DNA of 32,437 nt from assembly GCA_004322435.1 (NCBI GenBank), contig SCTT01000210.1:1-32437 (forward strand), in the 5' to 3' direction. Under the pieces are notes generated by a model. The model was not told the origin of the DNA. It saw only the letters and a program-made list of their open reading frames with translations, and did not search any database. This document shows, one piece after another, positions 1 to 32,437 of the stretch (position 1 is the first letter of the stretch; each line of letters starts with the position of its first letter). The stretch comes from a bacterium. Its GTDB lineage: Bacteria; Elusimicrobiota; Elusimicrobia; UBA1565. Made by a program: the position numbers and the translations under genes.

Positions 1-735
1 GATGATGCGGTCGATCGGAATCGGTCCGGGATAGCCGTAGAGGGCCTGGTAGGTCTCGTCGCCGAGGATGTGGCGCAGGTTGCGGCTCGCCCACGAGGTG
101 AGCGAGAAGAGCGTGCGTTCCGGGGAATCCCCCAGGAGCCCCTTCTTAACGAGGAACCGGTAGGCGATGGCCGGGTCCCAGGAGAGGGCGTGCCCCATCA
201 CGAATCGCGTGGCCTCGAACTCGCCGGCATCCTTGCGCTTCTGGAGCCGTCGCGAGTCGAGCAGGTAGGAGCGTTCCTCATCCGACATGCCTCTAAGCGA
301 CCAGGCCACCTTGCGGTCGCGCTCGAGCCGGAGGCTGTGGGCGACATGGGCGAGGAAGAGCGCCCAGGCGTCTTCGGCCGAATAGAAGACATGGCCGTCG
401 TCCTCGCAGTTCTCGGTCTCCTCTTCGATGCCGAGCTTTCCCCGGTCGAGGTTCTCGTTCTTGATCGCGATGGGGAGGATGGGGTTGGGGGGCGCCTCGA
501 GGCCGGCGGGGCGCCCGACGTCCACGGCGGCCAGGGCTCTAGCGAGGTCTTGTTTGCGCTCCGCGGGCCACGACGGATAGGGTTCGGGGCCGGACTTGCC
601 CTCCCAAATGATGGAGCCCGCAATGCTTGGGTCGCCTAGCAGGTCCGTGTAGGGGGGGCGGCGCCCCCCGGTGGCGCAACCGAGGACAAACAACGTCAGG
701 GCCCACGGAAGCGCGCCGGCGAGAAATCGTCCCAT
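1..735 (-). CDS. Putative lipoprotein, 3' end truncated by window edge
   Basis: Reverse-strand frame open from ATG at 735 to the window edge (MGRFLAGALPWALTLFVLGCATGGRRPPYTDLLGDPSIAGSIIWEGK...); lipobox-like LFVLGC. Not in the ORF track because it runs off the edge. Confidence 0.75.
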   Translation of the reverse strand, partial: MGRFLAGALPWALTLFVLGCATGGRRPPYTDLLGDPSIAGSIIWEGKSGPEPYPSWPAERKQDLARALAAVDVGRPAGLEAPPNPILPIAIKNENLDRGKLGIEEETENCEDDGHVFYSAEDAWALFLAHVAHSLRLERDRKVAWSLRGMSDEERSYLLDSRRLQKRKDAGEFEATRFVMGHALSWDPAIAYRFLVKKGLLGDSPERTLFSLTSWASRNLRHILGDETYQALYGYPGPIPIDRII

Positions 736-742
736 GGGCCCC

Positions 743-771
743 AGTTTAACCGGCCTCCCAGACCTTCGCAA
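743..771 (-). promoter_or_regulatory. Putative promoter of the 735(-) gene: TTGCGA-17 bp-TAAACT, 7 nt before ATG
   Basis: Reverse complement of 743-771; -10-like TAAACT followed by GGGGCCC then ATG. Confidence 0.5.
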
Positions 772-841
772 CCCGGAAGCCCGGGGGCCATCCCATTCAT
801 GAGCACATCGGCGCAATCCCTTCCCCACACCCCCCCCAACC

Positions 842-870
842 TTGCCCCACCCCCGTCTCCCGGCTATCAT
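842..870 (+). promoter_or_regulatory. Putative promoter: TTGCCC-17 bp-TATCAT, 6 nt before ATG
   Basis: TTGCCC at 842-847, TATCAT at 865-870, CCCCCG, ATG at 877. Confidence 0.5.
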
Positions 871-876
871 CCCCCG

Positions 877-1476
877 ATGTTCATCGGCCACTACGCCGTC
901 GCCCTAGCGGCAAAGCCCGCCGCAAAACACACTTCCCTAGGCACCTTGGTGGCGGCCGCCGTCGCCCTCGACCTCCTCTGGCCTTTCTTCGTCTTCGCCG
1001 GCCTCGAAACCCTCAAGATCAGCCCGGGCAGCACGGCCGTGATGCCGGTCGACTTCCTCCACATGCCCTACAGCCACAGCCTGCTGGCGGCGCTGGGCTG
1101 GTCCGTCCTCGCCGCCTTCGCGGGAGGAAAAATAATCGGTTCTCTCGTCTTTAGCCACTGGCTCCTCGACGCCGCCAGCCACCGGCCGGACATGCCTTTG
1201 ACGTTCGCGGCGGACTCGGCGAAGGTGGGGCTGGGTCTTTGGTTTTCGCTGCCGTGGACGTTGGCCGTCGAGGGCGCGATGTTGACTGCCGGCGGCTGGC
1301 TGGCGGTCAAAAGCGGCGTCCCGTTTAATCGCCTTAAATGGTTCCTCGGGGTCTTGGCCGTCCTGGAGCTTGCCGCCGTCTTCGGGCCGCCGCCCCCGAG
1401 CGAGCTCGCGATGGCGGCCGGCGGGCTGGCGCAGCTGACCTTCGTGTGGTGGGCCAAGAAGATCGACCCATGCTGA
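877..1476 (+). CDS. Multi-TM membrane protein, possible YdjM/DUF457-like membrane hydrolase
   Basis: MFIGHYAVALAAKPAAKHTSLGTLVAAAVALDLLWPFFVF...HMPYSHSLLAAL; start at 877 preferred over 799. Confidence 0.65.
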   Translation: MFIGHYAVALAAKPAAKHTSLGTLVAAAVALDLLWPFFVFAGLETLKISPGSTAVMPVDFLHMPYSHSLLAALGWSVLAAFAGGKIIGSLVFSHWLLDAASHRPDMPLTFAADSAKVGLGLWFSLPWTLAVEGAMLTAGGWLAVKSGVPFNRLKWFLGVLAVLELAAVFGPPPPSELAMAAGGLAQLTFVWWAKKIDPC

Positions 1477-2378
1477 GCCTGCTCCTCTTCCTGCAGGCCT
1501 CCACCGCGCCCTACTCGCCGGCGATGTCGCACTCGCCGGGGCTCAAGCTCTGGGTCGAAGAGCCGCTCGCGAGCTGGAGCGCGGACGTCGGGACTCTCGT
1601 GAGCTGGGAGGCGCCGTCCTACAAGGTGGAGCCCGTCCAAAAGGGCGCCCGGACCGTCTACTGGTCCTTCGACCCCGCATTGGCCTCCACGCAGGCGCGG
1701 GTCACCGTGACGGCGGAGGGTCTAGGCACGGCCCAGCGGCTCATCACGGTCAAAGACGGCTTCGCGACGGCCTGCGTCCCCGGGACCATCGAGGTGACGG
1801 GCCGAGGCCGCAAGGTGCTGGCCGCGCCGCACGGCGAGTTCGACGAGGACACGGGCCGCGTCGTGGACCTGGCCTGCGCGACGCTTCGGTGGGCCTGCGT
1901 GGTGGCGCGGGGGCAGCGCACGAAGGAGCATCCGGTCAACGTCAACCGGCCGACCGAGGGCTACGGGCTTAAAAGCGACGACGAGCGGCGCACGCCCTGC
2001 GCCGAGGACGTGTACGCGGCCTGGTCGAAGGCGGTGGGGGCGTTCGCCCCCGAGCTCTACGTCGAGGTCCACGGCAACCTCCGCACGGAGCTGGCGGGCC
2101 GGCTGGACGTGGCCTTGGTCGGAGTGAAAGAGGAAGACGCCCGGAGGCTCAAGCGGCTCCTCGAAGCGGAGCGCGAGCGGCACGGCCTGGCCTGGCTCGA
2201 GGTGCGCGTCGAGGGGTTGGACGCGGTCAAGATGAAGGCCGGGGCCTCCAAGAAGTGGGGCGAGCTCGGCAAGCGCTCGCCCGCGCTGCACTTCGAGTTC
2301 CCGCGCCGCGCGCGCGAGGACCCGGAGCGGACGGCGCGCTACCTGGCGGCGGTGCTGGCCGTCTTCGCCGCGGATTAG
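1470..2378 (+). CDS. Secreted protein, possible N-formylglutamate amidohydrolase-like fold
   Basis: ATG at 1470 overlaps the previous stop; short hydrophobic N-terminus; motifs APHGEFDEDTG, NVNRPTEG, EVHGN, LHFEFPRRARED. Confidence 0.55.
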   Translation: MLSLLLFLQASTAPYSPAMSHSPGLKLWVEEPLASWSADVGTLVSWEAPSYKVEPVQKGARTVYWSFDPALASTQARVTVTAEGLGTAQRLITVKDGFATACVPGTIEVTGRGRKVLAAPHGEFDEDTGRVVDLACATLRWACVVARGQRTKEHPVNVNRPTEGYGLKSDDERRTPCAEDVYAAWSKAVGAFAPELYVEVHGNLRTELAGRLDVALVGVKEEDARRLKRLLEAERERHGLAWLEVRVEGLDAVKMKAGASKKWGELGKRSPALHFEFPRRAREDPERTARYLAAVLAVFAAD

Positions 2379-2389
2379 GCTCCCGCGTC

Positions 2390-2443
2390 TTCGACGAGGA
2401 AGGGAACTAATTCGGGGGGTCGAGCGTACGTGTCGGTATGGGG
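2390..2443. repeat. Copy A of a dispersed 54-bp intergenic element
   Basis: TTCGACGAGGAAGGGAACTAATTCGGGGGGTCGAGCGTACGTGTCGGTATGGGG; 44/54 identical ungapped to copy B at 5389-5442. Confidence 0.8.
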
Positions 2444-2555
2444 TCTCCAGAGCTGCCGTTGCCGGCAGGGTACGGGGCGCTGCTTGAAAGGATCAAGGCC
2501 CGTTTCCACGGAGCGCGGCTCCGCGCGGCATCGGCCGCGAGCCGGGAGTTCATGG

Positions 2556-2578
2556 TTTGGCCACGGGCCGTGGCCAAA
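2556..2578. repeat. Perfect inverted repeat (10-bp arms, 3-nt loop)
   Basis: TTTGGCCACG GGC CGTGGCCAAA. Confidence 0.8.
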
Positions 2579-2681
2579 TTGCCGTGGGGGCATAATGTCG
2601 TACTTCTCGAGAAGTGCAAGATCCCGGCAACCAGGGGATGGTACGCCGCGGGTGCGGGAAGCCGGCGGCTTGCGGCAAGCC

Positions 2682-2710
2682 TTGACGTAATATCATATGT
2701 GATATACACT
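2682..2710 (+). promoter_or_regulatory. Putative promoter with embedded operator of the toxin-antitoxin-like locus
   Basis: TTGACG (2682-2687), 17 bp, TACACT (2705-2710); spacer holds perfect inverted repeat ATATCA-TATG-TGATAT (2690-2705). Confidence 0.65.
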
Positions 2711-2727
2711 GGTTCCAGGGAGCCGTC

Positions 2728-3004
2728 ATGCCCTGGCGGCTGATCTTCTTCCGTCTGGGCCGGGGCGGCGCTGACGGACTTGGAGCGGCTCGGGCCGGCC
2801 CTGCGGCGCCCGGACGCGGATTTCATCGCCGAAGGGATCTATGAGCTGCGGTTCCGGGCGGCGCGGGTCGAGTACCGGATCCTGTATTTCTTCGCGGAGG
2901 ACCGGGTCGTCCTGGCGCACGGATTCGTGAAGAAGTCCGCCGCCGTGCAGAAGCGGGAGTTCGAGAAAGCGGCGTCCCGACGCGAGATTTGGAGAATGGC
3001 ATGA
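2728..3004 (+). pseudogene. Degraded HigB/Gp49-family toxin (frameshift/deletion)
   Basis: N-terminus MPWRLIFFRLGRG in frame of 2728; C-terminal part LTDLERLGPALRRPDADFIAEGIYELRFRAARVEYRILYFFAEDRVVLAHGFVKKS in another frame ending at 3004. Confidence 0.65.
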
Positions 3005-4107
3005 AAACCAAGAAGAACCCCCATGAGGGCTCGAACGTCCGGACCTGGCTTAAGGCCGAGTCGAGGGACCCGGACTTTCGCGAGGGCCTTAAGAAAGCGA
3101 GCGCCCGCCGCCGGGTCGCCCGGCAGATCTACGACGCGCGCAAGAAGGCGGGCGTCTCCCAGCCGGAGCTGGCGCGGCGGCTGAAGACCAGCCAGGCCGC
3201 GGTGTCGCGGATGGAGTCCGGAGGCCAGAACATGACCCTCGACACCATCGAGAACATCGCCCGCGCCCTCGGCGGACGCTTCGAAGGGAGGATCCTCCTC
3301 CCCTCGACCCTTCTCCTCTTCTTGGCGGCTTCGCTGGGCTGGTCCGCCCCCTCCCCCCGCCCCGCCACCCCTGAAGAGGCCGTCGCCCAGGTCCTGACCG
3401 AGATGCGCGCCTCGCTGCGCTACGCCCCCGACGCCCCCGCGCCGCGCGGCCCGCACGAGTGGGACGCCTCCAAAGTCCTCTCGGCGGGGACCGTCAACGG
3501 CTGCGTGGAATCGGCCAAGACGTTCTTCACGCTATTTCGCCGGCGCTTTCCCGGGCATCAGGCCGCCTACCTGGACTCTTTCAACGCCAACGGCCCCGGC
3601 GGGCACGCGGTGGTCCAGGTGACGGGCTCCGACGGCGTCGACTTCATCGTGGACGCGGCGTCCTTCGAGCGGCTGCCGGGGCCGCTGCGTCTCGCCGAAG
3701 CGGACCTCGCCGCCCCGGTCGACATCCGCAAGGACAAGACCGGCGCCGTCGCGCAGTTCGGGACGCGCGGCGACGTGTTCTTGACGAAGGATGGCGGCGC
3801 CTACGCGATGCTCGTCTATCCGCCCGGCGAGGTCTTCGACGGGCCGCTGCGCTCGCAGAAGTCCTTTAAGACCCTGGCCGAGCTCGACGCGGCCCTGAGC
3901 GAGTTCGCCGGGCCGGTGGATTTCCGGTTCGTGCGCGACCACGGCCTCATCTTGCCCTTCGCCGACGCCAAGCGGGACTCCTTTATATACCCCGACCCCG
4001 CCGGCGGCCTCGCGCGCTACGTCGTGTACGGACGGTTCTCGCGCCTCCCCGCCCAGGACGACGCCGAGGCCCGCGAGCCCGCGGCGCGCGCCCGCTACTC
4101 CCGCTAG
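3001..4107 (+). CDS. XRE/HigA-like HTH fused to signal-peptide/TM segment and transglutaminase-like domain
   Basis: ATGA overlap with toxin remnant; HTH SQPELARRLKTSQAAVSRMESG; hydrophobic LPSTLLLFLAASLGWSA; Cys/His/Asp motifs NGCVESA, GGHAVVQV, FIVDAA. Confidence 0.7.
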   Translation: MKTKKNPHEGSNVRTWLKAESRDPDFREGLKKASARRRVARQIYDARKKAGVSQPELARRLKTSQAAVSRMESGGQNMTLDTIENIARALGGRFEGRILLPSTLLLFLAASLGWSAPSPRPATPEEAVAQVLTEMRASLRYAPDAPAPRGPHEWDASKVLSAGTVNGCVESAKTFFTLFRRRFPGHQAAYLDSFNANGPGGHAVVQVTGSDGVDFIVDAASFERLPGPLRLAEADLAAPVDIRKDKTGAVAQFGTRGDVFLTKDGGAYAMLVYPPGEVFDGPLRSQKSFKTLAELDAALSEFAGPVDFRFVRDHGLILPFADAKRDSFIYPDPAGGLARYVVYGRFSRLPAQDDAEAREPAARARYSR

Positions 4108-4116
4108 ACCGCGGGG

Positions 4117-4186
4117 CCTAGGACTAAAGACCGGCCGAAGGCGGGACCAAAGGACCCTCTTCCATGGCCGCCGCGGGGGCTAAAGT
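4117..4186 (+). promoter_or_regulatory. CCTAGG-type upstream element, copy 1 (upstream of amidase)
   Basis: CCTAGGACTAAAGACC... with CCAAAGGACCCTCTT at 4147-4161 and TAAAGT at 4181-4186; ATG at 4193. Confidence 0.6.
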
Positions 4187-4192
4187 TCCAAT

Positions 4193-5368
4193 ATGCTCGT
4201 CCTAGCGGCCGCCTTGGCCGTCGCCGCCCCGGCCTCGGCTCAGGTCCCTCAACGCCTCGAGAGCACGGCCCGGGGGTTTGGCCATTCCGGCCTGCTCCAG
4301 GACGTCCCGCTGCTGCCCGAGGGCGTGCCCGTGACGCCGCCGCCCCAGAACACGCCCTCGCCGGACCTCGAGCTCGAGGAGGGCCAGGTCAACTTCGAGT
4401 ACGCCGAGATGGTCGACCGCTTCGAGTCTCTGCGCCGAACCGTCGTGCGCGGCAAGAAGCGCCGCCGCCGGCGCGTCGAAGTCCCCACCGGCGTCACGGA
4501 CGCCGACCGGGTCGAAGACGGCGGCATCAAGAAGATCGTCCTTCACGCCTCGGGCGGGGCGGGGGCCTGCGACGGGTCGGTGTCGCATCTTCTGAACGCC
4601 AAGACCGCCGCACACTTCATCGTCTGCCGCGACGGGCGCGTGACGCGGATGGTGCGCATCGAGGACATCGCCAACCACGTCAAAAACGACGCCGTCGACA
4701 GAGAGTCGGTGGGCATCGAGACCGAGTCGGGGCACCCCAACTCGCCCTATTTCCGCGACTCGGACTGGTCGCCCGAGGCCTACTGGAAGATGTACGCCTC
4801 GATGGCCTGGCTCATCCGGGCCATCGCGAAGGAAGCCGGCGTCCCGCGCGACCGCTCCGCTGTCATCACCCACGAGGAGGCCGACCGCGGCATCCGCGGC
4901 GCCCACACCGACCCGGGGCCGCCCTTCGACGGCGGCTCCCAGCCGGCCTTCGACGCGCGCTTCCCGGGCCAGAACGTCTCGCCGCGCGAGTTCCTGATGC
5001 GCCTCGTCACCGACGACGCCCCGCCGCGGCTGTGGCGCCGGACCGGGCCCGCCGGCGACGGCGTCGAGGTCAAGGACGCCGAGCAGCTGGGCCTGGCCCA
5101 CATCCGCGTGTGGCGCCTAGACGCGGCCGGCAAGCCCGCGACCAAGGTCTCCGAATGGTCCGCGCCGGCAAACGGCCTGCCGCCGGTCTCCCGCCTCGTC
5201 GCCGCGCCGGCCGAGCCGGGCGCCTACCGCATCGTCGCGCGCGATCTGGTGGGCAACACGAGCGCGGCGCTCTTGCGCGTGGCCGACCCCCTGCAGCCGG
5301 CGCCGGACCCCACCCTCCCCACGGCGGACCTGAAGGTCTTCTTGTTCCAGCCGCGGCCTTCGAACTAA
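4193..5368 (+). CDS. Exported N-acetylmuramoyl-L-alanine amidase (Amidase_2/PGRP fold)
   Basis: Signal peptide MLVLAAALAVAAPASAQ; KKIVLHASGG, AHFIVCRDG, NHVKNDAVDRESVGIETE, ITHEEADRGIRGAHTDPG. Confidence 0.85.
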   Translation: MLVLAAALAVAAPASAQVPQRLESTARGFGHSGLLQDVPLLPEGVPVTPPPQNTPSPDLELEEGQVNFEYAEMVDRFESLRRTVVRGKKRRRRRVEVPTGVTDADRVEDGGIKKIVLHASGGAGACDGSVSHLLNAKTAAHFIVCRDGRVTRMVRIEDIANHVKNDAVDRESVGIETESGHPNSPYFRDSDWSPEAYWKMYASMAWLIRAIAKEAGVPRDRSAVITHEEADRGIRGAHTDPGPPFDGGSQPAFDARFPGQNVSPREFLMRLVTDDAPPRLWRRTGPAGDGVEVKDAEQLGLAHIRVWRLDAAGKPATKVSEWSAPANGLPPVSRLVAAPAEPGAYRIVARDLVGNTSAALLRVADPLQPAPDPTLPTADLKVFLFQPRPSN

Positions 5369-5388
5369 GCGCACCACTGGGCCCGCCC

Positions 5389-5442
5389 TCCGACGACAAA
5401 GGGAACTTTTTTGGGGGGTAAAACGTACGTGTTGGTATGGGG
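5389..5442. repeat. Copy B of a dispersed 54-bp intergenic element
   Basis: TCCGACGACAAAGGGAACTTTTTTGGGGGGTAAAACGTACGTGTTGGTATGGGG; 44/54 identical to 2390-2443. Confidence 0.8.
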
Positions 5443-5508
5443 AAGCTTTCCGGCGCACAGCTCCGGGGTCTGATCTTTATCATCGGCCTGAGTCACGAAA
5501 GGGCTCGA

Positions 5509-5539
5509 AATTGGAGGTCACAAATTGTGACTTCCAATT
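5509..5539. repeat. Long inverted repeat (15-bp arms, one mismatch, 1-nt centre)
   Basis: AATTGGAGGTCACAA A TTGTGACTTCCAATT. Confidence 0.8.
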
Positions 5540-5609
5540 CCTGGACAGAACCGGCCTGGCTCCTTAATATAACCCCTCCCCCGAGGTCCCACCCCCGGGT
5601 CCCGGCCGG

Positions 5610-5677
5610 CCTGGGACCATTGCCCGCCCCGGAGGGCCCCGAGGGCCCAAGGACCGTGCGGCCTTTCCCTATACAAT
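5610..5677 (+). promoter_or_regulatory. CCTAGG-type upstream element, copy 4 (divergent), with TACAAT box
   Basis: CCTGGGACCATTGCCC at -75; TACAAT at 5672-5677, 7 nt before ATG 5685. Confidence 0.45.
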
Positions 5678-5684
5678 TTGACTA

Positions 5685-8600
5685 ATGAAACTCTTAAGCG
5701 CGGCACTGTCGTCCTTCATCCTCCTTACCTCGCCCGGGCTCGGCGCCACGGAGGCTTTTGCACAGGTCCTCCGCTCGGCCCCCGTCTCGGGAACGCCCGT
5801 CGTGCCCGCCGTGCCGCTCCACATCCCCGCCGCGACGTCCTTCACCCCCACCCTCTCCGCCCCCTCTTTGGCCCTGCCCTCCGCCGCCGCGCCGCGCCTG
5901 GCCGCACCGGCCTCGCCGGCCGCCGTGAACGCCGCCCTGCCCGCGCGCGCCGCTCTCGCGGCCCCGGTGTCGGCCGCCGTCATCGCTTCGCCCGTCCGCG
6001 CCGCCGTCAACGCCGCCATTCCCGCGGCCCCCGAGGCCAAGCCCGAGACCGCGCTCGCGACCCTCTCCGCCAACGTCGAGACCCTCGGGAAGACCGCCGC
6101 CCCGTCGCAGGGCGCCTTGCTCCAGAATTTCTTCACCGGCTCGCGCTCCTGGGGCGCGGTCAACGCCGTCGTCGAGGCGACGCCCGGCTCCGAGCAGTCG
6201 GGCCGCTCCTCCCTCGAAGCCCCGGCCACCCCCGAGTCCTACGAGCCGACGGCCGTCGACTCGAAGAAGCCCTTGGCCGAGCGCAAGGCCGCCGTCGCCG
6301 CCATCGCCAAGTTCAACACCGACGCCGCGAAGGCCTCCCTCGTGCGCGTCGGCGAGGCGAACCCCCAGGGCGGCGCCGAGGACTACGAGGTGCACCGCGC
6401 CGCGTACAAAGCGCTGGCCGAGGGCTACGGCGAGGTGCGGAGCCTGCGCGCGGTGAGTCCCGAGCACAAGGCCGCCTTGGTGAAGAGCCTCAAGGACAAC
6501 AAGCCCTCCTTGGCCGTCTTCGACTACGACGACACTCTGCAGAAGTGGAAGGAGAAGGCCGCCCCCGACACGGGCGCCGCCCTCAAGGCCGCCGCCGACC
6601 AGGGCGTCTCCGTCGCCATCCTCACCGACCGCCCCGCCATCCAGGACGGGGGCTCGCCCACCGTCATCGATTCGCTCTCGGAACTCACCGCCGAGCAGAA
6701 GGCCGCCGTCACCCTCGCCGGCCGCGCGGGCGCCGAGATGGTGCAGTACGATTCCAAAGGCCGCGACGTCGTCGTCGACCGCATGCCGGGCTGGACCGAC
6801 GGCGAGCGCAAGGCCATCGACGCCGTCGCCGCCATCATCAAGGAGAAGTTCGGCACGGCCGAGCACGACGGCAAGTCCGGCAACGTGACCGAGTACGGCT
6901 TCTTCCAGCTCTTGCCCGTGCGCGCGCCCCAGTCGGTCCTAGACGAGGCGGTCAAGGTCGCGACCCTGGAGCTCGCCAACCGCGGCATGACGGGCCTCCA
7001 CATCTTCGCGCGCTACGCGAAAAGCATGGACGACCCGCCCTACCTGCAGGCCTCCAAGGTCAACAAGGTCCGCGGCATGAACATCCTGCGCGGCCAGCGC
7101 GCGGCCTACGAGCGCTTGAAGGATTTGCGCGCGCTGGGCCTGCCGGCCAAGTACGCCGCCAAGGCGCTGTCCTGGCTCAAGCGCATCCCCGAGGCGCAGA
7201 TCCCCGCCGCCAAGACCCTCGTCGTGGGCGACCAGTTCTTCGCCTCGCGCAACACGGACGCCGACATGGCCAAGGCCGCCCCCGGCGCGCTGGTCCTCTC
7301 CGTCGGCGCCAAGGCCGACCCGCGCCTCGAGAACATCTTCGTCTGGCCCTCGGAAGGCCACACGGCGACCCAGGAAATCCTCGGCGCCCTGGGAACCAAG
7401 GCCGACGACGGCGGCTTCAACAAGAAGGCGACCATCGGCCTCTTTTTAGGCCGCACGCTCTCCATCGGCTCCTTCGTCCTGACCGCCATCGCCTACCCCT
7501 ACGTGGCCGCGCCCGCCGTGGGCTGGGCCACCTTCGGGACGTTGATGGCGCTCGGGCCCTTGGCCGCCATCGCGACCGGCCCGCTCAACGGGGCCCTGGC
7601 CGACAAGTTCTCGGCGCGCACCTCGATGACCATCAACATGGTCATCCGCGCGGTGCTCGCGATGGCCCTGCCGACCTTCGCGTACTTCGGCATCATCAAC
7701 TTCTGGACGCTGCTCATCGCCTCCATCGCCAACGGCTGGGCGCTCTCGGCCACGATGACGACCGAGACCGCCTACGTGCGCCGCATCGCGGGCAAGCACC
7801 AGAACGCGGTGCAGGCCCTCATCTCGGTCAACTTCGTGGCCCTGCAGGTCATCTTGGGGCTCTTGGTCGGCATCGGCTCCTACATCGACGCCTGGGCGCC
7901 CACCACGCCCTTCCTCATCTCGGCCATCGCGCACGCCGCCATCGCGGCGCCCTTGATGTGGTTCACGATGCCCTCGGACAAGCCCGCGGGCAACGCCGCC
8001 GCGAAGACCCAGCAGAAGGCTCCCTTCTCGGAGCGCGCCGGGACCTTCGCCAAGAAGTACTGGAAGGAGGCCCTCATCACCGCCGCCTCCATCGGCTCCT
8101 ACGCGTTCTTCCACTCGGCGCTCCCCATCGCCGGGGCGCTCTTCTATTGGGTCCTCAACACGGACACCGTGAAGGCCCTGCGCGCCGGCGAGTTCCGCGA
8201 GGTCGCCCCGCGCGAGAAGGAAATCGAGGCGGCCTTGAAGGACAAGGCCGGCGAGGACACGCCCGAGACCGCCGCCCTCAAGAAGGAAGCGAAGACCTGG
8301 AAGGGACGCCAGTTCAAGACCGTGCTCTACTCGGCCGGCCAGGCCGTGATGACCTACCCGTTCCAGAACTTCGCGCTGCCGCTCATCGCGGTGCTCCTCG
8401 TCGGCACGGCGGGCAAGGGCCTGCTCTTGGGCAAGCTCCTGGGCGCCATGTACTTCGGCAACCTCATCGCCAACTCCTCGCAGGCGGCCCTCCCCGAGAT
8501 CCGCCTGCCCCTCGTCGGCCGCGTCCCCGGCCAGCGCATCGTGCAGGGCCTCGTGCTCGGCATGGCCGCGGCCTGGGTCTACACCGGCCTCGTCCCCGGC

Positions 8601-9089
8601 AGCATCCTCGCCGCGGCGGCGGCCGTCGCCATCGCCTCGGGCCTCATGTGGCTGTCGGGGCGCATCACCAACAAGGGCTGGATCAAGGCGCTGGGCTTTG
8701 GCCTCGCGGGCATCGCCCTCCCGGCGGCGGTCTGGGCGTTCCCGGCGCTCATCCCGTTCATGGACGTGCAGACGGCGCTCTTCTTGGCGATGCTCAACTA
8801 CGGCCTCTTCGTGGGGCCCTCGTCGGTGTCGCTGGGCATCTACCAGCAGGGCAACACCAACAAGGCGCACCTGGGCAAGGTGTTCGGGACGGGCTCCTCG
8901 TTCTTTAACACCTTCAACTCCATCGGCTACGGGCTCCTGGCCCTGGCCGCGAGCGCGTTCACGCCGGCCTTCCCGGCGATGTTCGTGCCGATGCTGGGCC
9001 TCTACGCCTTGGGCGGGTACCTGTTCTTCCGGGCCCCCAAGAACCTGCCCGGTCTTCCTGAAAACTCGTTTAAAAAGAACGAGAAATAG
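5685..9089 (+). CDS. Signal peptide + Pro/Ala-rich linker + HAD-like domain + MFS-like transporter fusion (1134 aa)
   Basis: MKLLSAALSSFILLTSPGLGATEAFAQVLRSAPVSGTP...; HAD motifs LAVFDYDDTL, ILTDRP, LVVGDQFFASRNTDADMA; then many TM segments (FLGRTLSIGSFVLTAIAYPYV...GPLNGALADKFSARTSMTINMVIRAVLAM). Confidence 0.8.
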   Translation: MKLLSAALSSFILLTSPGLGATEAFAQVLRSAPVSGTPVVPAVPLHIPAATSFTPTLSAPSLALPSAAAPRLAAPASPAAVNAALPARAALAAPVSAAVIASPVRAAVNAAIPAAPEAKPETALATLSANVETLGKTAAPSQGALLQNFFTGSRSWGAVNAVVEATPGSEQSGRSSLEAPATPESYEPTAVDSKKPLAERKAAVAAIAKFNTDAAKASLVRVGEANPQGGAEDYEVHRAAYKALAEGYGEVRSLRAVSPEHKAALVKSLKDNKPSLAVFDYDDTLQKWKEKAAPDTGAALKAAADQGVSVAILTDRPAIQDGGSPTVIDSLSELTAEQKAAVTLAGRAGAEMVQYDSKGRDVVVDRMPGWTDGERKAIDAVAAIIKEKFGTAEHDGKSGNVTEYGFFQLLPVRAPQSVLDEAVKVATLELANRGMTGLHIFARYAKSMDDPPYLQASKVNKVRGMNILRGQRAAYERLKDLRALGLPAKYAAKALSWLKRIPEAQIPAAKTLVVGDQFFASRNTDADMAKAAPGALVLSVGAKADPRLENIFVWPSEGHTATQEILGALGTKADDGGFNKKATIGLFLGRTLSIGSFVLTAIAYPYVAAPAVGWATFGTLMALGPLAAIATGPLNGALADKFSARTSMTINMVIRAVLAMALPTFAYFGIINFWTLLIASIANGWALSATMTTETAYVRRIAGKHQNAVQALISVNFVALQVILGLLVGIGSYIDAWAPTTPFLISAIAHAAIAAPLMWFTMPSDKPAGNAAAKTQQKAPFSERAGTFAKKYWKEALITAASIGSYAFFHSALPIAGALFYWVLNTDTVKALRAGEFREVAPREKEIEAALKDKAGEDTPETAALKKEAKTWKGRQFKTVLYSAGQAVMTYPFQNFALPLIAVLLVGTAGKGLLLGKLLGAMYFGNLIANSSQAALPEIRLPLVGRVPGQRIVQGLVLGMAAAWVYTGLVPGSILAAAAAVAIASGLMWLSGRITNKGWIKALGFGLAGIALPAAVWAFPALIPFMDVQTALFLAMLNYGLFVGPSSVSLGIYQQGNTNKAHLGKVFGTGSSFFNTFNSIGYGLLALAASAFTPAFPAMFVPMLGLYALGGYLFFRAPKNLPGLPENSFKKNEK

Positions 9090-9090
9090 G

Positions 9091-9165
9091 TCTAGGTCCT
9101 TAGCCGTCCCCCAGGGGCCGACCGGCCCAGGCGGGGCCGCGGCTTGGGCCTCATCCTTCCTTAAG
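9091..9165 (+). promoter_or_regulatory. CCTAGG-type upstream element, copy 3
   Basis: TCTAGGTCCTTAGCC at -75 relative to ATG 9166. Confidence 0.45.
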
Positions 9166-11445
9166 ATGAGGCTGACCCGCATCCTGCTCGCGGCCCTGGC
9201 GCTCTTGAGCGCGCCGGGACAGGGCGCCTACGCCCAGTTCGCCAAGGTCGCCCCCGTCCGGACCGTCCCCGCCGCCCCTGCGGCGCCGCTCCAGCTCCGC
9301 CTTCCGCTGAATTCGGCCCCGACGGGCCTCGCCGTACCCGGCCTGGCCGCGCCGTCCCTCACGACGCCTTCTCTGCCGACCCCCAGCGTCTCGGCCAAGG
9401 CCGTCGCCGTCGCGGCCGCCGCGGCGCCCGCCCAGGCCGCCGCTTTCCCCCTCTCCCGCGTTCGGGAGAGGGATGGGGTGAGGGCATCGGTCGGGCTTCC
9501 CTCACCCTACCCTCTCCCGCAAGGGCGGGAGAGGGAAAATGGAAAAGAGCAAGCCACGGCAAAGGCGACGCTGGAGAAAGGAGCCGCTTCGCTGAATGTG
9601 CGCGGCATCGTGCCCGCCGCCGCCCTCGACGCCTTCTTCGAAGGGGCGAAGGCCCGCGCCGAGAATTCGAATGCGGTCGCCCCTGAAGGCCAGCCGAGCC
9701 GGACCGCGCGGCCGGGCCTGGCGCCCGCCGCCGAGCCCGCCCCGGCTCCGGCCCCGACCGTCGCGGCACCCCAAACCGCCGAAGACAAGCCGAACGTCAA
9801 GGCGCTGGCCGGGCTCTTCACCTCGCGCACCGTCTCCATCGCGAGCTTCATCCTCACCTCCATCGCCTACCCCTTCCTCGCCGTGCCGGTCGTCGGCTGG
9901 GCGGGCTTCGGCGCGCTGATGGCCTTCGGGCCGCTGGCCGCCGTCGCCACGGGCCCTTTAAACGGCCTCATCGCCCAGCGCCTGTCGGCGCGCAAGGCCA
10001 TGGCCATCAACGCCGGCATCCGCGCCGCTCTTTCGCTGGTGCTGCCCGTAGCGGCCGGCTTCGGCTTCTTGAACTTCGGGACCTTGCTCGTCGCTTCGGT
10101 CGCCAACGGCTGGATCATGAGCTCGGTGATGACGGTCGAGGGCGCGTACCTCAAGAAGCTCGCCGGCGAGAAGGCGCTCGGCACGGTCAACGGCCTGGCC
10201 TGGATGAACTACCTGGCCATCCAGGTGGTGCTCGGCCTCATCGTGGGGGTCGGCTCCATCGTCGACAAGTGGGACCCCTCGGCGGCCTTCTACATCTCGG
10301 CGGCGGTGCACGCCCTCCTGGTCCTCCCCATCCTCTGGTTCACGATGCCGGACCTCGCCCCGCCGGGCCAGCGCCGCATCCCCTCCCACGTGGGCCTGTT
10401 GGCGCAGGCCGTCGCCTTCTTCAAGTCCAACGCCCTGCCGCTCGGCGCCGCGGCGCTCGGCGTCGGCGCCTACCTAGCCTTCTCGACCACCTTGCCCCTC
10501 ATCGCCGCCATCCTCTACTGGGTGACGCGCTCCAAGTCCTTCAAGGACGTGTGGAGCGGCGCCGCCCGCGCCGACTCGCCCGACGAGGCCGTGCTGCGGG
10601 AGAAGGTCGCGGCCGCGGCGGACGGCCCGGAGAAGGCGCGCTACGAGTCCGAGCTGGCCCTGCGCGCCAAGCGCCTGCGCACCGCGATGCTCTACCTGTC
10701 GCTCGCCGCCCTCTTCCTCTTCCCGCTCCAGTACTTCGTCCTGCCCGCCGCCGCCACGGCCCTGGCGGGCGCGGCCGGGGCGGCCGGGAAGGGCCTCATC
10801 CTGGGCCGCCTCTTGGGCGCCCTCTTCCTCGGCAACCTCGTCTCGGTGGCCGCCCGCGCGAAGCTCCCGGTCCTCAAGCTGTTCGGCCGCTCCTTTAAAG
10901 GAGAGCGCCTCGTGCAGGGGGCCGTCATGGCGCTGGCCGCGGGCTGGTCGCTCGCAGCTCTCGCGCCGGGCAGCCTCGTCGTGGCGGCCGCCGTCGCCGC
11001 CGCCGCGCTCGGCCTCATGGCTCTGGCCGCCCGCCTCACGGACACCGGCTGGGTGAAGCTCATGGGCCCCGGCTTCGCCGCGGTGGCCCTGCCCTACCTC
11101 GTCTGGACCGCCGGCCTCTTCCCGGGCTTCGGCCCCGCGGCGGCCCTGACCGTGAGCCTCCTCGTCGCCGGCATGGTCTACGGCCCGGCCTTCGTGGCCT
11201 TGAACACCACCTTCCAGCGCTGGGTCTCGCCGGACAAGATGGGCCCGTCCATCGGCGCGCAGAGCTCCTTCTTCAACGGGGCGCTGTCCTTGGGCTACGG
11301 CGTCATCTCGCTGGCGGCCTCCTTCGCCCCTCTGCCGGGCCTCTTGGGCTGGATGACGCTCGCCTACGGCGTCCTCGGCATCCTCTTCTGGCTGGCGCCG
11401 CGCTTTTTGCCCGGCCTGCCCGCGACGATGTTCCACAAAAAGTAA
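9166..11445 (+). CDS. Signal peptide + Pro/Ala-rich linker + MFS-like transporter (paralogue of 5685 gene, no HAD domain)
   Basis: MRLTRILLAALALLSAPGQGAYAQFAKVAPVRTVPAAPAAPL...; membrane half aligns with the preceding gene (LFTSRTVSIASFILTSIAYPFLAVPVVGWAGFGALMAFGPLAAVATGPLNG); both end in LPGLP..F.K. Confidence 0.8.
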   Translation: MRLTRILLAALALLSAPGQGAYAQFAKVAPVRTVPAAPAAPLQLRLPLNSAPTGLAVPGLAAPSLTTPSLPTPSVSAKAVAVAAAAAPAQAAAFPLSRVRERDGVRASVGLPSPYPLPQGRERENGKEQATAKATLEKGAASLNVRGIVPAAALDAFFEGAKARAENSNAVAPEGQPSRTARPGLAPAAEPAPAPAPTVAAPQTAEDKPNVKALAGLFTSRTVSIASFILTSIAYPFLAVPVVGWAGFGALMAFGPLAAVATGPLNGLIAQRLSARKAMAINAGIRAALSLVLPVAAGFGFLNFGTLLVASVANGWIMSSVMTVEGAYLKKLAGEKALGTVNGLAWMNYLAIQVVLGLIVGVGSIVDKWDPSAAFYISAAVHALLVLPILWFTMPDLAPPGQRRIPSHVGLLAQAVAFFKSNALPLGAAALGVGAYLAFSTTLPLIAAILYWVTRSKSFKDVWSGAARADSPDEAVLREKVAAAADGPEKARYESELALRAKRLRTAMLYLSLAALFLFPLQYFVLPAAATALAGAAGAAGKGLILGRLLGALFLGNLVSVAARAKLPVLKLFGRSFKGERLVQGAVMALAAGWSLAALAPGSLVVAAAVAAAALGLMALAARLTDTGWVKLMGPGFAAVALPYLVWTAGLFPGFGPAAALTVSLLVAGMVYGPAFVALNTTFQRWVSPDKMGPSIGAQSSFFNGALSLGYGVISLAASFAPLPGLLGWMTLAYGVLGILFWLAPRFLPGLPATMFHKK
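9449..9535. repeat. In-frame 87-bp palindromic REP/MITE-like element
   Basis: Hairpins CCCTCTCCCG/CGGGAGAGGG (9449-9472) and CCCTCTCCCGC/GCGGGAGAGGG (9510-9535), plus GGGTGAGGG/CCCTCACCC (9476-9484/9499-9507). Confidence 0.85.
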
Positions 11446-11455
11446 GATTGGGCCC

Positions 11456-11821
11456 ATGGCCCTCATCTTGGTCGCCGACGACACCCCCGAGGTCGCCGAA
11501 CTCGTCCAGGACATCCTCGAGGCGCGCGGCCACCAGGTCGTGATGGCCGCCGACGGCGTCCAGATGATCGAGCGGGCCAAGACCGTGAACCCTCAGCTCA
11601 TCATCTCGGACATCATGATGCCGGGCGCCTACGGCTCCTCGGCCTACAAGGCCCTGCAGGACGACCCCCACACCAAGGGCATCCCGGTGCTGTTCTTGAC
11701 CGGCGTGAACCACGAGGCCGCCGCGAAAGTCGTCCCGCAGGCGGCCAACGTGCGCCTGCTCTTCAAGCCCCTCGACGTCGCGCATCTGCTGGCCGCGGTG
11801 GCGGAGCTTCTGGGGAAGTAA
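11456..11821 (+). CDS. CheY-like single-domain response regulator
   Basis: MALILVADDTPEVAELVQDILEARGHQV...LIISDIMMPG...PVLFLTG...LLFKPLD; receiver acidic pair, Asp, Thr and Lys present. Confidence 0.9.
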   Translation: MALILVADDTPEVAELVQDILEARGHQVVMAADGVQMIERAKTVNPQLIISDIMMPGAYGSSAYKALQDDPHTKGIPVLFLTGVNHEAAAKVVPQAANVRLLFKPLDVAHLLAAVAELLGK

Positions 11822-12189
11822 TGGCCCTCATCCTCGTCGCCGAAGACGCCGCCGAGCTCGCCGAGATGCTCAAGCACGTCCTCGAGTCGCGCGGCCATCA
11901 GGTCGCGGTGGCCGCCGACGGCGTCGAGATGATCGAGAAGGCCAAGAACCTGAGGCCCAAGCTCATCATCTCGGACATCATGATGCCCGGCGCCTACGGC
12001 TCGGCGGCCTTCAAGTCCCTGCAGGACGACCCCTACACGAAGGGCACTCCCGTCATCTTCCTCACCGCCGTCAGCCCCGAACAGGCCGTGCGGGTCGTCG
12101 GCGAGGGCCCGGGCATCCTCATCCTCCACAAGCCGGTGGACATCATGGCCTTGATCGCGGCCGTGAACCAGATGCTGCCGGCTGCCTAG
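11821..12189 (+). CDS. CheY-like single-domain response regulator (tandem paralogue)
   Basis: MALILVAEDAAELAEMLKHVLESRGHQV...LIISDIMMPGAYGSAAFKSLQDDP...ILHKPVD; start overlaps the previous stop (TAATG). Confidence 0.9.
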   Translation: MALILVAEDAAELAEMLKHVLESRGHQVAVAADGVEMIEKAKNLRPKLIISDIMMPGAYGSAAFKSLQDDPYTKGTPVIFLTAVSPEQAVRVVGEGPGILILHKPVDIMALIAAVNQMLPAA

Positions 12190-12191
12190 CC

Positions 12192-12220
12192 TTGACTTGC
12201 CCGAACACCGGGGCTACACT
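12192..12220 (+). promoter_or_regulatory. Sigma70-type promoter TTGACT-17 bp-TACACT
   Basis: TTGACT 12192-12197, TACACT 12215-12220. Confidence 0.65.
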
Positions 12221-12271
12221 AGCGTCGCACCCCGCCGAGTAGGCGTCCGCAGTCCGCGGCCGCCGTCGTTT

Positions 12272-13747
12272 TTGCTTTACAACACCCTCCGCAGAGCCCT
12301 CCTCGGGGCTTTGGCGGCGCTCGCCTGCTCGGGAGCCGCCGAGGCCGCGCCGTCGTTCACCGCGGAAGAGACGGTCTTCTTCAGCCGGACGTCGTCTATG
12401 TCGGTGCAGTCGGTGGTGACCGTCCCGGGCGGGTTCCGGATGTACGTGACGAGCGGCCCGTACCGCGTCCTCTCGGCCACCTGCACGGACCAGGTCGCCT
12501 GGGGCCTCGAGAGCGGCATACGCCTGACGACCTCGGTCGTCGCCAACGACGTCTCCTCCATCACCTACCTCTCGGTCGTGGCCTCGACGGCGGTCGGCGG
12601 CGGCTGGCGGATGTACTACGTGGGCATCGACGCTGGGGGCCTCTACCGGGTCCTGAGCGCGACCTCCACCGACGGCCTGGCCTGGGGCAAGGAGCAGGGG
12701 ACCCGGCTCCAAAACAACGGGGGGCAGGGATTTATCGGCAGCCTGTCGGGCTTCTCGGTGTCGAACACCGAACGCCGCCTCTACTACGTGGCCGACCGCG
12801 ACGGCTTGAACAACGCCTCCCGCTACGCGGTCTTCGTCGCGACCTCGGGGGACGGCGGCCTCAACTTCGGCCCGGGCACGCTGGCCCTCTCGGCCAACGC
12901 GTACGCGGTCTCGGCGACGACGATGACGAGCGGCAAGACCCGCATCTACTACACCTCCCCCTTGACCGGCTCGACGACGGCCAGCCAGGTCCTCTCGGCG
13001 ACGGCCTCTGACGGGCTCTCGTTCACCTCTGAGAGCGACGTGCGCCTGTCGACGACGGCCTCCGTCTCGGGCTTCCGCGGCCTGGTCGTCCTGCGCTCCA
13101 CCGACAGCTTCCGCTGGCGGATGTACACCGACTACATCATCGGCGGCACCACCGAGACCTTCATCTCGCACGCGCTGACGAGGACCCCGGTCGTCGAGAG
13201 CTTCTCGCCCGCCGCCGTCGACAAGGGCCGCACCGGCGTCCCGTACACGCTGACCGGCGAGATCTTCTCGCCGACCCCCACGGTGTCCTTCGTGCTGGGG
13301 GCCTCCACCTACAACGCGACGACCGTCGTGCGCGCCGACGACACGTCGCTCTCGGGCGTGTTCGACACGCTCAACCGCTACCAGGGCGTCTACAACGTCG
13401 CCGTCGTCAACGCCGACGGCCGGCCGGGGTTCCTGTCGAACGCCCTCGAGATCCGGCTCCCCCCCGGCAGCGTCACCATGCTCGACAACCTCTTCCGCCC
13501 GACCAAAGGCGGGACGACCAAGGCCACCGTCGAGCTCTTCGAGGCCGGGGAGGTCACCGCCCGCCTCTACACCGTCGACGGGAACCTCGTCGCGACGCTG
13601 TTCCAGGGGACGATGCCCGCGGGCCAGACCCAGTTCACCTGGAACGGCCGCACGCCGGCCGGCAGCGTGGTGGCCAGCGGGGTCTATCTGCTCAACGTCG
13701 TGGGTCCCAACCTCAACACCACCGAGCGCGTGGTGGTCGTCAAGTGA
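12272..13747 (+). CDS. Exported beta-propeller-like protein with IPT/TIG-like and C-terminal FlgD-Ig-like domains
   Basis: TTG start at 12272 lies downstream of the promoter and gives LYNTLRRALLGALAALACSGAAEAAPSF; repeats (RMYVTSGPYRVLSAT / RMYYVGIDAGGLYRVLSAT); C-term VTARLYTVDGNLVATLFQGTMPAGQTQFTWNGRTPAGSVVASGVYLLNVVGP. Confidence 0.7.
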   Translation: MLYNTLRRALLGALAALACSGAAEAAPSFTAEETVFFSRTSSMSVQSVVTVPGGFRMYVTSGPYRVLSATCTDQVAWGLESGIRLTTSVVANDVSSITYLSVVASTAVGGGWRMYYVGIDAGGLYRVLSATSTDGLAWGKEQGTRLQNNGGQGFIGSLSGFSVSNTERRLYYVADRDGLNNASRYAVFVATSGDGGLNFGPGTLALSANAYAVSATTMTSGKTRIYYTSPLTGSTTASQVLSATASDGLSFTSESDVRLSTTASVSGFRGLVVLRSTDSFRWRMYTDYIIGGTTETFISHALTRTPVVESFSPAAVDKGRTGVPYTLTGEIFSPTPTVSFVLGASTYNATTVVRADDTSLSGVFDTLNRYQGVYNVAVVNADGRPGFLSNALEIRLPPGSVTMLDNLFRPTKGGTTKATVELFEAGEVTARLYTVDGNLVATLFQGTMPAGQTQFTWNGRTPAGSVVASGVYLLNVVGPNLNTTERVVVVK

Positions 13748-14685
13748 GGGCCGCCCTCCTCCTCGCCGCCGTCCTCTTCGCCGCGCCCCGCGCCCATGCC
13801 GAGGCCGGGCGCAGCGCCGCGGCTTTCCTCAAGCGCGCGCTGGGCGCGCGCGCCGCGGCGATGGGCGGCGCCGGGACGGCCCTCGTCGACCCCGGCCCCG
13901 GCGCGCCCCAGTTCAACCCCGGCGGCCTGGCGCGCGTCGCGCGCCCGTCTTTGACGAGCGCCTACCTCAACGGCTACGGCGGCGTCACGCACGGCTACGC
14001 GGCCTACGCGCACCCCCTGCCCTACGGCGTCCTCGGCACGGGCCTGCTCTACTTCAACGCCGGCGACATAGGCCTCAACCTCTCGGACGGGACGAAGCGC
14101 ACCGTGACCTCCGAGGAGGACCTGGCCTGGACCTTGAGCTACGCCGTCCCGCTGCCTTTCGGGGTCAGCGTCGGCGGAAGCTACCGCTTCCTGCGCATGG
14201 AGCTGGCCGAGACCGCCTCCGCCGTCTCCCACCAGGGCGACGCGGGGGCGCTCTGGCGCACCCCGGTCAAGGGGCTCTCGCTCGGGGCCGCCCTCCAATA
14301 TTGGGGCCCCGACATCGTCTTCGAGGAGGCCGGCGACCCGCCGCCCAAGACCTTCCGCTACGGCGCCGCGCTGCGCCTGCCCGACATCGACGCGGCCAAG
14401 GTGGACCCCACGGTCGACTTGGCCGCCTTCGACATGACGGTGGCCGGCGACGTGGTGCAGACCGTCTTCGAGTCCCCCTATCAGCGCCTCGGGGTCGAGC
14501 TGGGCCTGACGCCGTCCCTCATGAGCCGCATCGCCCTGCGCTTCGGCTGGGTCTTCAACCGCTTCGCCGAAGGCTTCACCCTCGGAGCGGGCTTCAAGAC
14601 GGGGCGCTATACCTTCGACTTCGGTCACGGCGACACCAAGACGATGAAGGGGCTGACCAGCGCCTCGTTCACGGTGGAGTTTTGA
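13744..14685 (+). CDS. PorV/PorQ (UPF0164)-like outer-membrane beta-barrel protein
   Basis: GTG start overlapping previous stop; signal peptide; AAAFLKRALGARAAAMGGAGTALVDPGPGAPQFNPGGLARV is typical of the family; C-terminal FTVEF. Confidence 0.75.
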   Translation: MRAALLLAAVLFAAPRAHAEAGRSAAAFLKRALGARAAAMGGAGTALVDPGPGAPQFNPGGLARVARPSLTSAYLNGYGGVTHGYAAYAHPLPYGVLGTGLLYFNAGDIGLNLSDGTKRTVTSEEDLAWTLSYAVPLPFGVSVGGSYRFLRMELAETASAVSHQGDAGALWRTPVKGLSLGAALQYWGPDIVFEEAGDPPPKTFRYGAALRLPDIDAAKVDPTVDLAAFDMTVAGDVVQTVFESPYQRLGVELGLTPSLMSRIALRFGWVFNRFAEGFTLGAGFKTGRYTFDFGHGDTKTMKGLTSASFTVEF

Positions 14686-14791
14686 TGGGCCTGCCCATTG
14701 GTGCCGGACTTTAGTTATTCGGTCTGCTCCAACCCTCCCTCGTAAGACGTTCCTCCCGCCTCCAAACCCCCATCTCTAAAGCCTGAGCATG

Positions 14792-14860
14792 CCTAGGTCC
14801 TTTATCCTTTAAAACAGGGGCCAAAGGACCCTCTTTGATAGGAGGCCCAAGAGCAAAAAT
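14792..14860 (+). promoter_or_regulatory. CCTAGG-type upstream element, copy 2 (upstream of amidase)
   Basis: CCTAGGTCCTTTATCC with CCAAAGGACCCTCTT at 14821-14835; ATG at 14867. Confidence 0.6.
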
Positions 14861-14866
14861 CTGGGT

Positions 14867-15958
14867 ATGAAGCGCTTGCTTCCCCTGCTGGCCCTCTCGG
14901 CCGCCGCCGCGCTGGGCTGCTCGAAGTGCGACGACGCCGCCCCGCAGGCTTCCGCCAAGGGCTTCAGCGCCGAGTCCGGCCCCGCCGGCGAGCCGACCGC
15001 CTCCCTCGAGCCCCCGCCGCCGGGCGTCCTGGTGGCCGCCAAAGGCCCCGCCGGGTCCTCTTCCTTCGCCGGCGAAGTCTCCGACGACGGCCGCGCCGTC
15101 TTCGACGGCGACCGCCTGCGCGACGGCCTGGGTTCCGGCGGCGCCGTGCGCGGCCAGTTCTCCGACAATTCCAGGAAGTGGGCCTCGCTGCGCGGCCAGC
15201 TCGCGGAGAGCCGCCAGGGCCGCGCCAGCTACGCGGCCGTCCCCCCGCCCCGCGGGACCACCGGCAACGGCGTGCGCCCCGACGCGAGCGTCCCGGACGT
15301 TCCGGCCGGCAAGGTCTTCAACCTCACCGAATACCAGCGCTTCGAGCAGGCGATGTACACCACCGTCTACCCGGTGCTGACCCGGCTGGGCTGGAACGCC
15401 CGCTCCCGCCGCGGCGGCGCGACCGGCATGGACCCCTACCGACTGACCGTCCACCACACGATGGGCCACCAGACCTTCGGCGAGGCCGAGACGGCCGCCG
15501 CCGTGCGCGGCATCCAAGCCTTCCACCAGGGCCCGGAGCGCGGCTGGGCCGACATCGGCTACCACTTCCTCATCGACGGCGCGGGCCGCGTCGCCGAAGG
15601 CCGCCCGGCCAACGTCCTGGGCGCCCACGCCGCCGAGGCCAACAGCGGCAACCTCGGCATCTCGCTGATGGGCAACTTCGACGTGGCCCAGCCCTCGGAC
15701 TCCCAGATGGACTCCTTGGAGCGCCTGGCCGCCTATCTGGCCCTGCGCTACGACATCCCGGTGATGAAGACGGGCTACCTGGAAGGGCACAACCACCACG
15801 GCGACACGACCTGCCCCGGCCGCTACCTGAACGCCCGTCTGGCCGAGATCCGCTCGCGCGTCGTGCAGGAAGAGGCGAAGATCCGCGACCGCGACGCCGG
15901 GGGCGGCAAGCCCAACTACGCGGCCTTCACCCCGCTGGTCGTCACTCGGCCGGCCTGA
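14867..15958 (+). CDS. Lipoprotein N-acetylmuramoyl-L-alanine amidase (PGRP fold)
   Basis: Lipobox ALGC; YRLTVHHTMGHQTF, GWADIGYHFLIDGAGRVAEGRPANVLGAHAAEANSGNLGISLMGNF, LEGHNHHGDTTCPGRYL. Confidence 0.9.
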   Translation: MKRLLPLLALSAAAALGCSKCDDAAPQASAKGFSAESGPAGEPTASLEPPPPGVLVAAKGPAGSSSFAGEVSDDGRAVFDGDRLRDGLGSGGAVRGQFSDNSRKWASLRGQLAESRQGRASYAAVPPPRGTTGNGVRPDASVPDVPAGKVFNLTEYQRFEQAMYTTVYPVLTRLGWNARSRRGGATGMDPYRLTVHHTMGHQTFGEAETAAAVRGIQAFHQGPERGWADIGYHFLIDGAGRVAEGRPANVLGAHAAEANSGNLGISLMGNFDVAQPSDSQMDSLERLAAYLALRYDIPVMKTGYLEGHNHHGDTTCPGRYLNARLAEIRSRVVQEEAKIRDRDAGGGKPNYAAFTPLVVTRPA

Positions 15959-15959
15959 G

Positions 15960-16571
15960 CTAGAGCAGCCCCAGCCCCAAGAGGTCCTTTTCGAGCCGCG
16001 CCGCGCCCTTAAAGCGCAGCGCGCGCAGCCCGGCGGCCTTGGCCCCGGCGACGTTGGCCGCCAGGTCGTCTATGAAGAGGCAGTCGCCCGCCGCGCAGCC
16101 CGCCGCCTTGACCGCGGCGTCGTAGATGGCGCGCTCGGGCTTGCGCGCGCCGACCTCGTGCGAGAGCACGGCCCCGGCCGCCTCGCGCGCGAAGGCGTAG
16201 CGGCGGCGGATGTGCTCCCAATGCAGGGGGTTCGTGTTCGAGAGGAGGAAGGCCGGGCGGCGCTTGGCCGCGCGGCGGAACAAGGTCGCCGCCGCGGGGT
16301 CCAGGCGGAAGTGGCCGTTCCACACGCGCCGGAAGTCCTCCAAGTCCCCCTCGTAGCCGGTCTCGAGCTGGATGGCCTCGTGGAGCTGGGCCCCGTCGAT
16401 CTTGCCGCGCTCGACGTCGTCGACGAGCCTCCGCGACCAGACCATCCGGGCGACGCGCCAGGGCGAGCTGCCCGGGCCCCAGGCGAAGTCCTTGAGGAGG
16501 CCGGCCAGGTCGAAGCGCACCAGCACGTCGCCGATGTCGAAGAAGACCGCCTTGACCGGGGAGTCCGCCAT
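15960..16571 (-). CDS. HAD-superfamily hydrolase (subfamily IA)
   Basis: VKAVFFDIGDVLVRFD, FLLSNTNPLHW, EVGARKPERAIYD, CLFIDDLAANVAGAKAAGL. Confidence 0.9.
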   Translation of the reverse strand: MADSPVKAVFFDIGDVLVRFDLAGLLKDFAWGPGSSPWRVARMVWSRRLVDDVERGKIDGAQLHEAIQLETGYEGDLEDFRRVWNGHFRLDPAAATLFRRAAKRRPAFLLSNTNPLHWEHIRRRYAFAREAAGAVLSHEVGARKPERAIYDAAVKAAGCAAGDCLFIDDLAANVAGAKAAGLRALRFKGAARLEKDLLGLGLL

Positions 16572-16609
16572 GAAGGCCGCTATCCTATCGTTTTTGGTAA
16601 TCTCGCGGC

Positions 16610-17311
16610 ATGGCAGACACGGCTTCCACGACGGACACCGCGGCGCTCGAGCTGGCCTTGAAGCTCATGGCCCCCATCATCAGCCATGAGATCCGCAACC
16701 CCCTGGCCGTCATCGGCAACTCGGCCTACTTCGTCAAATCCAAGCTCGACATCCTCAAGGTCTCCGACCCCAAGGTCACCAAGCACCTCTCGCACATCGA
16801 GACCGAGCTGCGCCACGCCAACGACGTGTTGGAAGACATGCTCCTTTACGCCCGCATGAAGGACCCCGCGCTCTCGGCCACGCCGCTCATGTCCATCGCC
16901 GCCGACGCGCTGGGCGAGCTGCCGGTCCCCGCGAACGTCAAGCTCGACAACCGCTTGGATACCAAGGCCCCGAAGGTGATGGTGGACCCCGAGCTCGCGA
17001 CGCGCTCCTTGCGCCACGTCGTGCGCAACGCGCTCGAGGCGGCCGGGATGGGCGCGAGCGGCTTGGTGAAGGTCGAGGCCGCCGCAGGGAAGGCCAACAC
17101 CGTGACCGTCACGGTCACGGACACCGGCACGGGCTTCCCGCGCGAGATGGAGGGCCGACTGTTCATCCCCTTCCAGACCACCAAGCCGCGCGGCATCGGC
17201 TTGGGGCTCGCCTACGTGAAGAAGACGGCCGACCGCATGGGCGGCAAGGTGGAGAGCTCGGCGCCGGGCACGCCCAAGGCCTGGGTGCGCCTGACGTGGA
17301 AGTCGGCCTGA
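16610..17311 (+). CDS. Sensorless soluble histidine kinase (HisKA + HATPase)
   Basis: ISHEIRNPLAVIGNSAYF H-box; RHVVRNALEAA N-box; DTGTGFPREMEGRLFIPFQTTKPRGIGLGLAYVKKTADRMGG. Confidence 0.9.
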   Translation: MADTASTTDTAALELALKLMAPIISHEIRNPLAVIGNSAYFVKSKLDILKVSDPKVTKHLSHIETELRHANDVLEDMLLYARMKDPALSATPLMSIAADALGELPVPANVKLDNRLDTKAPKVMVDPELATRSLRHVVRNALEAAGMGASGLVKVEAAAGKANTVTVTVTDTGTGFPREMEGRLFIPFQTTKPRGIGLGLAYVKKTADRMGGKVESSAPGTPKAWVRLTWKSA

Positions 17312-18003
17312 CCCGCGCCGTCCTGCTCTTGTCCGCTCTCGCCGCCTGCGCGGCTCCGTCGGCTCCTCCGCTCTCCCGCGTCGACGCCGACTTGGCCGCC
17401 CTCAAGCGGGACACGGCGGCCCGCCTCGAGGCCTTCGACCGGGAGCCCCCCCGCCCCGCCGACACGCGCTGGGTCAAGGCCAAGCTCGCGGTCATGGCCG
17501 AGACGGACTCCTTCGTGCGCCGGGCCTTCTTCTCCCCCGAAGGGCGCGGCTATTCGAAGGATGAGACGCGGGCCTTCATGAAGGGGCTCGACGGCCAGAT
17601 GGTCGCCCTCGACCGGCGGAACACCGCGGACCTCAAGGGCCTCCTGTCCTCCCGCGACTGGTTCACCGTCGCGGAGTTCGGGCCCGAGGCCGACGCGCAG
17701 GCCTGGCTCGTCGTCCAGCACGCGGACCTCGACGGGTCCTTCCAAAAGGACGTCCTGCGCCGTCTCGAGCCTCTCGCGGCGAAAGGACAGACTTCTCCGG
17801 CCAACTTTGCGTTCTTGTTCGATAGAGTGGCGACCAACGAGGGCCGTTTGCAGCGCTACGGCACCCAGGGCGGCTGCGCGGGGCCCGGCGTCTGGCGCCC
17901 CAACGCGGTCGAGGACCCCGCCCGGACCGACGAACGCCGCGCGGCGGTCGGCCTGCCGCCCCTCGCCGACTACGTCAAGCAGAGCGGCCCGGGCTGCCAA
18001 TAG
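17296..18003 (+). CDS. Putative lipoprotein of unknown function
   Basis: GTG start; MEVGLTRAVLLLSALAACAAPSAPP lipobox. Confidence 0.65.
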   Translation: MEVGLTRAVLLLSALAACAAPSAPPLSRVDADLAALKRDTAARLEAFDREPPRPADTRWVKAKLAVMAETDSFVRRAFFSPEGRGYSKDETRAFMKGLDGQMVALDRRNTADLKGLLSSRDWFTVAEFGPEADAQAWLVVQHADLDGSFQKDVLRRLEPLAAKGQTSPANFAFLFDRVATNEGRLQRYGTQGGCAGPGVWRPNAVEDPARTDERRAAVGLPPLADYVKQSGPGCQ

Positions 18004-18009
18004 CCCCCG

Positions 18010-18039
18010 GGCCGGACGGGGGCGTCCCCCCGTCCGGCC
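18010..18039. terminator. Perfect 13-bp-arm GC hairpin between convergent genes
   Basis: GGCCGGACGGGGG CGTC CCCCCGTCCGGCC; no U tract. Confidence 0.55.
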
Positions 18040-18051
18040 ATCGAGGCCGGC

Positions 18052-18252
18052 TTACTTCGCGGGCGCCGGAGCGGCGGGGGCCGCGGCCTCGCCGACCGGG
18101 CAGACCTTCCCGCAGTGGCGTCCGGCGAAGTAGCCGCCCACGCTCCCAACGAGCAGCAGCGCCAGCGCCGCGAGCGTCTTGCCGCCGCAGCACTTGGCCT
18201 TGGTCGAGCAGCACCCGCCCTTCTCGTCGCCCTTCGTCTCTTGGTTGTCCAT
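18052..18252 (-). CDS. 66-aa Cys-rich single-TM protein
   Basis: MDNQETKGDEKGGCCSTKAKCCGGKTLAALALLLVGSVGGYFAGRHCGKVCPVGEAAAPAAPAPAK; strong SD AAGGAGGT upstream of ATG. Confidence 0.7.
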   Translation of the reverse strand: MDNQETKGDEKGGCCSTKAKCCGGKTLAALALLLVGSVGGYFAGRHCGKVCPVGEAAAPAAPAPAK

Positions 18253-18270
18253 GGTCCACCTCCTTTATTT

Positions 18271-18288
18271 ACCATCCGCATGGATGGT
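18271..18288. promoter_or_regulatory. Putative TetR operator upstream of Cys-rich protein
   Basis: ACCATCC GCAT GGATGGT, perfect 7-bp inverted repeat; shares ACCATCCRCATGG with 18911-18924. Confidence 0.6.
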
Positions 18289-18308
18289 ATTGACGGCAAA
18301 AAAAATCG

Positions 18309-18905
18309 CTAGGTCTTGTACCCCTTGAGGTACGAGACGGCCATGTTCTTCGCGTTGTCCAAGGGCTTCGTCTCCTTGTTGGCCTTGCACACCAAGGTCG
18401 CGCCCTCAAAGAGGGAGACGATGGCCTCGGCGGACTCTTTGCACTTCATGTCCTTGCGGAAGTAGCCGCGCTCGCGGGCGCGCTCGAGCGAACCGGCGAG
18501 CTGGGCGGTCCAGTCCTTGAGGTAGCTCGACACCTTCACGCGCATCTTCTCGAAGTGGTCGGAAAGCTCCTGGGCGAGGTTCCCGGCGAAGCAGCCGCCG
18601 CGGCAGCAGCTGGCCTCCATGCCGTCGGCCACCTCGGTGAACATGCCCTCCACCGAGCGGATGGGGTCCGTGCCCTGCGAGAAGCGCTCCTCCACCTTCG
18701 CGCGCATCTGGGCCGAGGCGTAGTCGAACACGGCCAGGCCCAGCGCTTCTTTGGTGGGGTAGTAGTGGAAGAGGTTGGCCTTCTTCAAACCCGCGGCCTC
18801 GGCCACCTCGTCCATGCTGACGTCCTTGAAGCCGCGCGAGTACATGAGGCCGTAGGCGGCCTTGACGATCTTCTCGCGGGCCTCGAGGTTGGGGGCGCGG
18901 CTCAT
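18309..18905 (-). CDS. TetR-family transcriptional regulator
   Basis: N-terminal HTH GFKDVSMDEVAEAAGLKKANLFHYYPTKEAL; Cys cluster SCCRGGCFAGNLAQELSD. Confidence 0.92.
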   Translation of the reverse strand: MSRAPNLEAREKIVKAAYGLMYSRGFKDVSMDEVAEAAGLKKANLFHYYPTKEALGLAVFDYASAQMRAKVEERFSQGTDPIRSVEGMFTEVADGMEASCCRGGCFAGNLAQELSDHFEKMRVKVSSYLKDWTAQLAGSLERARERGYFRKDMKCKESAEAIVSLFEGATLVCKANKETKPLDNAKNMAVSYLKGYKT

Positions 18906-18910
18906 ATTAA

Positions 18911-18954
18911 ACCATCCACATGGTCAGTATAACCATGCGCCCTGCTTTTGTCAA
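18911..18954 (-). promoter_or_regulatory. TetR gene promoter (TTGACA-17 bp-TATACT) with operator
   Basis: TTGACA = revcomp 18949-18954; TATACT = revcomp 18926-18931; inverted repeat ACCATCCACATGGT at 18911-18924 over the expected start site. Confidence 0.75.
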
Positions 18955-20432
18955 GCCGTGATTTTGGAGGAGAGCCAGCCGGCCAGGCGGAACAGCCAGT
19001 TGGCCTTGGGCGCCTTCGCGGGCTTGGCGTCCATGTCCTTGAGGAACTCGAGCGAGAGGCGGTAGGCGTTGGCGTAGTGCGGCAGCGAGAACGACTTGAT
19101 GGTGTCGTTGGCCGAGTGGATGATGTCCCAGATGACCTCGAGCGAGGCGCCGAAGAACATGAGGCCCAGCACCCCGGCGCGGCGGAAGCTCGTGTGGTCC
19201 GAGTCGCCGCCGTCGAGATAAAGCTCCTTTAAGTCCCGGCCGGTGCGGCGGGCGGTCTCCATCGCGCGCGCGAGGAGGACCTTGTCCGAGCCGTTCTTCC
19301 AGGAGAACGTCCCGTCGACGCCGAGCGTGTCCAGGTTCAGCATGTAGTCGATTTTCTTGAGCTGCTCGCGGGTCAGGCTCTCCACGTACTTGTCGGAGCC
19401 GACCAGGCCCTCCTCCTCGCGGGAGAAGGCGATGAAGACGTAGGTCGCGTCGGTGTCGAGCTCGCGCAGCGCCTGGTAGAGGTTCACGACCATCGTGGCC
19501 CCGGTCCAGTTGTCGATGGTGCCCGCGCCCTCGTGCACCTTGTCGTGGTGGCCGCCGACCACGACCACGCGGTCGGTGCGGCCCTTCTTGACGACGTAGA
19601 TGTTGTGCGTGCCGCGGCCGGTGTCCTGGGTCTTGATCTCTTCGGGCTTGGCGCCGGCGGCCTTGAAGAGCTCGGCCACCACGCGCTCGCGCTCGGGGTT
19701 CGTCAGCGGAGAGAGGGCTACGGTCTTGTAGAGGTCGTCGTCGGAGGGGACGCCCTCGACCCGCGAGCGGCCCTGGCCGTTCTGGGCGACCGCGAGACGC
19801 TGGCCCGGGGCCAGGCGCCCGGCGGCGAAGAGGCGCTCGGCGCGGCCGACGAAGGCCTCGGGGCCCTCGATGCCGCGCGCGCCGTCGAAGAGGCCGGCGA
19901 GGCGGGACGGCAGGCCCTGCGGCAAGGTCCCGGCCAGGTCCTTGGCGGCGGCCTTGAGCGCGGGCGCGGCCCCGGCCTTCTCGGCCAGAGACTCGATGCG
20001 GGCGGCCAACGCGCCGCCCTGCTCGCCCTGCTCGCGCAGCGCGGCGACGAGGGCGGTCCGGGCTGCCTCGTCGCCCAGCGCGCGCGCGACGACCGCGGCG
20101 CCCTGGGCGGAGGTGACGAAGGACTCGTTGCCGGGGGCGAGCGGCGCCGCCAGCGCGGCGCGGGTCAGGTAGGCGGCTGCGGCTTGGGGGTTGGCCGGAC
20201 GCGCCTCGGGGAGGGCAACGTTCGGGAGGGTGGGCGAGAGGCGCGCCTCGGCCTGGGAGAGGTGGCGGTCGATGGCGCCCAACAGGAAGCTCGGCAGGGC
20301 GGCGGGGCCGACGGGGGCGCCCGGGTTCCCCGGCGTCTGGACGGGGGTCGCGCGATAGACCTGGGAGAAGGCGGGGAGGGGCTGGGCCGCGGCGAGGATG
20401 ACGGCCAGGAGGCCGCAGAGGGGGTTCTTCAT
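18951..20432 (-). CDS. Exported M28-family metallopeptidase with Pro/Ala-rich leader module
   Basis: MKNPLCGLLAVILAAAQPLPAFSQVYRATPVQTPGNP...; VVVVGGHHDKVHEGAGTIDNWTGATMVVNLYQAL, AFSREEEGLVGSDKYV, LDGGDSDHTSFRRAGV. Confidence 0.85.
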   Translation of the reverse strand: MKNPLCGLLAVILAAAQPLPAFSQVYRATPVQTPGNPGAPVGPAALPSFLLGAIDRHLSQAEARLSPTLPNVALPEARPANPQAAAAYLTRAALAAPLAPGNESFVTSAQGAAVVARALGDEAARTALVAALREQGEQGGALAARIESLAEKAGAAPALKAAAKDLAGTLPQGLPSRLAGLFDGARGIEGPEAFVGRAERLFAAGRLAPGQRLAVAQNGQGRSRVEGVPSDDDLYKTVALSPLTNPERERVVAELFKAAGAKPEEIKTQDTGRGTHNIYVVKKGRTDRVVVVGGHHDKVHEGAGTIDNWTGATMVVNLYQALRELDTDATYVFIAFSREEEGLVGSDKYVESLTREQLKKIDYMLNLDTLGVDGTFSWKNGSDKVLLARAMETARRTGRDLKELYLDGGDSDHTSFRRAGVLGLMFFGASLEVIWDIIHSANDTIKSFSLPHYANAYRLSLEFLKDMDAKPAKAPKANWLFRLAGWLSSKITA

Positions 20433-20526
20433 AGGGTTATGCTACCCCCTCCCCCCTTTCGCCCTGAGAGCCGAAAGGCCTATATAAGGAACGGCATACG
20501 ACCCCAGAGGACCTGGGTCCGGCGCC

Positions 20527-21519
20527 TTATATCGCTCCCATGCGGTTGGGCGGCCAGTAGATGACCCAGGCCTTCCCTTTGACGTACTTCTCGGCCACCG
20601 GGCCCCAGAAGCGGGAGTCGCAGGAGCGGTCGCGGTTGTCGCCCATCATGAAGTAGGCGCCGGCCGGCACCTTGACCGGTCCGAAGTGGTCCTTCATCGT
20701 GTCGCCGAGCTTCAAATCGAGCTGCCCGCCCTGCCAGAGCTCCTGGTACAGCGCGGGCGGCGGGGCCAAAGCCGGCGGGTCGCCGCGGTAGGAGTCGAGG
20801 AACTGGGTGAAGGGCTCCTTCCCGAGGACCTCCCCGTTGCGCACCAGCACGCCGCCGCGGACCTCGAGGGTGTCGCCGCCCACGGCCACGACGCGCTTGA
20901 TGAAGTCCTTGCCGAACTGGGAGCCGCCGCAGTGCTGGGCCTCGGGGTCCTCGGTGGGGAAGCGGAAGACGATGATGTCGCCGGCCTTCACGGGCTTCAA
21001 GCGCAGCACGCGCTTGTCGGTGAACGGGATGCGCACGCCGTAGACGAACTTGTTGACGAAGAGGTGGTCGCCGATGCGCAGGGTGCTCTCCATCGAGCCG
21101 GAGGGGATCTTGAAGGCCTGCACGAGGAAATACATGAGGAGCGAGGCCAAGATGACCGCGGAGTAGACGGTCTCCGCCCACTCGAGGTCCTCGTTGAGGA
21201 AGTAGCGCCGCTTCTCGGCGTCGGACCCGGTGGACCAGGCGCGCCAGAGGCCGAAGGCCGCCAAAAGCGCGCCGCCGGCCAGGCCCGCCCCGACCTCGCG
21301 CAGCGACAAAGAGCCCGCCGAGGCGCCTACGAACTTGAGGCGGCTCTCCACCGAGAGCACGGCGATGAGCATCACCGAAAAGCCGGCCAGCCCCAAGAAG
21401 AGCGCGTGCCACAGCGAGGCGGGGAGCTTCTCGTCGAGCTTGCCCGAGGCCGTCCAGCGCTTGGTGAGCCAGGCGTAGCCGAACATCGCCACGCCGATCC
21501 AGAAAAGCCGTGCTTCCAT
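20527..21519 (-). CDS. lepB: Signal peptidase I
   Basis: IPSGSMESTLRIGDHLFVNKFVYG, FIKRVVAVGGD, FMMGDNRDRSCDSRFWGPV. Confidence 0.92.
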   Translation of the reverse strand: MEARLFWIGVAMFGYAWLTKRWTASGKLDEKLPASLWHALFLGLAGFSVMLIAVLSVESRLKFVGASAGSLSLREVGAGLAGGALLAAFGLWRAWSTGSDAEKRRYFLNEDLEWAETVYSAVILASLLMYFLVQAFKIPSGSMESTLRIGDHLFVNKFVYGVRIPFTDKRVLRLKPVKAGDIIVFRFPTEDPEAQHCGGSQFGKDFIKRVVAVGGDTLEVRGGVLVRNGEVLGKEPFTQFLDSYRGDPPALAPPPALYQELWQGGQLDLKLGDTMKDHFGPVKVPAGAYFMMGDNRDRSCDSRFWGPVAEKYVKGKAWVIYWPPNRMGAI

Positions 21520-21538
21520 GGGCGCTATTCTAGGTTAT

Positions 21539-22213
21539 TCACCGGATGAAGCCTATCCGCGACGGCGGCCAGTAGACGAAGGCGGCCTTCCCCACCGCGT
21601 AGCGGTCCCAGACGGGCCCCCAGAAGCGGCTGTCGCAGGAGGCGTCGCGGTTGTCGCCCAGCGCGAACACGGCGCCCGGCGGGACCGTCACCGGGCCGAA
21701 GTGGTCGCGCACCCCGTCGCCGACCTCCATGTCGAGGCGCCGGGCCTCCCAGGACGCCTGGTATTCGGCGGCGGGGAGCGTCACCGGGGACTTCGCGCAG
21801 GGTCCCGGCGCGGTGTGCTTCGCGTACGGCTCGGCCCCCCCGCGGGCGCCGTTGAGGTAGAGCGCCCCCTCCCGGAGCTCGACGACGTCGCCGGGCACGC
21901 CGACGACGCGCTTGAGCCACAGGCGCCCGGCCTGGGTCCCCGTGCAGTGCACCTCGGCGCGGTCGTCGGTCGGAAAATAAAAGACCAGGAGGTCCCCCCC
22001 CTGCGGGGCGCGGCGCGGCCAGCGCGCGCGGGTGCCGGGGAAGCGCAGCCCGTAGGCGGCCGGCAGGACCAGCACCCGGTCGCCGACCTTGAGCGTGTCC
22101 TCCATCGAGGCCGTGGGGATGCGGAAAGGGCGTACGACGAAGGAGACGCAGGCTCCGGCCGCCAGGAAGGCGGCCCCGAAGGCCTGCGCCCAGCGGAGGG
22201 CTTCCCTGTTCAA
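21539..22213 (-). CDS. lepB: Signal peptidase I (second copy)
   Basis: IPTASMEDTLKVGDRVLVLPAAYG, WLKRVVGVPGD, FALGDNRDASCDSRFWGPV; TTG start at 22213 overlapping the lepA stop preferred over 22345. Confidence 0.88.
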   Translation of the reverse strand: MNREALRWAQAFGAAFLAAGACVSFVVRPFRIPTASMEDTLKVGDRVLVLPAAYGLRFPGTRARWPRRAPQGGDLLVFYFPTDDRAEVHCTGTQAGRLWLKRVVGVPGDVVELREGALYLNGARGGAEPYAKHTAPGPCAKSPVTLPAAEYQASWEARRLDMEVGDGVRDHFGPVTVPPGAVFALGDNRDASCDSRFWGPVWDRYAVGKAAFVYWPPSRIGFIR

Positions 22214-24008
22214 CGCTCGATCTTCAGCACGGCCAGGAAGGCCTCCTGGGGGATGTCCACCGAGCCCAGCTGCTTGGCCTTGCGCTTGCCTTCCTTCTGC
22301 TTCGAGAGGAGCTTGCGCTTGCGCGTGATGTCGCCGCCGTAGCACTTGGCGATGACGTCCTTGCGGATGGCGGGGATGGTCTCGCGGGAGATGATGCGCC
22401 CGCGCACCGAGGCCTGGATGGCGATCTCGAACTGCTGGCGCGGGATGAGCTCCTTGAGCTTCTCGCAGAGCTGGCGCCCCATCGTCTGGGCCTTGTCCTT
22501 GTGGACGATCTGGCAGAGGGCGTCCACGGGGTCCTGGTGGACGAGGATCTCGAGCTTCACCAGATCCGACTCCCGCTCGGAGGCCTCCTGGTAGTCGAAG
22601 GAGGCGTAGCCCTTCGACACGGACTTGAGCTTGTCGTAGAAGTCCATCACGATCTCGGCCAGAGGCATCTCGTAGCGGATGATCATGCGGTCGGCCGAGA
22701 GGTACTCGATGGCCTTGTGGGAGCCGCGGCGGTCCTTGAGGAGGTTCAAGACGGGCTCCTGGAAGCCCACCGGCAAGACGATGGTGACGTCCACGTAGGG
22801 CTCGCGGATGGAGGCGATGTCGCCGTAGTGCGGGAACTTGGCGGGGTTGTCCATCCGGAAGTACTCGGTCTCGTTGACCTTGCGGAGCATGAAGGAGACG
22901 TTCGGGCTCGTGACGATGAGGTCGAGGTCGAACTCGCGCTCGAGGCGCTCCTTGACGATGTCCATGTGCAAGAGGCCCAAAAACCCCAGGCGGAAGCCGA
23001 AGCCCAGGGCCTCCGAGGTGTCGACCTGATATTGGAACGAGGAGTCCTCGAGGTGCAGCTTCTCCAAGGCGGCCTTGAGCTCCGGGTATTCGGCCGGGTT
23101 GATGGGGAAGACGCCCGCGAACACGACCGGCTTGGCCTCTTTGTAGCCGGGCAGCGGCTCCTGGAGCGGCCGCGCGGCCTCCATCACGGTGTCGCCGACG
23201 CGGATCTGGTGGATGTCCTTGATGCCGCAGACGAGGTAGCCGACCTCGCCGGCCGTGAGCTTCTGCGCCTGCACCTGCTTGGGCGTGAGGTAGCCGACCT
23301 CCTCGACGACGGTGTCCATGCCGGTCGAGTGGAAGCGCAGCTTCTTGCCGCGCTCCATCGTGCCGTCGACCATCCGCACGTAGAGGATGACGCCGCGGTA
23401 GGCGTCGTAGAGCGAGTCGAAGATGAGCGCGGCCAAGGGCTTTTCCGGGTCGCCGGTCGGCGCGGGGAAGTCCCGGACGATGGCGGCCAGGACGTCGTCG
23501 ACGCCGATGCCGGCCTTGGCCGAGGCCATGATGGGGTTCTCGATGATGGAGAGCACGTCGAAGATCTGCTCCTCGACGGCGGCCACGTCGGCCGAGGGCA
23601 GGTCCACCTTGTTGATGACGGGGATGATCTTGAGGCCGACCTTCTTGGCCAGATCGCAGTTGGCCAAAGTCTGCGCCTCGACGCCCTGCGTCGCGTCGAC
23701 GACCAAGAGCGCCCCCTCGCAGGCGGCCAGCGCGCGAGAGACCTCGTAGGTGAAGTCCACGTGGCCGGGCGTATCGATGAGGTTGAGGATGTACTCCTGA
23801 CCGTCGGCGGCCGTGTGGTTCATGCGCACGGCCTTGGCCTTGATGGTGATGCCCCGCTCGCGCTCGAGCTCCATCGAGTCCATCATCTGCGCTTCCATCT
23901 TGCGCAGCTCGATCGTGCCGGTCTTCTCGAGCAGCCGGTCGGCGAGCGTGGACTTGCCGTGGTCGATGTGGGCGATGATGGAGAAGTTGCGGATGCGCGC
24001 GACGTCCG

Positions 24009-24012
<4 letters not shown>
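22210..24012 (-). CDS. lepA: Elongation factor 4 (LepA)
   Basis: [81 protein letters not shown]. Confidence 0.97.
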
Positions 24013-25732
<1,720 letters not shown>

Positions 25733-25736
<4 letters not shown>

Positions 25737-26011
25737 TCTTCGTCGAACTTCCTGTTGAAAAGCTCTTCGAGGCGCTTGAGCGCCTCCTTCTCGTCGGGGC
25801 CGTCCACGACGACCTTCACCTGCTCCCCGCAGGCCGCGGCGAGCATCATCAGCCCCATCACGCTCTTGCCGTTGACGACGACCTCCTCGCCGGCGTGGTC
25901 CTTCGTCACGGTCACCTTGCAGCGGTGGCGGCTGGCGGCCTGCACGAACAAGGAGGCGGGCCGCGCGTGCAGTCCCAGCCGGTTCTTGACGACGAAGGTC
26001 TTCTCCGTCAT
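25733..26011 (-). CDS. ptsH: PTS phosphocarrier HPr
   Basis: MTEKTFVVKNRLGLHARPASLFVQAA...VNGKSVMGLMMLAAACGEQVKVVVDG; active-site His and regulatory Ser regions present. Confidence 0.95.
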
Positions 26012-26808
26012 GCGCCCGCCGCCGACAGGACGGCCGAAGCGAGGGCCAGCGCCGAATAGACGCCCAAGGAGCCGTGCCCGCGCAGGCGCAGGCCGAAGGC
26101 GCCGGCGAGGACCGCGGCGTTCGCCCAGCTCGGCGTGCCGCCGAAGGGGGGCACCGCGAGCGCGGCCGCGGCGGCGAGCGCGGCCCCCGCGAGGCCGATG
26201 CGCCGTACCAGGAGCGCCTTCTCGGGCCAGCCCAGGCGCTTGAGCTCGGCCGGCAGGCCCTCGCCGCGCTCGTAGCCCAGGCGCGGCCCCACCCAGCGCG
26301 TCCACAGGGCCGGGGCGTTGAAGGCGGCCAGGCCGAGCGCGGTGCCGAAGGCCACCGGCGACGGAGCGCCGAGCGTCCACAGCGCGGTCCAGGCGACGAG
26401 GGTCCACGCGGCGGTGGCGGGGCGCAGGGTCCCCCAGTAGAACGGGTCGCCCAAGGCGGCCAGCGCGGAGCCCAGGGCGCGCTTCAAGCGCTCGACGCGC
26501 TGCACCGCGGCGGCCTCGTCGGCGTCCTCGGTGGCGCGGGCGACGTCCTCCTCGAGGACCAAGGTCGCGCCGAGCGCGAAGCCCGCCATATGGGGCTCGG
26601 TGTTGAAGAAGCCCAGATGGCGCATCTGCGCGCGCCGGCGGCGTTCGGGGTCCCGGTGGACCCGCGCGAGGCCGGGCTCGAGCGCGTAGAGGAAGCCCAG
26701 GTTCTGCATCCCCTCGAAGTTCCAGCCCGCCTGGATGAGCATGGAGCGCCAGAAGAGCGTCTCGCGCTCGCCGGCGGGGAGCGTCCGGGGCGCGGCGACG
26801 GCGGTCAT
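26008..26808 (-). CDS. PTS mannose-family EIID component
   Basis: RSMLIQAGWNFEGMQNLGFLYALEPGL, HLGFFNTEPHMAGFALGATLVLEE, RLKRALGSALAALGDPFYWGTLRP. Confidence 0.93.
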   Translation of the reverse strand: MTAVAAPRTLPAGERETLFWRSMLIQAGWNFEGMQNLGFLYALEPGLARVHRDPERRRRAQMRHLGFFNTEPHMAGFALGATLVLEEDVARATEDADEAAAVQRVERLKRALGSALAALGDPFYWGTLRPATAAWTLVAWTALWTLGAPSPVAFGTALGLAAFNAPALWTRWVGPRLGYERGEGLPAELKRLGWPEKALLVRRIGLAGAALAAAAALAVPPFGGTPSWANAAVLAGAFGLRLRGHGSLGVYSALALASAVLSAAGA

Positions 26809-27422
26809 CGCGAGAGCCTCTGCAAGAGCGACCCGAGCGCCAAAAAGGGCGCCGCCTGCCACACGCGCTCGAGCCCCGGCGAGACGGACCCGGGCAGCCA
26901 CGTCAGGGCGCGGTCGAGCGTCGGCCCCAAAAGCGCCACCGCGGCGTAGACGAAGAGGGCCGTCGCCGCCAGGTGCACGCCCACCGAGCGCGCCCACAGG
27001 CGCCGCCACGGCACGACGCCCTCGGTGACGACCGCCTCGAGGGCCCGGGCCGTCAGCGCGGCGCGCCAGGAGCGCACGCGAGCCTCGACGCGGCCGTGCA
27101 GGGCCCCGAGCGCCAGCCCGACGGGCAAGGACAGCGCGGGGGGGATGCCGGAGGGCCCGGCGGAGAGGAGGACGGCGGTCGCGGCGGCGACGGCGCCGTT
27201 GGGCGGCATCACCGAGCCCACGGGGAGCTCTTCCAAGCAGAACACCTCGACCAAGGCCCCGAGGCCGGCGCCGAGCACGGGGTCGCCGGCGAGCCAGCCC
27301 ACCAGCGGGCCGACCACGAGCGGCCGCGAGACGAGCCACTGGCCCACCAGAACCGTGTCCGCCTCGAGGACGGCGACGCTCGCCGAGAGGGCCGGCAGCC
27401 CCACGCTCAGCCAGGCGCTCAT
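26805..27422 (-). CDS. PTS mannose/sorbose-family EIIC component
   Basis: LEADTVLVGQWLVSRPLVVGPLVGWLAGDPVLGAGLGALVEVFCLEELPVGSVMPPNGAVAAA. Confidence 0.9.
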   Translation of the reverse strand: MSAWLSVGLPALSASVAVLEADTVLVGQWLVSRPLVVGPLVGWLAGDPVLGAGLGALVEVFCLEELPVGSVMPPNGAVAAATAVLLSAGPSGIPPALSLPVGLALGALHGRVEARVRSWRAALTARALEAVVTEGVVPWRRLWARSVGVHLAATALFVYAAVALLGPTLDRALTWLPGSVSPGLERVWQAAPFLALGSLLQRLSR

Positions 27423-27901
27423 GCGCGGGCCTTGAGCGCCGCCATGACGTCGAGCGGGGCTTCGGAGGGCACGGCGCGGCCCTCGACGCGCACGCCGCGG
27501 CCGTCGAGAGCCTCCAGGCAGTCGATGTCGGCCGAGTCCAGGTAGATGGCGCGCCCGAGCTGGACGGTGCCCGCCGCGTAGTGGAGGCCGCCGACGTTGA
27601 CCGAGGAGAACGGGACGCCCGCCTCGTGCAGGGCCAAGACCTCCTGGGGCCCGGGCGCGAGGACCAGCACGCGCTCGGGCGAGGCGGCGGCGTTCTTCAG
27701 GATGGACGGCGCCGCCGCGACGGTCAACACGTCCAAGGCCACGGCGGGCGGCACGCTCAGCTCCATCAGCGCGCGCGTCGTGGGGTCGGAGGCGGCCTGG
27801 TCGCAGACCACCGCGACGCGCTGGGCCTTGAGCACCGGCAGCCATCCTTCCACGACCTGGCCGTGGATGAGGCGGTCGTCGATGCGCACCAAGGTCAGCA
27901 T
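27419..27901 (-). CDS. PTS mannose-family EIIB component
   Basis: MLTLVRIDDRLIHGQVVEGWLPVLKAQRVAVVCDQAASDP. Confidence 0.94.
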   Translation of the reverse strand: MLTLVRIDDRLIHGQVVEGWLPVLKAQRVAVVCDQAASDPTTRALMELSVPPAVALDVLTVAAAPSILKNAAASPERVLVLAPGPQEVLALHEAGVPFSSVNVGGLHYAAGTVQLGRAIYLDSADIDCLEALDGRGVRVEGRAVPSEAPLDVMAALKARA

Positions 27902-28302
27902 CGCTTGGCCGTGAGCATCTTCTTGACGTCGGCCACCGCGCGGCGGCCGCACTCGATCATCCGCTCGGCGAGGGCCTCGGGCGTGGACCCCTCGCGGTTG
28001 TTGAAGGCCGAGACCAGCATGTAGAGGTTGACGCCGCTGACGACGTGGGCGCCGGGCAGGTCCTTGACCACCGGCAGCACCACGTTGCAGGGCGTCCCGC
28101 CCGGCATGTCGACGGCCACGACGAGCTCCCCGCCGCCGAGCTCCGAGACGGCCTCGAGCACCCGCCGGCGCACCTCGTCGACCGGCAGGCGCGGCGAGAC
28201 GCCGACGCAGCGGACGTTCTTCTGGGGGCCGACGATGCTCTCGGCGGCCTCCACCAGATAGGCGCCGAAGTCGCCGTGCGTGATGACGAGCAGGCTCACC
28301 AT
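27895..28302 (-). CDS. PTS mannose-family EIIA component
   Basis: MVSLLVITHGDFGAYLVEAAESIVG, VVAVDMPGGTPCNVVLPV. Confidence 0.92.
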   Translation of the reverse strand: MVSLLVITHGDFGAYLVEAAESIVGPQKNVRCVGVSPRLPVDEVRRRVLEAVSELGGGELVVAVDMPGGTPCNVVLPVVKDLPGAHVVSGVNLYMLVSAFNNREGSTPEALAERMIECGRRAVADVKKMLTAKRC

Positions 28303-29159
28303 CAGCGCTGGACGTCCCGGTGGAACTCGCGCGCCGCGTAGCCGTCCTCGCGCAGCACCCCCGCGACATGGCGGGTGATGTAGACGCTGCGGTGGCGGCC
28401 GCCCGTGCAGCCGACGGCGATGGTCAGGTAGGACTTGCCCTCGCGGATGTAGAACGGGACCAACGTCTCGACCATCTTGATGAAGCCGCCGAGGAAGGGC
28501 TTCGTGATGGGGTTCTTCATCACGTATTTCGCCACGGCCGGGTCGAGGCCGGTCTTGCGGCGCAGCGCGGCGACGTAATAGGGGTTCGGCAAGAACCGCA
28601 CGTCCATCACCAAATCCGCGTCCCGCGGCAGGCCGTACTTGTAGCCGAACGAGACGACCGAGATCTGCATCTCGGCGCGGCGCTTGGCGCCGATGGCGAT
28701 GGACACCTGCTCCTTGAGCTCGCCCAGGGCCAGGTTCGTCGTGTCGATGACCTTGTCGGCGAGCCCCTTGATGTCGGCCAAAAAGCGCCGCTCGGCGCGG
28801 ATCGACTGCAGCAGGTTCTTGCCGAGCGGATGGCGGTGGCGGGTCTCCGAGAAGCGCTGTACCAGCGCCTCCTCCGAGGCATCGAGGAAGAGGACCTTGG
28901 TCTCGACGCCCTTCTGGCGCATCACCGCCGCGAACGCCTCGAGGTCGCGGCGGAAGTCGCCGCCGCGGATGTCGAGGCCGAGCGCGGTGAGGCCGTAGTG
29001 CGGCGCGCTCAGCACGAGCTCGCCGAACTTGCCGAGCAGGTCCACCGGCAGGTTGTCCACGCACACGAACCCCAGGTCCTCGAAGATCTTCAAGGCCTGG
29101 CTGCGCCCCGCCCCCGAGAGGCCGGTGATGATGAAGAGGCGGCGGCCCGGGCGGCTCAT
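28302..29159 (-). CDS. rapZ: RNase adapter protein RapZ (YvcJ family)
   Basis: RRLFIITGLSGAGRSQALKIFEDLGFVCVDNLPVDLL, LNPYY-like FLPNPYYVAALR, IAVGCTGGRHRSVYI. Confidence 0.96.
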   Translation of the reverse strand: MSRPGRRLFIITGLSGAGRSQALKIFEDLGFVCVDNLPVDLLGKFGELVLSAPHYGLTALGLDIRGGDFRRDLEAFAAVMRQKGVETKVLFLDASEEALVQRFSETRHRHPLGKNLLQSIRAERRFLADIKGLADKVIDTTNLALGELKEQVSIAIGAKRRAEMQISVVSFGYKYGLPRDADLVMDVRFLPNPYYVAALRRKTGLDPAVAKYVMKNPITKPFLGGFIKMVETLVPFYIREGKSYLTIAVGCTGGRHRSVYITRHVAGVLREDGYAAREFHRDVQR

Positions 29160-30121
29160 GCGCGCCGTCCTTGGCCCATGCGGGCCAACAGGCGCCGGTT
29201 GAAGTCCTCGGCCGACGACGTCCCGCCCTGGCGCAGCCGCTGGTTGAGCGCGGCGACCTCGATCAAGACGGCGAGGTTCCGGCCGGGGCTCACCGGGATG
29301 CGCACCAGCGGGACCTCGACCTCGAGGATGCGGGCGGTCTGCTTGTGGAGGCCCGTGCGGTCGTAGACCGCCTCGGGGTTCCAGGCCTCGAGGTTCACCG
29401 AGAGGCCGATCGAGGAGTGGGCGAGGATGGAGCCGACGCCGAAGAGGAGCTTGACGTCGATGATGCCCAGGCCCCTGACCTCGAGGTAGTGGCGCAGCGG
29501 CTCGGGGCAGGTGCCGACCAGCACGTCGCCGTGCTTGCGGCGCACCTCGACGATGTCGTCGGCGACGAGGATGTGGCCGCGCTTGACGAGCTCGAGCGCG
29601 CACTCGGACTTGCCGATGCCGGCCTCGCCCTGGATGAGGACGCCCAGGCCGTACACGTCCACCAGCACGCCGTGCAGGCGCACGAACGGGGCGAGGCGCT
29701 CCTCGAGGAGGAAGGTCAGCTCGCCGATGAAGTCGGCGGTCTCGAGCGCGGTGCGCAAAAGCGGCACCTTGAACTTCCGGCAGGCCTCGGCCAGCGCCGG
29801 CGGCACGCGCAGGCCGCGCGTGACGACCAGGCAGGGCACCGCCTGGTCGGCCAGCATGCGCTCGAGGTTGGTCGCGAGGCGGTGCGCGTCCGCCTGCACG
29901 AGGAAGGCCTGCTCGCCGCGCCCGATGATGTGGATGCGCTCGGCGCGGAAGTGCGCGGGGAACCCCGCCAAGGCCAGCCCGGGGCGGTTGACCTCGGGCG
30001 TGGTGATGCGCCGCCGCAGCGCGCCGCGCCCGGCCACGAGCTCCAGGCGCAGCCGGCGCTTGTGGTCCTTGAGGAGGTCGCCGACCGTCAGCGACCGCCC
30101 GGACGGGACGGGGGGGATCAG
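29156..30121 (-). CDS. hprK: HPr kinase/phosphorylase, probable CTG start
   Basis: VYGLGVLIQGEAGIGKSECALELVKRGHILVADD; in-frame N-terminal SLTVGDLLKDHKRRLRLELVAGRGALRR lies upstream of first GTG (30037); CTGA overlap with hpf stop at 30121. Confidence 0.88.
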   Translation of the reverse strand: MIPPVPSGRSLTVGDLLKDHKRRLRLELVAGRGALRRRITTPEVNRPGLALAGFPAHFRAERIHIIGRGEQAFLVQADAHRLATNLERMLADQAVPCLVVTRGLRVPPALAEACRKFKVPLLRTALETADFIGELTFLLEERLAPFVRLHGVLVDVYGLGVLIQGEAGIGKSECALELVKRGHILVADDIVEVRRKHGDVLVGTCPEPLRHYLEVRGLGIIDVKLLFGVGSILAHSSIGLSVNLEAWNPEAVYDRTGLHKQTARILEVEVPLVRIPVSPGRNLAVLIEVAALNQRLRQGGTSSAEDFNRRLLARMGQGRRA

Positions 30122-30651
30122 CGGGAGCCCTTGCGCGCCGGCTGCAGCAGGCCGAAGGAGTCGTCCTGGCGCCGGTAGATGACCTGGACGTCGCCGGAGT
30201 CCGAGTCGTTGTACATCCAGAACACGAAGCCCAAGCGCTCCATCTCGGCGGCGGCCTCCTCGGCCGTCATCGACGTCATCGGCACCTGCTTGATGACCGA
30301 GAAGCGCACCGGGCGGGGGTCCATCTCGCGCTCGGCGACCTCGGGGGCGGACTCGCCGGGCTTATGGCGGTTCTTGAGCTTCTCCTTGAGCTTGCGCAGC
30401 TGGCCGTCCACCTTGTCGGAGGCGAGGTCGATGGCGGCGTAGAGCGTCGCGGCCTGCGACAGCGCCCGGAGGGTCTGGCGGCCGGCGTGGAGGATGACCT
30501 CGGCCTGGTGGGCCCGCTTCTCGACCGACAGGGTGACCTGGGCCCAGACGATGTTGTCGAAGTACTTCTCGGCCTTCGAGATCTTGGCCTCGACGTAGTC
30601 CCGGATAGCGGGGGTCAGCTTGAGATGCCGGCCGGTGATCTGGATCTTCAT
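30118..30651 (-). CDS. hpf: Long-form ribosome hibernation promoting factor
   Basis: MKIQITGRHLKLTPAIRDYVEAKISKAEKYFDNI...; C-terminal domain VIKQVPMTSMTAEEAAAEMERLGFVFWMYNDSDSGDVQVIYRRQDDSFGLLQP. Confidence 0.96.
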   Translation of the reverse strand: MKIQITGRHLKLTPAIRDYVEAKISKAEKYFDNIVWAQVTLSVEKRAHQAEVILHAGRQTLRALSQAATLYAAIDLASDKVDGQLRKLKEKLKNRHKPGESAPEVAEREMDPRPVRFSVIKQVPMTSMTAEEAAAEMERLGFVFWMYNDSDSGDVQVIYRRQDDSFGLLQPARKGSR

Positions 30652-30684
30652 GGGGGTCCCTCGGAGTGAGGCTTACGCGCGGCA

Positions 30685-30713
30685 AGTTTAGACGTTTATC
30701 ACCCCCCTGTCAA
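30685..30713 (-). promoter_or_regulatory. Operon promoter TTGACA-17 bp-TAAACT upstream of hpf
   Basis: Revcomp of 30708-30713 and 30685-30690. Confidence 0.75.
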
Positions 30714-30754
30714 CGCGCGTGCCCGCGCGTACGGAGACGCCCTCCGGAGGCCGG

Positions 30755-30784
30755 TTGACGGGGGCGGGTCGGATGCGGTAAGAT
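30755..30784 (+). promoter_or_regulatory. Putative dnaA promoter TTGACG-18 bp-TAAGAT
   Basis: TTGACG 30755-30760; TAAGAT 30779-30784. Confidence 0.6.
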
Positions 30785-30848
30785 GGCCCTAGATACCGGG
30801 GGAGCCGGCCCGGGGCGCCGTCCCTCGGCCCTGGACCGGCCCCCTGTT

Positions 30849-30901
30849 TGCATATCTGTATGTTTTTAAACATTTTTTCGATTATCAACACCTGTGGATA
30901 A
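30849..30901. promoter_or_regulatory. AT-rich tract and DnaA boxes, candidate part of oriC
   Basis: TTATCAACA (30882-30890), TGTGGATAA = revcomp TTATCCACA (30893-30901), preceded by AT-rich tract in a GC-rich context. Confidence 0.65.
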
Positions 30902-30904
30902 CCT

Positions 30905-32257
30905 GTGAAGAACTCCTCCCCTGGGGCCCTTTGGGAGCGCGCCCTGGAGCTCCTGGGACCGGAGATCGGCTCGGACAACCTGGAGCTCTGGCTCAAGCCC
31001 GTCGCGCCGCAGGGTTTCGACGGCCGCCTGATGATGATCAAGGTGCCCAACAAGTTCTTCACCGAGTACATCAAGGACCACTACCAGCGCCGCCTCGAAG
31101 AGCACCTCAAGGTCCTGACCGGCGGCGAGGTGACCCTCGACTACTCGGTCACCAAAGACCTGCAGGCCGCCCCCCGCGAGCCCGCCCCCATCGAGGAGGC
31201 CCGCCCCCAGTCCGAGTTCAAGCTCTCGGAGCTCAACCCGCGCTACACCTTCTCGACCTTCGTCGTCGGGGCCTCCAACCGCTTCGCGCAGGCGACCGCC
31301 GAGGCCGTCGCCCGCAACCCGGGGCGCCAGTTCAACCCGTTCTTCATCTACGGGGGGGTGGGCCTGGGCAAGACCCACCTGATGCACGCCATCGGCCACT
31401 CGATGCGCAAGACGCACGGCCAGGCGCGCGTGCTCTACACGACCTCCGAGCAGTTCGTCAACGAGTACATCGAGTCGCTGCGCTTCGACAAGCCCGACGC
31501 CTTCCGTTCGAAGTTCCGGAACCTAGACTGCCTGCTCATAGACGATATCCAGTTCTTGGTGGGCAAGGGGCGCTCCGAGGAGGAGTTCTTCTACACCTTC
31601 AACTCCCTCTTCGACGCCCACAAGCAGATCGTGGTCGCCTCCGACCGCGCCCCGAAGGAGATGGCCCCCTCCGAGCAGCGCCTGATCTCCCGCTTCGAGT
31701 GGGGCGTCGTCAGCGACATCAAGCCCCCGGACCTCGAGACCCGCATCGCCATCCTGCGCAAGAAGGCGGACTCCGAGAAGATCTTCGTTCCCGACGACGT
31801 CGTGCTCTACCTGGCGACCGCCGTCAAATCCAACATCCGCGAGCTCGAGGGAGCCCTCATCCGCCTCTCCGCCTTCGCGATGCTGACCGACACCCCTCTG
31901 TCGGTGGACGTCGCCAAGGAGCTCCTGCGGGACACCCTCTCCACGGACGGTCCGGCCACGGTCCGCGTCGAGACCATCCTCAAGGTCGTGGCCGAGAAGT
32001 ACGCGGTGGACGTCCGGGACCTCCTGGGCCGGTCCCGGCGCAACGAGGTGGTCTTCCCCCGCCAGCTCGGCATGTACCTGTCCTCCACGATGACCCCCCT
32101 TTCCACGACCGACATCGGCCGGGCCTTCGGAGGCCGCGACCATACGACGGTCATCCACGCGCGGGACAAGATCAAGGGGATGCTCGACAAAGACCCTTTC
32201 TTTTTAGAGACCATCAACAAGCTGGTCGAGAAGGTGAAGGCTGTGGACAACGCGTGA
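30905..32257 (+). CDS. dnaA: Chromosomal replication initiator DnaA
   Basis: GTG start; NPRYTFSTFVVGASNRFAQATAEAVA, FFIYGGVGLGKTHLMHAIGH, LLIDDIQFLVGKGRSEEEFF, GRAFGGRDHTTVIHARDKI. Confidence 0.98.
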   Translation: MKNSSPGALWERALELLGPEIGSDNLELWLKPVAPQGFDGRLMMIKVPNKFFTEYIKDHYQRRLEEHLKVLTGGEVTLDYSVTKDLQAAPREPAPIEEARPQSEFKLSELNPRYTFSTFVVGASNRFAQATAEAVARNPGRQFNPFFIYGGVGLGKTHLMHAIGHSMRKTHGQARVLYTTSEQFVNEYIESLRFDKPDAFRSKFRNLDCLLIDDIQFLVGKGRSEEEFFYTFNSLFDAHKQIVVASDRAPKEMAPSEQRLISRFEWGVVSDIKPPDLETRIAILRKKADSEKIFVPDDVVLYLATAVKSNIRELEGALIRLSAFAMLTDTPLSVDVAKELLRDTLSTDGPATVRVETILKVVAEKYAVDVRDLLGRSRRNEVVFPRQLGMYLSSTMTPLSTTDIGRAFGGRDHTTVIHARDKIKGMLDKDPFFLETINKLVEKVKAVDNA

Positions 32258-32404
32258 ATGAAAGGGCGTGGGACCGGGATGGACGCTCTTCCGGTGGACG
32301 CTGGGGACGGCGGCCGGACGGGTTGGGGATGGAAAACGTAGGGAATTTCAGAGCGGGCCGGGGATATCCACACTCCCCCCGGCTGGGATAAGAGGACGAT
32401 GAGC

Positions 32405-32437
32405 ATGAAAATCAACTGTACGACGGACGAGCTTTCG
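32405..32437 (+). CDS. dnaN: Probable DNA polymerase III beta subunit, N-terminal fragment
   Basis: MKINCTTDELS beginning directly after dnaA; alternative start 32399; truncated by window edge. Confidence 0.55.
   Translation, partial: MKINCTTDELS

What the first reader, a model, noticed from the sequence alone, without database searches (positions are those of the whole stretch)
4117..14866. CCTAGG-type element at -75/-76 upstream of four exported-protein genes
Seen: CCTAGGACT at 4117 (-76 to ATG 4193), TCTAGGTCC at 9091 (-75 to ATG 9166), CCTAGGTCC at 14792 (-75 to ATG 14867), and more divergent CCTGGGACC at 5610 (-75 to ATG 5685). All four downstream genes begin with a signal peptide or lipobox. 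The fixed distance, despite unrelated products (amidases, MFS-like proteins), suggests a shared regulator or RNA leader controlling an envelope regulon. A CCCAGGTCCTCT motif upstream of the M28 gene (minus strand, starting 20517, -85) may be a looser relative.
Basis: partly seen in the sequence, partly recalled or inferred. Interest (0 to 1): 0.8.

Follow-up and report, generated by a model that had tools for sequence, protein, structure and literature searches.

The report
Class-wide operator of exported-protein promoters
The CCTAGG boxes are real: they are half of a short two-fold-symmetric DNA site that sits at two fixed positions upstream of leaderless promoters of mostly exported-protein genes, throughout one class of little-studied bacteria (Elusimicrobia), and probably bind an unidentified activator protein.

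Summary
The window is from an Elusimicrobia MAG. CCTAGG is about nine-fold denser between genes than inside them and piles up about 75 nt before start codons. Most target genes carry a TAnnnT -10 box 12-13 nt before ATG, so the inferred transcription start is the ATG itself. The element is therefore DNA upstream of the promoter, not an RNA leader. CCTAGG is the left half of an imperfect dyad, CCTRGGnCYWWnGnCC (GGnC-N4-GnCC), found in two registers, first base at -75 and at -52 (centres about -65.5 and -42.5), 23-24 bp apart and in one orientation. In the own-genome sample 37 of 44 genes with an in-register site begin with a signal-peptide-like segment: amidases, M1/M3/M16/M28 peptidases, transglycosylase, endonuclease I. 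Orthologous amidase promoters in three relatives keep both sites. A composite pattern (dyad + exact gap + -10 + ATG) gives 178 hits in 17 genomes of the order (reversed control 3), 301 in 78 other class members (control 20) and 2 in 104 genomes outside the class (control 6). Best reading: operator of a dimeric activator of a secretome regulon. The protein is unknown; a canonical CRP/FNR protein is unlikely.

The parts
4117..4132 (+). upstream-register dyad CCTAGGACTAAAGACC, first base -76 to inferred TSS (= A of ATG 4193)
4141..4156 (+). downstream-register dyad GCGGGACCAAAGGACC, first base -52; its right part is in the CCAAAGGACCCTCTT 15-mer shared only with the 14867 promoter
4181..4186 (+). 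-10 box TAAAGT, 12 nt before ATG (leaderless)
4193..5368 (+). target gene: exported N-acetylmuramoyl-L-alanine amidase (Amidase_2)
5610..5625 (+). upstream-register dyad CCTGGGACCATTGCCC (first base -74)
5632..5647 (+). weak second dyad GAGGGCCCCGAGGGCC in the -52 register
5672..5677 (+). -10 box TACAAT, 13 nt before ATG
5685..9089 (+). target gene: signal peptide + long N-terminal part + MFS_1 domain
9091..9106 (+). upstream-register site TCTAGGTCCTTAGCCG, -75 to ATG
9112..9127 (+). downstream-register dyad CAGGGGCCGACCGGCC (-52)
9166..11445 (+). target gene: signal peptide + MFS-like domain, paralogue of the gene before it
14792..14807 (+). upstream-register dyad CCTAGGTCCTTTATCC (-75)
14815..14830 (+). 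downstream-register dyad CAGGGGCCAAAGGACC (-52)
14855..14860 (+). weak -10 box AAAAAT, 12 nt before ATG; same place as CAAAAT in orthologue L167
14867..15958 (+). target gene: amidase lipoprotein (Amidase_2)
20469..20484 (-). downstream-register site TATAGGCCTTTCGGCT (-52) of the M28 gene
20493..20508 (-). weak upstream-register site TCTGGGGTCGTATGCC (-76); CCCAGGTCC lies just upstream at 20517
20439..20444 (-). -10 box TAGCAT, 12 nt before ATG 20432
18951..20432 (-). target gene: exported M28 peptidase

Best explanation
The boxes are operator half-sites. The full site is an imperfect inverted repeat, CCTRGGnCYWWnGnCC (core GGnC-N4-GnCC; class-wide form near TAGGYCTTTTGRCC). A homodimeric DNA-binding protein is inferred to bind it at one or both of two registers, centred about -42.5 (abutting the -35 hexamer) and -65.5, upstream of sigma-70-type promoters whose transcript starts at the ATG. 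Bound there it most likely activates transcription, by contacts of the class II kind (-42.5) and class I kind (-65.5). The targets are mainly exported enzymes and envelope proteins, so this is a secretome regulon shared by the class Elusimicrobia. Shown by sequence: site, registers, orientation, -10/ATG geometry, exported-gene bias in this genome, class-wide conservation of the geometry. Inferred: the protein, dimerisation, activation, the TSS itself.
For: Two sharp registers and orientation preference, independent word TGGGNC with the same peaks; PWM hits at exactly -52 in 16 cases and at -74 to -76 in 19; best dyad centre at offset 9.5; signal-peptide bias 25/31 vs 94/337, P 1e-8, 37/44 with the PWM, still P 0.006 in sequential contigs. 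Orthologous amidase promoters L167, L168, L169 keep both sites at -75/-76 and -52; dyad columns 72% identical vs 33% for the other columns. Class-wide composite pattern 178 vs 3 and 301 vs 20 against the reversed control, 2 vs 6 outside the class; in 15 genomes of the order 163 hits at the -52 gap, 129 at the -75 gap, 6 at a gap 5 bp off. Controls: 0 hits in 1.03 Mb of other phyla vs 30 in 1.11 Mb of this genome. Target Pfams.
Against: No binding protein identified. TSSs are inferred from -10 boxes, not mapped. Within genes that have a strong leaderless promoter the signal-peptide excess is smaller (16/18 vs 53/87, P 0.018), so part of the bias belongs to that promoter class in general. The expected loss of the -35 triplet at -52 promoters is only a trend (2/16 vs 24/65, P 0.077). 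Some targets are not exported (a carboxyltransferase). Exported-gene bias in other class members is untested except by the share of ATG-AAR starts, which has no matched baseline.
Confidence: 0.72

Rival explanations
1. Same operator, but bound by a repressor or a silencing/architectural protein rather than an activator.
For: A dyad next to the -35 could also hinder polymerase; two phased sites could form a repression complex. Nothing in the sequence fixes the sign.
Against: The preferred registers stop just upstream of -35 and are not over -10 or the start, the usual repressor places (general knowledge); strict register relative to -10 and one orientation are typical of activators that touch polymerase.
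Confidence: 0.17
2. RNA leader: a structured 5' UTR (riboswitch or protein-bound) shared by the envelope genes.
For: Fixed distance to ATG; the dyads could form stems if transcribed.
Against: -10 boxes lie between element and ATG (TAnnnT 163 hits in the 11-20 nt bin, 3 to 35 in the other bins); the distance to -10 is fixed; no Rfam family over threshold.
Confidence: 0.04
3. Polymerase-intrinsic element: an alpha-CTD (UP-element-like) or lineage-specific sigma contact without a separate regulator.
For: Present at many promoters, abuts the -35, class-wide.
Against: G+C-rich dyad with near-invariant GG/CC, unlike A+T-rich UP elements (general knowledge); two registers 23 bp apart; only 34 of 127 strong promoters have it.
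Confidence: 0.05
4. Compositional or repeat artefact: CTAG avoidance in coding DNA, dispersed palindromes or uptake sequences.
For: CTAG is rarer in coding DNA; some CCTAGG do lie in a separate repeat (TTAGCCTAGGCTAA).
Against: Position, orientation and spacing to -10, independent word TGGGNC, reversed-pattern and shifted-gap controls, conservation in A+T-rich class members.
Confidence: 0.02

Closest known systems
CRP/FNR-superfamily class I/II activator sites (general knowledge: FNR TTGAT-N4-ATCAA, CRP site at -41.5 or -61.5)
   Same: about 5-bp half-sites with N4 between; one register centred near -42; dyad next to -35
   Different: half-site AGGnC is not a CRP/FNR consensus that I know; second register -65.5 rather than -61.5; several genomes with the motif have no detectable cNMP-binding domain
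Leaderless promoters with -10 next to the ORF (Deinococcus-Thermus, PMC12340547, abstract only)
   Same: -10 box next to the start codon, leaderless mRNA
   Different: here combined with a fixed upstream operator; different phylum
Control of the bacterial exterior by sigma-54 (PMC3162934)
   Same: one transcription device steering envelope/exterior genes
   Different: sigma-70-like -35/-10 here; that paper lists Elusimicrobium minutum among diderms without sigma-54
PhoB-type tandem boxes (general knowledge)
   Same: tandem upstream sites about two helical turns apart
   Different: inverted-repeat sites 23 bp apart and a -35 in many class members, not direct repeats replacing -35

Membership tests
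Leaderless sigma-70 promoter | -10 hexamer about 12 nt upstream of the start codon | tested here: met
   61 of 97 selected promoters have the -10 first base at 11-13 nt (12 nt in 36); TTG enriched 23 nt upstream of it, i.e. 17-bp spacer
Leaderless sigma-70 promoter | 5' end of the mRNA at the AUG | not testable with these tools
   needs TSS mapping
CRP/FNR-superfamily operator | dyad with N4 between half-sites | tested here: met
   class-wide TAGGYC-N4-GRCC strings
CRP/FNR-superfamily operator | centre at -41.5 (class II) or -61.5 and 10.5-bp steps beyond (class I) | tested here: inconclusive
   centres about -42.5 and -65.5 relative to an inferred TSS
CRP/FNR-superfamily operator | a protein with cNMP-type effector domain and Crp HTH in every genome with the motif | tested here: not met
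   f3 genomes such as G022, G040, G055 have 8-10 composite hits but no PF00027 match and at most weak PF13545 matches
RNA leader / riboswitch | element lies in the transcribed 5' UTR | tested here: not met
   -10 box downstream of the element; inferred, not mapped
RNA leader / riboswitch | match to a curated RNA family | tested here: not met
   no match at gathering score
UP element | A+T-rich tracts at -38 to -59 | tested here: not met
   G+C-rich core GGnC-N4-GnCC

The most novel reading that the evidence does not exclude
A whole bacterial class uses one dedicated, not yet described transcription factor, outside the canonical CRP/FNR family, as a general switch for its exported proteome through a fixed two-register operator on leaderless promoters.
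Probability: 0.4. Interest if true: 0.8.

Novelty: new variant of a known kind. Interest (0 to 1): 0.66.

Why it matters
I found no work on promoter regulation in Elusimicrobia. A class-wide operator tied to secreted hydrolases and envelope proteins gives a ready way to define the secretome regulon by sequence, predicts transcription starts, and makes the search for a new global regulator directly testable in the cultured Elusimicrobium minutum.

Tried and rejected
De novo EM motif search on upstream regions gave G+C-rich, codon-like patterns, probably from missed coding sequence; replaced by positional word scans. Simple 16-mer pattern counts over the phylum were noisy: G089 of the same family showed no excess over control; the composite pattern was clearer. 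CRP/FNR as the regulator was tested and not supported. A cNMP-binding ORF downstream of one target promoter (L048) has no Crp HTH hit and was not pursued. RNA leader and compositional artefact rejected (see rivals). Literature: no paper found on Elusimicrobia promoters or this motif; only open-licence papers are searchable.

Full report
Observation. Within the window alone CTAGG is not over-represented (19 vs 33 expected), so the case rests on position, not number. I therefore went to the genome. The nearest named relatives of the 14867 amidase are Elusimicrobia MAGs. I took 140 stretches besides the window (1.11 Mb of 4.04 Mb) and called genes with a simple codon-usage caller. CCTAGG occurs 38 times between genes (105 kb) and 36 times within (932 kb), about nine-fold denser between genes; most other NCTAGN hexamers show a weaker excess.

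Position. In a blind scan of all 5-, 6- and 7-mers against distance to the start codon, the -10 words (TAGAAT, TATCCT, TACAAT at 11-30 nt) lead the 6-mers, and CCTAGG/CTAGG at 61-89 nt are among the next. TAnnnT has 163 hits at 11-20 nt and far fewer in other bins. In promoters chosen for a good -10, its first base is most often 12 or 13 nt before ATG, with TTG enriched 23 nt upstream of it, i.e. a -35 with a 17-bp spacer. The transcript is thus inferred to begin at the ATG. This is the main reason to reject the RNA-leader reading.

Registers. Counted from the inferred start, NNTAGGNC sites lie mainly at -51 to -54 and -73 to -76. The same peaks appear for NNTGGGNC, a word not used to find them. 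The reverse orientation does not show them clearly. Several promoters have both sites, 23-24 bp apart. A PWM from both registers reads CCTRGGnCYWWnGnCC, and its best axis of symmetry is at offset 9.5, giving GGnC-N4-GnCC. In the window all five targets (two amidases, two MFS-like proteins, the M28 peptidase) have a site in both registers if weak ones are counted.

Targets. 25 of 31 genes with NNTAGGNC at -40 to -80 begin with a signal-peptide-like segment, against 94 of 337 others. With the PWM it is 37 of 44. The heuristic is my own (an uncharged hydrophobic 11-mer in the first 30 residues), not SignalP. Pfam names amidases, an SLT transglycosylase, M1, M3, M16 and M28 peptidases, endonuclease I, a PLD protein, TPR and pentapeptide proteins and others; many targets have no Pfam match. 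This looks like secreted hydrolases and envelope proteins.

Sampling bias. Twenty of the stretches (L067-L086) were chosen because they had pattern hits, favouring long contigs, and the set called 'unbiased' still contains them and the window; the PWM set also includes loci fetched by motif patterns. I repeated the key tests on sequentially numbered contigs only: 10 of 27 sites in register (P 2e-4) and signal peptides 6/8 vs 53/206 (P 0.006). The effect holds but rests on fewer sites.

Conservation. Amidase relatives in three Elusimicrobia MAGs keep both sites at -75/-76 and -52; over five amidase promoters the dyad columns are 72% identical and the other columns of that stretch 33%. L168 has a possible leadered start downstream; its sites are in register to its -10. 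The composite pattern TRGGNC-N4-GNCC, 23-25 nt, TANNNT, 5-7 nt, ATG was searched in 199 genomes of the phylum: 178 hits in 17 genomes of the order (reversed control 3), 301 in 78 others of the class (control 20), 2 in 104 outside (control 6). With the gap 5 bp longer the hits in 15 order genomes fall from 163 to 6; with the -75 gap they are 129. The element is thus a class trait tied to promoter geometry, and it is kept in A+T-rich members as TAGGYCTTTTGRCC, often followed by CTTG, which puts TTG at -35.

Mechanism. A dyad in fixed phase just upstream of -35, with a second one about two turns further, is what a dimeric activator that touches polymerase would need. I commit to an activator (about 4:1 over a repressor). 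The geometry resembles CRP/FNR sites, but several genomes with many composite hits lack a detectable cNMP-binding domain, so I do not file it there. The protein is unknown.

Limits. No expression data, no mapped starts, home-made gene and signal-peptide calls, a fragmented MAG (578 contigs), part of it withheld as N (75 kb of the sample). In other genomes the exported-gene bias is untested; about 49% of composite hits in the rest of the class go on with ATG-AAR (146 of 301, my sum over), as signal-peptide genes often do (own genome: MK starts 11/33 with an in-register motif, 20/156 at other strong leaderless promoters), but there is no matched baseline for those genomes.

Noticed in passing
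own genome, upstream regions: Leaderless promoters (TTG-17-TAnnnT with -10 12-13 nt before ATG) seem common in this genome, and the composite hits suggest the same in the class.
   Followed up: partly
window 5685-9089 and 9166-11445: Tandem paralogues: signal peptide, long Ala/Pro-rich N-terminal part and an MFS-like domain (72% identical DNA repeat); an unusual fusion, both under the same operator.
   Followed up: no
window 11456-11821 and 11821-12189: Two tandem genes of about 121 aa, 78% identical DNA; family not checked.
   Followed up: no
window 20527-21519 and 21539-22345, minus strand: Signal peptidase S26 gene next to an ORF that shares a 152-nt repeat with it (76%), possibly a second copy; close to the exported-protein genes.
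   Followed up: no
L073 15501, L147 5550: CCTAGG inside a different palindrome, TTAGCCTAGGCTAA; L147 also holds GAGGATTCC words. Looks like a separate repeat family.
   Followed up: no
f3 genomes (e.g. G038, G040, G049, G055, G059): ORFs of 206-223 aa with a weak Crp-HTH match always at profile positions 18-66 and no detected cNMP domain: a possible regulator candidate.
   Followed up: no

Follow-up and report, generated by a model that had tools for sequence, protein, structure and literature searches.

Response regulators of the NarL family have a receiver and a GerE domain, and NarL itself recognises inverted heptamers in a 7-2-7 layout, which is common to the unit described here. The half-site of this unit, TRGGY, is also similar to the consensus of GerE, a sporulation protein of Bacillus subtilis that is not known to have a receiver domain. 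The closest described system is DevR/DosR of Mycobacterium tuberculosis, a NarL-family response regulator with a KTVKN recognition helix, whose core residues for DNA binding are K179, K182 and N183 and for which the test oligonucleotide is TTGGGGACTAAAGTCCCTAA (PMC5999986). The palindromic DosR box is GGGACT-WW-AGTCCC. DevR promoters have closely packed sites, of which the proximal one overlaps the -35 box (PMC3029386). Here, we analysed a stretch of 32,437 nucleotides from an Elusimicrobia genome (the window), in which a palindrome near-identical to the DosR box occurs as closely packed units, the proximal one over the putative -35 region. In contrast to DevR/DosR, the targets predicted here are exported proteins, found in numerous genomes of a different phylum, the promoters look leaderless, and the spacing stays near 24 bp throughout. 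We propose, at a probability of roughly 0.7, that a tandem operator promoter, widespread in Elusimicrobia, drives exported-protein genes via a NarL/DosR-type response regulator by class-II activation.

The starting point was the 15-mer CCAAAGGACCCTCTT, which a preliminary description had placed at 4147-4161 and 14821-14835. Both copies were confirmed, and each begins exactly 46 nt ahead of the start codon of an Amidase_2 gene (ATG at 4193 and 14867). When the window was scanned with a PWM built from the sites of other genomes alone, position 4119 ranked first on the plus strand and position 20506 first on the minus strand; with small shifts in spacing allowed, 14794 (before amidase 2) was added, as was, at a weak score, 5612 (before ORF 5685). 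The predicted sites and their genes are as follows.

4119..4134, plus strand: distal operator unit of amidase 1, TAGGACTAAAGACCGG; top plus-strand match of the PWM from other genomes only
4143..4158, plus strand: proximal operator unit of amidase 1, GGGACCAAAGGACCCT, holding most of the 15-mer at 4147-4161 (sequence, PWM)
4181..4186, plus strand: -10 TAAAGT of amidase 1, 38 nt after the proximal unit start and 6 nt before the ATG
4193..5368, plus strand: amidase 1 (Amidase_2), signal-peptide-like N-terminus MLVLAAALAVAAPASAQ
5612..5627, plus strand: weaker distal unit before ORF 5685, spacing 22 (score 11.4; low confidence)
5634..5649, plus strand: weaker proximal unit before ORF 5685 (low confidence)
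5672..5677, plus strand: -10 TACAAT before ORF 5685, 7 nt before the ATG at 5685
14794..14809, plus strand: distal operator unit of amidase 2, TAGGTCCTTTATCCTT, spacing 23 (PWM with small spacing shifts)
14817..14832, plus strand: proximal operator unit of amidase 2, GGGGCCAAAGGACCCT, holding most of the 15-mer at 14821-14835
14855..14860, plus strand: -10 AAAAAT of amidase 2, 6 nt before the ATG
14867..15958, plus strand: amidase 2 (Amidase_2), lipoprotein-like N-terminus
18951..20432, minus strand: Peptidase_M28 gene, signal-peptide-like N-terminus
20439..20444, minus strand: -10 TAGCAT of the M28 peptidase gene, 6 nt before the ATG
20467..20482, minus strand: proximal operator unit of the M28 peptidase gene, TAGGCCTTTCGGCTCT (PWM)
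20491..20506, minus strand: distal operator unit of the M28 peptidase gene; top minus-strand match of the independent PWM

The window also holds a 372-aa protein with an HTH_3 domain directly upstream of amidase 1 (2989-4107), two adjoining receiver-only response regulators without an output domain (11456-12189), and two adjoining signal peptidase I genes (Peptidase_S26; 20527-22345, minus strand) upstream of the element-bearing M28 peptidase gene. Next to amidase 2, a weak PorV match (E=6e-4, below Pfam's cut-off) comes after a FlgD_ig-domain protein (12197-14685), a hint of a type IX secretion-like export module.

The operator unit is a palindrome of 16-17 bp, TRGGNCY-N2/3-RGNCCYA, in which some units have a 3-bp centre. 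Two such palindromes lie about 24 bp apart and are followed by a TATACT-like -10 and then the ATG. Across 18 sites of other genomes, the peak of -10-like hexamers falls exactly 38 nt downstream of where the proximal unit begins, with strong ones there in 10 of the 18; the boxes TAAAGT (4181) and AAAAAT (14855) of the preliminary description agree with this position. Both amidase genes have a second related unit 23-24 bp upstream of the proximal one, and the same paired layout before both supports the co-regulation that had been suggested for them. The 15-mer consists of most of the proximal unit plus three further bases, and in relatives, the sequence upstream of amidase 2 orthologues lacks it and has an imperfect palindrome pair in the same place. 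Read in this way, the 15-mer is not amidase-specific and makes up the greater part of the proximal half of a putative two-site operator; that all 15 letters agree may still owe something to chance inside a constrained site. At three loci of relatives (L122, L124 and L126), a third palindromic unit was seen downstream of the proximal unit and ahead of the -10, in promoters of related secreted-protein genes.

The paired pattern (two units, 24-bp period, at most 1 mismatch) gave 304 matches in the order compared to 19 for the reversed control, counted on both strands so that symmetric sites may count twice in pattern and control alike, and 53 of 56 genomes were positive. It was also found in other families of the class Elusimicrobia, chiefly f12 and f15. 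As a comparison, none was found in 106 genomes sampled from the phylum's other classes. With the PWM at score 15, 273 kb of sequence from the window's own genome, including some contigs picked for matching the unit pattern, yielded 15 matches compared to 0 in the reversed sequence, and the first 1.2 Mb of genome G044 yielded 23 compared to 0 at score 18. Simpler searches were less informative: a single-unit 17-bp pattern was too weak in the own genome (10 compared to 6), and a strict unit regex found no 24-bp pairing in the first 1.2 Mb of G044. Taken together, these sequence comparisons show that the predicted promoter element is real and class-wide, and it stands before many exported-protein genes.

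In the own genome, model R1, whose training set included two window sites, gave 94 matches at E<=1 from 150 of 2909 candidates scored. Where a start codon lies close behind the element, 16 of 18 genes pass a signal-peptide rule compared to 44 of 117 (38%) in the background (p=4e-5); the rule is crude, though tighter than a looser version with a background of 53%, and on inspection by eye one or more of the 16 positives, MTQKTGDPLLEFLGS among them, look doubtful. By Pfam, the products include an NlpC/P60 enzyme, an SLT transglycosylase, Sel1 and pentapeptide repeats and a subtilase, and in the window, the genes with the element are the two amidases, the M28 peptidase and, less perfectly, ORF 5685. 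A cell-wall stress regulator had been suggested as a possibility for the amidases, but the control would be wider, since exported proteins of many kinds, including wall hydrolases, have the element. An odd case for an exported protein is L250:1573-2427, which lies behind the element and combines a signal-peptide-like start with a strong adenylate kinase domain (PF00406). In addition, the site at L230/L242 (G000:C223:931-1007) is flanked on one side by a secreted NlpC/P60 gene and on the other by a divergent ORF, thiol peroxidase-like by eye, and may serve both directions.

Proteins with a LuxR-type HTH are common in these genomes, and most genomes have more than one GerE-domain protein. Among the GerE ORFs located by HMM, one response-regulator group, whose HTH domain contains LTKTE and KTVKNHLN, was found in families f1, f2, f3, f4, f11, f12 and f15, all with paired matches; it also occurs in f5 and f10, whose carriers have few or no paired matches. 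This candidate is present in nearly all element-bearing genomes; two incomplete assemblies, G011 and G045, have element matches and no full regulator was found in them. Outside the order, 8 of 20 regulator carriers have the paired pattern compared to 1 of 21 non-carriers (p=0.008, by statistics that ignore relatedness), and the named genomes with the protein are Elusimicrobia. The candidate regulator is the product of L257:563-1243, with a paralogue on L258. By Pfam, the candidate has a receiver and a GerE domain, as do NarL and the VraR/LiaR-type regulators, and among solved structures its best match is VraR (E=1.1e-35); the recognition helices of VraR and NarL, however, lack KTVKN. In contrast, its alignment to DevR (E=7.9e-33) keeps KTVKN of the recognition helix and retains the DosR contact residues K179, K182 and N183. 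Directly upstream of the regulator gene, several relatives have an ORF whose end is histidine-kinase-like by eye. The regulator gene itself mostly lacks the element, unlike in DevR/DosR, and autoregulation was in general not apparent. Taken together, these results make a NarL/DosR-type response regulator the best candidate for the regulator of the element.

The element could also be a genuine operator for another binder, either a CRP/FNR-type protein or a different LuxR-type regulator. The CRP/FNR-type palindrome TGTGA-N6-TCACA has the same 16-bp geometry as the unit, and most of these genomes have CRP-type proteins, as they have more than one GerE-domain protein. However, a CRP-type HTH protein is not found in every element-bearing genome: G088 and G090, both near complete, have no PF13545 match, yet they carry well-placed elements before secreted genes, and a CRP/FNR regulon was rejected. 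A different LuxR-type regulator has to contend with the candidate belonging to the group common to all element-bearing families sampled. We regard another binder as unlikely.

The comparisons show the element itself, the constancy of its geometry, how widely it is spread, its association with signal-peptide genes and its co-occurrence with the response regulator; binding by this regulator, activation, the transcription start and the signal sensed are inferred. Given a standard distance from the -10 to the start, the unit centres would lie near -42 and -66, and the proximal unit would overlap the -35 region. Two dimers of the NarL/DosR-type response regulator would occupy these units, and the bound regulator would stand in for an identifiable -35 box, recruiting sigma70 RNA polymerase to the TATACT-like -10, as in class-II activation. 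Since the ATG lies 6-8 nt behind the -10 in most well-placed own-genome matches, transcription would start at or beside the ATG, and the mRNAs are probably leaderless.

The preliminary description had named an alternative sigma factor as one possibility and had placed the CTCTT end of the 15-mer at about the position of a -35 box. Recognition by an alternative or ECF sigma factor would fit the fixed distance to the -10 and the lack of a recognisable TTGACA, but it is very improbable: the conserved features are two palindromes, of which the farther, centred near -66, would be beyond the reach of sigma, and the -10 is TATACT-like, as for sigma70. Such a promoter would have a conserved -35 box some 17 bp ahead of its -10 and no palindromes farther upstream, which is not what the element shows; the columns between the proximal unit and the -10 are little conserved while both upstream palindromes are, and the last three bases of the 15-mer fall outside the conserved unit. 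We give equally little credence to RNA hairpins in a 5' leader (an attenuator or riboswitch). A short GC-rich hairpin could form from each unit, but the units should not be transcribed because the -10 sits, at a fixed distance, between them and the ATG, and there was no Rfam match in the window.

The bare repetition of CCAAAGGACCCTCTT is weak evidence by itself. The two copies in the window are the only exact ones in the 4.04 Mb assembly, and a search with 1-2 mismatches in the own genome and in relatives gave mostly scattered or coding matches. The core AAAGGACCC showed no enrichment in the genome (16 matches compared to 20 in the reversed control). A BLASTP comparison of the two amidases gave no significant similarity, and therefore a recent duplication does not explain the shared 15-mer. 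It is above chance because of the same placement relative to the -10 and ATG, the related unit upstream at both genes, and the class-wide recurrence. A coincidence in a GC-rich window (69.5% GC, 62 different 15-mers present more than once) is scarcely credible, given that the larger element keeps its geometry and is enriched across the class.

Nearly all Elusimicrobia are uncultured, the class is little studied, and no such regulon is described in the open-access literature that we searched on them. The promoter signature would allow co-regulated exported proteins to be listed from genome sequence alone, and it names a regulator candidate. A stronger version, that the whole class runs much of its exported proteome by one promoter type with leaderless mRNAs under a single DosR-like two-component master switch, is more tentative, and we place it somewhat below even odds; it would be unusual, if true, for one switch of the secretome to be conserved throughout a class. 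Taken together, these results suggest that one regulator of a known family may switch on much of Elusimicrobia secretion.

Follow-up and report, generated by a model that had tools for sequence, protein, structure and literature searches.

The HAD phosphatase YigL of E. coli releases sugars during glucose-phosphate stress; these leave the cell through an efflux pump whose identity is described as unknown (PMC4021124). As to protein sorting, the YSIRK/GXXS signal peptides contain a lineage-restricted motif found in many unrelated staphylococcal and streptococcal proteins (PMC5962339, PMC11898559). The DNA analyzed here, a stretch of 32,437 nucleotides referred to as the window, encodes a single polypeptide comprising (i) a signal-peptide-like segment, (ii) an Ala/Pro-rich linker, (iii) a HAD domain, and (iv) an MFS-type transporter (Table 1), a fusion found repeatedly within one Elusimicrobiota order. 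A literature search limited to open-access papers returned no description of either the signal or the fusion.

The frame is read without a stop into a product of 1134 residues, the signal-peptide-like N-terminus of which, MKLLSAALSSFILLTSPGLGATEAFA, is followed by Q after the predicted cut (written with a slash below), whereas the linker terminates in an amphipathic motif. The coding frame is considered real because a full-length homologue, 70% identical and displaying the same N-terminus, occurs in another MAG, obtained from Elusimicrobia in groundwater. A wrong frame or a spurious ORF in GC-rich DNA is ruled out by the full-length conserved homologues, and a separately translated transporter, initiated inside the ORF, by the absence of a Met near the first transporter helix. 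The earlier note had described a signal-peptide-like start, HAD motifs, and an MFS transporter within this ORF: translation and domain searches confirm the layout, all four catalytic motifs are found, the structure predictions it proposed as a check (AlphaFold, Foldseek) return both HAD and MFS folds, and the same domain order, which it proposed to search for elsewhere, recurs across the order. The note overlooked the linker of ~150 aa, the helical segment comprising residues 183-272, and a tandem HAD-less paralogue located directly downstream.

Table 1. Coordinates of the fusion ORF, its parts, and neighboring genes in the window.
Feature	Residues or product	Position	Strand	Remarks
Whole ORF, signal + linker + HAD + MFS fusion	1134 aa	5685..9089	+	
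Signal-peptide-like segment	1-26	5685..5762	+	Motif SPG-x7-AQ; predicted cut AFA/Q
Ala/Pro-rich linker	27-182	5763..6230	+	Without predicted membrane helix
Conserved helical segment preceding HAD	183-272	6231..6500	+	Conserved DYE..R
HAD phosphatase domain (putative), C2-type cap	about 274-570	6504..7394	+	
HAD motif I, FDYDDTL	D280 (nucleophile), D282 (acid/base), T284	6519..6539	+	D280, D282, T284 invariant
HAD motif II, ILTDR	T314	6618..6632	+	Homologue alignment
HAD motif III, SKVNK	K461	7053..7067	+	K461 invariant
HAD motif IV, GDQFFASRNTD	G515-D516...D525	7227..7259	+	Homologue alignment
MFS-type transporter	579-1120	7419..9044	+	N-in/C-in charge pattern
Extra hydrophobic hairpin between MFS halves	794-824	8064..8156	+	Compare POT structure matches
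Tandem paralogue, signal + linker + MFS, without HAD	759 aa	9166..11445	+	
Signal peptidase I		20527-21519	-	
PTS enzyme I, sorbose-type EIIC and EIIB, RapZ		24009-29603	-	

The linker-coding part of the paralogue contains two REP-like palindromes (window 9449-9472 and 9510-9535; CCCTCTCCC...GGGAGAGGG), with 108 exact copies in the genome compared with 2 for the reversed control, and translated REP-like copies (PLPLAGEG-like) are present in the linkers of other proteins carrying the same N-terminus. In addition, two genes are adjacent at window 12197-14685, one encoding a protein whose C-terminus is FlgD-Ig/type IX sorting-like, the other a PorV/PorQ-family member, a pair that hints at type IX-like secretion.

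Judged by its motifs, the HAD domain is probably a catalytically intact C2-cap phosphatase. The DxDxT, T, K, and GD...D residues are invariant in an alignment of 13-14 homologues, 35-69% identical to the 1134-aa protein in the HAD region. The AlphaFold model of the domain (pLDDT 93.5) displays a Rossmann-like core in which the cap sits between motifs II and III. Its best Foldseek matches, with identities of about 14-15%, are to the IMP-nucleotidase ISN1 and to enzymes resembling phosphomannomutase. The curated HAD HMM cutoffs (Hydrolase_3, HAD-IIB) are not reached by the 1134-aa protein (13-15 bits versus 20.9), and the domain is therefore not placed in a named HAD subfamily; a relative (L028) scores above the same cutoff, at 27.6 bits.

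The transporter half, for which about 14 helices are predicted, matches Pfam MFS_1 (E=1.9e-11, 44 bits versus a cutoff of 33.4). The model comprising both HAD and MFS regions has a pLDDT of 86.6, and its Foldseek matches are ISN1 and MFS transporters, including POT/PepT. POT proteins contain an extra hairpin between the two transporter halves, and the modeled fusion transporter seems to possess a POT-like hairpin in the same place. The closest transporter HMMs correspond to H+ antiporter and multidrug efflux types, with the TIGR00900 (H+ antiporters) cutoff far from reached, and no solved structure matches the transporter significantly in sequence.

The fusion protein or parts of it are matched in 27 of 38 genomes (its own and 37 relatives), the genomes compared being MAGs, part of them fragmented. 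At the scale of the phylum, the HAD profile matches 13 of 199 genomes, 11 of them belonging to the order, counting the genome of the window itself, and two to a sister family of the class, with the HAD-MFS order present in many genera and an MFS-only homologue in UBA9639. The supported branches of a tree of the transporter half force at least six changes of HAD presence; one close pair, L019/L020, differs in this respect, where an assembly error is possible. Since the HAD domain is repeatedly absent, the transporter does not depend on coupling. HAD proteins that share the start but lack the transporter also occur (L030 and the L016 upstream ORF), whereas the 'HAD-only' candidates G001:C44, G004:C53, and G030:C44 were discarded as open frames at or near contig ends. 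A further arrangement is a chain of 1656 aa (L049) in which a similar signal precedes HAD, nucleotidyltransferase, MFS, and another HAD.

Many unrelated proteins of the relatives start with the same signal and linker, a presequence of the form [STA]-P-G-x5-A-x-A/Q at near-fixed spacing, followed by an Ala/Pro-rich stretch; the consensus of the aligned carriers reads K-x-L...AALL-x-x-S-P-G-x-x-A-x-x-A-x-A-Q. The xPG element is present in 39 of 42 carriers and AxAQ in 29, the distance from P to Q being exactly 10 in 25 of these 29. Profile A4, built from hand-picked carriers that match by construction, gives 1-24 matches in each of the 24 order genomes searched (E <= 0.1), the single weak matches in G019 and G021 being possibly due to chance. 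At E <= 0.001, among 100 phylum genomes, it matches six of six order genomes and, weakly (E about 5e-4), the sister-family genome G098, with none of the other 93 matched. When 400 kb of a sister genome was screened loosely for a signal plus linker, five candidates and one probable lipoprotein came up; the A4 counts are preferred because the strict spacing pattern gave just one false positive in the same 400 kb. A generic signal-peptide match is ruled out by the other signal-like starts in the window, which lack the motif, and by the 0/93 result. The best reading of the signal and Ala/Pro linker is a lineage-specific presequence.

The carriers, up to about 24 per order genome and mostly large, comprise (i) HAD, MFS, Clp-type AAA+, PPK2, glycogen-debranching enzyme, TLC/MFS-like transporter, nucleotidyltransferase, and Endonuclease I proteins, several of them with the looser signal-plus-linker form instead of the strict motif, and (ii) tandem ABC exporters, VWA/TPR, ATP-grasp, M48, PspA/IM30, and subtilase with M50. 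In the tandem (double) ABC exporters L126, L134, and L140, a signal peptide and roughly 250 aa of Ala/Pro linker come first. In the sister family, G098 contains an open frame of 17,755 codons (G098:C5:8767-62031, +; L086-L089) that starts with LLILIALLITTPGLDFYQVFAQ, displaying the same presequence motif at the same spacing. This giant frame comprises about 62 membrane-helix-like segments, PLD, S8, M48, M50, M14, and Clp-type AAA domains, L-amino acid ligase C-terminal, glycosyltransferase, and MGDG-synthase-like domains, and a fusion-type HAD at residues 11348-11680; another open frame, of 10,571 codons in G187, has two HAD matches. The overlapping content suggests a common system behind the G098 frame and the separate carriers. 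A tentative extension, which we hold possible with the balance somewhat against it, is that the order and its sister family use a private sorting presequence by which transporters, proteases, AAA+ proteins, and other NTP-using enzymes reach a particular compartment or membrane site, keeping the active domains from the ATP-free periplasm, with much of the toolkit fused into a giant protein in the sister family. If so, a presequence common to ABC exporters, Clp ATPases, proteases, and transporters, and at odds with the topology expected of them, would point to a sorting route not yet described, in a lineage without cultured members. Signal-peptide calls on such proteins may mislead localization.

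The side of the membrane faced by the HAD domain is addressed by the charges of 24 aligned transporters. A net positive charge is found in 92-100% of them for loops 2-3 and 4-5, the loop from helix 6 to the hairpin, and the C-terminus, and in 67% for the segment preceding helix 1, whereas loops 1-2 and 3-4 are nearly uncharged and loop 5-6 is slightly negative. This pattern predicts an N-in/C-in transporter with both ends cytosolic. The HAD domain most likely faces the cytosol, as predicted from the K/R-rich loops on its own side, its direct junction with the first transporter helix, and a linker in which neither averaged hydropathy nor a rough insertion score reveals an additional membrane helix. 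The N-terminus disagrees, its sequence fitting a cleavable signal peptide with conserved AxA/Q: a cleaved Sec signal would place the linker and HAD outside, which is incompatible with the charge-pattern prediction. The charge pattern is preferred over the signal because of its uniformity across the family. A cytosolic HAD is independently supported by the tandem ABC exporters with the same start, which need cytosolic ATP for their ATPases, so that the same signal and linker cannot export what follows there; likewise, hydropathy and insertion scores reveal no extra helix before their membrane domains.

The reading we favor, at roughly even chances, is an inner-membrane MFS-type transporter of ~14 helices with a C2-cap HAD phosphatase in cis on its cytosolic N-terminal side, the phosphatase feeding the transporter. 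The HAD domain would dephosphorylate an intracellular small phosphometabolite of the sugar- or nucleotide-phosphate class, the transporter would move the neutral dephosphorylated product, most likely outward, and the signal and Ala/Pro linker would target the fusion without exporting the HAD domain. That ABC exporters and further ATP-dependent proteins bear this presequence argues for the arrangement, as do the closest transporter HMMs, of H+ antiporter and multidrug efflux types, and the PTS genes, ~15 kb from the fusion ORF, lend it slight support. The earlier note had instead placed the HAD domain in the periplasm, behind a cleaved signal, where external substrates would be dephosphorylated for uptake by the attached transporter. 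The textbook-like signal, which on its face predicts export of the linker and HAD, the HAD-only proteins sharing the start, and the presence of Endonuclease I, normally exported, among the carriers all point that way; however, such a topology would invert the transporter against the uniform positive-inside pattern, with no helix in the linker to rescue it by either score, and the ABC exporters with the same start could not function thus, which makes it improbable. The folds, intact active site, and signal-like start stand, as does the recurrence of the domain order, whereas the periplasmic HAD coupled to uptake proposed by the note is not supported, the predicted location being cytosolic.

A fusion serving co-localization only, within a modular multidomain system and with a HAD domain that does not act on the transported substrate, appears rather unlikely. 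The HAD domain's repeated loss or gain on the transporter tree, together with HAD-only and rearranged proteins, including the HAD-NTase-MFS-HAD chain and the giant ORFs, would fit such modularity, but the catalytic residues remain invariant among divergent homologues and the HAD-MFS order is retained in many genera. For the favored cytosolic phosphatase-transporter, coupling of phosphatase and transport becomes testable in a single polypeptide, with relevance to sugar-phosphate detoxification.

Compared with the C2-cap HAD phosphatases (HAD-IIB/Cof type, ISN1, phosphomannomutase, PfHAD1), the HAD domain shares the four motifs, the cap position, and the Foldseek fold, but displays low identity, lies below family cutoffs, and is fused to a transporter. 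The transporter, in turn, shares with MFS proteins (MFS_1; TIGR00900; POT/PepT by fold) the overall fold and a motif-A-like GALADKFSAR loop, and with POT the extra central hairpin, differing in its 580-residue N-terminal extension, a score far under the TIGR00900 cutoff, and the lack of significant matches to solved structures. The likeness to YigL and sugar efflux in E. coli resides in a HAD phosphatase yielding a neutral sugar for export; the E. coli components are separate proteins, whereas here one polypeptide would carry both functions and act on a putative substrate. A fused version of YigL-type phosphatase and efflux is plausible by analogy. The YSIRK/GXXS motif is absent from the fusion protein and the aligned carriers, making its likeness one of analogy only: in both cases a lineage-restricted motif inside the signal is common to many unrelated proteins, but here the motif and its position are different (S/T/A-P-G before the cleavage site) and the carriers include polytopic membrane proteins and ATPases.
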